This document shows positions 1-64,000 of a stretch of DNA of 64,000 nt, in pieces; position 1 is the stretch's first letter; every line of letters begins with the position of its first letter. Made by a program: the position numbers and the translations under genes. Source of the DNA: Alistipes timonensis. Its GTDB lineage: Bacteria; Bacteroidota; Bacteroidia; Bacteroidales; Muribaculaceae. The notes beneath the pieces were generated by a model. That model worked only from the letters and a program-made list of their open reading frames with translations. It was not told the DNA's origin and did no database searches. The stretch spans positions 443,220-507,219 of the forward strand of contig JAMPHO010000001.1 in NCBI GenBank assembly GCA_023663385.1. Reading direction: 5' to 3'.

Positions 1-1191
1 GTGAGCGACTACGCTTCGCTGACCTCGCTCGTGATCTCCCCGACTTCGGGCTACTCGGTAAGCAACGCGCCCCTCAAAGGGGTGGTGCCCTCCTCGCTGG
101 GTAATCCCGACCTCAAATGGGAAACCACCGTGCAGTACAACGTCGGCCTCGACCTCGGCTTCCTCAACGACCGTATCAACTTCACCGCCGACTGGTACTA
201 CAAGCGCACCAACGACCTTCTGCTCAACGCGACCCTCGCCCCCTCGATGGGCTTCCTGAGCGCCTACCGCAATATCGGCAGCGTCTCCAACAGCGGTCTG
301 GAGCTCACGCTCAACACCGTGAACATCAAGACCCGCGACTTCCAGTGGGATTCGAGCCTCAACATCTCCTTCAACCGCAACAAGGTGATTTCGCTCAACG
401 AGGACGAGCCTTCGCTCGCCACCCGCGTCAACTGGGGCAACTTCAACAACGCCTACCCCTATATCGCCATCCCGGGCCAGCCGATCGCCATGTTCTACGG
501 CTACCTCTTCGACGGCATCTACCAGTATTCCGACTTCGACAAGGTCGGCGACAACTATGTGCTGAAGGCCGGAGTACCCAACAATGGCAACGACCGCGCC
601 AATATCCAGCCGGGCGACATACGTTACCGCGACATCAACGGCGACGGGCAGGTCGACAGCTATGACCTCACCATGATCGGCAACCCCAACCCGAAGTTCA
701 TCGGCGGTTTCACCAACAATTTCCGCTATCGCGACTTCGACCTCTCGGTGTTCCTCCAGTTCTCCTACGGGGGCCAGATTCAGAACGCCAACCGCATCGA
801 GTTCGAGGGGGGCGACCCGACCACCCGCACATCGCTCAATATGTTCGCCTCCGTGAAGGACCGTTGGACTCCCGAGAACCCCTCCAACACCCTCTTCCGC
901 GTAGGGGGCCAGGGCCCGACGGCTTACTCCGACCGCACTATCGAGGATGGGTCCTACCTCCGCCTCAAAACCGTGACCCTGGGCTACACCCTCCCCGCGG
1001 CGCTCACCAAGCGGGTCGGCATCAACTCGCTCCGCTTCTACGCCTCGGCCCAGAACCTCCTTACCTGGACCAAGTATTCGGGTCTCGATCCCGAGGTTTC
1101 GACCTACGACACGGCGCTCACCCCCGCCTTCGACTGGTCGCCCTATCCCCGCTCCCGCACAATGACCCTCGGCCTGGAGCTCACCTTCTAA
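1..1191 (+). CDS. susC: SusC/RagA-type TonB-dependent outer membrane transporter, C-terminal part
   Basis: C-terminal 396 residues of a TonB-linked beta-barrel that imports oligosaccharides across the outer membrane; the N-terminal part (carboxypeptidase-like, plug and TonB-box segments) lies before the window, so the GTG at base 1 is an internal codon. Seen: alternating amphipathic strands, a calcium-loop-like stretch GDIRYRDINGDGQVDSYD at about residues 206-223, the usual SusC phrase YGGQIQN near 259-265, and a barrel-closing C-terminus ending LGLELTF. The SusD gene follows after 21 bp, the standard order of a polysaccharide utilization locus. The glycan is not deducible from this fragment. 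Confidence 0.95.
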   Translation: MSDYASLTSLVISPTSGYSVSNAPLKGVVPSSLGNPDLKWETTVQYNVGLDLGFLNDRINFTADWYYKRTNDLLLNATLAPSMGFLSAYRNIGSVSNSGLELTLNTVNIKTRDFQWDSSLNISFNRNKVISLNEDEPSLATRVNWGNFNNAYPYIAIPGQPIAMFYGYLFDGIYQYSDFDKVGDNYVLKAGVPNNGNDRANIQPGDIRYRDINGDGQVDSYDLTMIGNPNPKFIGGFTNNFRYRDFDLSVFLQFSYGGQIQNANRIEFEGGDPTTRTSLNMFASVKDRWTPENPSNTLFRVGGQGPTAYSDRTIEDGSYLRLKTVTLGYTLPAALTKRVGINSLRFYASAQNLLTWTKYSGLDPEVSTYDTALTPAFDWSPYPRSRTMTLGLELTF

Positions 1192-1212
1192 CCCTTTAAA
1201 TCTGAATATAAG

Positions 1213-2781
1213 ATGAATAGATATATATCGGCCATCGCTTTGGGGACCGCGCTCCTTTTCTCTTCCTGCGATGATTTCTTGCAGAAGGAGCCCGATTTCC
1301 TCAGCCCCGACAATTACTACAATACCCCCGAGCAGGTGGAATCGGCACTCAACGGCGTGTACAACCGCCTGATTGATCCGAACGGCCGCATGTATTCCAA
1401 GGCACTCTTCTCCTACTTCGCCATAAGCGACGAGGCGTTCTACAAAAATATCTCCATCAACAACATCCGCGTGATGCAGTTCGATGCCGGCAGCCTCGAC
1501 ATAGGCCGCTTCTGGGAAGTGCTCTACGAGGGTGTGAGCCGCGCCAACTACCTCATAGCCCGCACCGACGAGTCGGCGCTCGACACCCCTGCCGAGAAGG
1601 CGATGATGGGTGAGGCCCGATTCCTCCGCGGCTATTACTACTTCCTTCTGACCTCCTACTTCGGTGAGGTGCCTCTGAAGCTTACCCCGACCCTCTCGCC
1701 GAACGAGAAGCCCGTAGGCAAGGCCCCGCTCCGCGACATCTACGCGCAGATTGAGAAGGATATGCTCGCCGCCGAGGAGCTCTGCCTCGACATCGACGCC
1801 CTCGGCACCAACGAGCGCGTGTCGGTGACCGCTGTGCAGGCTGTGCTCGCCCGCGTATACCTGAAGATGGCGGGTTACCCCCTCAACGACCAGAGCCGTT
1901 ACGCCGACGCTCTTACCTATGCCGAAAAAGTGGTAAGTTCCAATAAGCACGCGCTCAACCGCGACTATCAGCAGATTTTCATAAACCACAGCCAGGACAT
2001 CAACGACCCCAAGGAGTGCGTCTGGGAGGTTGGAATGTACGGCAACAAGATCGGTTCGGTCGACCTGGCTGGTAGCGTGGGGGTGGAGAACGGCATACTC
2101 TGCCGCGACATCAACGTCGGTTACTCCGGCGGAGCCATGCAGGTGACCAAGCGCCTTTACGACGCCTTCGAGGAGGGTGACCTCCGCCGCGACTGGTGCA
2201 TCGCTCCTTACTGCTACGAGACCAACAGCGAAACAAAGGTGACCACCCGCAAGTACTTCACCCAAAAGCAAATCTACAACCGCAATCCGGGAAAATGGCG
2301 CCGCGAGTACGAAACCGGCGAGAAGGCACAGTCCTACAACTCCACCAATTTCCCCATTATGCGCTACAGCGACGTGCTCCTGATGAAGGCCGAGGCTATC
2401 AACGCCGTAAAGCACGGCCCCGACGAGGATGCCTACGAGGCCATCAACCAGGTGCGCCGCAGGGCTTGGGGCCTGGACCCCGCCGTGGCTTCCGAGGAGT
2501 GTGACCTCAAAGGGCTCGGTGAGCAAGAGTTCCTCGAAGCGGTGCAGAAGGAGCGCTTCCGCGAGCTCTGCTTCGAGGGGCAGCGCAAGCTTGACCTTAT
2601 CCGTTGGGGCATATATGTGTCGACTATGAACGACTATGGCCGAGAGGCCGCTGCCGACGGTGGCTCATTCTCCTACGCGGGCAACTCGGGCAACAATATC
2701 ACCGACCGCAACGTGGTGTTCCCCATACCCAACACCGAGCTCACCGTGAACAAACTTATGACCCAGAACCCCGGTTGGTAA
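1213..2781 (+). CDS. susD: SusD/RagB-family glycan-binding lipoprotein
   Basis: Outer-surface lipoprotein (522 aa) that caps the SusC barrel and presents oligosaccharides to it. Seen: signal peptide with lipobox ending at Cys19 (LLFSSCDDF), the early motif FLSPDNYYNTPEQVESALNG, TPR-like helices around residues 90-260 including ARFLRGYYYFLLTSYFGEVPL, and the C-terminal SusD signature PIMRYSDVLLMKAEAIN followed by ERFRELCFEGQRKLDLIRWG. Length is normal for the family. The start is the first ATG, 21 bp after the SusC stop, and the pair is surely co-transcribed. Confidence 0.97.
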   Translation: MNRYISAIALGTALLFSSCDDFLQKEPDFLSPDNYYNTPEQVESALNGVYNRLIDPNGRMYSKALFSYFAISDEAFYKNISINNIRVMQFDAGSLDIGRFWEVLYEGVSRANYLIARTDESALDTPAEKAMMGEARFLRGYYYFLLTSYFGEVPLKLTPTLSPNEKPVGKAPLRDIYAQIEKDMLAAEELCLDIDALGTNERVSVTAVQAVLARVYLKMAGYPLNDQSRYADALTYAEKVVSSNKHALNRDYQQIFINHSQDINDPKECVWEVGMYGNKIGSVDLAGSVGVENGILCRDINVGYSGGAMQVTKRLYDAFEEGDLRRDWCIAPYCYETNSETKVTTRKYFTQKQIYNRNPGKWRREYETGEKAQSYNSTNFPIMRYSDVLLMKAEAINAVKHGPDEDAYEAINQVRRRAWGLDPAVASEECDLKGLGEQEFLEAVQKERFRELCFEGQRKLDLIRWGIYVSTMNDYGREAAADGGSFSYAGNSGNNITDRNVVFPIPNTELTVNKLMTQNPGW

Positions 2782-2799
2782 CCTGAAAAATTGAAAACG

Positions 2800-3693
2800 A
2801 TGAAACTATACAACATACTCGCCGCCTCGCTCCTTGCCGCGTCCCTGGCCTCGTGCGAGCAGGAGGCTCCCGACTCTAAACTCTCCGTAACCATCGCCGA
2901 GGGCGTATGCAAGGCCGGAGAGCCGGTGACATTCAACATCAGCGGCGACGCCGACAACATAGTGTTCTACTCCGGCGAGGTAGGCCACGAGTACGGCCTC
3001 CGCGACCGCCGGTTTGCCGACAACGACCTGATGGTCGATTTCGTGTCGTACACCGACCAGTCGACCGGTGTGCACCCCAACTTCCAGGTGCTTGTCAGCA
3101 GCGATTTCAACGGCGTGTATGACGCTGACAACGTGGCCGCCGCGACCTGGACCGACGTGACGGGCGAGTTCGCCCTCCCGTCGAAAACCTCGGCCAACAC
3201 CCCTTCGGGCACCGCCAACCTCAAGCGCTTCGTGACCGACGAGGTTGAGGATCCGCTCGTCTACATTGCGTTCCGCTATTATGACCTCGACGGAGAGGCG
3301 GTGAAGAACCGCTGGGTGGTGCGTAGCATGAACATCCGTAAAGTTTCCCCCGAGGGACAGGAAACCCTCCTGGCCGACATCAAGACCGCCGGGTGGCAAA
3401 ACGTGGCCATCTCCGGCTCTATGAAATGGACCCTCCCCGGCACACAGCTTCTCGCCGCCGGCAACGTGAGCACCAGCGACAAGAATGCCTGGGTGGTTTC
3501 CAAGGGGTTCAGGCTCCGCTCCTCCGAGCCCTCGACCGGGGTGGTGCTGAAAAATATCGCCACCGATCTCTCCAAGTACCGCTATGTATATGAGAAGCCC
3601 GGCACCTACGAGGCGGTTTTCGTTTCCAGCTCCGTATGGTACAACAGCTCCAACTCCTCGATAACCACCGTAAAAGTAACCGTTGCTGAATGA
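2800..3693 (+). CDS. DUF5017-type surface lipoprotein of the utilization locus
   Basis: A 297-residue lipoprotein with signal peptide and lipobox ending LAASLASC (Cys19). After the anchor comes a PKD/Ig-like segment containing AGEPVTFNISGDADNIVFYSGEVGHEY, a phrase typical of the DUF5017 proteins found after SusD in Bacteroidetes loci, and then a beta-sandwich-like C-terminal half. I infer it is a surface glycan-binding protein. The ATG at 2800 is chosen over the in-frame TTG at 2791. The stop overlaps the start of the next gene (3690) by 4 bp, suggesting translational coupling. Confidence 0.85.
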   Translation: MKLYNILAASLLAASLASCEQEAPDSKLSVTIAEGVCKAGEPVTFNISGDADNIVFYSGEVGHEYGLRDRRFADNDLMVDFVSYTDQSTGVHPNFQVLVSSDFNGVYDADNVAAATWTDVTGEFALPSKTSANTPSGTANLKRFVTDEVEDPLVYIAFRYYDLDGEAVKNRWVVRSMNIRKVSPEGQETLLADIKTAGWQNVAISGSMKWTLPGTQLLAAGNVSTSDKNAWVVSKGFRLRSSEPSTGVVLKNIATDLSKYRYVYEKPGTYEAVFVSSSVWYNSSNSSITTVKVTVAE

Positions 3694-6176
3694 GCCGTAT
3701 AAGCCACATATCTATCGCCGCCGCACTGCTGCTCGCCGCCCCATACGCGTATGGAGCGGGCAAGGTGACTATCGGCAACGACAGCGTGTCGCTTACCTGG
3801 CGGAAGGGGTCACAAGGATGGTCGCTCGCCGAGCTACGCGCCGGAGGGCTCTCCACCGCTCCAGCCGCGAGGGAGCATTCGGTGCTCTTCAGCGCCATCA
3901 AGCCTTCGGCCGAGCCGCTCGCGCCCTCCGAGTTCGGAGGAGAGGAGGGGTTTCCCGAAGCCGAATACCGCTATGTGGTGCCCTCCTGGAAGGAGGCCGC
4001 TACCCCCGCGGCCCTCAATAGGGCGGGGGAGGAGCTGCGCTTCCTACCCTCATCTGCCGAGAAGCTCGGGAGCGATGCCGTGCGGCTTAAATATTCGGGT
4101 GACGGATTCTCTGCCACCGAGGAGTGGCGCCTGAGCGGCAACGATATAAGCGTCACCATGGTAGTGAAAGCCGCCCGCGACGGCTGGTATTCGATAGCCA
4201 CCCCCTCGGTGACATCGGTGGACCGCGACGAGGTTGATTTCGCCCTGATTCCGGGCGTGCTCCACGGCCACGAGGTTTCCAACGATTTTTCACGGGCATA
4301 TGCCTACGGGTGGGGTATTCCGGCGCTCCCGGTACTATTCCGCGAGCGTTCGGTGTCGACCCTCACCTCGATGATTACCGATGAGGACGGACTCACCGTG
4401 GCCGTTACCGCCGAGCCGGGTACCGCCGCCGAGCCGTGGGGTACCGACAAGCGCAACACCGGCGTTTGGCGGCTCGGCCTCTCGGCTATGAACCGCGACG
4501 GCGAGCTCTCGCCCACGCTTTACCACCCCGTGTTGGGGGAGGAGGGTTCCTACATGAAGGCCGGCGAGGAGCGAGTTTTCTCGTTCCGCTATACCGTGGG
4601 CCGCGACGGATGGTGGCCGGTGTTCAACCACGTCGCCAACGATATTTACCGCTTCGACGATTCGCTGGCGCTGCGCCGCAACCGCCGCTCGCTCACCGAC
4701 AGGCTCTACGGCATTCACCGCTACGTTGTGAACGACAGCACCTCCAAATGGCACACCGAGATTTTCGAGGGTGACACCATCGGGGCGCAGGAGTACCTCG
4801 GCGGGGTCTATCTCGCCAAAAAGGACGCGATGAAGAATGCCGACTACGGCGCTATGTGGATGCTCGGCGCGCTCACGGGCGACACGCTGCTCACCGCCAA
4901 GCGTCTGCCGTACGCGCTTAACTTCAAGAACCGCCAGCAGCATACCGCCGACGGCTTTATGCGCGGCGCTTCGAGGGGGCAGTACTATCTGCGCGACCTG
5001 GGCCGATTTGTTGAGGAGTGGGGGCCGTATACCGAGCCTATCGCCACTACATACTATATGCTTATGGATCTGGGCAACATCGCCCTCTTCGAGCCCGCTA
5101 ACGAGGCTGTGAAAGCCCAGATACGCGAGGCTGCCGACTGCCTGCTCCGCTGGCAGCTCCCCGACGGGAGTTGGGAAGTGGCCTACGACGACGCTACCGG
5201 CGCTCCGGCGTTCGCCGATCTCAAGGATTACCGCCCGACCTTCTACGGACTCCTCATAGCCTACCGTCTGCTGGGCGATGAGAAGTACCTCGAAGCGGCC
5301 CGGAAGGGTGCCGACTGGCTCATAGCCAACGCCGTGGAGCCTGACCGCTGGCTCGGTGTGTGCGGCGATACCCGCTTCGCCGCCGACTTCGCCACGGCGC
5401 AGAGCGCCGAGGCTCTCCTCGAACTTTACGACCTCACGGGTGACCAGCGTTACCGCGACGCCGCCGTGCGCACAGCCCGCTTCTACACCACATCGGTCTA
5501 CACCAACCCGATCGGGTCGGAGCGCGACGTCACTGTAAAGGGCACGCCCCGCAAGCAGTGGGAAATAACCACCTCCGGCCTCTCCTACGAGCATGGAGGG
5601 ATTATCGGCTCGACGAATCTTCACGGCCCCATACTGCTGGCCTCGCATGCGGGGATGTTCGTCAGGATGTACCGCCTGACGGGCGACCGCATCTTTCTCG
5701 ATATGGCCCGCGCGGCGGCGGTGGGGCGCGACGCCTTCGTCGATGATGAGACCGCCGTGGCATCGTACTACTGGAACGCGATGAACCGCGGGGCGGGGCC
5801 GTATCCCCACCACGCTTGGTGGCAGATGGGGTGGATCACCGACTATCTGCTTGCCGAACTCGAACTCCGCAGCGACGGCGCCGTGACATTTCCCGCCGGA
5901 TTCATCACCCCCAAGGTGGGGCCTCACCGCGCTTTCGGTTTCGCTCCCGGCAAGGTGTACGGCGAGGAGGCCCGACTCGCGATGATTCCCGGGTTCGCCA
6001 CTTCCGACAACCCCAATGTTGAAATCCTTATGGCCCTGACCGACAGCGAGGTGGTACTTATGCTTATGAACGACCTCGCCACTGAGCAGTCGGCCAATAT
6101 CTCCATCGCCTCGGACGGCTCACGCGCCGTGACTTTGGCGCCTTACGGACTTGAACTTATCAGAGTAAAGAGATGA
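3690..6176 (+). CDS. Secreted glycosidase-like protein with predicted alpha/alpha toroid (paralog A)
   Basis: An 828-residue protein with a cleavable signal peptide (hydrophobic 8-18, AYG-A) and no lipobox. The first ~300 residues look all-beta (super-sandwich-like); from about 330 to 740 there are repeated helical hairpins with aromatic and acidic residues (WGPYTEPIATTYYM, RWQLPDGSWEVAYDDATG, HHAWWQMGWITDYLLAELEL), as in six-hairpin (alpha/alpha)6 glycosidases and lyases; the end is again beta. I cannot assign a GH or PL family. It overlaps the next gene by ATGA, and both proteins share architecture and late motifs, so they are tandem paralogs. A role in cleaving or trimming the imported glycan is inference from context. 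Confidence 0.75.
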   Translation: MSRISHISIAAALLLAAPYAYGAGKVTIGNDSVSLTWRKGSQGWSLAELRAGGLSTAPAAREHSVLFSAIKPSAEPLAPSEFGGEEGFPEAEYRYVVPSWKEAATPAALNRAGEELRFLPSSAEKLGSDAVRLKYSGDGFSATEEWRLSGNDISVTMVVKAARDGWYSIATPSVTSVDRDEVDFALIPGVLHGHEVSNDFSRAYAYGWGIPALPVLFRERSVSTLTSMITDEDGLTVAVTAEPGTAAEPWGTDKRNTGVWRLGLSAMNRDGELSPTLYHPVLGEEGSYMKAGEERVFSFRYTVGRDGWWPVFNHVANDIYRFDDSLALRRNRRSLTDRLYGIHRYVVNDSTSKWHTEIFEGDTIGAQEYLGGVYLAKKDAMKNADYGAMWMLGALTGDTLLTAKRLPYALNFKNRQQHTADGFMRGASRGQYYLRDLGRFVEEWGPYTEPIATTYYMLMDLGNIALFEPANEAVKAQIREAADCLLRWQLPDGSWEVAYDDATGAPAFADLKDYRPTFYGLLIAYRLLGDEKYLEAARKGADWLIANAVEPDRWLGVCGDTRFAADFATAQSAEALLELYDLTGDQRYRDAAVRTARFYTTSVYTNPIGSERDVTVKGTPRKQWEITTSGLSYEHGGIIGSTNLHGPILLASHAGMFVRMYRLTGDRIFLDMARAAAVGRDAFVDDETAVASYYWNAMNRGAGPYPHHAWWQMGWITDYLLAELELRSDGAVTFPAGFITPKVGPHRAFGFAPGKVYGEEARLAMIPGFATSDNPNVEILMALTDSEVVLMLMNDLATEQSANISIASDGSRAVTLAPYGLELIRVKR

Positions 6177-9070
6177 ATATAAAGAATATACTTGCCGCTT
6201 TCCTCGTCTCGGCCGCGATAGCCGCGCCCGAAGCCGCTTCGCAGGGGGCTGTGGTCGTGACCCCGCCGCTGGCCGTGGGCTCCGAAGCCGAACGGGTGGC
6301 GTCGATTTCCAACGATAACTTGCGCCTCAGCTACGTTCGTTGCGGCGACGATAACCGCGCTTTGGCATGCGTGATGGAAGCCAAGGTAGATGGCCGCTGG
6401 CAACCGTTCACCACCTCGATGGAGGATAACAAGGTGTTCGTAATCACCGGCCCGGAGAAACTCAAGCGCCCCAACTACAAGCAGTATTACCCCGCCTGGA
6501 CCTCGGCGGACTCCCTGTCGATGAATCCGTTCGCCTCGGGTTCGGTTTGCGAGGCTGTGCCAGTGGCCGCCCGCAACATCGGGAAAGGGGCCATCGAGGT
6601 TGACTATGTTACCTCCGGCGACCATAAAGTCTGCGGGGTGTGGACCCTCTCGCCGAGCGGCAAGAGCGCCGACTTCTCCCTGGAGTTTACCCCCTCGAAG
6701 GCGGGTTGCTACTCGTTGGGGGTTATGGGGTTGCACGCCCCGCTCCCCTCGGCGGTTACCAACGTGCTTCTGCCGCCGATGTTCCAGTACCGCCGCATCC
6801 CATCCGAACAGCAGATGCTCCTGTCGGTGATGATGCCCACCCCGGTGTCGATGGTCGAGGCTGAGGCCGGAGGACGGCGTATGACCGCCTTCGTCAGCGG
6901 CGATGACTCGGTTTTCCCCCTCGACTGGGGCGGGGTTGACTACTCCCCGATGGGTTTTTCGCTGAAAAACCACCTGAATATGGTTGAACCGACGGCTTTC
7001 TCCCCAGTGCTCGGTATGGCTGATAGTAAGATGAAGGCTGGGCAGACCGTGACCCGCAAGTTCGTTGTGGGGCTTACCGCCGAACCTTGGAACGAGACCC
7101 TCGAACATGTGGCCCAGAATGTTTACGCGGTTAAGGATTATCGCCGCCAGGTCGATAAATCGCTGACCGAGACTATGTTCGGTATCATCGACTTGATGAA
7201 CGACTCAGTGAACGGCGGGTGGGATGCCTCGATGCGCGGTTTCTACGACATCGAGGGGAAGCCCACAAAGGCCCCGACGGTGGTGCATTCGGCACCCTTG
7301 GCGATAATCGCCGCGGCTGTCAACGCCGCCGACGAGGATATGTACCTCAGCCGGGCGCTCCCCGCAATCGAGTACACCCTTTCGCGCAAGGGGTACCGCT
7401 GGAGCACGCGCACCACCGAGGACGGCTACAACAAAGACCCCGAAACGCTGCGCCTCTCGCCATTCGGATCGCAGTTCACCACAACCTATTACGAAGGTCT
7501 TAACCGCCTCCTTGGCCACCGCAACCCCTGGCTCTGCGACATAGCCCTCCCCGACGGCGACCTCCGCTCGCCCCGCGGCTATTCAACGCCGATTCTCTCC
7601 TGGGCGCAGGCTCTCGCGGCCTACCGCCTGACGGGCGACCAGAAGTGGCTCCGCCGCGCCAAGAGTGTGGCCGAGCGCGACGCCCGGATGCACATTTACG
7701 CCAACAGTGAGAAGCCCCAGCGCTATCAGGCGTTCTATAACTCCACGATTTACGCTCCCTGGTGGGACTTCGTGGACCTCTACGAGGCTACCGGCGACCA
7801 GCGTTTCCTCGACGCGGCCCGCTACGGCGCGGCGCACACCATTGCCGGTATCCGCACCTGGCCCGCCGTGAAGGATTCCGTGCAGACCATCCACCCCGGA
7901 GGGGTATACAACGGCAACACCACTATGTGGTGGAAAGGTTCCGAAGAGTTCCGCCTCGGTTTCCCCCGCACGGAGGGGGACGCTCCCGAGCACGAGGTGG
8001 AGCAGTGGCGCGTGTCGCCCGTTGGACTGGGGTTCGAGCAGCCTTCGACATATTTCCTCCGCACAAAGGGGAAACTCACCCGCCCCGTGTTCATGAGTTC
8101 CTGGGCTCCGGCGCTTCTGCGCCTCAACACCCACACCGGGCTTAACATTTTCGACACCTATGCCCGCAACGCCGTGATAGGGCGCTTCACCAACTATCCC
8201 GGCTACTACGCTACCGGCTACACCGACCTGACGATGAGCGAGGATTTCCCCTACAAGGGCCCGGATGTCAGCTCGATATACTACCATCACATACCCCCGC
8301 ACCTGGCATTCACCGCCGACTACCTCGTGAGCGAGGCCGCGCAGCGCTCGGAGGGGAAGGTGTCGTTCCCCTACGGGAAACAGGAGGGTTTCGTGTGGTT
8401 CTCTAACAGGGTCTACGGCGGTGAGCCGGGTACTGTGTTCGACGATAAAAACGCCCGCCTGTGGCTCAGAAAAGGGCTCGTCGAGAGCGATAACCCCGAA
8501 GTCAATTATCTAACCGCCGTATCCGACAAGCGGTTGTGGATTCTGCTTTGCAACGAGAGCCGCGCCGAGGCTTCCTCCAAAATCACCCTCGGAGGCGATG
8601 CCGCCAAGGTGGCTGACCCCGCCGGAGCCAAACTCTTCGGTGGAAAGTCGAAACTGGCCAAGGCAGACGGCCTTGTTGCCACGCTCCCCGCCAAGGGGTT
8701 CGCGGCAATCTCCATACCCCTCGTGCCGGGAGCGGCTGAAAGCGAGGTTCTTGCCCCGATACTCGGCACGGAGCGGGTTCCGGCGCTCCGCGACGGTTGG
8801 AAAGTGACCGAAAGCGGTACCGCGGCCGGGAAAATCTATACCTTCCGCATACGCTCACCCTTCGGGTGGGATTCGGTCTACGGCTTCTGCGAGACACCCC
8901 CGGTCGAGGGGCTGACAGTCGAGGTGGAATGCGCTGGTAGGAAAACCGAGGTAGGGGTGTACCCCTACGAATGGTCGTTCGCCAAGTTCAACCCCTCCGA
9001 CAAGGCGCGCCTCTCAGTGAGCATCACCGAGCCCGACGGCTCCGTCAAAAAACACGACATAGAAATCTAA
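6173..9070 (+). CDS. Secreted glycosidase-like protein with predicted alpha/alpha toroid (paralog B)
   Basis: A 965-residue secreted protein, signal peptide about residues 1-23 (FLVSAAIAAPEAAS). Order: N-terminal beta domain to ~310, helical toroid-like region ~320-740 (RQVDKSLTETMFGIIDLMND, WWDFVDLYEATGDQRFLDAARYG, YYHHIPPHLAFTADYLVSEA), then a beta tail. The tail includes a PYGKQEGFVWFSNRVYGGEPG stretch that matches the FAPGKVYGEEA region of paralog A, and about 100 extra C-terminal residues. Its start overlaps the stop of paralog A by 4 bp. The two were probably made by duplication and have diverged strongly; family and substrate are unassigned. Confidence 0.75.
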   Translation: MNIKNILAAFLVSAAIAAPEAASQGAVVVTPPLAVGSEAERVASISNDNLRLSYVRCGDDNRALACVMEAKVDGRWQPFTTSMEDNKVFVITGPEKLKRPNYKQYYPAWTSADSLSMNPFASGSVCEAVPVAARNIGKGAIEVDYVTSGDHKVCGVWTLSPSGKSADFSLEFTPSKAGCYSLGVMGLHAPLPSAVTNVLLPPMFQYRRIPSEQQMLLSVMMPTPVSMVEAEAGGRRMTAFVSGDDSVFPLDWGGVDYSPMGFSLKNHLNMVEPTAFSPVLGMADSKMKAGQTVTRKFVVGLTAEPWNETLEHVAQNVYAVKDYRRQVDKSLTETMFGIIDLMNDSVNGGWDASMRGFYDIEGKPTKAPTVVHSAPLAIIAAAVNAADEDMYLSRALPAIEYTLSRKGYRWSTRTTEDGYNKDPETLRLSPFGSQFTTTYYEGLNRLLGHRNPWLCDIALPDGDLRSPRGYSTPILSWAQALAAYRLTGDQKWLRRAKSVAERDARMHIYANSEKPQRYQAFYNSTIYAPWWDFVDLYEATGDQRFLDAARYGAAHTIAGIRTWPAVKDSVQTIHPGGVYNGNTTMWWKGSEEFRLGFPRTEGDAPEHEVEQWRVSPVGLGFEQPSTYFLRTKGKLTRPVFMSSWAPALLRLNTHTGLNIFDTYARNAVIGRFTNYPGYYATGYTDLTMSEDFPYKGPDVSSIYYHHIPPHLAFTADYLVSEAAQRSEGKVSFPYGKQEGFVWFSNRVYGGEPGTVFDDKNARLWLRKGLVESDNPEVNYLTAVSDKRLWILLCNESRAEASSKITLGGDAAKVADPAGAKLFGGKSKLAKADGLVATLPAKGFAAISIPLVPGAAESEVLAPILGTERVPALRDGWKVTESGTAAGKIYTFRIRSPFGWDSVYGFCETPPVEGLTVEVECAGRKTEVGVYPYEWSFAKFNPSDKARLSVSITEPDGSVKKHDIEI

Positions 9071-9076
9071 TCCATT

Positions 9077-10258
9077 ATGAAACGTATTATAACCGCCTTT
9101 TGGCTTCTCGCGGCCTCACTGGCCGCCGCGGCGCAGAGCGCCCCGCAGACCTTCGACCGCGACGGGTGGGAGGATGTGAAAATGTACAATCCCGCCGAAG
9201 TGTGCAAGAAACACGGGCTTTGGAAAAACGTGGAGGCTGCCCGCGACTCGCGTATGAAGCAGTTCGCCGACAAGTTCGAGACCGTGATGACCAGCGGTCA
9301 CCCAAAATCGACACTCTCCTTCGCCTTCGATGGCGATATGTTCGGACTATACGACCTCGGCGGCCCCGAAATGGCCGAACTTGAAGTCTATATCGATGGC
9401 AAAATGGCCCGCTTCAACAAAGTGGAGAATGGTGGCAAGCCCTATTACGAGGTTGCCGACCTCGAAGGGCCCCACTACCTCGACCGCCTCGCCGACGGGC
9501 GCGTGCTCCAGCACGCCCTGGTGATGGTTGAGCCGGGCCAGCACCAGGTGACCCTCAGAATCGCCGAAACCCGGGGCGAGAAGGCGTATCTGATGCTTGG
9601 GCGGCTCCTCGTGCGCGGCGAGATCGCCGAGGCCCGTCCCGTGAAGGGGCTCCCCAAAATGAAGCAGCAGCTCAAGTGGGAAAAGAAGATTTCCGACTAT
9701 ATGGCCCGCGACGCCGAGCAGGCTGCTTTGAAGGACGCCACCCTCGTGGTAGGGAGCTCCTCGATTGATATGTGGAAGAGCCTCGAAAGCGATTTCCCCG
9801 GCAAGAACGTTATTCGCCGCGGTGTTTCCGGCACAAAGGCCATCGACCTCTACAACTACCGCCATCTGCTCATCGAGCCCTTCAACCCCAAGCGTATCAT
9901 CATCTACGAGGGTGACAACGAGATCGGTTTCAAATGGGAGGTCGACGAGATGATGGAGGCTATGAAGAAGCTCTTCTTCGAGGTGCGCCGCATGAAGCCA
10001 GGGGCTGAAATCTGCCTGGTATCGGTGAAGCCCTCGCCGGTGCGCGTGAAGAGTCTGGCCAAGATTCAGGAGTTCAACAGCCGCCTGAAGGAGTTCGCCC
10101 AGAGCCAGCCTGACACGAAGTTTATTGACATCCACACCCCGATGCTCGACGCCGAAGGGAATGTGCGCCCCGAGCTGTTCCTCAAGGACGGACTCCACCC
10201 CGCGCCGGAGGGTTACGACATCTGGCGCCGCGAGTTCGGCAAGGTAATCAACGACTAA
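9077..10258 (+). CDS. Secreted SGNH/GDSL-family hydrolase (probable carbohydrate esterase)
   Basis: A 393-residue protein with an N-terminal signal peptide (FWLLAASLAAAAQ). Residues ~25-190 form an N-terminal beta-rich domain; the SGNH hydrolase domain covers ~205-393. Catalytic blocks visible: block I VVGSSSIDMW (likely nucleophile in Ser227-Ser229), block II RGVSGTK, block III YEGDNE (279-282, Asn as oxyanion residue), and block V DGLHPAPEGY with Asp371 and His374. Such enzymes remove acetyl or other acyl groups from glycans. It starts 6 bp after the preceding gene, so it belongs to the same operon. Substrate unknown. Confidence 0.88.
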   Translation: MKRIITAFWLLAASLAAAAQSAPQTFDRDGWEDVKMYNPAEVCKKHGLWKNVEAARDSRMKQFADKFETVMTSGHPKSTLSFAFDGDMFGLYDLGGPEMAELEVYIDGKMARFNKVENGGKPYYEVADLEGPHYLDRLADGRVLQHALVMVEPGQHQVTLRIAETRGEKAYLMLGRLLVRGEIAEARPVKGLPKMKQQLKWEKKISDYMARDAEQAALKDATLVVGSSSIDMWKSLESDFPGKNVIRRGVSGTKAIDLYNYRHLLIEPFNPKRIIIYEGDNEIGFKWEVDEMMEAMKKLFFEVRRMKPGAEICLVSVKPSPVRVKSLAKIQEFNSRLKEFAQSQPDTKFIDIHTPMLDAEGNVRPELFLKDGLHPAPEGYDIWRREFGKVIND

Positions 10259-10304
10259 ATAACCGAGGGCGACATCCCGGTTGCCCCGAAAACCATAACG
10301 AATC

Positions 10305-12797
10305 ATGCGTAAAACCACATTATCCGTTTCCCTGCTCGCACTCTGCGCCGCCGCTTCGGCGCAGGTGTACAAGGACCCCGCGGCCGACACCGAGGCCAGG
10401 GTCGAAGACCTCCTGGGCCGTATGACCCTGGAGGAGAAAATTGACTATATAGGAGGCTACAACGGCTTCTACATCAGGGCTATCGACCGCCTCGGCGTGC
10501 CCGAGATAAAACTGACCGACGGTCCCGTGGGCACCCACAAGGACGGCAAGAGCACGGCGTATCCCGCCGGGGTGCTCACCGCCTCGACCTGGAACCGAGG
10601 GCTGGTCTACGAGCTTGGCCGACAGCTCGGCCGTGACAGTCGCGCCCGCGGGGTGCATGTACTCCTCGGCCCGGGTGTCAACATTCTCCGCGCCCCGATG
10701 TGCGGCCGCAACTTCGAGTATTTCACCGAAGACCCGTACCTCAACGCCGAGACCGCCTGCGCCTATGTCGGCGGGCTAAAGGACCAGGGTGTTGTCGCGA
10801 CCCTCAAACACTACGCCGCAAACAACCAGGAGTGGGACCGCAACAACGTCAGCTCCGACATCGATGAGCGCACTCTCCACGAAATTTATTTCCCCGCTTT
10901 CAAAGCCGCCATCCAGAAGGCCGGCGCCGGGAGCGTTATGGATAGCTACAACCTCGTGAACGGCGTGCACGCCACCCAGAGCGACTACCTCAACAACAAG
11001 GTGCTCCGCGACCAGTGGGGCTTCGACGGGGTGGTGATGAGCGATTGGTCGGCCACTTACGACGGCGTTGAGGCCGCCAACGGGGGACTCGACCTGGAGA
11101 TGCCCCGCGCGAAGTGCATGAACCGCGAGGTGCTCATCCCGGCGCTGAAGGATGGCCGGGTAAGCCAGAAGACTATCGACGACAAGGTGCGCCGTCTGCT
11201 GCGCCTGATTTTCGCTAACGGATTCTTCGATAAGGAGCAGCTCGACACCACGATTCCGATGGACAACCCGCAGGGCGCCGCGGCGGCGCTCAACCTCGCC
11301 CGCGAGGGCATCGTGTTGCTGAAAAACGAGGGTGACCTTCTCCCGATCAAGCCTTCGGTGAAGCGCGTGGCCGTGATCGGGCCGAACGCCAACAGCTATA
11401 TCTCGGGCGGGGGCTCCTCCTACACATTCCCCTTCCACAGCGTTTCGCTGCTCGACGGCATCAAGGCCCAGGTCGGCGATGATATGGAGATACTCTACTC
11501 GCCCGGACTCCCCACTCTGCCCGAAACCGTGGCCTCGTCGGTGTTCTACACCGAGAGCGGGTCCGACCGCCGCGGCCTCAAAGCCGAGTTCTTCAACAAC
11601 CCCAAGCTGAAAGGTGAGCCGGTTGAGACTAAAATCGACACCATCGTGAACATCGCCAACGGCTACCATATCGCGACCGAGCGCCGCGGCCTCCCCTACG
11701 ACCATTGCTCGATGCGATGGAGCGGTGTGGTGCGTCCCGAGAAGAACGCCGACTACCGCTTCGTGGTGCGCGGCTTCGACGGCTTCCGCCTCAAAGTGGG
11801 TGGCGAGCTGGTTATCAACGAGTGGCGCGACCAGGGTATCACCCGCAAGGAGGTGGTGCTCCCCCTAGAAGCCGGCAAGGAGTACCCCGTGGAGCTGGAA
11901 TACTTCGCCAACGTACACCCCGTTGACATCTCCTTCGGATGGCGCGAGGATAAGCTCCTCTTCGACGAAGCCGCCCGTATGGCGTCGGAGGCCGATATGG
12001 CGATCGTCTCCATCGGATTCAACGAGAGCCTCGAACGCGAGAGCAACGACCGCCCCTTCGAACTACCCGAGTACCAGGATTCGCTGGTGAGCCGCGTTGT
12101 GGCGGCCAACCCCAACACCGCCGTGCTGGTCAACGCCGGTGGCAACGTCGATATGCGCCGCTGGCAGGACTCCGTGCCCGCGCTCCTCTACCTCTGGTAC
12201 CCCGGCCAGGAGGGTGGCACAGCCGCCGCTGAGATTCTTTTCGGAAAGACCAACCCCAGCGGCAAGCTCCCGGTGACGTTCGAGAAGCGCTGGGAGGATA
12301 ACCCCGCCTATCCCTATTATTACGACCCCGACGGCGACAAGCGCGTGGCCTACGGCGAGGGGCTCCTCATTGGCTACCGCCATTACGACACCAAGGGCGT
12401 CGCTCCCAACTTCCCATTCGGTTTCGGCAAGAGCTACACCACGTTTGACTACTCCGGCCTGAGGGTTAAGAACGAGTCGAAGAAGGGTAAGATTCTTTAC
12501 CGCGTGACTTTCGACGTGGCCAACACCGGCGCCGTCGACGGTATGGAGGCCGCCCAGCTCTATGTGCGCCCCATCGACCCGAAAGTGTTCCGCCCCTACA
12601 AGGAGCTGAAAGGCTTTGACAAGAAAATGATTAAGGCCGGCGCCAAGGAGCGCTACGAGATTCTGCTCGATGAAGAAGCGTTCGCCCACTACTCCCCCGA
12701 GCTCGGGCGTTTCGTTGCCGACCCCGGCAAATACGAAATCCTCGTAGGCCCCTCCTCCGCCTCCACCCCCCTGCGCTCCACCATAACTTTGAAATAA
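10305..12797 (+). CDS. Glycoside hydrolase family 3 beta-glycosidase with PA14 insert
   Basis: An 830-residue periplasmic exo-glycosidase: signal peptide 1-20, GH3 N-terminal barrel ~21-330 with KHYAANNQE (168-176) and the nucleophile Asp247 in VVMSDW, a C-terminal GH3 domain interrupted by a PA14 module (~420-555, RRGLKAEFFNN...HCSMRWSGVVRPEKNADYRFVVRG), and a fibronectin-like end domain (~735-830). The PA14 insert is known in bacterial beta-glucosidases and related enzymes, where it shapes the +1 subsite. Beta-glucosidase is most likely; beta-xylosidase is possible. It lies 46 bp after the esterase gene and closes the locus before a strong hairpin. Confidence 0.95.
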   Translation: MRKTTLSVSLLALCAAASAQVYKDPAADTEARVEDLLGRMTLEEKIDYIGGYNGFYIRAIDRLGVPEIKLTDGPVGTHKDGKSTAYPAGVLTASTWNRGLVYELGRQLGRDSRARGVHVLLGPGVNILRAPMCGRNFEYFTEDPYLNAETACAYVGGLKDQGVVATLKHYAANNQEWDRNNVSSDIDERTLHEIYFPAFKAAIQKAGAGSVMDSYNLVNGVHATQSDYLNNKVLRDQWGFDGVVMSDWSATYDGVEAANGGLDLEMPRAKCMNREVLIPALKDGRVSQKTIDDKVRRLLRLIFANGFFDKEQLDTTIPMDNPQGAAAALNLAREGIVLLKNEGDLLPIKPSVKRVAVIGPNANSYISGGGSSYTFPFHSVSLLDGIKAQVGDDMEILYSPGLPTLPETVASSVFYTESGSDRRGLKAEFFNNPKLKGEPVETKIDTIVNIANGYHIATERRGLPYDHCSMRWSGVVRPEKNADYRFVVRGFDGFRLKVGGELVINEWRDQGITRKEVVLPLEAGKEYPVELEYFANVHPVDISFGWREDKLLFDEAARMASEADMAIVSIGFNESLERESNDRPFELPEYQDSLVSRVVAANPNTAVLVNAGGNVDMRRWQDSVPALLYLWYPGQEGGTAAAEILFGKTNPSGKLPVTFEKRWEDNPAYPYYYDPDGDKRVAYGEGLLIGYRHYDTKGVAPNFPFGFGKSYTTFDYSGLRVKNESKKGKILYRVTFDVANTGAVDGMEAAQLYVRPIDPKVFRPYKELKGFDKKMIKAGAKERYEILLDEEAFAHYSPELGRFVADPGKYEILVGPSSASTPLRSTITLK

Positions 12798-12801
12798 CCC
12801 C

Positions 12802-12873
12802 TACAAACGTCACACCCCCCTCAGCCACAACCGGCTGAGGGGGGTGATGCGTTCTGTAGGCGCTACAGGTCGT
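12802..12873 (+). repeat. Copy 1 of diverged terminator-region direct repeat
   Basis: Aligns with 14320-14392 at about 58 of 73 positions by eye, with one single-base gap. The best-kept parts are the hairpin arm GGCTGAGGGGGG and the following TGCGTTCTGT..GCGCTA. In copy 2 this last part is the 3' end of the zinc peptidase gene (sense codons N-L-stop); copy 1 keeps an equivalent D-L-stop on the minus strand although no peptidase gene precedes it. The pair brackets the AT-richer gene at 12920. Confidence 0.75.
12813..12846. terminator. Hairpin terminator after GH3
   Basis: Perfect 14-bp stem, CACCCCCCTCAGCC (12813-12826) paired with GGCTGAGGGGGGTG (12833-12846), with a 6-base loop. It follows the GH3 stop by 15 bases. 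There is no clear T-run after it. It lies inside copy 1 of a 72-bp repeat that recurs at 14320-14392. Confidence 0.8.
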
Positions 12874-12919
12874 GCTGTTTTGACTTGTGTGAGTCAGGAT
12901 TTTGGAGTAAATTCGCAGT

Positions 12920-14302
12920 ATGAATCAGGAGAATCAGAACATAGAGCACAAGCGCATATGGAAGGACGAGTATCTGAAATGGGTATCAGGCTTTGCCAAT
13001 GCTCATGGTGGCAAGATCTATATTGGCATTGATGACGATTTGACAGTAGTGGGTGTCGATGACCTGCATAAGCAGATGGAGGATTTGCCCAACAAGATTA
13101 TCAACAATACAGGAGTATTCCCGGAAACTAATCATCTGATCATTGATGGCAAGGATGTGATTGAGATTATCATTGAGCCATCCAGGATGCCAATATCATA
13201 TCGCGGAGTTTATTACTACCGTAGCGGGGCTACGAAACAAGAGCTTCGCGGAACTGCTCTTCATCAGTTTCTCTTGAAAAAGATGGGGCTTAACTGGGAG
13301 GATATGCCCTGCGATGGAACGACCTTGGACGATATTGATGATAATGCCATCAGTTATTTCTTGACTCACGCGATAGATGAAGGCCGATTGGGTCGGGAGC
13401 GCCTTAATTCAACAAAAGAGGAAGTTCTTGCAAATCTGGGGCTTTTAAAGGATGGTATCCCTACAAACGGGGCTGTGCTATTGTTTGGCAAGCATCCTCA
13501 GCGTGTGTTTGTCACCTCCAGTTTCAAGATCGGTCGATTTGGTGTAGGTGATTCCGATTTATTGAATCAAGATGTGATTTCTGGCAATCTCATCCAGATG
13601 ACCGACAAGATAATGCAGGTGCTTAGTGACAAATATCTTATTCGCCCGATTCATTATGAGGGGCTGCAGCGTAAAGAGCCGTTGGAGATACCTCAGGATG
13701 CCCTGCGAGAGATAATTTTCAATAGCATTGTGCATAAGCTTCAGATTGGCACATGGAATCAGATGAGCATCTATGACGATCGTATCCAGTTGTGGAATGA
13801 GGGTGCTCTTCCCGAAGACTACACCGTTGAGACTTTGATGAGCAAGCATATTTCAAAGGCTCGCAATCCGAAGATTGCGTATGTGTTCTTTCTTGCGGGG
13901 TTCATTGAGGCTTGGGGGCGAGGATACGAAAAAATTATGCTTGAGTTTGATAAGGCAAATCTTAAACATCCGACATTTAGGGAAGAGCATGGTGGGGTCT
14001 TAGCCATTATTCCCCGTGAAATCTTTATGTCGATACGAGACGGTGCTGCGAAACCGATACATACCAATGTCAGCCAAACCGAAACCGAACTAAAACCGAA
14101 CCAAAACCGAACTAAAACCGAACAGAAAAATCAGATTGTAGAACTGATCAAGTCCAATCCTCAGATTAGTAGGATTGAGTTGTCTGTGCAATTAGGATTG
14201 CATGAGAGCAGTGTGCAACGACGAATTAATGCTCTTGTAAAAGAAGGTAGATTGCGTCACATTGGCCCGACTAATGGTGGCTTATGGGAGGTGATTAAAT
14301 AG
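12920..14302 (+). CDS. AlbA_2/Schlafen-type ATP-binding protein with C-terminal winged helix
   Basis: A 460-residue cytoplasmic protein. Residues ~5-115 are the AlbA_2 (Schlafen-type, putative nucleic-acid-binding) domain: EHKRIWKDEYLKWVSGFANAHGGKIYIGIDDD, then YYYRSGATKQEL. Residues ~230-375 resemble the ATPase-like C-terminal region of COG2865 proteins (LREIIFNSIVHK, ISKARNPKIAYVFFLAGFIEAWGRGYEKI). A charged linker rich in N, T, E and K (~385-410, KPNQNRTKTEQKN) leads to a winged-helix region (~415-455, QISRIELSVQLGLHESSVQRRINALVKEGRL). Codon use is much more AT-rich than on either side, suggesting transfer. TAAATTCG at 12908-12915 lies 4 bases before the ATG, so the message may be leaderless. 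Regulator or defence factor are both possible. Confidence 0.85.
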   Translation: MNQENQNIEHKRIWKDEYLKWVSGFANAHGGKIYIGIDDDLTVVGVDDLHKQMEDLPNKIINNTGVFPETNHLIIDGKDVIEIIIEPSRMPISYRGVYYYRSGATKQELRGTALHQFLLKKMGLNWEDMPCDGTTLDDIDDNAISYFLTHAIDEGRLGRERLNSTKEEVLANLGLLKDGIPTNGAVLLFGKHPQRVFVTSSFKIGRFGVGDSDLLNQDVISGNLIQMTDKIMQVLSDKYLIRPIHYEGLQRKEPLEIPQDALREIIFNSIVHKLQIGTWNQMSIYDDRIQLWNEGALPEDYTVETLMSKHISKARNPKIAYVFFLAGFIEAWGRGYEKIMLEFDKANLKHPTFREEHGGVLAIIPREIFMSIRDGAAKPIHTNVSQTETELKPNQNRTKTEQKNQIVELIKSNPQISRIELSVQLGLHESSVQRRINALVKEGRLRHIGPTNGGLWEVIK

Positions 14303-14319
14303 CAATCATCAGCATTTCT

Positions 14320-14392
14320 TACAAGCGCGGCACCACCCTCAGCCGACGACGGCTGAGGGGGGGTGCTGCGTTCTGTGGGCGCTATAGGTTGT
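14320..14392 (+). repeat. Copy 2 of diverged terminator-region direct repeat
   Basis: Counterpart of 12802-12873. It holds an imperfect hairpin (CCCTCAGCC at 14336-14344 with GGCTGAGGG at 14351-14359, extended on one side) that can end the AlbA_2 gene on the plus strand and the zinc peptidase gene on the minus strand. The last 11 bases (14382-14392) are the peptidase 3' end. Confidence 0.75.
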
Positions 14393-15248
14393 CGTAGGCG
14401 GGGGTGAAGGTGTCGCCCTGGAGCGGGTCGCCGATGCGTATTCCTTTCGATAGCCAGGCCATTCGTTGCGAGGAGCGTCCGTGGTTGAAGGAGTCGGGTA
14501 CCTCGCGCCCGGTGGCTTTCTTTTGCAGGTAGTCGTCGCCGATTTTCGAAGCGGCGTTTATGGCGTTCTCCACGTCGCCCGGCTCTATGGAGTTGAACAT
14601 GGCGTTGTCGCGGTTGGCCCATACCCCGGCGTAATAGTCGGCCTGGAGCTCCAGGCGCACGCTTATGCGGTTGGCCTCCTTTTCCGACACGCGGTTCATA
14701 AGGTCGTGGGCCTGCCCGAGGGTGCCGAGCAGGTACTGGACGTGGTGCCCGACCTCGTGGGCTATGACGTAGGCGTAGGCGAAGTCGCCGCTGGCGCCGA
14801 TTGACTGCTGCATCTGCTTGAAGAAGTCAAGGTCGAGGTACACGGTTTGGTCGGCCGAGCAGTAGAACGGGCCAGTCTGTGATGTCGCGTGGCCGCACCC
14901 CGACTGCACCGCGCCTGAGTAGAGCACCATCTTGGGGCATTCGTATTCGCCCCACCCTTGGCGGCGGAACTCCTCGGTCCACACGTCCTCGGTGCCGGCG
15001 AGCACTTTCGACGCGAGGTCGGCCAGGCGCTCATCCTCGGCGTCAGGCTGGTAGTTTTCGGTGTAGAGTCCCTGCGACTGCTGCCCGATGACGTTCTGGA
15101 GCACGTCGCCCACGCCGCCACCTTTCATAAGAGTCACCACGGCCACCACTATCAATCCGATAATGCCGCCACCGATACCCGCCGTGCGCCCGGAAATACC
15201 GCGCCGGTCGTTAACGTTGTTGCTGTTCCTTCGTCCGTCAAGCCTCAT
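14382..15248 (-). CDS. Neutral zinc metallopeptidase, YpfJ family
   Basis: A 288-residue membrane-anchored putative zinc peptidase (PF04228 family, E. coli YpfJ). Seen: basic cytoplasmic N-terminus with the typical MRLDGRRNSNNVNDRRG start, one membrane helix at ~25-41, then the catalytic domain with HEVGHHVQYLLG (His164, Glu165, His168) and the downstream helix ELQADYYAGVWANR carrying the probable third zinc ligand. Cysteines 105, 118 and 130 could pair. It ends in a shared terminator region. Substrates of the family are not known. Confidence 0.93.
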   Translation of the reverse strand: MRLDGRRNSNNVNDRRGISGRTAGIGGGIIGLIVVAVVTLMKGGGVGDVLQNVIGQQSQGLYTENYQPDAEDERLADLASKVLAGTEDVWTEEFRRQGWGEYECPKMVLYSGAVQSGCGHATSQTGPFYCSADQTVYLDLDFFKQMQQSIGASGDFAYAYVIAHEVGHHVQYLLGTLGQAHDLMNRVSEKEANRISVRLELQADYYAGVWANRDNAMFNSIEPGDVENAINAASKIGDDYLQKKATGREVPDSFNHGRSSQRMAWLSKGIRIGDPLQGDTFTPAYDNL

Positions 15249-15345
15249 AGTCAGGGGGTGTTAATATATATAGTTACAAACTACCGGTTCCGCGGGTTCA
15301 CGGAACTCGTGGATAAAAGCAGGGGCGTGATGTTGGCGTCGCGGG

Positions 15346-17787
15346 CTATCGGAGGGTCACGACGGTTATGCCGGCCCCGCCGAACTGCACGTGCTCGTCG
15401 CGGTAGGAGGCCACGGAGGGGATGGTGTCGAGGTACTGGCGTATGGCCTGGCGCAGTGCCCCGGTACCGGTGCCGTGGAGTATGCGCACCTCGTCCTGTG
15501 AGAACTGTGTGGCGTCGTCGATGAAGTAGGTCACGGCCTGAATAGCCTCGTCGGCCCTCATGCCGCGCACGTCAATCTCCCGCTTGAAACTGAGCTGCTT
15601 CTCGCGCATGGCGTCGGTGGTCGCGCTGCTCACGAACGAGGCGCTCTTCGCCCCCGACGATGGTTTTGAAAGCGTGCGTTTCAAACGGCTGAGGGCGACC
15701 TGCGTTTTCAGCATTCCGAAAGCCACTGTGGCCTGCTTGCCTGATATTTCGAGAATGGTACCCGGTTGCCCCTGCCCGTCGAGCTTCACGTTGTCGTTAA
15801 CGGCCAACGGTGCCTCGGATTCCTGGCGGACCACTTTCTCGGGTCTCTTTTTCGGCGCTTTTTTCAGCAGCGGGTTGGCGCTCTGTTTTTCGGCGAGCAG
15901 CTCCTTCTTCTCCTGTTCGAGGCGGCGTCGTGCCTGGAGTGTGCGCTCGCGCTCGGCCTGGCTCTCGCGTATCTCGCGCACAGCCCGCTCAATGGTCGCG
16001 TTGCTGCCGTCGAGTATCTTTTTGGCCTCTTCCTTGGCTTCGGCGAGTATTTCGCGGCGCTTGGAGCGGAGGGTGTCGGCGTCCTCCTCGTAGCGGGCGA
16101 GTGTCTGCTCTATTTTCTTCTCCTTCTGGCGTATCGCCAGGCGCTTGTTCTCCCAGTAACGTTTGTCGCGTGCTATGTCGAGCAGGTAGCGGTCCATATT
16201 TATGTAGTCGCTCCCCACAATCTCCTGCGCGTCGGCTATGATATTGGCCGGGAGCCCGGTCTTGCGGGCTATCTCCAGGGCGAACGAGCTACCCGCGTTC
16301 CCGATCGAGAGGCGGAACAGGGGCTGCATCTGCTGGCGGTCGTAGAGCATCGAGCCGTTTACGAGCCCCTCGGTCTCCTCGGCCAGATGCTTGAGGTTCT
16401 GGTAGTGGGTGGTGATTACGCCCCACATGCGCTTGTTGTTGAACTCTTTAAGGATAGCCTGCGCTATGGCTCCGCCGATCTGCGGCTCGGTGCCCCCGCC
16501 GAACTCGTCGATGAGTATGAGCGACGAGGCCCTTCCGTTTGATAGGAAATGCTTCATATTGCGCAGGTGCGAGGAGTAGGTCGAGAGGTCGTCCTCGATC
16601 GACTGGTCGTCGCCTATGTCGATGAATATGTCGTCGAAAATCCCTATGTGGCTGTTTTCGTAGAGTGTCGGCAGCAGGCCGCACTGGGCCATATACTGCA
16701 CTATGCCGACCGTTTTGAGGCACACCGACTTACCTCCGGCGTTCGGGCCGGAGATAATGAGCAACCGGCGCTCGGAGGTCAGGGTGATGTCGAGCGGCAC
16801 GATCTCCTTGCCCTGGCGGCGGAGCGATTCGAGGAGCACCGGGTGGGTGGCGTGGTACCACTCCAGCTCCCGCCCTTCGGCCATCGACGGCATGCGGGCG
16901 TCGACCTCGGAGGCGTACCTCGCCTTGGCGTGGATGAAGTCGAGCCGACCCATAACCGCCGCGGATTCGAGCATCTCCGGGATGAACGGGCGGAGCCGGG
17001 CGGTGAGTTCTCCAAGGATGCGGGCTATCTCGCGGCGCTCCTCCATCTCCAGTTCGCGGGCGCGGTTGTTGACCTCCACCACCTCGGCGGGCTCTATGAA
17101 GAAGGTTTTTCCCGAGGCCGACTCGTCGTGGACTATGCCGTTGATTTTGCGCTTGTTCATCGGCGACACGGGTAGCACCAGGCGCCCGTCGCGCACCGAG
17201 GGTGAGGCGTCGGCCTCCAGGTATCCGTCGGCCACGGCGCGGGCCATTACTCTGCGCATTATAGAGTTTACCGCCCCCGATATGCGGCTCAGTTCGGAGC
17301 GCACGCGTGCCAGCTCGGGCGAGGCGTTGTCGCGGATGTTGCCGTTCTGGTCGATAACCCGGTCGATTTCGCGGGTAACCTCCGGGAACGAGGCGAGTGT
17401 CTCCGCCTCGGAGCATAGCACGGGGTAGGGGGTGCACCCCTCGTCGTCGCGAGAGTGGCTGAGGAAGGAGCTGACGTCGGCAAAAGTCTGGAGTGTGCGG
17501 CGAAGCTGGCGCAGCTCCTCGACCGACACCGCCGAGCCCTCCACTCGGGCGCGTTTCAGCACCGGCGTGACGTCCGACAGCCCCCCGAGGGGGAACCCCT
17601 CGTCGGAACCGATCGCCGCCATCATCTCCGCGACACCGAGGAGCGCCCGCTCCACGGCCCGGAAATCGGTCATAAACGCCATTGCCTCAACCTCTTCCCG
17701 CCCAAGCGGGGAGGCACACAGGGCCGCGAGCCGCTTACGCACGGCCTCGAACCCAATTTTCCTTTCAAAACTGTCGGGGTAAATCAA
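15346..17787 (-). CDS. mutS2: Endonuclease MutS2
   Basis: An 813-residue MutS paralog with Smr nuclease domain; known roles are suppression of recombination and ribosome rescue. Order: lever/clamp-like N-terminal region (1-330), ATPase with Walker A SGPNAGGKSVCLKT (~346-359) and Walker B LILIDEFGGGTEP, a long charged coiled coil (~520-640, KEKKIEQTLARYEEDADTLRSK), KOW-like segment (~675-710), and Smr (~735-813) with EIDVRGMRADEA and HGTGTGALR. The N-terminus MIYPDSFERKIGFEAVR matches the family start exactly, so translation begins at a TTG at 17787-17785. A TAATTTCG box lies at 17815-17822 on this strand. Confidence 0.97.
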   Translation of the reverse strand: MIYPDSFERKIGFEAVRKRLAALCASPLGREEVEAMAFMTDFRAVERALLGVAEMMAAIGSDEGFPLGGLSDVTPVLKRARVEGSAVSVEELRQLRRTLQTFADVSSFLSHSRDDEGCTPYPVLCSEAETLASFPEVTREIDRVIDQNGNIRDNASPELARVRSELSRISGAVNSIMRRVMARAVADGYLEADASPSVRDGRLVLPVSPMNKRKINGIVHDESASGKTFFIEPAEVVEVNNRARELEMEERREIARILGELTARLRPFIPEMLESAAVMGRLDFIHAKARYASEVDARMPSMAEGRELEWYHATHPVLLESLRRQGKEIVPLDITLTSERRLLIISGPNAGGKSVCLKTVGIVQYMAQCGLLPTLYENSHIGIFDDIFIDIGDDQSIEDDLSTYSSHLRNMKHFLSNGRASSLILIDEFGGGTEPQIGGAIAQAILKEFNNKRMWGVITTHYQNLKHLAEETEGLVNGSMLYDRQQMQPLFRLSIGNAGSSFALEIARKTGLPANIIADAQEIVGSDYINMDRYLLDIARDKRYWENKRLAIRQKEKKIEQTLARYEEDADTLRSKRREILAEAKEEAKKILDGSNATIERAVREIRESQAERERTLQARRRLEQEKKELLAEKQSANPLLKKAPKKRPEKVVRQESEAPLAVNDNVKLDGQGQPGTILEISGKQATVAFGMLKTQVALSRLKRTLSKPSSGAKSASFVSSATTDAMREKQLSFKREIDVRGMRADEAIQAVTYFIDDATQFSQDEVRILHGTGTGALRQAIRQYLDTIPSVASYRDEHVQFGGAGITVVTLR

Positions 17788-17865
17788 AATCGCCTAATTA
17801 GCTGTTGTCTCCCGCGAAATTACGCAATTTTCCCCAATCGGCCAATCGGCCACCGCCGCCCGTGG

Positions 17866-19260
17866 TCAGCGGAGTTTCATCTCCTGCCATTTGTCGGCCA
17901 ACTCTAAGGACGCGGCAACGTTGGGAATCTGCACCTTGCGGTTCACTACTACCGATTTCTGCGCGACGTTGGTAATGAGATAGTCGGCGAGGTCGCCAAG
18001 CTTGATGTCACCCTTTGTCTCGCGTATCTTTTCCAGAAGGAAGTAGGTGAACAGGCCGTGTCCTTCGGCGCTGTCGGGGTAGGCGGTCTGGTCGCCGGAA
18101 GCTGCCGAGAAGGTCACCATGCGTCCGTGGGGGTCGGCGGCTTTCGGCTTGATTTGCACGCCGCGGGCGGCCATAAGCATGCCGTCGCCGCGTTGCGAGC
18201 CGCTGAAGCACGCGTCGAGAAACACGAGCACCGACTTCGCCCCGAGTCCGGCGAGTTTCTCGTAGAGTGTTTCGAGCGGGAGGCATACCTCGGTCATTGA
18301 GCCGTCGGCATCGGTCGGCATAAGGTAGGCCGAGCGGTCGCTCTCTCCGGGAATACCGTGCCCCGCGTAGTAAAACACTACTTCGATGTCTCCGCCGTAG
18401 GCGGCTGAAATCGCGGCTATATCTTTCAGTGCGCCGAGCATGGCGCCGTAGGTGGCGTCGGTGTAGAGGCGTATGTTGTCCGCGGGGATTCCGAGGGTGC
18501 GCTCGCAGTATTCGGCGAACACGCGGGCATCCTTGTTGGCGAACGCCACGTCAACCACCCCGTCGCGGTAATGCTGGTTGCCGATTACTACGGCGAAGCG
18601 CGAGTTGTTCACCACCCCGCTGTGCGGTATGTCGCTGTCGACCGCCGACTGCGGTTCGGTCTCCTTTTGATCGGCGCCCTCTGCCTTGGGTATCAGCTCG
18701 TTCTGCGCTACTAACACTACCGGCAGCGAGCCCTCCTCGGTGGGGGAGAGGAATGGAATTTCAGCGGCGAATGGCACTTCGGGGCATTTGCGGAACGCCA
18801 TCGTGAGGGCGTAGGTGGGATATTGCATGCGGTTGCCGCTCACGTTTTTCAGCTTGACGCACCCAGCGAACGGGCCGTTCCCCCCGTAGCCATAATTCTC
18901 TCGCGGTATGTCGACCTTCGCTTGGTCGGGGAGGACAATAGTTTCCAGTGAAGAGCAGCCGGAGAATGCGTCGATGCCGATACGGCGCACGCTGTTGGGG
19001 AGCGTTACCGACACTATGTGTTTGGCGTTTCGGAAACCCTCACCCTCTACGGAGGTGACGTTGTAAGGTAGACCATCGATTGTTACCGACGATTGTACAT
19101 CGATGTCGGTCAGCGACTTGTCGGCCTTGTTGGCGATTCGGCAGCTCGCCTCGTTAGTGCCCCGCGTGGTGTACTTCACCCCGTTGACCACCACCGACTC
19201 CGCCATCATCGCTGTGAACCCCATCGCGGCGGCCGCGACGAAAACTATCACTCTTTTCAT
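17866..19260 (-). CDS. Secreted caspase-family (C14) cysteine peptidase with BspA-like leucine-rich repeats
   Basis: A 464-residue protein. Signal peptide 1-20 (VIVFVAAAAMGFTAMMA), then BspA-type leucine-rich repeats (~55-160: VTLPNSVRRIGIDAFSGCSSLETIVLP, FAGCVKLKNV), a linker, and a caspase-like domain from 221 to ~455 starting RFAVVIGNQHYRDGV. The catalytic dyad is intact: His301 in FYYAGHG and Cys351 in FLDACFSGS. Caspase-like enzymes in bacteria usually act in the cytoplasm; a signal peptide plus LRR places this one outside the inner membrane. It is the last gene of a three-gene minus-strand run, 14 bp after the lipoprotein, but is GC-rich while the two upstream genes are AT-richer. Target unknown; classification as a C14 member is firm. 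Confidence 0.9.
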   Translation of the reverse strand: MKRVIVFVAAAAMGFTAMMAESVVVNGVKYTTRGTNEASCRIANKADKSLTDIDVQSSVTIDGLPYNVTSVEGEGFRNAKHIVSVTLPNSVRRIGIDAFSGCSSLETIVLPDQAKVDIPRENYGYGGNGPFAGCVKLKNVSGNRMQYPTYALTMAFRKCPEVPFAAEIPFLSPTEEGSLPVVLVAQNELIPKAEGADQKETEPQSAVDSDIPHSGVVNNSRFAVVIGNQHYRDGVVDVAFANKDARVFAEYCERTLGIPADNIRLYTDATYGAMLGALKDIAAISAAYGGDIEVVFYYAGHGIPGESDRSAYLMPTDADGSMTEVCLPLETLYEKLAGLGAKSVLVFLDACFSGSQRGDGMLMAARGVQIKPKAADPHGRMVTFSAASGDQTAYPDSAEGHGLFTYFLLEKIRETKGDIKLGDLADYLITNVAQKSVVVNRKVQIPNVAASLELADKWQEMKLR

Positions 19261-19274
19261 AACTTCTTATGGAC

Positions 19275-19778
19275 TTATTCAGTAGTCGCGCCCTGTTGGA
19301 TAACTTTCACTGTTTTTGTGAATGTGTAAACTGGTATATCGTTTCTACGCTTGGTTCTACTTATCTCAGATGTCGCCGTGTTGCGTACGGTTATGGTGAC
19401 CTCCCCCTCACGCTGGTGAATGGAACTGTTTGCTTTGCATGACGCATAAAATGTATTCTGGGATTTCCATTTCCCACTTTCAATGACGGTATGGGAGTCC
19501 CGGTATGCCCTTATCTCCATCCATTCAGGATATTCAATTCGGCATTCATACTGGCTAAATGTTGGCGAAATCGTTATGTAGTAGCTACTCTGCGTGTTAC
19601 CGGCGTTTAAAAGTGGGCGAAACGTGCCGTCGGCGGCAAACTTGATGTCGGAGATTCCAAACGCGACATCCACGTCGAACTCGGGTTCATCGAACTCCAG
19701 AACGTGTGAGCACCCGGTTGTGATAGCCATACCGATGATGGCTGAAAGATATATTGATAAGATGTATACGTATTTCAT
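19275..19778 (-). CDS. BACON-like lipoprotein, function unknown
   Basis: A 167-residue lipoprotein: signal peptide with lipobox ending MAITTGCS (Cys23), followed by one Ig-like beta-sandwich. The close of the protein (TFTKTVKVIQQGATTE) and the core (EGEVTITVRN) resemble the BACON domain of Bacteroidetes surface proteins. It lies between an outer-membrane protein gene (35 bp upstream) and the caspase gene (14 bp downstream), so the three are probably one operon. AT-richer than the surrounding chromosome. Confidence 0.75.
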   Translation of the reverse strand: MKYVYILSIYLSAIIGMAITTGCSHVLEFDEPEFDVDVAFGISDIKFAADGTFRPLLNAGNTQSSYYITISPTFSQYECRIEYPEWMEIRAYRDSHTVIESGKWKSQNTFYASCKANSSIHQREGEVTITVRNTATSEISRTKRRNDIPVYTFTKTVKVIQQGATTE

Positions 19779-19813
19779 AATTGATGAGATATGATATTTA
19801 AATGATGTTTAGG

Positions 19814-20440
19814 TTAGAAATCTACACCGATTCTCAGGTTCAAACCAACGGCATAAGTTGTGTCGTAAATACGACCTGCCAGTGGTGAATCATATGTTCC
19901 TTCAGGTGCTATCCAATAACCTTGTGCTATCCAATAACCTTCATACATATATCGGATTTTTCTCGTGTAGGCACCAATGGAGAAGTTTAGACCGGCGAGT
20001 TTGGTAAGGTGTATGCGCATTCCGACGTTGAAGTTGGCATATGCGCCGCCAGGTTTCCCGATTTGCCATCCCCCTCTAACGTCGAAGAACGGTGAGATTC
20101 TTTTTTTGAAAAAGTCCATACGCCAAATGGCGAACACAGGTATGGATTTCTTCATAGTTTTGTAGTCCCTCCAATCACCCCAGTCACCGCTATTCACTTG
20201 GATTAGCAGTGGAGTGTATTCTAAACCCAAGCCAACGAAATGTTGTCGGCCTAACTGCACTCCGTGGGCGGTAGAGATGGATACCGCGCATGAGGACGCA
20301 CTGTTAAAAGCATCGTTGTCCAAATTGTAGTGGAATGTGACTGCCGGAGCTACGTCAACCATACCGCGGTAGGTTTGCGCTTTGGCACTCCCGAGAACCG
20401 AAGCTAACGCGATGAGAAATAGTGTTATCCGTGTTTTCAT
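19814..20440 (-). CDS. Predicted outer-membrane beta-barrel protein
   Basis: A 208-residue secreted protein. The ATG at 20440 is chosen because it gives a clean signal peptide (MKTRITLFLIALASVLGSAKAQ); an upstream in-frame start would put 31 non-signal residues first. The mature part shows alternating strands with aromatic girdles (FVGLGLEYTPLLIQV, VFAIWRMDFFKKRISPFFDVRGGW, FNVGMRIHLTKLAGLNFSIGAYTRK) and ends TYAVGLNLRIGVDF with C-terminal Phe, as in small barrels. It contains a tandem YWIAQG/YWIAPEG duplication. First gene of the caspase operon; TATTTTCG at 20461-20468 on this strand could be its promoter box. Confidence 0.75.
   Translation of the reverse strand: MKTRITLFLIALASVLGSAKAQTYRGMVDVAPAVTFHYNLDNDAFNSASSCAVSISTAHGVQLGRQHFVGLGLEYTPLLIQVNSGDWGDWRDYKTMKKSIPVFAIWRMDFFKKRISPFFDVRGGWQIGKPGGAYANFNVGMRIHLTKLAGLNFSIGAYTRKIRYMYEGYWIAQGYWIAPEGTYDSPLAGRIYDTTYAVGLNLRIGVDF
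19906..19941 (-). repeat. Perfect 18-bp tandem duplication inside the barrel gene
   Basis: GTGCTATCCAATAACCTT occurs twice back to back (19906-19923 and 19924-19941). It adds six residues in frame (GYWIAQ), probably in an extracellular loop. Such a repeat can expand or contract by slippage without breaking the frame. Confidence 0.9.
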
Positions 20441-20533
20441 GGTTAATTGGTTTAATAACGCGAAAATAAAGAAAATTTCACTATTTACCCCCCGATAGTT
20501 AAAATGAGTTAAATACTTATTAAACGGAAGCAT

Positions 20534-20939
20534 TTTCTTTAATCGCAGGTATGGAGCGCGATGTCGCGTCTGCTGCCGAGCAGGGTGTAAGATGCGAAAA
20601 AGCGGGGGTGGATATAATAAGCGGGGCGGGATTACGTTTTTAATATGAGTCGGCTTGATGCCGACCGTCGGGAGGCTGTGTAAAAATGCATTACACGGTT
20701 TCCAAGAGTCAGAAACAGACTTAGAAACTGTTTAAAAATTTTTTTCATTGTAAATTTCTTCTGATTTTGAGGCTTTTTTGAGCGCTTTTTCCAATTCTCA
20801 TCGGTCACGATGCCCGCATCGCTCCCTCTTCAAATTGAAAAAATCATCTCAAAACAGCTCTCAAAATCTTTCGGAAAAAATTGTAAACAGTTTCTTAGAG
20901 CTTGTTGTTGCAAACTCATAAATACTTGACCGAAATTTG
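20534..20939. other. Gene-free intergenic region with short hairpins
   Basis: No supported gene. Visible: hairpin GTCGGC-ttgat-GCCGAC (20649-20665), inverted repeat GTGTAA...TTACAC (20678-20696), and the large palindrome at 20720-20899. It separates the minus-strand caspase operon from the plus-strand porQ operon, so promoters for both directions must lie here or at its edges. Confidence 0.7.
20720..20899. repeat. ~180-bp imperfect palindrome, MITE-like or large hairpin repeat
   Basis: The left end CTTAGAAACTGTTTAAAAAT (20720-20739) pairs with the right end, whose reverse complement starts CTAAGAAACTGTTTACAATT. Pairing continues inward in patches (GATTTTGAG at 20763-20771 with CTCAAAATC at 20860-20868) to an apex CGATGCccGCATCG around 20809-20822. 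No protein is encoded. The shape suggests a non-autonomous mobile repeat or a structured RNA. Confidence 0.65.
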
Positions 20940-22013
20940 ATGATTTTGAGATACTTGGGGCGCGTGGGCGCCTATCTGCGGCGTTTTAAGGCCGCGACGC
21001 TTTGCCGCGCCGCGGCTTTGGCGGTTGTGGCCTCGGCGGCCCCGGCGGCTTCGGCGCAGTTGGGCTCTACGGCCTATAACTATCTCGATGTCACGTCGTC
21101 GGCCAGGATTTACGGCCTGGGCGGAGTGAATATCACCGCCGTCGAGGACGAGCTGTCGGTCACCGACCAGAACCCGGCGCTTATGGGCCCGGAGATGGAC
21201 AACCAGGTGCTTTTCGACTATATGCGCTACGTCGGCGAGTCGAATTTCGCCGGGGCGCGCTACGCGAAGGCCATCGGCGAGCGGGGCGCGTGGGGTGTCG
21301 GGCTCCGTTATTTCGGCTATGGCGAAATCAAGGCTGCCGACGAGACGGGCGTGATCACAGGCACATTCTCACCGAAGGATATAAACTTCTCGGGCTCTTT
21401 CTCCTACGACATCACCGACCGCATACGCGGCGGCATCACCGTGAAGTTTCTCTACAGCGCCTACGAGCAGTACTCGGCAATGGCCGTGGCCGCCGACCTG
21501 GGCCTGAACTACTATGACCCGGACCACGATTTCTCGGCCTCGATAGTCGGGGCGAACCTCGGCGGCCAGGTAAAGCGCTTCAACGAGCAGAACGACCGCC
21601 TCCCTATGGACCTCCGCATAGGTCTCGCCAAGGGGTTCTCGGGCATCCCGCTCCGCATTTCGGTGACGGCCTGGAACCTCACCAAGTGGCACCTGCCATA
21701 CTGGGAGAGCGGCGACGGCACCTCTTCGGAGCCGTTCAAGAAGAAGGACTCGTTTACCTCCAACCTGTTCCGCCATCTGGTTTTCGGCCTGGACTTCGCT
21801 CCGAGCGACCGCTTTTTCGTGGCGCTCGGCTACAACTATAAGACCCGCACCGATATGTCGACCTACAAGCGCTCCTTCCTAAGCGGTTTCTCGCTCGGGG
21901 CGGGGCTCAACCTGCGCAAGGTGAGTCTTGCGGTGGCGCTGGCCCAGCCGCATACCGGGGCGACAACGTTCATGTTCAACCTGAATTTCAATTTGCAGGA
22001 TCTTCTGCATTGA
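20940..22013 (+). CDS. porQ: Type IX secretion system protein PorQ
   Basis: A 357-residue outer-membrane beta-barrel of the PorV/PorQ (FadL-like) type. Signal peptide with a long basic n-region, cleaved after AAPAASAQ; the mature start LGSTAYNYLDVTSSARIYGLGGVNITAVED is the PorQ hallmark, followed by NPALMGPEMDNQ and repeated barrel strands. PorQ works with the T9SS shuttle and attachment machinery (PorU, PorV, PorZ). Its gene is linked here to cmk (11 bp gap) and ispH, as I recall for other Bacteroidetes. The ATG at 20940 is preferred to the TTG three bases earlier. Confidence 0.82.
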   Translation: MILRYLGRVGAYLRRFKAATLCRAAALAVVASAAPAASAQLGSTAYNYLDVTSSARIYGLGGVNITAVEDELSVTDQNPALMGPEMDNQVLFDYMRYVGESNFAGARYAKAIGERGAWGVGLRYFGYGEIKAADETGVITGTFSPKDINFSGSFSYDITDRIRGGITVKFLYSAYEQYSAMAVAADLGLNYYDPDHDFSASIVGANLGGQVKRFNEQNDRLPMDLRIGLAKGFSGIPLRISVTAWNLTKWHLPYWESGDGTSSEPFKKKDSFTSNLFRHLVFGLDFAPSDRFFVALGYNYKTRTDMSTYKRSFLSGFSLGAGLNLRKVSLAVALAQPHTGATTFMFNLNFNLQDLLH

Positions 22014-22024
22014 TATATCACATT

Positions 22025-22726
22025 ATGAATAAGAAGATTATAATCGCCATCGACGGCTTCTCCTCCTCCGGCAAAAGCACTATGGCGAAGGCATTGGCGC
22101 GCCGTATCGGCTACCGCTATGTCGATACCGGGGCTATGTACCGCGCGGTGACGCTTTTCGCGATGCGCGCCGGGCTTATCGCTCCCGACGGCACCGTTGA
22201 CGCCGAGGCGCTCGCCGCCCGTCTCCCCGAAATCGAAATCACTTTCGCGCTGATGCCCGACGGCTCACAGCACACCCTGCTCAACGGGGAGGATGTCGAG
22301 GCCGAAATCCGCGGCATGGAGGTGTCGAACCGCGTGTCGCCAGTGTCGGCCATCGCCGCCGTGCGCCGTGACCTCGTCGCCAAGCAGCAGGCATTCGGCC
22401 GCGAGCGCGGCATCGTGATGGACGGCCGCGACATAGGTACCACCGTGTTTCCCGACGCGGAGCTTAAAATCTTCCTCGACGCCCCGGCCGAGTGCCGCAC
22501 CGAGCGCCGCGTGAAGGAGCTCCGCGCCAAGGGCCAGGAGGTAAGCTACGACGAAGTGCTCGCCAACGTGAAGTCGCGCGACCATATCGACCAGACCCGC
22601 GAGGAGAGCCCGCTGCGCCGCGCCGCCGACGCCATAGGTCTCGACAACTCCTCCATGACCATCGAGGAGCAGGACGCATGGCTTATGGAGCGCTTCAACG
22701 AGGCTGTAAACCAAGCCGGTGCCTGA
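22025..22726 (+). CDS. cmk: Cytidylate kinase
   Basis: A 233-residue CMP/dCMP kinase, phosphorylating (d)CMP with ATP. Seen: P-loop GFSSSGKST (11-19), YVDTGAMYRAVTLFA, conserved VSPVSAIAAVRRDLVAKQQAFG, the DGRDIGTTVFPDAELKIFLDA block, and a C-terminal SRDHIDQTREESPLRRAADA with the substrate-binding residues. Start ATG 22025, just inside the gap after porQ; ispH follows with 2 bases between stop and start. Confidence 0.97.
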   Translation: MNKKIIIAIDGFSSSGKSTMAKALARRIGYRYVDTGAMYRAVTLFAMRAGLIAPDGTVDAEALAARLPEIEITFALMPDGSQHTLLNGEDVEAEIRGMEVSNRVSPVSAIAAVRRDLVAKQQAFGRERGIVMDGRDIGTTVFPDAELKIFLDAPAECRTERRVKELRAKGQEVSYDEVLANVKSRDHIDQTREESPLRRAADAIGLDNSSMTIEEQDAWLMERFNEAVNQAGA

Positions 22727-22728
22727 CC

Positions 22729-23598
22729 ATGGCGCGCATCGAGATTGACGCCGATTCGGGCTTCTGCTTCGGAGTGGTGACGGCCATCAACAAGGCCGAG
22801 GAGGAACTTGCCAAGGGGGAGGGCACGCTCTACTGCCTTGGCGACATCGTGCATAACTCCGACGAGGTGAGCCGCCTGGCCGCCAAGGGGCTGCGCATCA
22901 TAAACCACGACGACCTCAGAGAGCTTAACGGAGCGAGGGTGCTTCTTCGCGCCCACGGCGAACCCCCGTCGACATACCGCGCGGCCCGCGAGCGCGGCAT
23001 CGAGCTGATTGACGCCACCTGCCCGGTGGTGCTCCGCCTCCAGCGGCGCATCAAGGAGTGCCACGACCGCCCGCTCCCCGAGCGGCCCCAGATCGTGATC
23101 TACGGCAAGCTCGGCCATGCCGAGGTCAACGGCCTGGTTGGGCAGACCGACGGCGAGGCGATCGTAGTGGAAAGCGTGGCCGACCTCGACCGGGTCGATT
23201 TCTCCCGCCCGGTGGCGCTCTATTCGCAGACCACCAAGCCGATTTCCGGCCTGATGGAGATTTCAGCCGAAATAGAGCGGCGCATGGCGCCCGGGGTGAG
23301 CTTCGAGAGCTACGACACGATTTGCCGCCAGGTTGCCAACCGGGTTGAGAAGCTCCAGCGTTTCGCCCGGGGGCACGACGCCGTGATTTTCGTGTCGGGC
23401 AAGAAGAGCAGCAACGGCAAGGTGCTGTATGCCAACTGCCTGGAGGTTAACCCACGCACCCATATGGTGAGCAATCCCGAGGAAATCGACCCCGAGTGGC
23501 TCGCCGGAGCGGAGACAATAGGCGTTTGCGGTGCGACCTCCACCCCCCGCTGGCTTATGGAGCGGGTAAAGGAAAAGATTGAGAGCCTCCAGGGCTGA
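22729..23598 (+). CDS. ispH: 4-hydroxy-3-methylbut-2-enyl diphosphate reductase
   Basis: A 289-residue [4Fe-4S] enzyme, last step of the MEP isoprenoid pathway (HMBPP to IPP and DMAPP). The three cluster cysteines are visible in GFCFGV (Cys13), DATCPVV and, late, GVCGATSTP. Histidine motifs LGDIVHNSDEV, LRAHGEPP and GKLGHAEV and the YSQTTKP segment also fit. The start is the ATG at 22729, 2 bases after the cmk stop; a longer open frame upstream is only overlap with cmk. Confidence 0.97.
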   Translation: MARIEIDADSGFCFGVVTAINKAEEELAKGEGTLYCLGDIVHNSDEVSRLAAKGLRIINHDDLRELNGARVLLRAHGEPPSTYRAARERGIELIDATCPVVLRLQRRIKECHDRPLPERPQIVIYGKLGHAEVNGLVGQTDGEAIVVESVADLDRVDFSRPVALYSQTTKPISGLMEISAEIERRMAPGVSFESYDTICRQVANRVEKLQRFARGHDAVIFVSGKKSSNGKVLYANCLEVNPRTHMVSNPEEIDPEWLAGAETIGVCGATSTPRWLMERVKEKIESLQG

Positions 23599-23626
23599 GA
23601 ACTCTTACTGAGAACCTTGATAAGCA

Positions 23627-23935
23627 ATGATACGTTTTACACTTATGGTCGCGGTTTCGGCGCTTCTCGCCCTCGGAGTCGCATCATGCGGCGAGTCGGA
23701 GAAGCAGAAACGCGAGGAGACCACAGCCCGAGTGCTCGGAAGGGCGCAGGCGCTCGAACTCTCGGCCGACCTGCCGCTTGACTCCATGGAGATGGAGAAG
23801 CAGCTGATCGACGTGCGCTCCCGCGAGTCGGAGCTCCGCCGCCGAGGCCACGACCGCGTGGCCGACATCTACCTGGAGGCGTTCCTTTCGACCCTCGACT
23901 CGGTGAATCCGGCCCTGGCTGCCGAGATACGCTGA
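23627..23935 (+). CDS. Small lipoprotein, function unknown
   Basis: A 102-residue protein with signal peptide and lipobox ending LGVASC (Cys21). The mature part is charged and probably helical (EKQKREETTARVLGRAQALEL, RSRESELRRRGHDRVADIYLEAFLSTLD). No family recognised. It follows ispH by 28 bp and may be the last gene of that operon. Confidence 0.7.
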   Translation: MIRFTLMVAVSALLALGVASCGESEKQKREETTARVLGRAQALELSADLPLDSMEMEKQLIDVRSRESELRRRGHDRVADIYLEAFLSTLDSVNPALAAEIR

Positions 23936-23990
23936 CGGGTTTACCCGCCGACTCCGCCCCCTCTCCCCAACAACCCTCTCCTCTCTCCCC

Positions 23991-24009
23991 GCCGGGGCAA
24001 CTCCCCGGC
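23991..24009. terminator. GC-rich hairpin between lipoprotein gene and nhaA
   Basis: GCCGGGG-caact-CCCCGGC, a 7-bp stem, 26 bases before the nhaA ATG and after a C/T-rich tract. It could end the ispH operon transcript or structure the nhaA leader; there is no T-run. Confidence 0.45.
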
Positions 24010-24035
24010 GAACCTATCGATTCAACTATCTGTTT

Positions 24036-25439
24036 ATGGACAAACTGACTTCGCATCTCCGAGAGGAGACCACCGGCGTCTTTTATGCCGCCACCCAGGC
24101 TATCCGCCGCCACGCGTCGGGTAGTACAGTTCTTATCGTGGCCACGGTTGCCGCGCTCGTGATCGCCAACATTCCGCAGTTCAACCACCTCTACTTCGAG
24201 TTCTGGGAGCAAGAGGTGCGTCTGCAGCTTGGCTCGTTCAACATCTTCTCGCACGGAGGCCATCCGATGACGCTCATCGCCTTCATCAACGACGCGCTGA
24301 TGGCGATCTTTTTCTTCTCTATCGGTTTGGAAATCAAGCGTGAGATTTTGGTCGGCGAGCTCTCGTCGTTTCGCAAGGCGCTCCTCCCCATCATTGGCGC
24401 TTGCGGAGGTATGATAGTGCCTGTGGTAATCTTCACACTCTTCGGCCGCGCCACTGACTACGCCCAGGGCGCCGCGATACCTATGGCCACCGACATCGCT
24501 TTCTCGCTCGGCATACTGTCGATACTCGGCAGCCGCGTGCCCGTCGCGCTGAAGGTGTTCCTCACCACCCTGGCGGTGGTCGACGACATCGGCGGCATCA
24601 TAGTGATTGCCACCTGCTATTCCACCGGCATCGAGTATGTGCCGCTCCTGGTAGCCGTCGTCGTGCTCGGTATCCTGGTGCTCGGCCAGCTTATGCGCAT
24701 CCAGAGCAAGATTTTCTACCTCACGCTCGGCGGAGTGGTGTGGTTCCTGTTCCTCAACTCGGGGCTCCATCCCACCATCGCCGGAGTGCTCGTCGCGTTC
24801 TGCGTGCCCGCCAAGCCGGTGTTCAACCCCAAGAAGTACATTCAGCTCATCCGCGACTCGATAGGCCACTTCCGCGCCGAGGACGACGAGACTCTCAACC
24901 GCCGCTCCATCCTCAGCCACCAGCAGATGGACTGGCTCAAGCAGGTCGAGAGTGCGTCCGACAAGGTTATCTCGCCTCTCCAGGAGCTTGAGGACTCGCT
25001 CCACCCGATTGTCAACTACTTCATCATACCCCTGTTCGCTTTCGCCAATGCCGGAATATTCCTGCTCGATATGGATCCCGCGAGCATCGTAGAGGGTGTG
25101 TCATTAGCGGTAATTGTCAGCCTCGTGGCCGGCAAGTTTATAGGCATCTTCTCCTTCTCATGGCTTGCCGTGAAACTCGGTATCGCGCCCAAGCCCCACG
25201 GGGCCAACTGGATAATGATGGCCGGGGCCGCTATGCTCGGCGGTATCGGTTTCACCGTGTCGCTCTTCATCGCCAACCTCTCGTTCGGCACCCCCGAGCA
25301 GATTGACCTCCTGAACCACGCCAAGCTCGGTATCGTCGGTGGCTCGCTGATAGCAGGCATCCTCGGCTTCCTCATCCTCGCCCGCTCCCTCCCGGCCCAC
25401 GCCCCCCAGGAGGGTGAGCCGGAGACCAGCACCAAATAA
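24036..25439 (+). CDS. nhaA: Na+/H+ antiporter NhaA
   Basis: A 467-residue inner-membrane antiporter of about 12 helices exchanging sodium for protons. Diagnostic: FFFSIGLEIKREILVGELSS, ATDIAFSLGILSILGSRVPV, and the ion-binding pair in TLAVVDDIGGIIVIA. It is longer than the ~390-residue E. coli protein, largely because of an acidic cytoplasmic insert (~265-320, RAEDDETLNRRSILSHQQMDW) before the IIPLFAFANAG helix. ATG 24036 gives a normal amphipathic N-terminus. Confidence 0.97.
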   Translation: MDKLTSHLREETTGVFYAATQAIRRHASGSTVLIVATVAALVIANIPQFNHLYFEFWEQEVRLQLGSFNIFSHGGHPMTLIAFINDALMAIFFFSIGLEIKREILVGELSSFRKALLPIIGACGGMIVPVVIFTLFGRATDYAQGAAIPMATDIAFSLGILSILGSRVPVALKVFLTTLAVVDDIGGIIVIATCYSTGIEYVPLLVAVVVLGILVLGQLMRIQSKIFYLTLGGVVWFLFLNSGLHPTIAGVLVAFCVPAKPVFNPKKYIQLIRDSIGHFRAEDDETLNRRSILSHQQMDWLKQVESASDKVISPLQELEDSLHPIVNYFIIPLFAFANAGIFLLDMDPASIVEGVSLAVIVSLVAGKFIGIFSFSWLAVKLGIAPKPHGANWIMMAGAAMLGGIGFTVSLFIANLSFGTPEQIDLLNHAKLGIVGGSLIAGILGFLILARSLPAHAPQEGEPETSTK

Positions 25440-25465
25440 TTAGAACATCCCATAAAATATAAGCG

Positions 25466-25497
25466 ATCCCCCTGAAGCCGAGCGGTTTCAGGGGGAT
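25466..25497. terminator. Bidirectional hairpin terminator between nhaA and GH28
   Basis: ATCCCCCTGAA (25466-25476) pairs with TTCAGGGGGAT (25487-25497) over a short loop. It sits between two convergent genes (nhaA ends 25439, GH28 ends 25528). Confidence 0.75.
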
Positions 25498-25527
25498 TGC
25501 TGTGTTTCGCGGCGGTGGGCCGGGAGG

Positions 25528-27033
25528 TTAGTCGATTGAGAGGTTGGAGACCCCTTCGCCCTGGGTGTAGGGGTCCTCGGGGGTGTCGATAGCCACGTTG
25601 TTGAGGGTGAGGCCGTCGGTGTAGGCCATATGGAACCCCTTGGTGGCCGAGAAGCGCGAGTTGGAGAGGGTGATGTTCTTCACGGGCATCTCGGGGAGGC
25701 CGTTGAAGTGGGCGGCGCGTCCGGCACCGCGGCAGGAGATGTTGCTCATATGTATGTCGCGGAACTGGGGTGTCTCCTCGGTAACCGGGGGCACGGGCGC
25801 GCCCGGTTTAATGCCATAGTAGAGGTTGAATATGAGGGCGTCGCCGGCGATGTCGGTCATCTTCACGTTGTCGATGTGGATATTCTCGACCACGCCGCCG
25901 CGGCCGCGGGTCGATTTGAAGCGGAGTCCTACGTCGGTGCCGATGAAGAGGCAGTCGTTGACCACGATGTCGCGGCAACCGCCCGACATTTCCGACCCTA
26001 CGACGAAGCCGCCGTGGCCGTGGTAAACGGTGCACCCCTCGATAAGCACGTCGCGGCAGGGGACGCCGCGGTCGCGACCCTCTTTATCGCGTCCGGCTTT
26101 GATGCAGATGGCGTCGTCGCCAACGTCGAAGCGGCTGTTGACCACCAGGACGCGGTTGCACGACTCAACGTCGAGTCCGTCGCCGTTCTGGGCGTACCAG
26201 GGGTTGCGGATGTTCACATTGTCGATGATGAGGTTCTCGCAAAGCAGCGGGTGTACGTTCCAGGCCGGGGAGTTTTCGAAAGTGGCGTCGCGCAGAAGCA
26301 CGTTTTCGCACTCGATGAACGAGAGGAGCACCGGGCGCAGAAAGTCATGGAAATATGCCAGGCGGGCGCTATCGGCGGTGTGGATTTCGTTCTGGAGCGC
26401 CTTGTCGGAGTAGACCTCGCGGATGCGTTCGTTGGGGAACCATACGTCGCCTTTCTCATTGACGCACCCTTTCGCGGTGAGTGCGGCCCACTGGGCCGAG
26501 GTGGTTTTGGACTTCTTCACCGGGCGCCAGCACTGGCCGTTGCCGTTGAAGGTGCCGAAGCCGGTAATCGCGATGTCGTGCTTGCCGCGGGCCGAGAGGG
26601 GCGACTTGGCGCGGTGGGTCGACACCCCCTCCCAGTCAGATGGGGTGACCGGGTAATCGGCGAGGTTCTCGCTGAACATTACCAGGGCGCCGCGGTCGAG
26701 ATGCAGCTCCACGTTGCTTTCAAAGCTGATAGGGCCGGTGTGCCAGATTCCCCCGGGCACGTTGAGTTTGCCGCCCCCCTTTTCGGCGAGATGCGCCATC
26801 GCGCGGGCAAACGCCTCGGTGTTCGAGGTCACGCCGTCGCCGACGCCGCCGAAGTCGGTGATCGAAACCTCGTAGGAGGGGATCGACGGTTCGGCTACAG
26901 GGGTCAGCTCAACGGGGAGCTTCCGGTCGTAGTACTTGGAATAGTCGGCGGCAATCAAGGCTGCGGGCAGAGCTATGGCGCAGGCGGCCGCGAGGATTCT
27001 GTTAGTGGCAGAATGTGTGAGTTTGAGTGTCAT
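25528..27033 (-). CDS. Secreted GH28 polygalacturonase-like pectinase
   Basis: A 501-residue right-handed beta-helix enzyme of family GH28, hydrolysing galacturonan backbones. Signal peptide about 1-29 (ILAAACAIALPAALIAADY); FGGVGDGVTSNTEAF near 61-75 is the usual opening. Catalytic set intact: Asp288 in NGDGLD, Asp306-Asp307 in VGDDAICIK, and His340 in YHGHGG. The ATG at 27033 is chosen; an upstream in-frame start adds 26 residues that spoil the signal peptide. It is transcribed alone, with a promoter box at 27081-27088. Confidence 0.95.
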   Translation of the reverse strand: MTLKLTHSATNRILAAACAIALPAALIAADYSKYYDRKLPVELTPVAEPSIPSYEVSITDFGGVGDGVTSNTEAFARAMAHLAEKGGGKLNVPGGIWHTGPISFESNVELHLDRGALVMFSENLADYPVTPSDWEGVSTHRAKSPLSARGKHDIAITGFGTFNGNGQCWRPVKKSKTTSAQWAALTAKGCVNEKGDVWFPNERIREVYSDKALQNEIHTADSARLAYFHDFLRPVLLSFIECENVLLRDATFENSPAWNVHPLLCENLIIDNVNIRNPWYAQNGDGLDVESCNRVLVVNSRFDVGDDAICIKAGRDKEGRDRGVPCRDVLIEGCTVYHGHGGFVVGSEMSGGCRDIVVNDCLFIGTDVGLRFKSTRGRGGVVENIHIDNVKMTDIAGDALIFNLYYGIKPGAPVPPVTEETPQFRDIHMSNISCRGAGRAAHFNGLPEMPVKNITLSNSRFSATKGFHMAYTDGLTLNNVAIDTPEDPYTQGEGVSNLSID

Positions 27034-27080
27034 ATCGCGTAGTGAATTCACGGTAGATTTGTATGCGTATGTATGCAAAA

Positions 27081-27088
27081 CAAATTTA
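27081..27088 (-). promoter_or_regulatory. -7 box for the GH28 gene
   Basis: TAAATTTG on the minus strand, a full match to the Bacteroidetes -7 consensus TAnnTTTG, giving a leader of about 40 bases. No good TTTG -33 element was found. Confidence 0.45.
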
Positions 27089-27189
27089 CCGAACTTCGGC
27101 CTCACGCGCAACCCTCCCGGGCTGAAACGTCATAAATACCCCCGTTTCCCCACAATTACTCCCCCTGCCGCGACAAAGTCGTAGGGCGG

Positions 27190-27819
27190 TCAGTCGATGT
27201 CGGCGGGAGCCACCGGACCCTCGCGCAGTATCTCGGGAGCACGCGGGTCGAGCAGCGAGATGATGGCCGAGTCGGTTCCGGCGGGCGACTCGCCTCCGTC
27301 GATCATCAGAGTTATGGCGCTTTCGCGCCCGTAGCGGTCGGCGATGGCCTCGGGGTTGGCGAGGTCTTCGGGGTCGGCATCCTCCCAGTTGGCCGTTGCC
27401 GAGAGCAGTGGGTTGCCGAGCGCTTCGGCCAGGCGGCGGGCTATGGCGTTGTCGGGCACTCGGGTGCCTACCTCCTTGCGTCCCTTGAAAGCCTTGGAGA
27501 GGCGCGTGGAGGCGGGGAGTATGAACGTGAAGGGACCCGGCAGGTTGGCGCGCATGATTCGGTAGGCTTCGTTGTCGATACGGGCGTAGTCGCTGGCCTG
27601 GGATATGTCGGCGCACACCATCGAGAGCCGCTGCTTGTCGGGGTTGATACCCTTGAGGCGGCATACGGTCTCCACGGCGCGGTTGTTGAGCGCGTCGCAA
27701 CCGATGGCGTAGTTTGTGTCGGTGGGGTAGAGGATCACCGCGCCGCGGCGCAGCTCGTCAACGGCCTGGCCGATATAGCGCTCGTTGATGCTGCTCGGGT
27801 ACATTTTCAGGGTTTTCAT
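27190..27819 (-). CDS. Sua5/YciO/YrdC-family protein
   Basis: A 209-residue member of the family that contains threonylcarbamoyl-AMP synthase (first step of tRNA t6A). Seen: GGAVILYPTDTNYAIGCDA-like opening (real: GAVILYPTDTNYAIGCDA), KGINPDKQRLSMVCADIS, LPGPFTFILPA, GTRVPDNAIARRLAEALG and SATAN. The GINPDK/LSMVC and DNEAYRIMR stretches look closer to the YciO branch than to TsaC, so TsaC activity is likely but not certain. The next gene (SUI1-like, translation) lies 35 bp upstream of this stop-to-start order on the same strand. Confidence 0.88.
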   Translation of the reverse strand: MKTLKMYPSSINERYIGQAVDELRRGAVILYPTDTNYAIGCDALNNRAVETVCRLKGINPDKQRLSMVCADISQASDYARIDNEAYRIMRANLPGPFTFILPASTRLSKAFKGRKEVGTRVPDNAIARRLAEALGNPLLSATANWEDADPEDLANPEAIADRYGRESAITLMIDGGESPAGTDSAIISLLDPRAPEILREGPVAPADID

Positions 27820-27854
27820 CGGTATCGGGTCTTTGGCTTTGGGGGAGAATTAGG

Positions 27855-28193
27855 TCAGATTACGCGGCATTTGAGCCCCATGGCTTTCAGGGCGCTCTCC
27901 ACCTGGGCGCGCTTGTCGCCCTGGATGAGGATCTCGCCGCCGCGCGATGAGCCCCCCGTGCCGAGTTTCTTTTTAAGTTCGGCGGCGATGGCGTCCACGG
28001 CGTTGTCGTCGACGGTGAAGCCGCACACGATGGTCGCGGCCTTCCCTTTGCGCCCTTTCTTGTCGAGCAGTATATCGAGGCGCGCGGTCTCAGCCGGGGC
28101 GCCGGCATCCTTCTGTTCACCCTCAGCGGGTTCAGCCGCCGGCTCTTCGGGGAGTTCGGCCATAAGTGAGGCCAGGGAGTCTTTCCAGTCCAT
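27855..28193 (-). CDS. SUI1-domain translation factor (YciH/eIF1-like)
   Basis: A 112-residue protein: acidic N-terminal tail rich in E, A and P (SLMAELPEEPAAEPAEGEQKD), then a SUI1 domain (~35-112) with LDKKGRKGKAATIVCGF, KKLGTGGSSRGGEILIQGD and a C-terminal GLKCRVI. The family acts on start-codon selection in eukaryotes; the bacterial YciH role is less settled. Start MDWKDSL at 28193 is chosen because it begins 10 bp after the preceding stop; a start at 28229 would overlap that gene. Confidence 0.9.
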   Translation of the reverse strand: MDWKDSLASLMAELPEEPAAEPAEGEQKDAGAPAETARLDILLDKKGRKGKAATIVCGFTVDDNAVDAIAAELKKKLGTGGSSRGGEILIQGDKRAQVESALKAMGLKCRVI

Positions 28194-28203
28194 AAACCCT
28201 TGA

Positions 28204-28602
28204 TTATTCGTTGCGGCGATGGTAGTCATAAGTCACACCCTGGCGGTCGAGCGAGAGAGTTGTTTCGCTGAAAGCCTCCACCGGGTAGGCTATGCGGGGC
28301 GCCACGGTGCCGACCATGGCCGGATCCCCCTCCTCGATGGTGATGCTCGAAGGGTCGGTGGCGATCACGAGGGTGTCGCCGCTGAGCTTCCACTGCCCGG
28401 CAACGCTGTAGGTGAGCTCGCCCGGGCGGATGGCGCGGACTACCGCCGAACGGTCGTTTTTCAGCTCGAACATCGGGCGCGAGTCGGATACTGCCGGGAG
28501 ATAGTAATTACCGACCATCTTTTCCTCCTGTTCGGAGAGCCCTCCGCAGGCTGAGAGGATGGCGGCTGCCGCCGATGCGGCGAGTGTCGGTAATGCTTTC
28601 AT
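28204..28602 (-). CDS. Small lipocalin-like lipoprotein
   Basis: A 132-residue lipoprotein with lipobox ending ILSACG (Cys19). The mature domain (GNYYLPAVSDSRPMFELKNDRSA, YSVAGQWKLSGDTLVIATD, SFSETTLSLDR-like FSETTLSLDR) has the pattern of short lipocalin-like domains that Bacteroidetes lipoproteins often carry. Function unknown; it sits in the dihydroorotase-to-YciO gene run. Confidence 0.7.
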   Translation of the reverse strand: MKALPTLAASAAAAILSACGGLSEQEEKMVGNYYLPAVSDSRPMFELKNDRSAVVRAIRPGELTYSVAGQWKLSGDTLVIATDPSSITIEEGDPAMVGTVAPRIAYPVEAFSETTLSLDRQGVTYDYHRRNE

Positions 28603-28630
28603 ATACTGTATGTTCGGGGGTATGTGCGGG

Positions 28631-29992
28631 TCAGAGGTGCGACGGGGAGAACCGCGCAGCCAGCGGGGTGTGGTCGCCGGAGAATTTCCCCCGGTTGTAG
28701 GCCAGGTCGCCGTTTACCCAGGTCTGCTCAACCTTGAAGCGCAGGTGGGTGCCCTCGTAGGGGGTCCAGCCGCAAGGGCTTATTACCTCCGACGAGTCGA
28801 GGGTGTAGTCGGCGTCGGGATCGACCACGGCCAGGTCGGCCCAGTAGTTTGGGCGGATGAAGCCTCGGCGGTCGATGTTGAAAATACGCGCCGGGTTGTG
28901 GGCCATCTTCTCCACCACGTCCTCGTAGGTGAAGCATCCGCGGTTGGCGAGCTGGAGCATCAGCGGGAGTGCGAACTGGGCCGAGGGCATCCCGGAAGCC
29001 GCTTTGAGGGCGTTGTTGACGCGTTTCTGCACAAGCTGGTGCGGGGCGTGGTCGGTGCCGATGGTGTCGATCACGCCGTCGGCCACGGCGTGGCGCAGCG
29101 CCTTGCGGTCGGCGGCGTCCTTGATGGCCGGGTTGCATTTGGTGAGTCCGCCGGTGGCCTCTACCGACTCGTGGTCGAAGTATAGGTAGTGGGGACAGGT
29201 CTCTGCGGTTATGAGTTTCCCCTCGACCGCTCCGGCTGAGAAAAATTCGAGCTCGTCGGCGGTGGTGATATGGAGCACATGCAGTCGCGCGCCGGTCTCG
29301 CGGGCGAGCTCCACGGCGCGGCGAGTGGCCTCGACGCAGGCTTCGCGGGAGCGCACCAGGTGGTGCAGTCCCACGGGTATACCCCCGGGATACTGCTCCG
29401 ACAGGAGCGCTTTCTGCCGGGCTATTTCGCGCTCGCTCTCGGCGTGCACGGCTATGACTCCGGGATATTCCTCGAAGAGGCGGCGTATTGATTCATCGTT
29501 GTCGACCAGCATATTCCCCGTCGACGAGCCCATAAAGAGCTTCACCCCGGGTATGCGAGTGTGGTCGGCTTCGAGCAGTTGGTCTATGTTGTCGGCGGTG
29601 ACGCCGAGGTAGAAGGCGTAGTTGGCCATCGACGACTCCGCGGCCCGCTCCATCTTGTCGCGCCACGCCTCGATGGTGGTGGTAGCGGGGATGTTGTTGG
29701 GCATGTCGAAGTAGGTGGTGACCCCTCCGGCCACGGCGGCCATGCTCTCGGAGTGGATGTTACCCTTTTCGGCGAAGCCCGGTTCGCGGAAATGGACGTG
29801 GGTGTCGATAAAGCCCGGAAGCACCATTTTGCCCCGCAGGTCGTGGACCTCGTAGCTCTCGCGGGATATTTCCGACGGGTCGATCACGCCCCCTTCGACC
29901 TTGCGGATAAGGCCGTCGACAATCGTGATGGTGCCCCGGAATCGGAGCCCGTCGTTGAAAATAAGTCCGTTGCAGAGTATCTTGGGTTTCAT
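28631..29992 (-). CDS. pyrC: Dihydroorotase
   Basis: A 453-residue amidohydrolase of pyrimidine synthesis (carbamoyl-aspartate to dihydroorotate). Metal-site motifs: GFIDTHVHFREPG (61-72), MPNN, GVKLFMGSSTGNML with a carboxylated-lysine candidate, EAE-like HAESE, ETCPHYL, and GTDHAPH. The start at 29992 (MKPKILCNG) is chosen; sequence upstream in frame overlaps the mannosyltransferase gene and is not conserved-looking. Acts in the cytoplasm. Confidence 0.95.
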   Translation of the reverse strand: MKPKILCNGLIFNDGLRFRGTITIVDGLIRKVEGGVIDPSEISRESYEVHDLRGKMVLPGFIDTHVHFREPGFAEKGNIHSESMAAVAGGVTTYFDMPNNIPATTTIEAWRDKMERAAESSMANYAFYLGVTADNIDQLLEADHTRIPGVKLFMGSSTGNMLVDNDESIRRLFEEYPGVIAVHAESEREIARQKALLSEQYPGGIPVGLHHLVRSREACVEATRRAVELARETGARLHVLHITTADELEFFSAGAVEGKLITAETCPHYLYFDHESVEATGGLTKCNPAIKDAADRKALRHAVADGVIDTIGTDHAPHQLVQKRVNNALKAASGMPSAQFALPLMLQLANRGCFTYEDVVEKMAHNPARIFNIDRRGFIRPNYWADLAVVDPDADYTLDSSEVISPCGWTPYEGTHLRFKVEQTWVNGDLAYNRGKFSGDHTPLAARFSPSHL

Positions 29993-30024
29993 GGCGGTAG
30001 CGGTTAGGAGGGGTGTCCCCGGAG

Positions 30025-30816
30025 TCAGGTTCCCGGCTTGCGGGGGTATTTGCGGCGCCAGGAGTCGATTTTGAGCTGTATCACGCCGAAAAGAGCCTCG
30101 CCGAAAATGCCGGTCGACATTTTCGAGGTCCCGAGCACGCGGTTCACGAACACGATGGGCACCTCGCCGACGCGGAAGCCGCATTTGTGGGCGGTGAACT
30201 TCATTTCGATCTGGAAGGCGTAACCCTTGAAGCGTATTTTGTCAAGCTCCATGGTGCGGAGCACCTCGGCGCGGTAGCAAGCGAAACCGGCGGTGGTGTC
30301 GCACACGGGCATCCCGGTTATGAGCCTTACGTATTTCGACGCGAAGTAGCTCATAAGCACCCGGCCCATAGGCCAGTTGACCACGTTGACCCCGGTGAGG
30401 TACCGCGACCCCACGGCCATATCCATCTCGCCGGAGGCCACGGCCTCGCGCAGTTTGAGCAGGTCCTGGGGGTTGTGGGAGAAGTCGGCGTCCATCTCGA
30501 AGATGTACTCGTAACCCTCGTCGAGGGCTCGGCGGAACCCTTCGATGTAGGCGGTGCCGAGGCCGAGCTTGCCGGCGCGTTCGATAATCATGACCCTTCC
30601 GGGGTGGCGCTCCATCTTCTCTTTGACGATGGAGGCGGTGCCGTCGGGCGAGTTGTCGTCGACCACCAGCACGTCAAACCGCACAGGGAGGGCGAGCACG
30701 GCTTCGATAATGGCCGCGGCGTTCTCCCGCTCGTTGTACATCGGGATGATTACGACGGAGTCGCTGCCGCTTTTGGCGGCGGCTCCGGCGGTGGCTGGTG
30801 TCTGGTTAATGCTCAT
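30025..30816 (-). CDS. GT2 polyprenol-phosphate mannosyltransferase
   Basis: A 263-residue glycosyltransferase resembling dolichol-phosphate mannose synthase catalytic domains: VVIIPMYNERENAAAII, VLVVDDNSPDGTASIV, KLGLGTAYIEGFRRALDEGYEYIFEMDADFSHNP, then GSRYLTG. It has no C-terminal membrane helices, the soluble short form. It would transfer mannose from GDP-mannose to a polyprenyl phosphate. The GDP-mannose-making gene lies divergently at 31824, which supports mannose use. TAACTTCG (30823-30830, minus) is 6 bases before the ATG. Confidence 0.9.
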   Translation of the reverse strand: MSINQTPATAGAAAKSGSDSVVIIPMYNERENAAAIIEAVLALPVRFDVLVVDDNSPDGTASIVKEKMERHPGRVMIIERAGKLGLGTAYIEGFRRALDEGYEYIFEMDADFSHNPQDLLKLREAVASGEMDMAVGSRYLTGVNVVNWPMGRVLMSYFASKYVRLITGMPVCDTTAGFACYRAEVLRTMELDKIRFKGYAFQIEMKFTAHKCGFRVGEVPIVFVNRVLGTSKMSTGIFGEALFGVIQLKIDSWRRKYPRKPGT

Positions 30817-30822
30817 TCAACG

Positions 30823-30830
30823 CGAAGTTA
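30823..30830 (-). promoter_or_regulatory. -7-like box abutting the GT2 start
   Basis: TAACTTCG on the minus strand, 6 bases before the ATG at 30816. It fits TAnnTTYG and would give a message with almost no leader. Confidence 0.35.
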
Positions 30831-30854
30831 CGAACCTATTTCAACAAGGCCAAA

Positions 30855-31634
30855 TTATCTACTCTGTTTTTTGCCCTCCGGGGGTGTTTCGAGGCTTGCA
30901 AGGGTGGCTTCCACCCCGGGAGTGGGCCTTATCTCGAACGCCCGGCGGAGGTATCCGGCTGCGAGTTGCCGCAGGCCTTCGGCCTCCGGCCCGGCTGTTT
31001 TCGCGGCCCTCATGGCGTAGAGGTTGCCAAGTTCGAGCAGCGCGTTGTAGTTGGCCGGGTCGAGTTCGAGCACCCTGCGGTAAGTGGCGGCGGCCATGTC
31101 GGCGTTCCCGGTGAGCATCTCCCCCTGGGCCTTGGTCGAGAGGAAGCCGATGTTGTCGGGCGAGCCCTGGAGCATGATGTCGGCGTAGGCCGTCATATTC
31201 GGGCCGTCGCGGCGGAATTCGTAGTAGCGCAGCAGGTAGGAGTTGACCGTGCGCCTCATCCAGGGGTGCTCCCCCTTGATGTCGAGCAGGAAACGCTCGT
31301 AGAGATCGGAGCGCCCCAGCCCGAAGCTCGTTGAGCGCACGTTGGCGAATACCGAGTCGAACGGCACATGGTGGTCGAGCGCCATGTCGAACAGGCGCGC
31401 CGCGGCTATGGTGTCGCCGGCCATCCTCCCGGCCACTATGGCCCTGCCGTAGGTGCGGGCCACCCGCGGACGCTCGTCGAGCATCAGGTCGTAGGTGGCC
31501 GCGGCCTGCGCCCACTCGCGCTGGCTGAAGTAACGGTTGGCCTTTAGTTCGAGCTGGGGGTAGGGGCTTACGGCGAAAGCCGCGGCTGAGGCCGCGAGCA
31601 GTATGGCTGAGAGCGATTTGCGGAGTGATGTCAT
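30855..31634 (-). CDS. Secreted tetratricopeptide-repeat protein
   Basis: A 259-residue protein with a signal peptide (SLSAILLAASAAAFAVSPYP) and TPR helices throughout (KANRYFSQREWAQAAATYDLMLD, GNADMAAATYRRVLELDPANYNALLELGNLYAM, LRQLAAGYLRRAFEIRPTPGVEATL). Probably a periplasmic scaffold; partner unknown. It is followed by the GT2 gene after 38 bp. Confidence 0.8.
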   Translation of the reverse strand: MTSLRKSLSAILLAASAAAFAVSPYPQLELKANRYFSQREWAQAAATYDLMLDERPRVARTYGRAIVAGRMAGDTIAAARLFDMALDHHVPFDSVFANVRSTSFGLGRSDLYERFLLDIKGEHPWMRRTVNSYLLRYYEFRRDGPNMTAYADIMLQGSPDNIGFLSTKAQGEMLTGNADMAAATYRRVLELDPANYNALLELGNLYAMRAAKTAGPEAEGLRQLAAGYLRRAFEIRPTPGVEATLASLETPPEGKKQSR

Positions 31635-31752
31635 GGCTTGGGCATATGCGCTCTTTCCGAGGCGTCGTTTGGTGGCCGCGGAAAGGGGGATTACTACTAT
31701 AACAAACGAGCGGTTCGTTTGTTCGGCGAAGTTAAAAAAATAATCGCAAATT

Positions 31753-31784
31753 CTTGCTTCGGGGAGGGAAAAGTGTTAACTTAG
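31753..31784 (+). promoter_or_regulatory. Promoter for the GDP-mannose pyrophosphorylase gene
   Basis: CTTG (31753-31756) as weak -33 and TAACTTAG (31777-31784) as -7, 20 bases apart, about 39 bases before the ATG. The spacing is right for the Bacteroidetes primary sigma factor; both boxes deviate from consensus by one base. Confidence 0.45.
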
Positions 31785-31823
31785 CGTCAACATACTACAA
31801 TCTGATCAAGACAATAACTACCC

Positions 31824-32906
31824 ATGGTTAATACCCACCGCTATTGTGTGATTATGTGCGGAGGCATCGGCAGCCGTTTCTGGCCCTACAGCCGCGCCTC
31901 CCGTCCGAAACAGTTTATCGACTTCTTAGGCACCGGGCGCTCGCTGCTCCAGATGAGCTACGACCGCATTCTTGAAATCGTGCCCCGCGAGAACGTGGTG
32001 ATCCTTACCAACGAGCAGTACGCGTCGCTGGTGCGGGAGCAGCTTCCCGAGCTTGAGGAGAGCCAGATTCTGCTCGAACCGGCGCGTCGAAACACCGCTC
32101 CCTGCATCGCCTGGGCCGCTTACCATATCGCGGCCCGCGACTCCGAGGCGAGCATCATCGTGGCTCCGAGCGACCACCTCATAACCCGCGAGGCCATGTT
32201 CCGCGAGTCGGTGCTGGCCGGGTTCGAGTTCGTCGAGGCCAACGACGCCCTGCTCACCCTCGGCATCAAGCCTACCCGCCCCGAAACTGGCTACGGATAT
32301 ATCCAGGTCGGGGCGCCCGTGAGCGGCGACATCCACAAAGTCAAGACTTTCACCGAAAAACCCCATCTGGAGCTCGCCAAGGTTTTCCTCGAAACCGGCG
32401 AGTTCTTCTGGAACTCAGGCATTTTCCTCTGGAAGGCCGAAACGATTATCAAGGCTCTCAGGGAGCACGCTCCCGACGTGGCCGGCACGTTCGACGCCGG
32501 AGCCGCCGCTTTCGGCACCCCGGAGGAGAAGCGCTTTATCAGCGAGAACTTCCCCGGATGTATGAGCATCTCCATCGACTTCGCCGTGATGGAGAAGGCG
32601 AAGAACGTATATGTGGAATGCGTGGATTTCGGTTGGAGCGACCTCGGTACCTGGAGCGCGCTCTACGATAATTCGCCCAAGAACCCTGACAGCAACGTCA
32701 CTCAGAACTGCAGCGTGATCGCCTACAATTCAACAGGCAATATCTTCGCCGTGAACGGCGAGAAGCTTGTGGTGGTCGACGGGTTGAAGGACTATATAGT
32801 CGCCGACGCGGGCGACGTGCTCCTGATTTGCCCCAAGGCCGAGGAGCAGCGCATCAAGCAGATGGTGAACGACGCCAAGCTCGCCTACGGCGACAAATAC
32901 TTGTAA
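31824..32906 (+). CDS. manC: Mannose-1-phosphate guanylyltransferase
   Basis: A 360-residue nucleotidyltransferase making GDP-mannose from mannose-1-phosphate and GTP. Seen: MCGGIGSRFWPYSRASRPKQF (11-31, nucleotide-binding loop), LLEPARRNTAPCIAWAAYH, VAPSDHLI, GYGYIQVG, FTEKP, FFWNSGIFLWKAE and SIDFAVMEKAKNVYV with FGWSDLGTW. It lacks the extra C-terminal isomerase half of the bifunctional forms. Single-gene unit with its own promoter and a strong terminator. Confidence 0.96.
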   Translation: MVNTHRYCVIMCGGIGSRFWPYSRASRPKQFIDFLGTGRSLLQMSYDRILEIVPRENVVILTNEQYASLVREQLPELEESQILLEPARRNTAPCIAWAAYHIAARDSEASIIVAPSDHLITREAMFRESVLAGFEFVEANDALLTLGIKPTRPETGYGYIQVGAPVSGDIHKVKTFTEKPHLELAKVFLETGEFFWNSGIFLWKAETIIKALREHAPDVAGTFDAGAAAFGTPEEKRFISENFPGCMSISIDFAVMEKAKNVYVECVDFGWSDLGTWSALYDNSPKNPDSNVTQNCSVIAYNSTGNIFAVNGEKLVVVDGLKDYIVADAGDVLLICPKAEEQRIKQMVNDAKLAYGDKYL

Positions 32907-32928
32907 TCTCCGAAGGATATAATACGCG

Positions 32929-32973
32929 AGTGTCAGACACCCAGCCCGATTGCCGGGCGGAGTGTCTGACACT
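32929..32973. terminator. Nested hairpin terminator between manC and sirtuin genes
   Basis: AGTGTCAGACAC (32929-32940) pairs perfectly with GTGTCTGACACT (32962-32973), and the interior (GCCCG...CGGGC, 32944-32957) folds again. It serves two convergent genes. TTCGTTTG follows on the plus strand. Confidence 0.85.
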
Positions 32974-33002
32974 TCGTTTGAAATACCTTCTTAGGAACCG
33001 CG

Positions 33003-33689
33003 TCAGTTTTCGCCGAGCAGTTTAGCCAGGCGCTCCACTCCGGCGGTGGCGGGGAGGGGAATCACGGTTACCCCAGCGGGCACCGCGGCCGGCTTGGGGT
33101 CGATATAGTACACGGGCACTCCGGGGCGCACATAATGCAGCAGCCCGGCGGCGGGGTAAACATTGAGCGATGTGCCGATAACCACAAACACGTCAGCCTT
33201 CTGTACCAGTTCGATAGCGGGCTCGATGTTGGGCACCGCCTCCTGGAAGAATACGATGTGGGGGCGCACGCGGTGGCCGTCAATCACCGTCGCGGGGGAG
33301 GTTTCGAGCGCTTCGGGGCGCAGGGTGTACACTTTGGTCTCGTCGTCGATGGCCCTGACCTTCATCAGTTCGCCGTGGAGGTGGAGCACGTTCTTTGACC
33401 CGGCGCGCTCGTGCAGGTCGTCGACATTCTGTGTGATCACATACACGTCGTAATCCTTTTCAAGTTCGACAAGCCCGAGGTGTCCGGCGTTGGGTTTGGC
33501 CGCGATCAGGTCGCGGCGGCGCGCGTTGTAGAAGTTATGCACGAGTTCGGGGTCGCGCACGAAGCCGTCGTGCGAGGCCACGTCCATCACGTTGTAGTTT
33601 TCCCACAGTCCTCCCGAGTCGCGGAAGGTGCTGATACCGCTTTCGGCGCTCATTCCGGCGCCGGTTGAGATTACGAGTTTCTTTTTCAT
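33003..33689 (-). CDS. cobB: Sirtuin (NAD-dependent lysine deacylase), cysteine-free form
   Basis: A 228-residue Sir2-family enzyme. Seen: STGAGMSAESGISTFRDSGGLW (9-30), catalytic region TQNVDDLHERAG and HLHGEL, and IGTSLNVYPAAGL. YNAR at 54-57 in FYNARRR matches the Tyr-Arg pair of class III sirtuins that prefer succinyl or malonyl lysine. There is no cysteine anywhere in the protein, so the usual four-Cys zinc ribbon between HGEL and RPHIVFF is missing, replaced by a short AIDDETKVYTLRPEALETSP segment. Still expected to act on acyl-lysine; specificity is inferred. Confidence 0.92.
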   Translation of the reverse strand: MKKKLVISTGAGMSAESGISTFRDSGGLWENYNVMDVASHDGFVRDPELVHNFYNARRRDLIAAKPNAGHLGLVELEKDYDVYVITQNVDDLHERAGSKNVLHLHGELMKVRAIDDETKVYTLRPEALETSPATVIDGHRVRPHIVFFQEAVPNIEPAIELVQKADVFVVIGTSLNVYPAAGLLHYVRPGVPVYYIDPKPAAVPAGVTVIPLPATAGVERLAKLLGEN

Positions 33690-33733
33690 GGCGAAGTGTG
33701 TTGTTGAAATAACCCCTTAATGGGTCGCCGGGT

Positions 33734-34039
33734 TCAAATTTGCGACAGTGCCTGGCCCAGGAGGGCGAAGGCGAGGAAGAACAGGCAGAGGTGGCTGGTC
33801 ACCAGCAGCGCCAGAATGATCCACGTCATATAGGTGCGCCGCCCGTAGCACTGCCAGGCCAGGAAGCCGGAGCAGAGCACATAGCAGGGGTAGAACCATA
33901 TGAGTCCGCGGGCAATGGCGTCCGCCCGCTCGGCCATCTGGAGAATCCAGGGGAACGAGAGCCCGGGGGCCATGCAGAGCACTATTATGACCCACATCCA
34001 CCATGGCACCCTCGGCTTTTTGTCGGTAAGGTCGCTCAT
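33734..34039 (-). CDS. Small three-helix membrane protein, function unknown
   Basis: A 101-residue protein with three hydrophobic stretches (~13-32, ~45-60, ~70-97) and a charged N-terminus MSDLTDKKPR. No family recognised. Its ATG overlaps the stop of the epimerase gene by 4 bp (34036-34039), so it is co-translated with that gene and may serve the same envelope-sugar pathway. Confidence 0.7.
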   Translation of the reverse strand: MSDLTDKKPRVPWWMWVIIVLCMAPGLSFPWILQMAERADAIARGLIWFYPCYVLCSGFLAWQCYGRRTYMTWIILALLVTSHLCLFFLAFALLGQALSQI

Positions 34040-35091
34040 CGGTTTTTCGCTTTGTTTTTCTCTTCGAGGTATGCTTTCACGGTGGCGCGGATGCCGTCGC
34101 GGAGCGAGAAGCGCGGGTCGAATCCGAAGTCGCGCTTGGCGTCGGAGATGTCGGCGTTCCAGTTGCGCTGGCGCATGATTTTGAATTTGTCGCGGTTGAG
34201 GGTCGAGGGCTTTAGACGCGCCTGCCCGATTTTCTCAGCGACGAACGACGCGATCCACACCAGCGGCATGGGGAGCCGTACGGGTATCACGAACTTAGCC
34301 CCGAGCTCCTCGGCCACGATGCTTCGGAACTCCTTCTGCGTGTAGGCCCGGTCCTCGGAAATGATGTACTTCTTCCGCTCGACTCCCGATTCGAGGGCGC
34401 GGAACATGGCTTCAACGAGGTCGTCGACGTAGATGAAGGTGAGCATCTGCTTGCGCAGCCCCACCGAGAAGTCGAAGTGGCGGTCGATGGCCTGAATCAT
34501 CATCAGATAATCCTTCTCGTGAGGGCCGTAGACCCCCGTCGGGCGGAATATAATCCAGGGTATCCCCGAGAGGTGTTCGAGATACTGCTCGGCCTTGATT
34601 TTCGACAGGCCGTAGCGGGTGTTTGGTTCCGGCACCATATCGGAGGTCAGCGGCGCGTAGCCTTTCTCGTCGCCCGGGCCGAGAGCCGAGAGCGAGCTCA
34701 TGAACAGGAGGCGCCGCGGCACCTTGCCTGCGGCTTTGAGGGTCTCGACGAACGCACGCAGGTACTCGAAATTCACTTTGTTGAACTCCGGGAACCCCCC
34801 GGCTGCCTTGGTGGCCCCGAGGTTGTAAATGATGTAGTCCCAGGGTTCTGCCTCGGCTATGGCGCGCTCCATCTGGGCCTTGTCGTCATAGTCGAGCACC
34901 AGGAACTTGAACGCGGGGTTGTCGAGGTAGCGGCGCGAGGTGGTTTCGCGCACGGCGGCGGTAACGTCCATTCCGCGGCGAGCCCCTTCGGCGCATATGA
35001 ATCCGCCTATGAATCCCCCGGCTCCCACTACGAGGAGCCGCTTCCCTTCGAGAGAGATTTTAGGGGTGTGGGTATGGTTATTTTCTTGCAT
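34036..35091 (-). CDS. NAD(P)-dependent epimerase/dehydratase
   Basis: A 351-residue extended short-chain dehydrogenase. Rossmann motif VVGAGGFIGGFICAEGARRG (19-38), downstream DYDDKAQMERAI, active-site Ser region FMSSLSALGP and the catalytic YGLSKIKAE. Probably a nucleotide-sugar or sterol-type epimerase/reductase; substrate cannot be told. It overlaps the glycosyltransferase gene by 14 bp and the small membrane protein gene by 4 bp, forming a tight operon. Confidence 0.88.
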   Translation of the reverse strand: MQENNHTHTPKISLEGKRLLVVGAGGFIGGFICAEGARRGMDVTAAVRETTSRRYLDNPAFKFLVLDYDDKAQMERAIAEAEPWDYIIYNLGATKAAGGFPEFNKVNFEYLRAFVETLKAAGKVPRRLLFMSSLSALGPGDEKGYAPLTSDMVPEPNTRYGLSKIKAEQYLEHLSGIPWIIFRPTGVYGPHEKDYLMMIQAIDRHFDFSVGLRKQMLTFIYVDDLVEAMFRALESGVERKKYIISEDRAYTQKEFRSIVAEELGAKFVIPVRLPMPLVWIASFVAEKIGQARLKPSTLNRDKFKIMRQRNWNADISDAKRDFGFDPRFSLRDGIRATVKAYLEEKNKAKNR

Positions 35092-36229
35092 TGTATTCGG
35101 CTATTGCTTGGCGGTAGACCTCCATTGTCTGCCGGGCCATGTCGGCGTCGTTGAACCGCCCGACGTAGGCGCGCCCTTCGGCGGCGATACGGGCGCGTTC
35201 CGCGGGGTCGTTGAGGAAACGGCCGGCCACGCGTCCCCAGGATTCGGCGTCGTCGGGATCGATCGCGGGGGCCGAGGGGCCTCCGGCCTCTTCAAGGCAG
35301 GAGCCTGTGGCCACGATGGCGGGTGTGCCGCAGTAGAGGCTTTCGATCACCGGGATTCCGAACCCTTCGAAACGCGATGTGTAGGAGGAGCATACCGCCC
35401 CGGCGTACAGCGCCGGGAGGTCGGCGAACGGGGCGTTGTCGATAAACTTCACCCTGCCTCCGAGGTTGTTGTCGGCTATGAAGCGGTCGAGGTCGGCCTG
35501 GTATTCGGTCTGCCGCCCGACGATTACGAGCGACAGCTCCTTCGGGGCGTGGAGCAACCCCTTGACGGCCAGCATCTGGTTCTTGCGGCGCTCGACGGTG
35601 CCGATCGACACTACGTAGGGCCCTTCGATGCCGTACTTGGCCAGCACCGCGGCGGTTTCGGCAGGGGAGGGGGGAGTGTGGAACTGCGAGGCGCACCCTT
35701 GGTAGACGATGCTTATCTTCGCCGGGTCGACGCCGTAGAACTCAACGACATCGCGGGCCGTACACTCCGATATGGCTATTATCCGGGTCGCGTTGCGGGC
35801 CGCGCGGGCGAACTTGTGGTCGTATATGGCCCTGTCGATGGCGGCGTAGCATTCGGGGTAGTGGCGGAAAATGACATCATGGATGGTCACCACCGAGGGC
35901 TTGCCGAGCGCGTCAATGTCGAGCGGTAGCTCGCCCGAGAGTCCGTGGTAAAGGTCTACGCCGTCGCGGCGGGCCTGGGCGGTTATTCCGCCGCGCACGC
36001 GCCACAACCCCGGGAACGCTTTCCACATCCCCCGGTCAGGGGTGCGGAGTTCGACATTGGCAAGCTCCCTGAGGGGTTTGAGCCTGGGGTTGTCGGAGAT
36101 CGAGGGGGTGTAAAGCAGGTAGCGGTTGTCGGGATAACGTCCGGCAAGGAGCTCCACGGCCAGGCGCGAGTAGTTGCCCAGCCCGGTATTGTTTTTCACG
36201 GCTCGTTTGCCGTCGTATCCGATAATCAT
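35078..36229 (-). CDS. Glycosyltransferase family 4
   Basis: A 383-residue GT-B fold transferase. Seen: N-terminal IGYDGKRAVKNNTGLGNYSRLAVELLAGRYP, DVIFRHYPECY, then in the nucleotide-sugar half GTVERRKNQMLAVKGL, VGRQTEYQADLDRFI and SRFEGFGIPVIESLYCGTPAIVATGSCLEEAGG with the EX7E pair typical of GT4. Likely transfers a hexose onto a lipid- or glycan-bound acceptor at the cytoplasmic face. First gene of the GT4-epimerase-membrane protein run. Confidence 0.92.
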   Translation of the reverse strand: MIIGYDGKRAVKNNTGLGNYSRLAVELLAGRYPDNRYLLYTPSISDNPRLKPLRELANVELRTPDRGMWKAFPGLWRVRGGITAQARRDGVDLYHGLSGELPLDIDALGKPSVVTIHDVIFRHYPECYAAIDRAIYDHKFARAARNATRIIAISECTARDVVEFYGVDPAKISIVYQGCASQFHTPPSPAETAAVLAKYGIEGPYVVSIGTVERRKNQMLAVKGLLHAPKELSLVIVGRQTEYQADLDRFIADNNLGGRVKFIDNAPFADLPALYAGAVCSSYTSRFEGFGIPVIESLYCGTPAIVATGSCLEEAGGPSAPAIDPDDAESWGRVAGRFLNDPAERARIAAEGRAYVGRFNDADMARQTMEVYRQAIAEYNARK

Positions 36230-36257
36230 GGCTTAGCTGGCAGGGGTGTTTGGTTGG

Positions 36258-36728
36258 TTATTCCGTGCGCAGGGGTATGGTGCGGTATATCGAGTTGTCG
36301 AGCGAGATGAGGGTCTCGGTGCCGGTGACGCCCGGAATCATCTGTATCTTGCGGTTCAGGAGGTCCATAAGGTGCTCGTTGTCGCGCACGAAGAGCTTTA
36401 CCATCATGGTGTATGGGCCGGTGGTGAAGTGGCACTCCACAACTTCGGGAATCTTCTCCAGCTCGGGAACCACGGTCGAGTACAGAGCGCCCCTTTCGAG
36501 GTTCACCCCGATGTATGTGCAGGTCGAGTAGCCGAGTTTCTTGGGGTTCACGGTGTAGCCCGAGCCGGTGATGATGCCGAGGTCGATCATGCGCTGTATG
36601 CGCTGGTGGATAGCCGCTCGCGATACGCCGCACTCCTGGGCCACATCCTTCGAGGGAATGCGGGCGTTGTGCATCACGATCGAGAGTATCTTTCGGTCGA
36701 GGTTGTCGATATTGTCGATTTTTTCCAT
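36258..36728 (-). CDS. Lrp/AsnC-family transcriptional regulator
   Basis: A 156-residue feast/famine regulator: helix-turn-helix ~8-55 (LDRKILSIVMHNARIPSKDVAQECGVS-type; here RAAIHQRIQRMIDLGIITG), then the RAM ligand-binding domain (~70-150: TCTYIGVNLERG, VVECHFTTGPYTMMVKLFVRDNEHLMDLL, TGTETLISL). The ATG at 36728 is chosen because it gives the normal family N-terminus. TAATTTTG at 36752-36759 on this strand is a good -7 box with a ~20-base leader. Confidence 0.94.
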   Translation of the reverse strand: MEKIDNIDNLDRKILSIVMHNARIPSKDVAQECGVSRAAIHQRIQRMIDLGIITGSGYTVNPKKLGYSTCTYIGVNLERGALYSTVVPELEKIPEVVECHFTTGPYTMMVKLFVRDNEHLMDLLNRKIQMIPGVTGTETLISLDNSIYRTIPLRTE

Positions 36729-36751
36729 AATGTATGTGTGCGAATTTTCCG

Positions 36752-36759
36752 CAAAATTA
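36752..36759 (-). promoter_or_regulatory. -7 box for the Lrp/AsnC gene
   Basis: TAATTTTG, full match to TAnnTTTG, 23 bases before the ATG at 36728. No clear -33 element at 19-21 bases. Confidence 0.5.
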
Positions 36760-36869
36760 GCAAAATGCCGCCAAATAAGCAAGAAAATGCGCCCAATGGC
36801 TCTATTCGGGGTGCGAACTACCTCATTTGTTCAGTGATTTACCGCAAATGGGGCGATTTATAAAGTTTG

Positions 36870-38093
36870 TTAAACTGTCGCGGCGTCCTCTTTTCGGAGC
36901 GGGAGGTCGATTTCAAACGAGGTGCCTTTGCCCGGTTCCGACCAGGCCACGAAGATACGTCCGCCGTGGTACTGCTCGATGATGCGCTTCGCGAGAGTCA
37001 GCCCGAGTCCCCAGCCGCGCTTTTTTGTGGTGAAGCCGGGGTTGAACACAGTCTTCTGGTTTTTCCTCGGAATCCCTTTGCCGGTATCGGTAACCGTCAC
37101 CCGGGCCTTGCCTCCGTCGGTTGAGGTGGCCACGGTTATGGAGCCGGTCCCCTCCATGGCGTCAACAGCGTTCTTTATGAGGTTCTCCATAACCCATTCA
37201 ACGAGGGGGGCGCTCAGCCTCACGGGGAGGCGTCCGTCGCAGAGTTCCACGGAAAGGTTGATTCGGGCCGATATGCGGGTTGCCATATAGGAGGCGGCTT
37301 TGAACACGGTTTCGTTGAGGTCGGCGTCCTCCATCTGCGGCTGCGACCCGATCTTGGAGAAGCGCGAGGCGATGGTCGACAGGCGGTTGACATCCTTGTC
37401 CATCTCGGCCACCATCTCCGGGTCGGCACCCGATGCGCGCATTATCTCCATCCAGGCCATCAGCGACGAAATCGGAGTGCCGAGCTGGTGGGCGGTCTCT
37501 TTCGACAGCCCGACCCACACCTTGTTCTGCTCGGCCCGCTTGGTGGAGCTCACGGCGAAATATACCACGGCGATAAAGGCCAGCATCACCAGCAGCTGCA
37601 CATAGGGGTACAGGCTCAGGCGGCGCAGCAGCTTGGAGTCGTCGTAATAGAGGTGTTGCAGGTTGTCGGCCGAAATTATGATGTGTATCACATTCTGCCT
37701 CCCCTCAAGGTCGGCGAGTTTGCCTCTGAGATACCGCTCGTTGATTGCCGAGAGGTGGTACGCGTCGAGGGTGTCCGGGGGCTCCGGGAGGTCGAAGTTG
37801 CGGTGGTCGAGTATGTTGCCGTCGTCGTCGGTGAGTATTACGGGTATGTTGTGGTTGCGCTGTATTATGGAGAATAGGAAGTCGATGTTCTCGGCCTGCG
37901 CGTCGCCCCCGGGCATCGAGCTGATGTCGGCGAGCTGCTTGGTGGCGTCGGCCCATATCTCCATGCGTTCCCTCTCTTGGGCGGCGAGGTCCTTCACCAG
38001 GTTGTTTGATACATATAGGAAGTAGGCCACCACCCCGACGGAGATCGCCAGGAAGAGCGCGGTGCCATATTTCCGTATGTCGTAGATATTCAT
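36870..38093 (-). CDS. Orphan membrane sensor histidine kinase
   Basis: A 407-residue kinase: helix 1 at ~10-29, extracytoplasmic sensor ~30-160 (with VILTDDDGNILDHRNFDLPEPP, PAS/Cache-like), helix 2 at ~162-182, HisKA with phospho-acceptor His202 in ETAHQLGTPISSLMAWMEIM, and HATPase with N-box MENLIKNAVDAM, DTGKGIP, and WGLGLTLAKRIIEQYHGG. No response regulator gene lies beside it. The ATG at 38093 is chosen; upstream in-frame sequence overlaps the HAD gene. It follows the HAD gene by 14 bp. Confidence 0.92.
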   Translation of the reverse strand: MNIYDIRKYGTALFLAISVGVVAYFLYVSNNLVKDLAAQERERMEIWADATKQLADISSMPGGDAQAENIDFLFSIIQRNHNIPVILTDDDGNILDHRNFDLPEPPDTLDAYHLSAINERYLRGKLADLEGRQNVIHIIISADNLQHLYYDDSKLLRRLSLYPYVQLLVMLAFIAVVYFAVSSTKRAEQNKVWVGLSKETAHQLGTPISSLMAWMEIMRASGADPEMVAEMDKDVNRLSTIASRFSKIGSQPQMEDADLNETVFKAASYMATRISARINLSVELCDGRLPVRLSAPLVEWVMENLIKNAVDAMEGTGSITVATSTDGGKARVTVTDTGKGIPRKNQKTVFNPGFTTKKRGWGLGLTLAKRIIEQYHGGRIFVAWSEPGKGTSFEIDLPLRKEDAATV

Positions 38094-38107
38094 TGTCGGG
38101 TGGAAGG

Positions 38108-38956
38108 TTAGCGTCGGCTTTGGGCGGCCATATCGTCGAGAATGAATCGGGCCACGGAGTGAGCGGCGTTCGACCCGATTGTAACCGTGGCTTCCGAGCG
38201 CACCTCGGGCAGAGCGTTCTCCACGGCCACGCCCATTGTGGCCGTCCTCATCATCGGCAGGTCGTTGAGGTTGTCGCCGAACACCACTATACGGGTGGCG
38301 CCGGTCTGCTTCGCCAGCTCGGCCACAGCGTGGGCCTTCGACACTCCGGGCGCGTATATGTCGATCAGGCCGGTGTCGGGGGTGATCACGTCGCGGTACC
38401 ACGATACGGCGCAGTCGGTCACCTCGCGCAGCCTCGCGCAAGTCTCCTCAACGAGCTTCTCCGGCCCGGTGGCGAAAAACAGGGCTACCTTGTCGCGCCG
38501 CGCGGGGGTCTGCCCTAAGTGGAATCGCTTGAGGGTGAGGTGGCGGCGCTCCTCGTAGAACGATGCCTCGCGGCGGCTCATGACTTTCGAGTGATAGACG
38601 TTGAGAAACGAGTCGCCCGACACGCAATAGGTGAACGGGCGCAGGCTACCGCTCTCGAACGCCTCGGCTATTCGGTCGGCGTCGGCTTCGGGAATCGTGG
38701 TCACCGAGCGGAAGCGCTGTGCCGCGAGGTCCCACTGAGCCGCCCCGGTCATCACTATGGCCGGGAGATTCATCTTGACCTCCCGCAGCAGGTTCTGCAC
38801 CGTGGCCGGGGTGCGGGCAGTTGCAACCGTGAACAGGGCGCCCCCCGCGATAGCCTCGTTGAGCATCGCCGCGGTCTCGGGCGACACCCGCGACGCGTTG
38901 TCCAGAAGCGTCCCGTCGAGGTCGCTGACGTATAGTGTCTTTTCTTCCATATCCAT
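38108..38956 (-). CDS. HAD-superfamily (Cof-type) phosphatase
   Basis: A 282-residue phosphatase with HAD motif I SDLDGTLLDNA, motif II ATART, a C2-type cap, motif III Lys in GVSKAHAVAELA, and motif IV FGDNLNDLPMM. Cof-type enzymes dephosphorylate sugar phosphates or cofactors. Start is either ATG 38956 or ATG 38950; TAACTTTG at 38959-38966 sits only 2 or 8 bases before them, so the later ATG is plausible for a nearly leaderless message. Confidence 0.9.
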   Translation of the reverse strand: MDMEEKTLYVSDLDGTLLDNASRVSPETAAMLNEAIAGGALFTVATARTPATVQNLLREVKMNLPAIVMTGAAQWDLAAQRFRSVTTIPEADADRIAEAFESGSLRPFTYCVSGDSFLNVYHSKVMSRREASFYEERRHLTLKRFHLGQTPARRDKVALFFATGPEKLVEETCARLREVTDCAVSWYRDVITPDTGLIDIYAPGVSKAHAVAELAKQTGATRIVVFGDNLNDLPMMRTATMGVAVENALPEVRSEATVTIGSNAAHSVARFILDDMAAQSRR

Positions 38957-38958
38957 CA

Positions 38959-38966
38959 CAAAGTTA
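38959..38966 (-). promoter_or_regulatory. -7 box abutting the HAD gene start
   Basis: TAACTTTG on the minus strand, a full TAnnTTTG match, 2 bases from ATG 38956 and 8 from ATG 38950. A -33 element was not identified. Confidence 0.45.
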
Positions 38967-38991
38967 CATCTTTTTCCCGAATCCCGCCCCC

Positions 38992-39819
38992 TCACTCCCC
39001 AAACTTCATCATTCCGGCAAGGCAGATAAAGTAGTCGTTGCTCCAAATGTCGAGTTCGGAAGGGTTCTTTATGAACGGAAACACATCGTTTTTAACCATA
39101 TTTATATCCGTTGAGCCAAGGCGGGATACGAGTAGGTCCGTAAAATCCTTTTTGGATAGGTCGATGCCGTCAAAATCGAGGGCCCTCTGCCTGAAGTGGT
39201 TGAAGTTCAGCGGTACTCTGTTGCGGACGTACCACTCGAAGTCGTACCAGTCGCGCCCCTTGACCCTGTGGCCCCATTTGCGGAAAATGAGCGCGTGCAT
39301 CTTTCCGGCGAAAAGGTCGGGCAGGGCGACGCATCGGGTCATGAAGGAGAATGGTTGCAACGATAACTTTTGCTCTGTTTGGAATCCGAGCGGAGGTTTG
39401 GTGTCAACCTCTATCTTTATTTTCAGGCTCTTCTCTGTTTGAAAGGCCAGGTTGTACACATCTGTGTCGTCTTTGAGAAAAGCGGATTCGACTTTCCCGA
39501 AATTTCGCTTCTCTTTTTTCGTGATGACTACGTCGCGCCCCAGAGCCTTGAACTCGGCGATGATGGCAGGAAAATAGCTTTCAAGAGCGAACGACGGATC
39601 CTCCTTGAGCAGCGAGAAATCCATATCCTCGCTGTATCTGCCGAGGTTGTGGAAAATGCGCAGACAGGTGCCTCCGTAGAAAGCTGCTTTCTCAAAGAAT
39701 CCCCCGCGTTGCAGCCCCGCGAGAGTTATCTGCTGCATCACTTCGTAGACCGCGTTTTTCTTCGAGGTGGAGGTCGATAGGTCGTATGATGCCAGCATCT
39801 GCTCAAATATTCCGCTCAT
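38992..39819 (-). CDS. AbiEii/AbiGii-type nucleotidyltransferase toxin
   Basis: A 275-residue protein with the nucleotidyltransferase motif FYGGTCLRIFHNLGRYSEDMDFSL (GG..., then D.D) and the later LFAGKMHALIFRKWGHRVKGRDWYDFEWY typical of AbiEii. In known type IV systems the toxin uses NTPs to modify tRNA and its partner acts as repressor and antitoxin. The start ATG 39819 lies within the end of the antitoxin gene, a 17-bp overlap. Codon use is more AT-rich than that of flanking genes, consistent with an acquired defence module. Confidence 0.9.
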   Translation of the reverse strand: MSGIFEQMLASYDLSTSTSKKNAVYEVMQQITLAGLQRGGFFEKAAFYGGTCLRIFHNLGRYSEDMDFSLLKEDPSFALESYFPAIIAEFKALGRDVVITKKEKRNFGKVESAFLKDDTDVYNLAFQTEKSLKIKIEVDTKPPLGFQTEQKLSLQPFSFMTRCVALPDLFAGKMHALIFRKWGHRVKGRDWYDFEWYVRNRVPLNFNHFRQRALDFDGIDLSKKDFTDLLVSRLGSTDINMVKNDVFPFIKNPSELDIWSNDYFICLAGMMKFGE

Positions 39820-40435
39820 TCTCAATAAATTTAATCAGTTGGAGCAACATTGTCTTTTTTAGCGACACTTCGGCGCATTCCCTTATGATGTCAAGGTCGA
39901 GGGAGTCGAGCTCGTCCATATCGAACCTTATATCCTCTTCAAGATATTCCCTTATGGCGATTTGGAAGCGCGGGTTTAGGTTCGGAGTGTAAACCATAAG
40001 GTCGCATAACGCCTTTGTCGGCGACGCTATCATAAACGATGACCCTGCCTCATCCATGATTGAAACCCCGATATTGTAATATGAGGCCGGAACATGGATA
40101 TACTTGAAAGAGCCGAGGTTGTTTGAGTATTCTTTCGCGATGCCGGTTGTCATTGATTCCACGGCGTATACCGCCTCGGGTATTAGTCCGTAATGGCGCA
40201 ACGCGGTGCGCATCGACACATACGATGGGCCATAGATGTGGTTGGCGAGAAGGAATGGAGATAATTCTGTCTTACTGACTCTCGGATGAACCACATACAT
40301 CCCCTTTTTGAGCCTTATTGTCGAGCCGGAGTCTTCCAGCCGCTTAGCCTTAGCCGCCAGGTTCGCACAATCAGGGTATACGGAATTCAGATTCCGCATT
40401 CTGAAGGGAGTGTTTCTGAAATCTTCAAGTGTCAT
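39803..40435 (-). CDS. AbiEi-like antitoxin/repressor of a type IV toxin-antitoxin pair
   Basis: A 210-residue protein. The first ~60 residues resemble the winged-helix half (YPDCANLAAKAKRLEDSGSTIRLKKGMYVV), and the middle carries the family phrase ANHIYGPSYVSMRTALRHYGLIPE followed by SPTKALCDLM. It precedes and overlaps the AbiEii-like toxin gene, the standard order. Expected to bind and repress its own promoter in the 40436-40500 region. Confidence 0.87.
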   Translation of the reverse strand: MTLEDFRNTPFRMRNLNSVYPDCANLAAKAKRLEDSGSTIRLKKGMYVVHPRVSKTELSPFLLANHIYGPSYVSMRTALRHYGLIPEAVYAVESMTTGIAKEYSNNLGSFKYIHVPASYYNIGVSIMDEAGSSFMIASPTKALCDLMVYTPNLNPRFQIAIREYLEEDIRFDMDELDSLDLDIIRECAEVSLKKTMLLQLIKFIENERNI

Positions 40436-40711
40436 CGGCTTTTAAACAAAATATAAGGCTGGGTTGTGCGGCGGCACATCGCGAATATAGTAAAAATTTT
40501 GATGGGAAACGCGGTTTTGTGATATTATCTGTTGAAATTTTTGCGGTTTTTCGGCTGGGGTGGCGGGAAATGGCGGGAATTTGGCGGGTCGGTTGTGTTT
40601 TGTGGCGGAATTTGATTAAATTTGTTGGTTCAATAGTTTAACCGGGGTTGCCGGCCGGCGTTATGCCGGGGGCGACCGTGAATCTGTACAACGACTTTTC
40701 GCCATCATCAT
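40436..40711. promoter_or_regulatory. Divergent intergenic region; promoter of AsmA-like gene with phased G-rich repeats
   Basis: No gene. TAAATTTG at 40617-40624 is a full -7 box for the plus strand. Upstream, TGGCGGG occurs at 40561, 40571 and 40582 (periods 10 and 11), after a GGGG at 40557, so repeats face one side of the helix and the strand could also form a G-quadruplex. The ~80-base leader holds GCCGG/CCGGC hairpins (about 40640-40672). Confidence 0.5.
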
Positions 40712-43700
40712 ATGGATCTCGATTCTGATTATAACCAGATAAAGGAGGAGCCGCGCGAGCCGGCTCCCGCGCCGGGTAAGCCGCTGTGGAAGCGCGTTTT
40801 GAAATGGCTCGGCATCACCGTGGGTGCTATCGCGGGGCTGTTCGTGCTCGTTTGCGCTTTGATTGTGTGGATTCTGACTCCGGCCAGGCTCACACCGCTG
40901 GTTGAGCAACAGGCCGGGAAGTTTATCGACGGCACGCTCGACATCGAACGCGTCGAGCTAACGTTCTGGCGCTCTTTCCCCCACCTTATAGTCGAGGTGG
41001 ACTCGCTTGTGCTCAACTCGGGCGCACTCGCCGGGTTGCCCGACTCGGTGGCCGCCAAGCTCCCGGCAGGCTCTGAGAAGCTTCTGTCCATCAAGTCGTT
41101 CAAGGGGGGTGTCAACGTCCCGGCGCTGCTCGTTGGCAAAATATCGCTTTACGACGTGGCCTTCACCGGCCCGCGGGTCAATCTGGTGCAGGCTACTGAT
41201 TCGGTGGCCAATTACGATATTTTCCCGCCGTCGGCTCCCGACGAGGAGCCGCGGGATGAAGGGCCGCTCTCGATACCCGAAATCACTATCAACAATTTCT
41301 CGATAACCGACGCTGTGCCGATCAGGTATGTGTCGGTTCCCGACTCGCTGGATGTCGCCGTGTCGCTGCGCAATATGAGTCTCGAAGGGAGCAAGGCCCC
41401 GTTCTACGCATTGAAAATCGACGGTGGCCTGGCCTCGCCGCTGCTTGATGATTTTGACTTCAAGTCGGTGGGCTTCAGCGCCCTCGGCAATCTCACCTGG
41501 GACGCTTCGGACCCTCTGTCGCTTGCGGTGGAGAATCTTGAGGTGGCTCTCGACGAGTTCCGCGTGAGGGTCAATGCCACGGTCGATGCCGCGGATGCCC
41601 CGATAATAAGTGAGTTGCGGGCCCGTGCAGAGGGACTCAGCGTTGAGCATATCGCCCGCCATGTGCCCCGCGCCTACGCGTCGCTTGTGGAACCATTGAA
41701 GACGGATATGGAGGTCGGGGTGTCGTTCAGCCTCACAGCCCCGTGGAATATGGCCGACAGCGTGCCCCCATCGTTCAACGCCGCGATAGAGATTCCCCGA
41801 TGCTCGATACAATACCAGAACGCCCGACTCGATGAGTTCGAGGCAAACCTTACGGCGCGCTACGACGGCGTCGCGCCCGACGATTCGGAATTCGAGCTTG
41901 AAAAGTTGCGCGTCAAGGGTCTCGGGGTTGACCTTTCCCTTGAGGGGGTGGTGACGCGCGTCGTCAGCGACCCCAAGGTTAAGGGTAAGTTCAATGGCCG
42001 CCTGGACTTTGGCGCCATACCTCCGCGGCTCGCTGCCGAGCTGCCTATGGAGCTTTCCGGCGTGGTGGAGGGTAACGCCGACTTCAATCTCGCCGCGAGC
42101 GATTTCTCGGGCGGACGTTTCCATCGCGCCAATATCGCCGGCGACATAACCCTTCGCCGCTTCCTGGCCGAGGGTGACAGCATAGGCCGCGCCTTCGTGG
42201 AGCTGGCGACCCTCGATTTCGGCACCAACGGCAAATTCTTAGCCCCTGACGGAGCCAAGGTTGACTCGCTTCTTCAGGTATCATTGAAGGTTGACTCCAT
42301 GTCGTACACGGGTATGGGGGTGGATGTCGAGGCCCGGGGCTTCATCGCCGGGGCCGGGGCTATGAACCGCGGCAGCTCGGCCGACACCACTGAAATCAAT
42401 CCTTTCGGATTCCGCATAGCCGTTGACAGGCTCAAATTCGACTCTCCGGCCGACACTCTCCGGGCGCGGCTGCGCGACGCCTCTATCGCCGGCGCGCTCC
42501 GCCGCTATAAAGGTGACGCGAAGGTGCCCCAGATGGGGCTCCGCGTCGAGGCGGGTATGATGTTCCTGGGGCAGTCGCTCACTAAGGTTGCGATGCTGAA
42601 GTCGAATATGGACCTCACGGTGCATATGCGTCCGTCGCGCCGCAAGGCCGTGGCTGACTCGATTGTCGCCAAGGCGCGTGCCCGTGCAGCGGCTCACCGC
42701 CCCGACTCGGCCGCGATAGCCGCTGCCACCGCCGGGAATATCGACCTGCGACTTGACGAGAAAGAGCGCTCGCTGCTTCGCCGCTGGGATTTCAGCGGAC
42801 GCGTTACCGCGCGCCGCGGGCGACTCGTGACCCCCTATTTCCCCCTTGACAACCGCCTGAGCCATATCGACCTGCGGTTCAACTCCGACTCCGTGGTGCT
42901 CTCCAACCTCTCGTACCGAGCGGGGCGGAGCGATTTCCTGGTCAACGGCACAATATCGAATCTCCGCCGGGCCCTCACCTCGCGGCGCGGCAATACGATA
43001 CGGGTGGCGCTCGGCGTGCGGTCCGACACTATCAATGTCAACGAAATCGTGCAAGCCCTTTTCGCCGGGCCGTCGCTCGCGCAACAGGCCGATTCGGCAA
43101 TGGTGTGGAGCGACAGCGAGACCGACGACGGCGGGCTGGCCCAGATGGCCGACACCGTGGCAGCCGGACCGCTGCTCGTGCCCCGCAATGTCGAGGCCTC
43201 CCTCGGCATACGGGCTGACAATATTCTCTACTCCGATCTCGCCCTGCGCGATTTCCGCGGCGACGTTATGGTGTTTGACGGCGCTGTGAACCTCCGCGAC
43301 CTATCAGCGTCGACCGACATCGGTTCGGTTGCTGTCGACGGCCTCTATTCCGCCCCGAGTGCCGACGACCTCCAGTTCGGCCTCGGCATGAGGGTGAGCG
43401 ACTTCCGCCTCAACCGCCTGGAGTCGCTGATACCCGCCATTGACTCGCTGCTCCCCGCGCTCAAGAGCTTCGGGGGTATCGTTAACGCCGATGTGGCCGT
43501 AACCACCGACCTTATGCCGAATATGGACATCGACATACCGTCATTGAAAGCGGCCATAAAAATCGAGGGGGATTCGCTTGTGCTCCTCGACCCGGAAACA
43601 TTCAAGACCGTTTCGAAGTGGCTCCTTTTCAAAAACAAGAAGAACAATATGATCGACCATATGGCTGTCGAGGTGGTTATCGAAAACTCCAATATCGAGC

Positions 43701-44275
43701 TATACCCCTTCCGGTTCGACATCGACAGGTACCGCCTCGGAGTTATGGGCCACAACGACCTGGCGATGAATATGAACTACCATGTGTCGGTGCTCAAATC
43801 CCCCGTGCCGTTCAAGTTTGGCATTAATATAAAGGGTACGCCCGACAAGATGAAGATACGCCTCGGCGGAGCCAAGTTCAAGGACCGCATGGTGGTTGAG
43901 CGCCAGGCCATAGCCGACACTACCCGCGTGAACCTCGTGCAGCAGATCGAGCGCGTGTTCCGCAGCGGCATCTCCAAGGCCCGTCTCGGCAAACTCGAAT
44001 TCCCCGGCACCGACCGCGGGGCGGGAGAGGCAGCTGCGGGTGAAGCGTCGGCCCCGACACGCTCCGAGGGGAGGCGCAAACGCCTCGATCGGGCTTCGGA
44101 CGTGGCCGCGCCCACTGCCGGAATCAACGGCTCGGAGACCCTCACGGCCACCGACTCCCTTATAATGATAAAGCAGGGGATGATCGACAACCCCGGCAAT
44201 GGCCGTTTCCCGCTCTCGTCGCGTCCGCCGGAGGTCCCGGTGCTTCAGGGCGCTGAACCGCGCAAACATAAGTAA
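40712..44275 (+). CDS. AsmA-family giant envelope protein
   Basis: A 1187-residue protein anchored by one N-terminal helix (~31-54, WLGITVGAIAGLFVLVCALIVWIL) after a basic cytoplasmic tail. The rest is a long beta-rich AsmA-like periplasmic region: LTPLVEQQAGKFIDGTLDIERVELTFWRSFPHLIVEVDSLVL is the typical opening, and KGTPDKMKIRLGGAKF near 1048-1063 the typical close. There is an Arg/Ala-rich segment (~640-680) and a charged tail. AsmA proteins are now thought to be bridge-like lipid carriers between membranes. It is followed by a BspA-like gene after 9 bp. Confidence 0.88.
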   Translation: MDLDSDYNQIKEEPREPAPAPGKPLWKRVLKWLGITVGAIAGLFVLVCALIVWILTPARLTPLVEQQAGKFIDGTLDIERVELTFWRSFPHLIVEVDSLVLNSGALAGLPDSVAAKLPAGSEKLLSIKSFKGGVNVPALLVGKISLYDVAFTGPRVNLVQATDSVANYDIFPPSAPDEEPRDEGPLSIPEITINNFSITDAVPIRYVSVPDSLDVAVSLRNMSLEGSKAPFYALKIDGGLASPLLDDFDFKSVGFSALGNLTWDASDPLSLAVENLEVALDEFRVRVNATVDAADAPIISELRARAEGLSVEHIARHVPRAYASLVEPLKTDMEVGVSFSLTAPWNMADSVPPSFNAAIEIPRCSIQYQNARLDEFEANLTARYDGVAPDDSEFELEKLRVKGLGVDLSLEGVVTRVVSDPKVKGKFNGRLDFGAIPPRLAAELPMELSGVVEGNADFNLAASDFSGGRFHRANIAGDITLRRFLAEGDSIGRAFVELATLDFGTNGKFLAPDGAKVDSLLQVSLKVDSMSYTGMGVDVEARGFIAGAGAMNRGSSADTTEINPFGFRIAVDRLKFDSPADTLRARLRDASIAGALRRYKGDAKVPQMGLRVEAGMMFLGQSLTKVAMLKSNMDLTVHMRPSRRKAVADSIVAKARARAAAHRPDSAAIAAATAGNIDLRLDEKERSLLRRWDFSGRVTARRGRLVTPYFPLDNRLSHIDLRFNSDSVVLSNLSYRAGRSDFLVNGTISNLRRALTSRRGNTIRVALGVRSDTINVNEIVQALFAGPSLAQQADSAMVWSDSETDDGGLAQMADTVAAGPLLVPRNVEASLGIRADNILYSDLALRDFRGDVMVFDGAVNLRDLSASTDIGSVAVDGLYSAPSADDLQFGLGMRVSDFRLNRLESLIPAIDSLLPALKSFGGIVNADVAVTTDLMPNMDIDIPSLKAAIKIEGDSLVLLDPETFKTVSKWLLFKNKKNNMIDHMAVEVVIENSNIELYPFRFDIDRYRLGVMGHNDLAMNMNYHVSVLKSPVPFKFGINIKGTPDKMKIRLGGAKFKDRMVVERQAIADTTRVNLVQQIERVFRSGISKARLGKLEFPGTDRGAGEAAAGEASAPTRSEGRRKRLDRASDVAAPTAGINGSETLTATDSLIMIKQGMIDNPGNGRFPLSSRPPEVPVLQGAEPRKHK

Positions 44276-44284
44276 TAGCTTGCG

Positions 44285-45235
44285 ATGATAACGACGTTAC
44301 GCGCCGCCGCGGCGATTTCAGCGGCAATCTTGCTTGGCGCCTCGACACCTTGCGCCGCCTTTACCGTCGAAGGGGTGGAATACGCCCCCTTGTCGGCGGC
44401 TGAGGCGGAGGTGACGGGCGCCGACAAGACCCTCGCGGGCCGTGTGGCGATACCCGCCGCGGTGAGTTATGACGGCGCGACCTACGCGGTGACGGCGGTG
44501 GGGGATGGGGCTTTCGAGGATTGCTCGGCGGTTACCTCTTTGGAGATTCCTGGAAGCGTGGTGTCAGTGGGCAACGACGCGTTCAGTTTCTGCTCCTCGC
44601 TTGCGGAGGTGGTGATTGCCGACTCACCACGCCCGTTGTCGTTGGGGTACATACCGAACCTGAATGCGGGCATTTTCGCCGACGCGCCCCTTGCCAAACT
44701 CTACCTTGGCCGCGACTTAACCTACAATACCCGCCGGGGGCATTCCCCATTCTCCGGCTCGGAGGGCTTGAAGGAAGTGTCGATAGGCGCCGGGGTGTCG
44801 AAACTCGGAGAGCGCCTGTTCAGCGGGTGCGCGTCATTGAAAACCATAGCGTCCTCCGCCGCGGTGCCTCCGGCGGTCGGTGCCTCGGCATTCGCCGGGG
44901 TCGACGTGCAAGCGTGCCGCGTTACCGTGCCCATCGGCACGGTGGATGCCTATGCTTCGGCGGCGGGATGGTCGGCATTCGCCAATATCACCGACGGCGT
45001 GCAGTCGTCGGTAAGCGCTCCGGCGGCTGATGTATGTTCCAAACTATCGATCGGTCGCGGGCACCTGTCGGCTGAGTCGCTCCCTGAGGGCGCTACAATA
45101 ACCCTTTACAGTATTGACGGACGTGAAGCGCTTACCCTCGGAGGCTCCTCCATTGAGGCCTCTGTCGCACCGGGTATGTACATAATGCTGATACAGGCCG
45201 GCGACACAAGGGAAATAATGAAAGTAAGTTTCTGA
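44285..45235 (+). CDS. BspA-like leucine-rich-repeat protein with T9SS C-terminal signal
   Basis: A 316-residue secreted protein: signal peptide ~1-26, a short FTVEGVEYAPLS opening, LRR_5 repeats (~60-200: VGDGAFEDCSAVTSLEIPGSV, VGNDAFSFCSSLAEVVIAD, GERLFSGCASLKTIAS, SAFAGVDVQACRVTVPIGTVDAY), and a C-terminal T9SS type A-like tail (~245-316: ATITLYSIDGREALTLGGSS...VAPGMYIMLIQAGDTREIMKVSF). Probably exported by the T9SS to the surface as an adhesin or binder. It resembles the LRR part of the caspase at 17866. The regulator gene follows after 6 bp. Confidence 0.83.
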   Translation: MITTLRAAAAISAAILLGASTPCAAFTVEGVEYAPLSAAEAEVTGADKTLAGRVAIPAAVSYDGATYAVTAVGDGAFEDCSAVTSLEIPGSVVSVGNDAFSFCSSLAEVVIADSPRPLSLGYIPNLNAGIFADAPLAKLYLGRDLTYNTRRGHSPFSGSEGLKEVSIGAGVSKLGERLFSGCASLKTIASSAAVPPAVGASAFAGVDVQACRVTVPIGTVDAYASAAGWSAFANITDGVQSSVSAPAADVCSKLSIGRGHLSAESLPEGATITLYSIDGREALTLGGSSIEASVAPGMYIMLIQAGDTREIMKVSF

Positions 45236-45241
45236 GCTAAT

Positions 45242-47629
45242 ATGGGAGAAGGCGCGTCAGGTAGAATAACGGCCATTGTGTCGGCTTTGATCGTGGCTCT
45301 TGCCGCTTTCCCGGCGGGAGTGGTCACCCGCCATTTCGGCCCTGAGGAGGGGCTGGCCCACGACCATGTGCGCGACATCACCCAGGATTCCCGCGGATAT
45401 ATGTGGTTCGCCACCTGGACCGGGGTCGACCGCTTCGACGGCTACGAATTTCGCAACTACCGCTCCTTCCCCGGCGATTCCGTCAAACTCGACAACAACC
45501 GCGTGGAGCGGGTCGAGGAGGATGAGCAGGGGCGTATGTGGATCATGACTTACACCGGGCGCGTGTACTCCATCGACGGTGCAACGGGGCGCTTCTCCCT
45601 TGCCACGAGCGCCGACTCGGCCCGTTTCATCCGCCTGAGCCATCCTAAATGGAAAGTGCGCGACGAACTGGCCGACTTCGAGGTCGAAACGCCGCTGAGT
45701 TTCACCGACCGCGACGGCAACCTATGGCTCGCGCGCCGTACCGACGGAATCGACTATGTGTCGGCAGCGCCTGAGGCTTTCAAGTTTATCGACAGCGAGC
45801 CCCTCGAACCGATAGGGAACGACATACACAACCTCTACGCCGCTCCCGACGGACGGTTGTGGGCCACCTCGCGCGACAAGAGGGTTATGCTTTATGACTC
45901 GGCGGGGGGATACGTCGGGAATCTCGCTCCCGACGGGCGAGTGGTCGCCAACCCCTCTGTGTCATCCGGGCTGATGGTCTACTCGGCGTTTACCGACAGC
46001 CGCGGCCGGGTATGGCTCGGTACCAAGCAGAAGGAGCTCGCCGTGCTCACCCCTGCGGGGGATGGCCGGTTCGCGCTAAAGCGCTACCGCGAAGGTGAAA
46101 GGGGGCTGCGATGCGGTGATATATACGCTTTCGCCGAGGACTCCGCGGGGAATCTCTGGATCGGCACTTTTGGTGGAGGGGTCGCCAAGGTCGAGGAGGG
46201 GGCCGACGGGGAGCCGCTGTTCGAATTCCCCGCCCGATACCCTGCGGAGAGCGCCGGAAGGGTTCGCGAACTCGTGATGCTCGACAACGGGCTTATGGTA
46301 GGCGCCACAACCCGCGGAGTCGTGGCTTTCGACCCCTCTGCGCCAATCGATAGCATAAGCTTCCGTTTGCATACCACGGATCCGTCGCGCGGCGGGGCGC
46401 TGAGTAACAACGATGTGCTCGACATACTCCCAGCCGCCGACGGCTCGCTCTATTTCTCAGCCTATTCAGGGGGTATCGACCGACTCGCTTCGCCCGACGA
46501 ACTGATGGCCGAAAGCCCTGAGTTCAACAACCGCAACATCCGCGACGGGCTGGCTGTTGACCCCGTTCTGTCGGTCACCCAGGATGCCGAAGGGGGCTTC
46601 TGGGTGGTATCGCACAGCGCCATAGCCCGTTATGACGGAGATTGGAACCATATCGCGACCTACAATGCCGGGAACGCCGGGAGGCCATTCAGGCTTACCG
46701 AGGCACGGCCGCAGTCGCTCCCGGGCGGGCGGTTCGCGTTCGGCATAGGTGGCGGCCTTCTTATAATTGACCCGGCGGCGATAGCGAGCCGCGGTGTGCC
46801 CCGCTTCGCTGTTACGGAGGTCGAAGCCGGGGGAGAGCGGTTTACGGGGCTTCCCGCCGACGGGGTTATACGGCTCCCACGGGGCGACCGCGACCTTACA
46901 GCGCGTTTCGCCGCGCTGGATTTCGCCGGTGCCTCTAACATAATGTATGCCTACCGGCTCGACGACGGCGACTGGATGCCCCTCGGGCATGAGCGGGTTG
47001 TGCGCCTGTCGAGTCTCCCATCCGGCACCACCCGCATATCGCTGCGATGGACCGACGCTTACGGCGTATGGACCGATGAGCCGTTTGAGTTTGCGATAGA
47101 GGTTCCTCGTACCTGGCGCGAGATTGCCGGTGACTGCGCCATTGTTCTCTGCGCCGCGGCGGCTTTCGCCGCGATATTGTTCGCCGCGTTCCGCGAGTAT
47201 GGCCGGCGCAAACGTCGCCGCGCCCTTGAACGGTATATCGCCATGGCTCTCGGAGGGGGCGCGGGCGAAGGGAGTCACGCGGGTGCCGACGCGGTGGCCG
47301 GTGTGATGGCTGGAGTGTGCCGCGTTGTTGGCGAGCGCTACCCCGACAGCGCCCTACGGGCCGAGGATGTGGCCCGCGGGGTGGGGGTCGGGCGCGGCGA
47401 GCTCAGGCGCGTGGTGAAAGCCGCTGCCGGAATCTCCATCGAGGATTTCATCAGGGCCGTGCGCGTGCGCGCCGCCTCGCGGCTCCTCGCCGAGGGGAAG
47501 CTCAACGTGGCCGAGACCGCCTATCGCTGCGGCTTCAAGACACCGCAGTATATGGCTATGCTCTTCAAGGAGCAGACGGGGCTGACCCCCTCGGACTACG
47601 CCTCCAGGCGCCGAAAAAAATGTAAGTAA
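45242..47629 (+). CDS. Membrane-spanning one-component regulator: propeller sensor, Y_Y_Y, helix, AraC domain
   Basis: A 795-residue protein. Signal-like N-terminus, then two-component-regulator propeller repeats (~25-520: FGPEEGLAHDHVRDITQDSRGYMWFATWTGVDRFDG, LKLDNNRVERVEEDEQGRMWI-like, FAEDSAGNLWIGTFGGGVAKV), a Y_Y_Y domain (~540-620), one membrane helix (~628-650), and directly an AraC-type HTH (~690-795: ADVARGVGVGRGELRRVVKA-like, AETAYRCGFKTPQYMAMLFKEQTGLTPSDYASRRRK). Classic hybrid regulators have kinase and receiver domains between helix and HTH; here they are absent. It should sense a glycan in the periplasm and bind DNA while tethered. The probable target is the pectin esterase gene 120 bp downstream. 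Confidence 0.9.
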   Translation: MGEGASGRITAIVSALIVALAAFPAGVVTRHFGPEEGLAHDHVRDITQDSRGYMWFATWTGVDRFDGYEFRNYRSFPGDSVKLDNNRVERVEEDEQGRMWIMTYTGRVYSIDGATGRFSLATSADSARFIRLSHPKWKVRDELADFEVETPLSFTDRDGNLWLARRTDGIDYVSAAPEAFKFIDSEPLEPIGNDIHNLYAAPDGRLWATSRDKRVMLYDSAGGYVGNLAPDGRVVANPSVSSGLMVYSAFTDSRGRVWLGTKQKELAVLTPAGDGRFALKRYREGERGLRCGDIYAFAEDSAGNLWIGTFGGGVAKVEEGADGEPLFEFPARYPAESAGRVRELVMLDNGLMVGATTRGVVAFDPSAPIDSISFRLHTTDPSRGGALSNNDVLDILPAADGSLYFSAYSGGIDRLASPDELMAESPEFNNRNIRDGLAVDPVLSVTQDAEGGFWVVSHSAIARYDGDWNHIATYNAGNAGRPFRLTEARPQSLPGGRFAFGIGGGLLIIDPAAIASRGVPRFAVTEVEAGGERFTGLPADGVIRLPRGDRDLTARFAALDFAGASNIMYAYRLDDGDWMPLGHERVVRLSSLPSGTTRISLRWTDAYGVWTDEPFEFAIEVPRTWREIAGDCAIVLCAAAAFAAILFAAFREYGRRKRRRALERYIAMALGGGAGEGSHAGADAVAGVMAGVCRVVGERYPDSALRAEDVARGVGVGRGELRRVVKAAAGISIEDFIRAVRVRAASRLLAEGKLNVAETAYRCGFKTPQYMAMLFKEQTGLTPSDYASRRRKKCK

Positions 47630-47647
47630 TTAAGATTTACAAAATCA

Positions 47648-47716
47648 AGCGGCAGTTTTCACGCCTTTGAGCGGCAATTTTTGCTCCATGCGGCGATAGG
47701 CAAGTCAATAATTTCG
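47648..47716 (+). promoter_or_regulatory. Promoter and candidate regulator operator for the pectin esterase gene
   Basis: Direct repeat AGCGGCAGTTTT (47648-47659) and AGCGGCAATTTT (47670-47681), period 22. A TAATTTCG -7-like box is at 47709-47716, 34 bases before the ATG. The proximal repeat starts 39 bases before the -7 box, where an AraC-type activator would touch RNA polymerase. The promoter at 63322-63388 has the same build. Confidence 0.6.
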
Positions 47717-47749
47717 CGGTAAAACCAATCACAAGAAATTGATTTTACC

Positions 47750-50700
47750 ATGAAAAAAATCAAAAAGCTATTATTGTCGGCTTTGCTGGCCGCGCTCCCC
47801 GCGGGGATGGCGGCAGCCACGCTCTACACCTGTGGCGACAGCACCATGGCCGACTATGCGACTGACGGCTCAACGCCCACCCGCGGCTGGGGCCAGTATT
47901 TCGGCGCGTTTTTCAACGACGACATCACCGTAGTCAACCGCGGCAAGGGTGGTATGGATGTGCGGGGGTTCTACGATGGCGCCGCATATTGGCCCACCAT
48001 TAAGAAAGCGCTACAGCCCGGCGACTATGTGCTGCTCCAGTTCGCCCACAACGATGAGAAGAACGGCGGCATGGACGGCCAGCAGCTCTACGACTATTAC
48101 ATCGCTAAGGGTGACCAGACCGCCGCGGCCGCTGTTGATAAGCGCGGTTCCATACCCCACGACACCTATGTGAAGACACTCCGCAAACTTGTCGCGGAAA
48201 TCCGCGAGAAAGGGGCTACACCGCTCTTCGCTTCCTCGGTTTGCCGTATGAATTTCTCCAATGGCGACATCCGCCGCGCCGGGCGCCATGACCTCGGCGA
48301 TAGCTTCAGCCTGCTTACCGCGAACGGCCCCACGACGGGCAACAAGGTGGCTGCCGACGACCATTCCATGGACTTCCGCTGGCAGATGGAGCAGCTCGCC
48401 GCCGAGCTTGACGTTCCCTTCTTCGACCTTACAGAGTCGACCCGCCAGCTCTTCGTGAAGTACGGCGATGCCAAGTGCCACGAGCTCCTCTCCGACGGCA
48501 ACGGCTCAACGCACCTCAGTGTGGCCGGCGCGGCCCTGATTGCCCGGCAGTGCGCCGAGCTGATGAGCAAGCAGGGCGTGCTCGCCGACAAAATCAATAT
48601 CAGCGACGCCGGACTCAGCATCACACCCGCCGACGGCAACCTTGGCGAGGCTTACACCGGCAACGTGCTGACCAAGGAGTTTACAATGACCGGCTTCGGT
48701 CTCGCTCCCGAAAGCGGCAACGTCACCGTCAGCTCCGACGGCGCTTTCGAACTCTCGACCGACAAGGCGCGCTGGAGCAACTCCATCGAACTTTCCTACG
48801 ATGGCGGTACCCTCATCGGTACTTTCTTCGTGAAAGCCTCGCTGAAGAATCCCGGCGCCCTGCAGGGCACCCTTACCGCCTCGGCTTCGAACTCCACGGT
48901 TTCGATTCCCGTTTCAGCTAACGGAGTCGCAATTCCTGGTAGCGGCGCGGTGAGCGTGGCCTGGCCCCTGCTCTCCGATATGAATTACGCGCTCGACGGA
49001 GAAGCCGAGGTAGTCGCCATGAAGCTCGTCGGCATGGAGGCCGCCGGTTTCGACGGCGGCATCAACCTGCTCCCCGCCGGTGGCAGCTGGCCCGCCGGTG
49101 ACATCGACGAATCGCCGACCCGATATATCGAATTCGGCATCAAGGCCCCCCAGGGGAAGACAATCCAGGTAAACAAGATGGCCCTCAAGCTCGGCGGAAT
49201 CTCCACCGATGCGATGCAGTGCCATGTAAGCTACTCCAAGGAAGCCGGATTCGGTTCTCCGAGAACATTCTACAGCCCGTCGACTATGGCGAAGGACGTT
49301 ATGAACGACGTTTCGACCTCCGACCTGGTGAATGTCGGCGAGGGTGAGACCCTTCTGCTCCGCGTTTATCCCTGGACCACCGGCGCCGTTTCCAACGCCC
49401 CTCTGCGTATTGCCGGAGTTGAAATCGGCGGTTATGTAAGCAACGCCTCGACCACCGTGTCGCTCGCCTGGCCCCTCGACAAGGGTGCCTCCAACCCTTC
49501 GACCGCTGATACCACCAGCGACTCCTTCTCCTTCACGAGCCATTCCGTAGGTTCGGAAATCACCGCCACCGGCACTTCGAAACCCGCCGACCGCACCGGC
49601 ACCATGTACCAGCCCGCGGTCAACAACCAGAACGGCTACACAGAGGCCGGTTCGATCGCTTTCTCCGTCCGTCCCAAATACGGCATCACTTTCCAGCCTA
49701 AAAAGGTCTCCTTCTACGCTACCCGCAACGGCACCGACGGCGGCAAGCTCAACTGCGTGCTTGATGTCGACGGCGCCACTACCGAACTCGGCAAGGACCT
49801 CGAACCGGTGCGCAACAACAACGAGGCGCTCGGCAAGCAGAAATACTTCGAGTTCGACGTCAACGGTGTGGTTGTATACAACAACACAATGACCCTCCGC
49901 ATCGGCATTTCGGCCCTTGGCAACACCAAGACCATCACCATCCACGACGTTGTTGTAGAAGGTGAGGTTTCCGGCCAGGAGATTCCCGTGCCCTCCTACA
50001 CCATCACCGCCGTGCCCTCGATTGCCGAGGCAGGCACCGTGACCATAACCCCCAACACCCCCACGATCGAAGAGAATGTGGAGGTTACAGTCGCCGCCAC
50101 CGAGAATTTCGGCTACCGCTTCACAGGCTGGAGCGTGGGTGGCGAAACCGTTTCCACCGCCAACCCCTACAAGTTCTCAGCCGCCTCCGACCTGGCGCTC
50201 GTTGCCGACTACGACCGTCTGACGGTTTATCCCCTCGAACTCGCCATCGAAGGTGGCGCCAACGACTATATGGTGAACGTGGCCCCCGAGGGTCACGTCA
50301 TTGACGGCGTGCGCTACTATGAGGCCGGTACCGAGGTGGTGCTCTCCGCCTCCAACAACCGTGTGGTCACCTTTACCAACTGGGAGGATAATACCACCGC
50401 CCCCGAGCGCGAAGTGCGTATGGACTCCCCCAAAGCAGTTACGGCCACCTTCTCGACCGATGACTTTATCGTCGGCTGGGACTTCCGCAACGACGAACCC
50501 GGTTCGGAGCGCGCCGCCGACTTCCGTGCCGAGTCGGACAACGCGGGCCTGATGTCGCTCCACAACGAAAACGGCGAGACTTCGGGCTGGCTCCCCCGCG
50601 GCGTGAACCGCGGTGACGAGAATGGCCGTTACGCCGCCCGCATCTGGAAGGTGCGCACCTCGAAACTCTTCTTCGAGGCTTCGTTCTCAACCAAAGGCTA

Positions 50701-52639
50701 CACCGACATCACCGTAGGCTCCGCCCTCAGCTGCTCCTACAACACCTACAGCCGCTTCTTCGTGCAGTACTCGCTCGACGGCAAGGAGTATAAGACCCTC
50801 GGCGAGATGGCTCCCGGCAACCGCGTGTGGACCGACGCCGACTTCAAGCTCCCCGCCGACGCCAATGACTTCGGCCGAGTGTATGTGCGTTGGTACCCCG
50901 ACTTCGATTCCGAACTGATCGGCAACGCGACCGACTACGACGGCCTGGCAATCACCGATGTGTTCGTGCTCGGTTTGCCCCTCGCCGCTGACGACAACGT
51001 GGCTCCGAAACTTACTACCTCCATCCCCGCCGACAACGCCACCGGCGCTTCGGTCAATGGTTCGGTAGTGCTCACCTACGACGAGAAAATCATCCTCGGC
51101 AGCGGTGCGGCCACTCTCGACGGAAAGTCGGTTACCCCGACCATCTCCGGCAAGAGCGCCGTGTTCCGCTACACCGGCCTTGACTACAACACCACCTACA
51201 CCTTCAGTATGCCCGCCGGCGTGATTACCGACCGCAGCGGCAACGCTGCCCCCGCCGCCACACTCACGTTCACCACTATGGAGCGTGTTCAGCCCGAGGC
51301 GCGTCTCTTCGACGCCGTTGTGGCTCTCGACGGCACTGGTGACTACGCTTCCGTGCAGGCCGCCATCGACGCCGCTCCCGCCGGACGCGTGAAGCCCTGG
51401 CTTATATTCGTGAAGAACGGCAACTACAAGGAACACGTCGACATACCCTCGACCAAGCCCTTCATCCACATCATCGGCCAGGACCGCGAAAAGACCGTGG
51501 TGCTTGACGACAAACTTTGCGGCGGCGACAACGCCGTACACGTCAGCGTGGGCGCTACCGTGGTTGTAAACGCCAACGACTGCTTCTTCGAGAACATCAC
51601 CCTTGAGAACTCCTACGGCCACGAGCAGCAGAACGGCCCCCAGGCACTGGCACTCAACACTTCCGGCGACCGCACGATTTTCAACAACGTCGCCATGCTC
51701 TCCTACCAGGATACCTGGATTACCCCCGGCAAGTCGGCCTACCGCGCCTATGTCAAGAACTCGCTGATCGAGGGTGCCGTCGACTTCATCTACAACAGCG
51801 GCGACATCTACATCGAAAACACCACTCTGCTGATTACCCGCGACTCGGGTGGCTATATCGTGGCTCCCTCGCACGACAAGGATGTGGCCTGGGGCTATGT
51901 GTTCCGCGACTGCGTGATCACGGCGCCCGGCGACCCCTCGAAGACCACCGTATGGCTCGGCCGCCCCTGGCACAACTACCCCAAGACAGTGTTCCTCAAC
52001 ACCCGCGCCGAGGTGAACATCCCCGCTACCGGCTGGTATGACCATATGGGCGGACTCCCCGTAATCTGGGCCGAGTGGAACACCACCGACGCCAACGGCA
52101 ACCTCGTTGACCTCTCGCAGCGCCGCGACACCTACTACCGCGAGGAGAACGGCCAGAAAGTCTACGGCACCGCCAAAAACCGCCTTACCGACGAGGAAGC
52201 CGCCGAGTACACCGTAGCCAACGTGCTCTCCGGCAGCGACTCCTGGCAACCCGCCATCAAAACCGAGGCTTGCGCCACCCCGCGCCCCGCGGTGAGCGGT
52301 TCGATAATCGAATGGGAAACTGTTCCTTACGCTATCTGCTATGTTGTGACCGATGGTGACACCGTTGTCGACATCACAACCGACACTATGACGGAGCTTC
52401 CCGCCGGCCGTGCCAACGGCAACTATGCCGTGCAGGCAGTCAACGAGTTCGGCGGACTCTCAGCCAAGGGCCTTCCCGGCACCACCGGCATCAGAGCTGT
52501 TGACGCGGAAGAGTGCGAAATCGTGGCCGTCTACGACCTCCAGGGTCGTCCGCTGGCCCGTCCGACCCGCGGCGTGAACATCGTGTGCAAGCGCGCTCGC
52601 TCCGGCGAAACTTTCGTCGAGAAACTGATCCTCAAATAA
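47750..52639 (+). CDS. Giant two-esterase pectin enzyme: rhamnogalacturonan acetylesterase-like plus CE8 pectinesterase, T9SS cargo
   Basis: A 1629-residue secreted protein. Signal peptide ~1-23; SGNH domain (~25-265) like CE12 rhamnogalacturonan acetylesterases with nucleophile Ser31 in CGDSTMA, FAHNDEKNGG and DGNGSTHLS; beta modules to ~745; two InlB-like B-repeats (~749-900); a jelly-roll-like module (~905-1085); Ig-like Big_5 (~1085-1185, PKLTTSIPADNATGASVNG); CE8 pectin methylesterase beta-helix (~1187-1500) with GPQALAL, SYQDTW, the acid in GAVDFIYNSG and LGRPW; T9SS type A-like tail (~1555-1629, VYDLQGRPLA...ETFVEKLILK). It can remove both acetyl and methyl groups from pectin, opening it to GH28 or lyases. 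Confidence 0.93.
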   Translation: MKKIKKLLLSALLAALPAGMAAATLYTCGDSTMADYATDGSTPTRGWGQYFGAFFNDDITVVNRGKGGMDVRGFYDGAAYWPTIKKALQPGDYVLLQFAHNDEKNGGMDGQQLYDYYIAKGDQTAAAAVDKRGSIPHDTYVKTLRKLVAEIREKGATPLFASSVCRMNFSNGDIRRAGRHDLGDSFSLLTANGPTTGNKVAADDHSMDFRWQMEQLAAELDVPFFDLTESTRQLFVKYGDAKCHELLSDGNGSTHLSVAGAALIARQCAELMSKQGVLADKINISDAGLSITPADGNLGEAYTGNVLTKEFTMTGFGLAPESGNVTVSSDGAFELSTDKARWSNSIELSYDGGTLIGTFFVKASLKNPGALQGTLTASASNSTVSIPVSANGVAIPGSGAVSVAWPLLSDMNYALDGEAEVVAMKLVGMEAAGFDGGINLLPAGGSWPAGDIDESPTRYIEFGIKAPQGKTIQVNKMALKLGGISTDAMQCHVSYSKEAGFGSPRTFYSPSTMAKDVMNDVSTSDLVNVGEGETLLLRVYPWTTGAVSNAPLRIAGVEIGGYVSNASTTVSLAWPLDKGASNPSTADTTSDSFSFTSHSVGSEITATGTSKPADRTGTMYQPAVNNQNGYTEAGSIAFSVRPKYGITFQPKKVSFYATRNGTDGGKLNCVLDVDGATTELGKDLEPVRNNNEALGKQKYFEFDVNGVVVYNNTMTLRIGISALGNTKTITIHDVVVEGEVSGQEIPVPSYTITAVPSIAEAGTVTITPNTPTIEENVEVTVAATENFGYRFTGWSVGGETVSTANPYKFSAASDLALVADYDRLTVYPLELAIEGGANDYMVNVAPEGHVIDGVRYYEAGTEVVLSASNNRVVTFTNWEDNTTAPEREVRMDSPKAVTATFSTDDFIVGWDFRNDEPGSERAADFRAESDNAGLMSLHNENGETSGWLPRGVNRGDENGRYAARIWKVRTSKLFFEASFSTKGYTDITVGSALSCSYNTYSRFFVQYSLDGKEYKTLGEMAPGNRVWTDADFKLPADANDFGRVYVRWYPDFDSELIGNATDYDGLAITDVFVLGLPLAADDNVAPKLTTSIPADNATGASVNGSVVLTYDEKIILGSGAATLDGKSVTPTISGKSAVFRYTGLDYNTTYTFSMPAGVITDRSGNAAPAATLTFTTMERVQPEARLFDAVVALDGTGDYASVQAAIDAAPAGRVKPWLIFVKNGNYKEHVDIPSTKPFIHIIGQDREKTVVLDDKLCGGDNAVHVSVGATVVVNANDCFFENITLENSYGHEQQNGPQALALNTSGDRTIFNNVAMLSYQDTWITPGKSAYRAYVKNSLIEGAVDFIYNSGDIYIENTTLLITRDSGGYIVAPSHDKDVAWGYVFRDCVITAPGDPSKTTVWLGRPWHNYPKTVFLNTRAEVNIPATGWYDHMGGLPVIWAEWNTTDANGNLVDLSQRRDTYYREENGQKVYGTAKNRLTDEEAAEYTVANVLSGSDSWQPAIKTEACATPRPAVSGSIIEWETVPYAICYVVTDGDTVVDITTDTMTELPAGRANGNYAVQAVNEFGGLSAKGLPGTTGIRAVDAEECEIVAVYDLQGRPLARPTRGVNIVCKRARSGETFVEKLILK

Positions 52640-52674
52640 CCGCTAAGTCAGGTTTAGATAATATAGGTCCGCAA

Positions 52675-52714
52675 GGCGCCGCGTCGGTCATCCCCGACCC
52701 GGCGCCTTCTTTTT
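52675..52714 (+). terminator. Intrinsic terminator after the pectin esterase gene
   Basis: GGCGCCGCGTCGG (52675-52687) pairs with CCGACCCGGCGCC (52694-52706) with one C-C mismatch, followed by TTCTTTTTT. Confidence 0.9.
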
Positions 52715-52730
52715 TCGCTGATTTTAAATG

Positions 52731-52829
52731 TTAAAAGTCGTATATTTGATATTAAAACTGTATATTTATAAGTTTTGCATCTTTATTTGAGGATTTTTAT
52801 TTGTGTTTGGCGATTTTTGTTTACCTTTG
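52731..52829 (+). promoter_or_regulatory. Promoter of the fibronectin-type surface protein gene, with upstream direct repeats
   Basis: TTTG (52800-52803) and TACCTTTG (52822-52829), 18 bases apart, a good Bacteroidetes promoter. Upstream is an imperfect direct repeat, TTAAAAgtcGTATATTT (52731-52747) and TTAAAActGTATATTT (52752-52767), period 20-21. The AT-rich leader runs ~60 bases to the ATG at 52897. Confidence 0.6.
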
Positions 52830-52896
52830 CGCCGAGTTACCGATTGTCAGAATCACAATAGTACCACAATCACTAATCAATTATATTTCTTCATCA

Positions 52897-55800
52897 ATGT
52901 GTAATTTTACTGCCAAAATTAACACGTTAGGCTTGGCGTTTTTGCTACTTGGAGGAGTAAGTTCCTCATATGCGAGCGATTACGCCACGTTTAACGCGGC
53001 GGTTTCGTATCCGCCTCAGTCGGTCGGAATCTACGAGTTCACAACCGAGTCCTACAACCCGACTCAGATAACCCGCAACGTGTTCGCCAGCGGTGGCGGC
53101 ATCGCCTACGACGGTTACTACTATGGTGTCCGCTTCGAGGTGATTTCGGGTATCCCGGGTGTGGCCCAGCAGAGCTTCAACCTCAAGACCTGGGCCGAGG
53201 AGGACAACTATTCCGGGACTATCGAAGATGTGGCCACGGCTATCGCCTATAATCCCGACCGCGACGAAACCTTCGGATGTTATTACAACGAGGACGGACA
53301 GTCGTTCCGTTTATGCTCCGTAAATGTGCCTTACTGGGGCAAGACCAAAATCGCCGACCTCCCCAAAGGGTGGGGCGCGTGCGCGTTCGACAGCGAGGGT
53401 GCTCTTTGGGCCATCGACGAGGACGGCGCCCTTTTCACCGTCAACACCAAAACCGGCGAGCTGACGCCCAAAGGTAACACCGGGCTCGCTACCGAGTGGA
53501 TCACCGGCGGTTTCTTCGACAAGATTTCCGGCAAGCTGATTTACAGCGTCAAGACCTCCACCGAGGCAGCACTCTACTCCGTGGACCTCGCCACCGCGAC
53601 CCCCACCAAGCTCTACGACTTTGCCAACGAGGAGCAGGTGGGCGGCTTCTATATACCCGAGGCCGAACCTGCCGCCGGGGTTCCCGCGGCTGTGTCGTCG
53701 GTGAACCTCAGCTTCTCCGGCACGAGTCTAACCGGCAAGGTGCAGTTCCAGATGCCGCGCTACAAGTACGACGGCACCCCCGGCGAAGGCCCCCTTACCT
53801 GGCACGTCTATGCCAATGGTCGGGAAATCGCCACGGGTGAAAGCTCGTTCGGGGCTTCCGGCTACCAGGCCGCCGAAGTGACCCTCACCGAGAGCGACAC
53901 CTACAGCTTCGCCGTGACTACATCCAACGCTGCCGGCGAGAGCCCCCGCAAACGCGCCTCGAAGAAATTCGTCGGGGTTGACACCCCGAAAGCCCCCTCG
54001 TCGGTAACTGTCAGCGGCTATGCCGACGGCAAGGTATCGCTCCGCTGGGGGTCAGTTTCCAGCGGCCTTAATGGTGGCACGATCGACCGCTCCAACCTGG
54101 TTTACCGCGTGACTCGCTACCCCGAGGGTGTAGTAGTAAGCCCCGCTGACCTCAAAACATATATGTTCGAGGATCCGCTCCCGATGCCGGAGAACCGCAC
54201 CGAGTATTACTATACCGTCGAGGCCGTGACCGGCGACCTGGTTTCGCCCGCGACTAAGTCGGCCAGCTTCCAGCTCGGGGCCATCGAGCCGCCGTTCACT
54301 ACCGGGTTCCCCAACAGCAGCGCCCTGTTTGGCTGGACGCAGGTCAACGGCAACTCGAAGACCTGGAGCGTCAGCAGCAACGCCGCATATGTGTCGACCA
54401 ATTCCAAGCCCGCCGACAACTGGCTCATACTTCCTCCGCTGAAAGTGAAGGAGGGGTGCTCCTACGAGGTCAGTGTCTCGGTAAAAGGCTACAGTGGCTC
54501 GTATACTGAAACTTTTGAGGTGATGGCCGGCGCTACCCCTACGGCTGAGGCGATGACCAACACTGTTATCCCCTCGACCGAGGTGCGGTCCGGGACCTAC
54601 GCACCCTTTAGCGGCGCCCTGCTCGCCGAGGCCGATGGTCAGTGCTATATGGGAATACACGCCACCTCCGCTTCTGGCGGTTACCTCTATGTTGAGAGCG
54701 TCACCATCCGCGAAGGGGTGTCAACCCTCTCGCCGGGCGCTGTCACCGACCTCGTGGCAGTGGCCGACCCCGCCGGAGCGCATTCCGCTACCATCAGCTT
54801 CACACTCCCGTCGGTCAACCTCGTGGGCGACCAGCTCGACGCGGTTACCTCAATCGAGCTTCTCCGCGATGGCGAGGTGGTGAAAACCGTCACTGAGGGT
54901 TTTGCCGTAGGGCAGCCTTTCAGCATCGTCGACGACACCGAGCCCGCTGGTGGCAGCCACTCATACTCGGTAGTATGCTATAACCGTCATGGCGCGGGAG
55001 GCTCCGCTTCGACCGAGGTCTATATCGGTTTCGCCGCTCCTCTGCAGCCCGCGTCGGTTAGTATGTCGGAAACTACTCCTGGCCATGTTGTCGCAACCTG
55101 GGAACCCGTAACCAAGGATGTCGATGGCCGCACGCTGGGCGAGAACGATGTCACCTACCGTGTGTCCAAATATATGAGCGGCGAGCAGATTTTCATCGCC
55201 GAGAATGTAAAGGGCACCACCTATGAATATGACGCTCTTGACGCCGACGGTGGTCAGAAGTTCGTGCAGACCCTCGTGGAGGCTGTCACCGAGGGTGGCG
55301 TGGCCAAGCCCAAGGCTTCGTCGATGACCGCCGTGGGGCAGGCTTACTCTACCCCCTGGAGCGAGTCGTTCGCCAACGGTGCGGTAACGTCGCTTATCGG
55401 TTACGAGGTAATGGAGGGCACCGACCGCTGGAGCCTCGTCAGCAAGCATGAGGACTTCGGCGTGTACCCCTTCGACGAGGATGGCGGCATGATGTTCTAC
55501 GAGGGTTACCTTCCGGCCAAGTGCGCCCTGCTCACCGGCAAAATCGACCTCGGCGACCTCGGCGCGCCCGCGTTCATCTTCTATGTCTACAACTTCAAGA
55601 CAACCAGTGACAACCTCAATCTCATCGACGTAGAGGTCAATGGCGGAAGCGGCTATCAGAAGCTCTACTCCTCGACCGTTGCCGAAACTGGCGCTGAAAA
55701 CCAGTGGAACAAGGTTGTGGTGCCTCTCGACGATTTCGCCGGACAGTCGGTGCAGATCCGCGTCGTGGCCACCACTAAGCAGTATGCCTTCCATTATATC

Positions 55801-57213
55801 GACGCACTGCAGGTAACCTCCTACGCCGACCACAACCTTTCGCTCCGCTCGCTCGACGCTCCCGTGTCGATGGACCGCAACACCCCCTTCGACATTACAG
55901 CCAACCTTACCAATATGGGGCAGAACCGCGCCCTTGGCTACAAGGTCAACCTCTATATCGACGACGAACTGATCGAATCGAAGGGTGGCGACGCCCTCGA
56001 CCCCGACGCTTCGACCGTCGTGAAGTTCAACCACTCCTTCGACATCTACTCGCCCGACGCTGTTACGGTAAAGGCCGAGGTAGTTTACGGTCCCGATATG
56101 GTCGAGGGTGACAATGCCAAGACCGCCTTTATTGAGGTTCGTAACAACTCGCTCCCGAAGGTGGCCGACCTCGCCGCCAACCACGCCGACGGCAAGGTTG
56201 AGCTGAGCTGGGGCGTGCCCGCCGGGCTCTCCTCGCAGGTTGCCGCCGAAACCCACAACTTCGATGATCCCGCGCTTTCGTGGAACACCTCGATACCCGG
56301 CTGGATTTTCTATGATGGCGACAAGGCCACCATCGGCGGTATCGGCAGCAAGACCCTCCCCGTGAGCGGACGCCAGTCGTTCTTCGTCATGGATAACACC
56401 TATGCCGCGATCCAGGGCTCGCAGTTCGCCGCCCACTCCGGCAACCAGTTCCTCTGCTCGATGTATGTGATGCAGGGTCAGAAGATGATACAGAGCGACG
56501 ACTGGGCCATCTCGCCCGAACTCACCGGCGACCCCCAGACCATCTCCCTCTGGGCTTCCAGCTTCAAGGCCGACCCCGACCAGACCCAGTATCTTGAAAC
56601 CTTCGAAATCCTGTATTCAACTACCGGCACCAATATCGAAGATTTCAAACTCATTGAGGAATTCAAGGCCATCCCCCCGATGTGGACCGAGTACACCGCC
56701 TATCTGCCCGAAGGCGCCAAGTACTTCGCCATCCGCTGCACCAGCTACGACCAGTATATGCTCTTCGTTGATGATGTCAAATTCCGCGCAAAGAACGGTC
56801 CGCTCGAATCAGTTGACATCACCGGCTACAACGTTTACCGCGACCGCGTGAAGCTGACCGCCGAGCCCGTGGCAGTCACGGCTTACACCGATGAGCCCGC
56901 CGATGGCAAATCGACCTACACCTATGCCGTGACAGCGGTTTATCCCGCCGGTGAATCGCACATTTCCAACGAGGTGGTTGTCGATATGAGCCAGTCGGGC
57001 CTCGACCCGGTTGAGGTAGGCGGCTTCGCCATCCGCGCTAACGACGGCGCTGTGGAGATTCTCGGCGCCGAAGGGAAGAGTGTGCTGGTAGCCGCGCTTG
57101 ACGGCACCACCGTTTACTCTGGCACAGGCGCCGCGGTAACCCGCGTGCCCGTTACCCCCGGCCTCTACCTCGTGACAGTCGCCGACACCACGGTCAAACT
57201 CCTGGTGAAATAA
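52897..57213 (+). CDS. Large T9SS-exported surface protein with fibronectin III and choice-of-anchor-J modules
   Basis: A 1438-residue protein. Signal peptide ~1-27 after MCNFTAKINTLG; propeller-like segment ~30-265 (TAIAYNPDRDETFGCYYNEDG, ALWAIDEDGALFTVNTKTG); fibronectin III-like units (~270-460, ~640-810); three cleaved-adhesin/choice-of-anchor-J modules (~465-640, ~818-990, ~1117-1305), each with the DNWLILPPL-like or DWAISPEL phrase; a CARDB-like unit (~990-1095); a last fibronectin-like unit; and a T9SS type A-like tail (~1370-1438, VEILGAEGKSVLVAALDGTTVYSG...PGLYLVTVADTTVKLLVK). Likely an adhesin or glycan-binding protein. The start at 52897 is chosen since an upstream in-frame ORF start would precede the promoter leader. 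Confidence 0.85.
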   Translation: MCNFTAKINTLGLAFLLLGGVSSSYASDYATFNAAVSYPPQSVGIYEFTTESYNPTQITRNVFASGGGIAYDGYYYGVRFEVISGIPGVAQQSFNLKTWAEEDNYSGTIEDVATAIAYNPDRDETFGCYYNEDGQSFRLCSVNVPYWGKTKIADLPKGWGACAFDSEGALWAIDEDGALFTVNTKTGELTPKGNTGLATEWITGGFFDKISGKLIYSVKTSTEAALYSVDLATATPTKLYDFANEEQVGGFYIPEAEPAAGVPAAVSSVNLSFSGTSLTGKVQFQMPRYKYDGTPGEGPLTWHVYANGREIATGESSFGASGYQAAEVTLTESDTYSFAVTTSNAAGESPRKRASKKFVGVDTPKAPSSVTVSGYADGKVSLRWGSVSSGLNGGTIDRSNLVYRVTRYPEGVVVSPADLKTYMFEDPLPMPENRTEYYYTVEAVTGDLVSPATKSASFQLGAIEPPFTTGFPNSSALFGWTQVNGNSKTWSVSSNAAYVSTNSKPADNWLILPPLKVKEGCSYEVSVSVKGYSGSYTETFEVMAGATPTAEAMTNTVIPSTEVRSGTYAPFSGALLAEADGQCYMGIHATSASGGYLYVESVTIREGVSTLSPGAVTDLVAVADPAGAHSATISFTLPSVNLVGDQLDAVTSIELLRDGEVVKTVTEGFAVGQPFSIVDDTEPAGGSHSYSVVCYNRHGAGGSASTEVYIGFAAPLQPASVSMSETTPGHVVATWEPVTKDVDGRTLGENDVTYRVSKYMSGEQIFIAENVKGTTYEYDALDADGGQKFVQTLVEAVTEGGVAKPKASSMTAVGQAYSTPWSESFANGAVTSLIGYEVMEGTDRWSLVSKHEDFGVYPFDEDGGMMFYEGYLPAKCALLTGKIDLGDLGAPAFIFYVYNFKTTSDNLNLIDVEVNGGSGYQKLYSSTVAETGAENQWNKVVVPLDDFAGQSVQIRVVATTKQYAFHYIDALQVTSYADHNLSLRSLDAPVSMDRNTPFDITANLTNMGQNRALGYKVNLYIDDELIESKGGDALDPDASTVVKFNHSFDIYSPDAVTVKAEVVYGPDMVEGDNAKTAFIEVRNNSLPKVADLAANHADGKVELSWGVPAGLSSQVAAETHNFDDPALSWNTSIPGWIFYDGDKATIGGIGSKTLPVSGRQSFFVMDNTYAAIQGSQFAAHSGNQFLCSMYVMQGQKMIQSDDWAISPELTGDPQTISLWASSFKADPDQTQYLETFEILYSTTGTNIEDFKLIEEFKAIPPMWTEYTAYLPEGAKYFAIRCTSYDQYMLFVDDVKFRAKNGPLESVDITGYNVYRDRVKLTAEPVAVTAYTDEPADGKSTYTYAVTAVYPAGESHISNEVVVDMSQSGLDPVEVGGFAIRANDGAVEILGAEGKSVLVAALDGTTVYSGTGAAVTRVPVTPGLYLVTVADTTVKLLVK

Positions 57214-57241
57214 CCGGGATTAACTCCACAAACAAACCCTC

Positions 57242-57280
57242 AGCAGGGGGAGCCGCGCCGCGGCTCCCCCTGCTCTTTCT
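57242..57280 (+). terminator. Strong hairpin terminator after the surface protein gene
   Basis: AGCAGGGGGAGCCGCG (57242-57257) against CGCGGCTCCCCCTGCT (57259-57274), followed by CTTTCT. The tip bases form the loop. Confidence 0.85.
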
Positions 57281-57307
57281 CGCCGCGGGCGGCCCATGCG
57301 CCTTAGG

Positions 57308-57339
57308 AAGCCGCTCGCTTACGCTCGCTCCACCCGACG
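57308..57339 (+). repeat. REP sequence 1 of the RAYT unit
   Basis: A 32-bp unit beginning AAGCCGCTCGCTTACGC and ending CCACCCGACG. It is the exact inverted copy of 57373-57404, 33 bases away; the two form a REPIN-like inverted pair. Contains an internal direct repeat CGCTCGCT-tA-CGCTCGCT. Confidence 0.85.
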
Positions 57340-57372
57340 CCCCTGATTTTCCCTTTATTTCCAGTGCTGTGC

Positions 57373-57404
57373 CGTCGGGTGGAGCGAGCGTAAGCGAGCG
57401 GCTT
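57373..57404 (-). repeat. REP sequence 2 of the RAYT unit (inverted)
   Basis: Reverse complement of REP 1. It ends one base before the RAYT stop codon (57406-57408). Confidence 0.85.
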
Positions 57405-57405
57405 C

Positions 57406-58392
57406 TTATCGGTTAAGGCGGAGCGATAAACGGGCGCTTTGTGCGGCGATAGACGAGGCCAGGTCGTTTAGTCTGTGGCACCGCGCCCTCGAAAGCCTGG
57501 GTTCGCGGGTGGTGTAGGCAGCGGGTGCGATTATGAGCAGGCGCCCTTCCGCGCAAAGGTCAAAGTCGCGCCCGGTGGGTTTGAATCGTTCGGGTAGTCC
57601 GTTGGTTGTAAGTTGTATAATATTGGCGCCCCGCTCGATAGCGTTTTGCCTGACAGCCTTTTCTGGGACGCTTATGAAAGGTGATACGAGAGCGCCCCCT
57701 GAGCGGATTGTTTCCTCCCACTCACGCTGACGCTCTTGAAGCTCTAATTGAGAATAGGAACGGCTGACTCTTACGGCTGAAATCATATGGCGGCGCAGAA
57801 GTAAGAAATTGCCGTAGAAGGCGTATGGCACGCCATCAATCGATATATTGCCGACTCGGCCGAAGTACTCTGGGTGTGTTTTCCTTATCAGATATCGCCG
57901 CGGGTTATCATCGATATATCGCCGGAAATTTTCCAGTTGCCCACGGCGATATACTATGCCGTCGTTGAATCCTTTTTGAAAGAGCCCGGTAGCCTCGATT
58001 TTTTGGCGAAGAGCGTCATCAGATGCCAATGCGGCCTTGAAGCAGTTCGCTTTAAGTGAGGCGATTATCTGACCGAGAGTTTTATCAGTTTTCTCTTTTA
58101 CGAAAACCAGCAGATGCACATGGTCTGGCATCACGCACGAGGTTATGACAGAAACAAATGGAAAGTGCGATTTCAGATTGTCTATCTCGGCATTTATTAT
58201 GGCACCGATTTCAGTAAGTTCACATCGGGCGGTCGCGACTTGTCCGGGTGTGGCGGCCACGACGCTTGAGAAAGGGGAAATGCCTCCTACGGCGTTGAAT
58301 GTCACGAGGTAGATACGGCGCCCTCTGTAGTCATTCCATCGGGCGCGGGCGAGTCGGTCTGGATTTTTGCGGCCAGTGTAAGGGGAGGCCAT
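57406..58392 (-). CDS. REP-associated tyrosine transposase (RAYT, Y1_Tnp type)
   Basis: A 328-residue protein. Y1 transposase domain (~20-190) with the metal-binding HUH motif in VMPDHVHLLVFVKEKTDKTLGQIIASLKANC, the preceding GRRIYLVTFN opening strand, and FQKGFNDGIVYRRGQLENFRRYIDDNPRRYLIRKTHPEYF containing the candidate catalytic Tyr. The C-terminal ~130 residues (SQLELQERQREWEETIRSGG, LTTNGLPERFKPTGRDFDLCAEGRLLIIAPA) look like a DprA/LOG-type Rossmann tail seen in some Bacteroidetes RAYTs; function unknown. It is flanked by three REPs, two downstream and one 41 bp upstream. Confidence 0.9.
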   Translation of the reverse strand: MASPYTGRKNPDRLARARWNDYRGRRIYLVTFNAVGGISPFSSVVAATPGQVATARCELTEIGAIINAEIDNLKSHFPFVSVITSCVMPDHVHLLVFVKEKTDKTLGQIIASLKANCFKAALASDDALRQKIEATGLFQKGFNDGIVYRRGQLENFRRYIDDNPRRYLIRKTHPEYFGRVGNISIDGVPYAFYGNFLLLRRHMISAVRVSRSYSQLELQERQREWEETIRSGGALVSPFISVPEKAVRQNAIERGANIIQLTTNGLPERFKPTGRDFDLCAEGRLLIIAPAAYTTREPRLSRARCHRLNDLASSIAAQSARLSLRLNR

Positions 58393-58432
58393 CAGTTGGG
58401 AATTATTGGTTTGGTTTTTGAGGAGATTGGAG

Positions 58433-58462
58433 GCCGCTCGCTTACGCTCGCTCCACCCGACG
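58433..58462 (+). repeat. REP sequence 3 of the RAYT unit
   Basis: Thirty bases (GCCGCTCGCTTACGC... ending CACCCGACG) identical to the core of REP 1 and in the same orientation, lying upstream of the RAYT start. Confidence 0.85.
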
Positions 58463-58497
58463 GCGGTGCCGGGGCCAATGTGATAGGTGCGAGGGGG

Positions 58498-59979
58498 TCA
58501 GGGGGTGGGGGATTCGCGGATGATGAGGAGGGAGTCGCCGGGTAGGAGGCGGCGCTTGCCGTTGGGCACGATGTAGCGGTCGCCGCGGCGGATCATCATC
58601 ACCAAGCTCCCCTCGGGGAGGGTGATTTGGCTGAGGGTGTTCCCCGAAGCGAGGTCCTGCTCGGTGAGCAGCAGGGTGTGGAGCGAGGTGGGGTGCTCGT
58701 CGGCGAGTTCAACGCCGAAGTCTTCCTCGGTGGGTGCCGTGTCCTCGATCAGGCGCAGTTTGCGGGCGGCGGCTATCACGGTGGTGCCCTGGATGAGGAG
58801 GGAGAGGAGGGTGACGAAGAACACGATGTTGAAAATCTGCGAGGCGCCGGGCACGTCGGCCACCACGGGGTACGTCGCGAAGATTATAGGCACGGCGCCG
58901 CGGAGCCCCACCCACGACACGAATGTTTTGGCCTTCAGGTTGATGCGGCGGAAGGGCGCGAGGCACAGGAACACACTCAGCGGGCGCCCTACCAATATCA
59001 TGAAAATACCGATAAGGAAGGAAACGGCGGCCACCGACAGCATCTCATGCGGATTTACCAGCAACCCGAGCATCAGGAACACCACGATTTGCGCGAGCCA
59101 GGTCATACCATCCATAAACTTCGCGATGCCGCGGTGATGGGGGAGGGGTGAGTTGCCGAGCACTATGCCGCATATGTATACGGCCAGGTAGCCGTTACCC
59201 CCTAAGGCGGCTGTCCCGGCGTATGTGAGGAACACTGAGCCGATTACGAGTATGGCGCTCATGGCCGTGGCTTGCCCGGCGTCCTCGGTGTTCCCTCCGA
59301 GGCGGCGGTAGAAGTTCACGAGCCAGCGGGCGGCGAACCCCATGGCCACGCCGGCCGCTCCGCCCACGCCAAATTGCAGGGCGAGCTGCCCGAGGAGCAT
59401 TCCGCCCGAGAGCGAGCTACCGAGCGTTATGGCCTCGATGAGGATTATGGTGAGCATATACGCCATAGGGTCGTTGGAGCCGCTTTCGAGCTCCAGCATC
59501 GGGCGTAGGTTCTGCCGTAGCCCTATTTTGTGGGTGCCGAGAATGCCGAACACCGACGCCGAGTCGGTCGACGACATTGTCGCGGCCAGCAGCAGCGATG
59601 GTATTAGGGCGAAGTGGATATTGGTCCAGGGCATCCCCGAGAGCCAGAATATGAAGAAGCCGATGAGCAGCGCCGTGAGGAGCACGCCGACGGTCGACAG
59701 CACCAGCCCTGGCGCGAGCACTGGCTTGATGGACGACAGGCGCGTCGACATACCGCCGGAAAAGAGGATGACGCACAGGGCTATCATGCCGATGAACTGG
59801 GCGGCGTGCATATTTCCGAACTGGATTCCGAGCCCGTCGGTGCCGAACCCCATGCCCACCAGGAGGAACACAAGCAGCAGCGGGAGCCCGGTGCGGTAAC
59901 TTGTCTTGCCGATGAGTACGCCGGCTATCAGGAGCAGTGCCCCGGTGATGAGTATATTTTCGTCAGTCAGTAAGTGCAT
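58498..59979 (-). CDS. nhaP2: Potassium/proton antiporter, CPA1 family with RCK-C domain
   Basis: A 493-residue antiporter of about 12-13 helices with a cytoplasmic TrkA-C/RCK-C regulatory domain. Seen: VGMGFGTDGLGIQFGN, LCVILFSGGMSTRL, the ion-binding TMSSTDSASVFGILG, the LELESGSNDPMAYMLT motif of the CvrA/NhaP2 group, and a tail (~410-493) with LTEQDLASGNTLSQITLPEGSLVMMIRRGDRYIVPNGKRRLLPGDSLLII. ATG 59979 is chosen; upstream in-frame sequence overlaps the divergent gene. TATCTTCG (59984-59991, minus) ends 4 bases before the ATG. Confidence 0.93.
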   Translation of the reverse strand: MHLLTDENILITGALLLIAGVLIGKTSYRTGLPLLLVFLLVGMGFGTDGLGIQFGNMHAAQFIGMIALCVILFSGGMSTRLSSIKPVLAPGLVLSTVGVLLTALLIGFFIFWLSGMPWTNIHFALIPSLLLAATMSSTDSASVFGILGTHKIGLRQNLRPMLELESGSNDPMAYMLTIILIEAITLGSSLSGGMLLGQLALQFGVGGAAGVAMGFAARWLVNFYRRLGGNTEDAGQATAMSAILVIGSVFLTYAGTAALGGNGYLAVYICGIVLGNSPLPHHRGIAKFMDGMTWLAQIVVFLMLGLLVNPHEMLSVAAVSFLIGIFMILVGRPLSVFLCLAPFRRINLKAKTFVSWVGLRGAVPIIFATYPVVADVPGASQIFNIVFFVTLLSLLIQGTTVIAAARKLRLIEDTAPTEEDFGVELADEHPTSLHTLLLTEQDLASGNTLSQITLPEGSLVMMIRRGDRYIVPNGKRRLLPGDSLLIIRESPTP

Positions 59980-59983
59980 AGCG

Positions 59984-59991
59984 CGAAGATA
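59984..59991 (-). promoter_or_regulatory. -7-like box abutting the antiporter start
   Basis: TATCTTCG on the minus strand, 4 bases before ATG 59979. Fits TAnnTTYG; would make a near-leaderless message. Confidence 0.4.
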
Positions 59992-60014
59992 GCGATATTT
60001 CGGGGAATAATACT

Positions 60015-60022
60015 TATCTTTG
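60015..60022 (+). promoter_or_regulatory. -7 box for the cupin pair
   Basis: TATCTTTG, full TAnnTTTG match, 30-39 bases before the candidate ATGs at 60053 and 60062. Confidence 0.5.
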
Positions 60023-60061
60023 CGTGACGCGAAAAACTTGACGCGAATAAATATGCCGCCC

Positions 60062-60466
60062 ATGGATAACACCATCCCCCACATAATAAACCTGCCGAAG
60101 CACCTCGACCGCAGGGGCAATCTATCCTTTATCGAGGAGTACAAGCAGATACCTTTCAAAATCGAGCGCGCCTACTGGATTTACGATGTCCCCGGGGGCG
60201 AGCACCGCGGAGGGCACGCCTACCGCGAGAACGAGGAGTTCATCGTGGCCCTTTCGGGTAGTTTCGACGTTGTGGTCGATGACGGCAGGGAGGAGCGCCG
60301 CTTCTCGCTCAACCGCTCCTACTACGGCCTTTATGTGCCCAAAGGGGTGTGGCGCGAGATGACCAACTTCTCGACCAACTCGCTCGCGCTCGTGCTGGCG
60401 TCGACCCCCTACACACCCGGCGACTATATCCGCGATTATGAAGAATTCAAATCTCTGGCCCGATGA
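60062..60466 (+). CDS. QdtA/FdtA-like sugar 3,4-ketoisomerase cupin (first of pair)
   Basis: A 134-residue cupin of the WxcM/QdtA/FdtA group, which isomerise TDP-4-keto-6-deoxyhexoses. Seen: HIINLPKHLDRRGNLSFIEEYKQIPFKIERAYWIYDVPGGEHRGGHAYRENEEFIVALSGSF, with metal/catalytic His in RGGHAY, and LNRSYYGLYVPKGVWREM. ATG 60062 gives the family N-terminus; ATG 60053 is an alternative. It overlaps the second cupin by 4 bp (ATGA). Confidence 0.87.
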   Translation: MDNTIPHIINLPKHLDRRGNLSFIEEYKQIPFKIERAYWIYDVPGGEHRGGHAYRENEEFIVALSGSFDVVVDDGREERRFSLNRSYYGLYVPKGVWREMTNFSTNSLALVLASTPYTPGDYIRDYEEFKSLAR

Positions 60467-60885
60467 AAGACGCACCCTCGGTATTTGACTGCTCGGTATT
60501 GGAGCTCCCCCGCATTGAGAACCGCGCGGGCAACATCACGCCCATCCACAGGTTCACCAACGTGCCGTTCGACATCAAACGGGTGTTTTACTCCTACGAC
60601 ATTCCCGGCGGCGAGGCCCGCGGGGCGCACGCCCACAAAACCTGCCACCAGCTCCTGGTGGCCGCCAGCGGCAGTTTCGAGGTGGTACTCAGCGACGGGG
60701 TGAACACCCGCACTGTGCTGCTCAACCGCCCCTTCTACGGGTTGCACATCCCTCCCGGCATATGGGCTGCGGAGCAGAGTTTCTCGTCGGGTTCCATATG
60801 CTTGGTGCTCGCCTCGGAGGGGTATTCCGAGGATGACTATATCCGCGATTACGAGGAGTTCGCCCGGCTGCGCAAGGGGGAATGA
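60463..60885 (+). CDS. QdtA/FdtA-like sugar 3,4-ketoisomerase cupin (second of pair)
   Basis: A 140-residue cupin: LPRIENRAGNITPIHRFTNVPFDIKRVFYSYDIPGGEARGAHAHKTCHQLLVAASGSFEVVL, with the fuller GAHAHKTCHQ motif of active family members, and LNRPFYGLHIPPGIW. It shares its fold and many residues with the first cupin, and the two are translationally coupled. No dTDP-glucose synthesis or aminotransferase genes are adjacent, so the sugar product is unknown. Confidence 0.87.
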   Translation: MKDAPSVFDCSVLELPRIENRAGNITPIHRFTNVPFDIKRVFYSYDIPGGEARGAHAHKTCHQLLVAASGSFEVVLSDGVNTRTVLLNRPFYGLHIPPGIWAAEQSFSSGSICLVLASEGYSEDDYIRDYEEFARLRKGE

Positions 60886-60911
60886 ATCGTTGCGAAGCCG
60901 ATTAAAATAAG

Positions 60912-63242
60912 TTATTTGGCTATTTCTTGAAGCCCGTTCCGCCGGAATTCGGCGGCCGACACTCCGTGCCTGGTTTTGAACACCCGCTGGAAGTACTGCG
61001 GGTCGGAGTAGCCGCAGAGCGCCGAGATGTCGGCCAGCGAGCGCTCTTCGGGTTCGCGGAGCAGTTGCTCGGCCCGCTGCATACGCGCCTCTGTGAGCAG
61101 TTGCGCCGCCGAAATGCCTAATTGCGAGCGCAGATGGCGGTTCAGGGTCGAACGGCTTGCCGCCGCTGCCGCCGCCATATCGTCGATATTTGCCTCAGGG
61201 TTGTCGATATTCTCCTCTATATAGCGCCGCACCCGGTTGAGAAACGGGGTGTCCTCCGGCTTCTCGGGCAATTCCTGTGGCTCGTTGGCGCTGCCATCAG
61301 TTTTTTCAATTACCGGCTCGGGAGCGGTATCGGCTTCGGAAGAATCCTCAGCGGCAGTGCTCCCCGCGGGGGTGCCGGAGCTGATGAGCGCCATATATTT
61401 CTCAAGGAGTTCGCGGCGCTGCCTGTTGACTTTGCGGACGTATATATAGGTGTACGCGATCGCTCCGGCAGCTCCCAGGCCGAGGAGTGCGAAGAGCAGT
61501 GTGGCCCACCAGGTTTCGTACCAGTAAGGGGCGACGTTGATTTCAAGCACGCGGTTATTATCGACCCAGCGGCCATAGCGGTCGGTCGACTGCGCTTCGA
61601 GGAGGTGCCGTCCCGGGGATAGGTTGAACAGGGTCGCGCTTCGGTCGCGGTCGGCGGCGGTCCAGGGGGAGCCGTCGACCCTTGTGCGGTAAAGGATGCC
61701 GGAGTTGTCTACATAGTCGATCGCCGCGAAGCGTATCGTGGCGTTGCGGCCATCGGCGGGAAGATCCACTGAGGTTGTCGGAGCCAGGCGGAATTCCTCG
61801 GCCCCGCCATTGATGGCGATGGTTGTGAACACAATCGGGGGGATGTCGCCGCGGCTGTAGAGGTTGTGGGGGGTGGCGAGGAAGGCTCCCTGCTCCGCGC
61901 CGAACACCCAGGAGCCGTCGGGGAGTTTCACCGGGGTGGTTTCGGCAAAACGGCACGAATCCCCCCAGAATCGGCGGCTGAAGTTTACTGTCTGGCCGCT
62001 CTCGGGGTTGAAAGCGGCTACGTTGTCGTTGCCTACCACCATTATCAGCGTGTCGGAGTCCAGGGCCATGGCCTTGCACATATCCCCCGGCAGCGTTGAG
62101 TTGCCGCGGTTGAAATGGGTGAATTCCGGATCCGGGTCAAGGATGCGCGATTCGTGCACGCGGTCGATGCCCGAGCTTTCCGTTGCTATGTATATGTACC
62201 CTTTGGAGTCGCGGGCGAGCGCCATGGTTGAGTTGCTGCCGAGGCTCCGCGGGTTGTGGCCGTCGCGGCGTATCGGGCGCAGGGTGGTGCTGCGGAAGTC
62301 GCCGTAGTCTATTCGGCCCGCGAGGAGGCCGTCGGTGGTGGCCGCCACGAGTATACCCCCCGGGGTAATGAGCAGCTGCCTCACCCGTTTGCCGCCGAGC
62401 GAAGCCGAGAGGGTGGGGTGCTCGCTCCGCGGGTCGGGGCAGCATTTTACGCCGTCGCCGAAGGTTGCCACCCACAGCCTTCCCAGGGAATCCTCCTTGA
62501 TGTCGTACACGGCGTCGGGTGCGATGCTTTCGCTGCCGTCGCGCGACAGTCCGCCGGGTTTGCACCCAACCCAAAGGTCGCCCGACCGCGTTTCGTAAAT
62601 TGCGTACGGGGCCGAAGTGAGTGTGGTTTTCAAGACGGCTGAATCCGGGGAGGAGTACAGGCGTATGGCCCGGTCGCCCCGGGTGCCTATCAGAAGTTCC
62701 CCTTTGGAGTCGAGGAGCATGGCGCGGGGGTGCAGCCCCTCGGTGCCCTTGATTACGCGAGCGGGATGGTGCGTTTCCGTGAGCTTTCTCAACCCCGACC
62801 CGTCGTAGTTCCAGCGGTTCCCTTGCGAATCGGTCAGACCTCGCCAGGGGCGCCCCATGACCTCGCGCAGGGAGTCTTTGCGCTCCCGGGGAATGTCGTT
62901 GAACTCGTAAGTCGCGAGGTTGAATTCGAAGAAATCATCGTCGGTGTGGCAGAGTATGTTCCTCTCGGCCGACAGGAGTATGTCGCGTATGCGGTCGGTG
63001 CCGATCGGGGCGCGGTCGCCCGGTTTGATTTTCACCCAGTGGAAATCGTAGCCGTCGTAGCAGTTTAGTCCGTTCCAGGTCGCGAACCACAGCAGTCCGT
63101 CGGGAGCCTGCACGCCACCGCCGACCAATGGGCTCGACAGCCCGTCGGCAATATCGTAGCGGCGCTCCGCGACATTGGCGGCCCGGGCCGCGAGGGTGGC
63201 GCAGAGAATGATGAAACAAATAGCGAGGCGAAGCGGTCTCAT
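60912..63242 (-). CDS. Second membrane-spanning one-component regulator: propeller sensor, Y_Y_Y, helix, AraC domain
   Basis: A 776-residue protein. Signal peptide (LRLAICFIILCATLAARA), propeller repeats (~25-490: RYDIADGLSSPLVGGGVQAPDGLLWFATWNGLNCYDGYDF, DIKEDSLGRLWVATFGDGVK), Y_Y_Y domain (~500-570), a membrane helix (~575-600, ATLLFALLGLGAAGAIAYTYIYV), an acidic linker (~620-670), and an AraC HTH (~675-776: IDDMAAAAAASRSTLNRHLRSQLG, LADISALCGYSDPQYFQRVFKTRHGVSAAEFRR). No kinase or receiver domain. ATG 63242 is preferred to 63254 because TATATTTG lies at 63267-63274. It is divergent from the secreted-protein gene at 63417. Confidence 0.9.
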   Translation of the reverse strand: MRPLRLAICFIILCATLAARAANVAERRYDIADGLSSPLVGGGVQAPDGLLWFATWNGLNCYDGYDFHWVKIKPGDRAPIGTDRIRDILLSAERNILCHTDDDFFEFNLATYEFNDIPRERKDSLREVMGRPWRGLTDSQGNRWNYDGSGLRKLTETHHPARVIKGTEGLHPRAMLLDSKGELLIGTRGDRAIRLYSSPDSAVLKTTLTSAPYAIYETRSGDLWVGCKPGGLSRDGSESIAPDAVYDIKEDSLGRLWVATFGDGVKCCPDPRSEHPTLSASLGGKRVRQLLITPGGILVAATTDGLLAGRIDYGDFRSTTLRPIRRDGHNPRSLGSNSTMALARDSKGYIYIATESSGIDRVHESRILDPDPEFTHFNRGNSTLPGDMCKAMALDSDTLIMVVGNDNVAAFNPESGQTVNFSRRFWGDSCRFAETTPVKLPDGSWVFGAEQGAFLATPHNLYSRGDIPPIVFTTIAINGGAEEFRLAPTTSVDLPADGRNATIRFAAIDYVDNSGILYRTRVDGSPWTAADRDRSATLFNLSPGRHLLEAQSTDRYGRWVDNNRVLEINVAPYWYETWWATLLFALLGLGAAGAIAYTYIYVRKVNRQRRELLEKYMALISSGTPAGSTAAEDSSEADTAPEPVIEKTDGSANEPQELPEKPEDTPFLNRVRRYIEENIDNPEANIDDMAAAAAASRSTLNRHLRSQLGISAAQLLTEARMQRAEQLLREPEERSLADISALCGYSDPQYFQRVFKTRHGVSAAEFRRNGLQEIAK

Positions 63243-63266
63243 ATCGCGAATCATTCAAATTTGTGT

Positions 63267-63274
63267 CAAATATA
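63267..63274 (-). promoter_or_regulatory. -7 box for the second regulator gene
   Basis: TATATTTG on the minus strand, full TAnnTTTG match, 24 bases before ATG 63242. Confidence 0.5.
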
Positions 63275-63311
63275 GTGAGAATCGGCGATATTCAGGGGGT
63301 AAAACTTGATT

Positions 63312-63388
63312 TTGACCCGTTTTGACCCGTTTTTCATCCCGATTGACCCGTTTTTCCCTCCCTTGGCGCTGGCGCGTTATTAAATTCG
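63312..63388 (+). promoter_or_regulatory. Promoter with three phased TTGACCCG repeats for the 63417 gene
   Basis: TTGACCCG at 63312, 63322 and 63343 (steps 10 and 21). The last two extend to a perfect 14-base repeat TTGACCCGTTTTTC, period 21. TAAATTCG at 63381-63388 is a -7-like box 28 bases before the ATG; the proximal repeat starts 38 bases before it. Candidate operator of the divergent AraC-type regulator. Confidence 0.6.
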
Positions 63389-63416
63389 CGCTATCAACAT
63401 TAACCTTGAAAAACTG

Positions 63417-64000
63417 ATGCTAACCAAGAGAAGACTACTACAGGCATGCGCCGTCGCGCTGTGCACCCTCCCCGCCGCGGGAGCCGAGCAGACCATCGCC
63501 GCCCACTGGGAATTTACCACCGGCTACGATGAGTCGAAGTCGGGAACGGAGGTTACCTACACCCCCAACGAGGCCGGATGGGCCGCGACTTCCAACGAGC
63601 GCTGGACTTCGCGCCAGCCCTATTTCCTCCCCAACTCCAGCGCCCTTCCAAGGGAGGAGTGCAAGGTATCGCTCCGCACCTCCGACGGCAAGTGGCAGCT
63701 CACCTCAAGCGGCTCCAATCCGAGCTACCTGCTGCGCCTAAATACCGCCTCGACGACAAATTTCACCCCCAAAGCCGACTATGCCGACGCCTCGAAGCAC
63801 GACCAGTACTTCGAAATCTCGATGCCCACTACCGCGCTTAGCAACGTGCGCCTTAATTTCGCCATCGGCGACGGGTCCAGCTCGGCTACCTCGTTCGGCG
63901 TGGTTTACTCCGTCGACGGGGGCGACACCTGGACCATTCTCGACGATTACAAGGCGGCGAGCCACTGGAACAGCTATAACGACGCCACCTACGACCTCAA
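63417..64000 (+). CDS. Secreted protein, N-terminal part (runs off the window)
   Basis: An open frame of 194 codons from ATG 63417 to the end with no stop. Signal peptide MLTKRRLLQACAVALCTLPA cleaved after AAGA; the mature part (AHWEFTTGYDESKSGTEVTY, SYLLRLNTASTTNF, DQYFEISMPTTALSNVRLNF, SFGVVYSVDGGDTWTILDDY) is a jelly-roll-like module similar to the VGWDFRNDEPGSE...FFVQYSLDGKEYKTLGEM module in the pectin esterase at 47750. Probably the front of another polysaccharide-degrading T9SS cargo. Set divergently from the second regulator, its likely activator. Confidence 0.8.
   Translation, partial: MLTKRRLLQACAVALCTLPAAGAEQTIAAHWEFTTGYDESKSGTEVTYTPNEAGWAATSNERWTSRQPYFLPNSSALPREECKVSLRTSDGKWQLTSSGSNPSYLLRLNTASTTNFTPKADYADASKHDQYFEISMPTTALSNVRLNFAIGDGSSSATSFGVVYSVDGGDTWTILDDYKAASHWNSYNDATYDL

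Follow-up and report, generated by a model that had tools for sequence, protein, structure and literature searches.

We predict that a pair of exact direct repeats in front of a gene for a secreted GH95 enzyme of Alistipes timonensis is the operator of a divergently encoded regulator, and that this regulator would switch on the adjacent enzyme gene. On the basis of sequence comparisons, we assign this reading a probability of roughly 0.83. Here the window denotes the whole stretch of 64,000 nucleotides that was analysed. The regulator, which we call regulator 1, is encoded at 60912..63242 on the minus strand, and the repeat-bearing promoter lies at 63312-63388. A layout of direct repeats 21 bp apart is already known; what is new is its attachment to one-component sensors that lack a kinase, together with a predicted regulon of two genes.

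The repeat and its promoter

The word TTGACCCGTTTTTC occurs twice on the plus strand, at 63322..63335 (unit 1) and, with a period of 21 bp, at 63343..63356 (unit 2), and a partial third copy, TTGACCCG, occupies 63312..63319. Unit 2 starts 38 bp before TAAATTCG (63381..63388, plus strand), the -7-type promoter box of the GH95 gene, and a 24-bp spacer separates its end from that box. An earlier note on this DNA had described this arrangement, and had compared it with a second promoter, at 47648, where the proximal copy lies 39 bp before its box and the T-run of the repeat keeps an equal distance from it. The coordinates bear out both descriptions: the T-run starts 30 bp before the box in the 63312 promoter and 31 bp before it in the 47648 promoter.

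The promoter consensus of Bacteroidetes consists of TAnnTTTG at -7 and TTTG at -33 (PMC7366714). The box TAAATTCG is one change away from the first of these elements and aligns with TAnnTTTG in the divergently arranged orthologs, as expected of a housekeeping -7 box. We sought a TTTG -33 element in the GH95 promoter at the usual distance from the -7 box, using the footprint alignment described below, and found none. On the minus strand, the sequence TATATTTG at 63267..63274 is a putative -7 box of the regulator 1 gene.

The repeat at 63322 and 63343 is real and exact, and chance is excluded as its source. The two units match each other at 14 of 14 positions, while 300 shuffles of the 174-bp intergenic region that preserved its dinucleotides gave, between 14-mers at periods of 15-29, a best match of 12 of 14. 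Furthermore, the window contains 49 boxes of the form TAnnTTYG, and only the TAAATTCG box is preceded by a match exceeding 11 of 14 at that repeat geometry.

Conservation among orthologs

Orthologs of regulator 1 are found in Muribaculaceae and Prevotellaceae, and every one of them adjoins the same GH95 gene. We aligned 13 promoters of divergently arranged orthologs on the enzyme's -7 box; because several of these orthologs are close relatives, the sample represents about nine or ten independent lineages rather than thirteen. The period between units is 21 bp in 12 of the 13 promoters (the exception, L045, has 22 bp), and the distance from unit 2 to the enzyme's box is 38 bp in 12 of the 13 (37 bp in L035). 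The consensus of the unit is TTGA(C/G)CCG(A/T)TTTT(C/T). Information per column amounts to 1.42 bits in unit 1, 1.33 in unit 2 and 1.66 in the -7 box, as opposed to 0.39 in the 7-bp gap and 0.19 in the 24-bp spacer. Thus the units and the box are conserved and the spacers are not. At the level of sequence, then, the orthologs maintain two direct repeats two helical turns (21 bp) apart and hold them 38 bp ahead of the -7 box of the GH95 gene. The earlier note had proposed looking for such repeats beside other members of the family; we did so, and the orthologs of both regulators discussed in this paper carry a repeat at the predicted place.

This footprint bears on the possibility that the repeat is a functionless tandem duplication, arising by chance or by slippage. 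The third copy, at 63312, indeed resembles a recent duplication of 10 bp; it is specific to this lineage and missing from the other ortholog promoters. The two full units, however, keep a fixed spacing in both families, unlike the unconserved spacers, and their match was never reached by the shuffles. The footprint refutes this explanation for the two full units, and we give it practically no credence.

One ortholog locus, L032, has convergent genes with no shared promoter region, and here the promoters of both the regulator and the enzyme carry the repeat. When a PWM built without L032 is applied to the 8.7 kb of this locus, its best two sites are the regulator promoter (score 26.2) and the enzyme promoter (17.1). 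The pair in the enzyme promoter stands 38-39 bp from its -7 box. At L033 we found no clear pair before the regulator gene, and the enzyme promoter lies off the contig.

These data allow us to weigh a mainly autoregulatory role, according to which regulator 1, bound at the repeat, represses or activates its own promoter, with only a secondary effect on the GH95 gene. Consistent with such a role, the regulator promoter of L032 has the better-scoring pair, and in 10 of the 13 orthologs a distance of 46-49 bp separates unit 2 from the -7-type box on the regulator side (68 bp in the window). The distance on the enzyme side is nevertheless the stricter one, with a single value in all but one promoter compared to a range of 46-68 bp; the enzyme promoter of L032 retains its pair; and a further site, described below, precedes an enzyme gene that has no regulator beside it. 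We therefore consider it unlikely that autoregulation is the main function of the repeat. Our preferred reading remains activation of the GH95 gene, to which control by regulator 1 of its own promoter would probably be added.

In addition, the 500 bp upstream of the regulator in L036 (and in L044) contain a long imperfect inverted repeat, AAGTAAGTCGTAAAAATTATT ... AATAATTTTTACGACTTACTT, which resembles a MITE or REP element. In one ortholog it forms an insertion immediately past the GH95 -7 box, on the downstream side; the close relative L045 has no insert.

Distribution of sites and words

Among the 397 genomes of the family, a full-length GH95 protein of the regulator-linked type occurs in exactly the 10 that have regulator 1. 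All nine readable promoters of GH95 genes beside regulator 1 contain the repeat (self-match 12-14 of 14), and it is absent from 20 GH95 paralogs without the regulator, whose self-match is at most 9 of 14. We also scanned 20 genomes, 10 with and 10 without regulator 1, using a degenerate pattern rather than a PWM. The pattern matches the intergenic region between regulator and GH95 gene in 8 of the 10 regulator-bearing genomes, and has no match in the 10 genomes that lack the regulator. It misses G160 because of a 22-bp period and G183 because of a base change.

The scan also addresses whether the repeat could be the target of some other DNA-binding protein, such as a global regulator, with the neighbouring AraC protein acting elsewhere. 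Any AraC-type protein would fit a 21-bp direct repeat. Yet the word is found only where regulator 1 is present, and the genome of the window has only two sites, where a global regulator would have many. We regard recognition by another protein as very improbable, and regulator 1 itself as the protein that would bind the repeat.

The sole other match over the 20 genomes lies in the window's own genome, unlinked to regulator 1 (G000:C13:12192-12225, equivalent to L102 6193-6226). Its unit 2 stands exactly 38 bp before TAATTTCG. The gene that follows encodes a secreted pectinesterase of 1219 aa, and no regulator adjoins it. A site of identical geometry at this place points to a second target of regulator 1, probably the secreted pectinesterase. 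Two independent predictions have held, namely the convergent promoters of L032 and the C13 site. The earlier note had each regulator control its neighbouring secreted enzyme gene. This proposal is supported by the sequences, with the correction that regulator 1 probably also acts on the unlinked pectinesterase gene and on its own promoter.

The second promoter belongs to regulator 2 (45242..47629, plus strand), which is kinase-less like regulator 1: Pfam finds Reg_prop and an AraC HTH domain, with Y_Y_Y below the cut-off, and a hydrophobic segment at 632 marks the TM helix. Its putative operator, AGCGGCAGTTTT / AGCGGCAATTTT (47648..47683, plus strand), has AGCGGCA units starting at 47648 and 47670, a period of 22 bp. 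The proximal unit precedes by 39 bp the -7-type box TAATTTCG at 47709..47716 (plus strand). The predicted target is the gene just downstream of regulator 2, encoding a secreted GDSL / Big_5 / pectinesterase protein by Pfam (47750..52639, plus strand); the C13 pectinesterase is 41% identical to it over 912 residues. Shuffle support for this repeat is weak, since its match of 11 of 14 was reached in 22 of 300 shuffles. It is, however, supported by four orthologs of regulator 2 (L053-L056), all of which keep a 22-bp pair at this distance in front of the same secreted enzyme, if with a weaker match. Their word, approximately GCGnCArTTTT, is unlike that of regulator 1, and the T-run is in the same place.

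The earlier note's reading therefore holds, because conservation extends to the regulator 2 repeat, whose word differs but whose T-run is at the same position. In particular, the note had held that the two repeats share a T-run and differ in the left half, and that the two regulators would have separate DNA specificities. The latter receives support from the sequences, in that each pattern finds its own promoter in the genome and not the other's. A 3-mismatch match to the regulator 2 operator on C51 was dropped, as it had no -7 box at the expected place. Near both regulator loci, the window contains a gene for an IS200/REP-associated transposase (Y1_Tnp; 57406-58392, minus strand).

Kinase-less sensors and known systems

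Regulator 1 consists of a signal peptide, a Reg_prop propeller, a Y_Y_Y domain, one TM helix and an AraC HTH, according to Pfam, an AlphaFold model and comparison with PDB folds. Pfam finds no HisKA, HATPase_c or receiver domain in it. The AraC domain (HTH_18, 9.4e-20 by Pfam) matches a chain of 12aw, which is named a hybrid two-component system protein. In the model, built with 14 orthologs and having a mean pLDDT of 83, a long TM helix (578-622) is followed by a disordered linker (623-661), which leads straight to the AraC domain (662-775). Among PDB folds, regulator 1 comes nearest to the sensor domains of BT4663 and BT3049, two hybrid two-component systems (HTCSs) of B. thetaiotaomicron. 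The predicted target gene (63417..64000 in the window, plus strand) runs beyond the window end to C11:510352, as established from locus L023, and encodes a secreted protein of 1238 aa with a Big_5 module and a GH95 catalytic domain (7e-168 by Pfam). Its nearest PDB sequence is the GH95 entry 4ufc.

These features suggest the following mechanism. Regulator 1 would be a one-component glycan sensor of the inner membrane, with propeller and Y_Y_Y domain in the periplasm and the AraC-type domain in the cytoplasm, connected by a single membrane helix and a flexible linker. A dimer would bind the two repeats from the same face of the DNA. A periplasmic ligand, probably an oligosaccharide derived from pectin given that the targets are a GH95 enzyme and a pectinesterase, would shift the dimer, and since the protein has no phosphorelay domain the signal would be transmitted directly from the periplasmic sensor. 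The DNA-binding domain nearest the promoter would then replace the missing -33 contact and recruit RNA polymerase, as AraC does at araI1-I2, and the GH95 gene would be switched on; activation as the direction of the effect is suggested by the geometry. The repeat probably acts on the promoter of regulator 1 as well. The araI1 and araI2 half-sites of AraC have a spacing of 21 bp, or two turns.

As a predicted activator of AraC type on two tandem half-sites, regulator 1 would resemble E. coli AraC at araI1-araI2 of araBAD (PMC4760080), where the proximal half-site is next to the polymerase site. However, AraC is a soluble protein with cytoplasmic sugar binding, whereas regulator 1 is membrane-bound with a periplasmic sensor. 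There is also a likeness to the HTCSs of Bacteroides: their operators consist of direct repeats with a spacing of about 21 bp (Ravcheev et al. 2013, PMC3878776). As in those systems, repeats of about 21 bp, conserved among orthologs, precede genes for glycan degradation, and an AraC-type C-terminal domain is fused to a propeller/Y_Y_Y sensor. Unlike HTCSs, regulator 1 has neither histidine kinase nor receiver domain, nor was any phospho-acceptor domain found in it, which leaves it unable to use the usual phosphorelay. The receiver domain of HTCSs restrains the DNA-binding domain until it is phosphorylated (PMC11253607), so that DNA binding would have to be controlled differently in regulator 1. 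A D/K pair contacts REC in HTCSs (PMC11253607). An alignment inspected by eye shows residues other than Asp at the Asp position of the orthologs; the idea that the contact has been lost carries little weight because the HTCSs of the same genome are not uniform at that position either. A by-eye look for covariation between the repeat unit and the recognition helix gave no clear pattern.

SusR-type starch regulators offer a further comparison: these one-component membrane proteins also have direct-repeat operators, and they activate glycan genes, as we predict for regulator 1. They use another DNA-binding domain, however, and their sites are separated by 67 or 77 bp (PMC3878776). Like the transmembrane transcription regulators, or TTRs (PMC10269533), regulator 1 unites a sensor with a membrane helix and a DNA-binding domain in a single kinase-less chain; a survey of TTRs counts Y_Y_Y domains among them. 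Our literature search found no described operator of a kinase-less propeller/AraC regulator.

According to the earlier note, the paired regulators share a promoter layout. The sharing is real, as both repeats are conserved, but it is not special to this pair. On contig C5 of the same genome, the gene beside an ordinary HTCS has a promoter in which a 21-bp pair stands 39 bp ahead of the -7 box. At L025 4740-5060 (G000:C33), another regulator, full-length and of HTCS size, is accompanied by a divergent 1058-aa gene of SusC-like length; the 21-bp repeat in the promoter of that gene, CATTTTCGCAA, precedes the -7 box by 77 bp, farther than in the other cases. The layout is therefore general to the AraC-type domains of the group.

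Other sensors were found as well. In G026, two further kinase-less Reg_prop/Y_Y_Y/AraC regulators (L091 3870-6548 and L092 5431-8262) adjoin GH43 and GH29/GH30 genes. Near the position expected for the promoter, both show weak 22-bp pairs; these are only suggestive, because scores of 9 of 14 arise by chance at about 5% of boxes. Short Y_Y_Y proteins of other families in the order (L087-L090) proved to be a contig-edge HTCS, LytS-like histidine kinases, or no complete protein, and were left unused. A 970-aa kinase-less propeller/Y_Y_Y protein (L027 5010-7922, G000:C3) ends in a LuxR-like rather than an AraC-type HTH, and its gene faces away from a divergent one of SusC-like length (1056 aa).

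Among the glycan sensors of gut Bacteroides, HTCSs form a major class (PMC11253607). We lean somewhat toward the view that the kinase-less propeller/AraC class dropped the phosphorelay and kept the HTCS operator geometry, the ligand signal being passed directly via the helix to the DNA-bound domains. Each member would have its own word in the left half of the unit, with the T-run and the promoter distance constant, so that specificity could be swapped in modular fashion. With a naturally kinase-less sensor and a well-defined predicted operator, one could test directly whether DNA binding can be driven from the periplasmic sensor in the absence of phosphorylation; the class would also offer compact sensor-promoter pairs with distinct specificities. 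For the Muribaculaceae, a little-studied gut family, the analysis yields a concrete prediction: an unlinked, pectin-related regulon of two enzymes.
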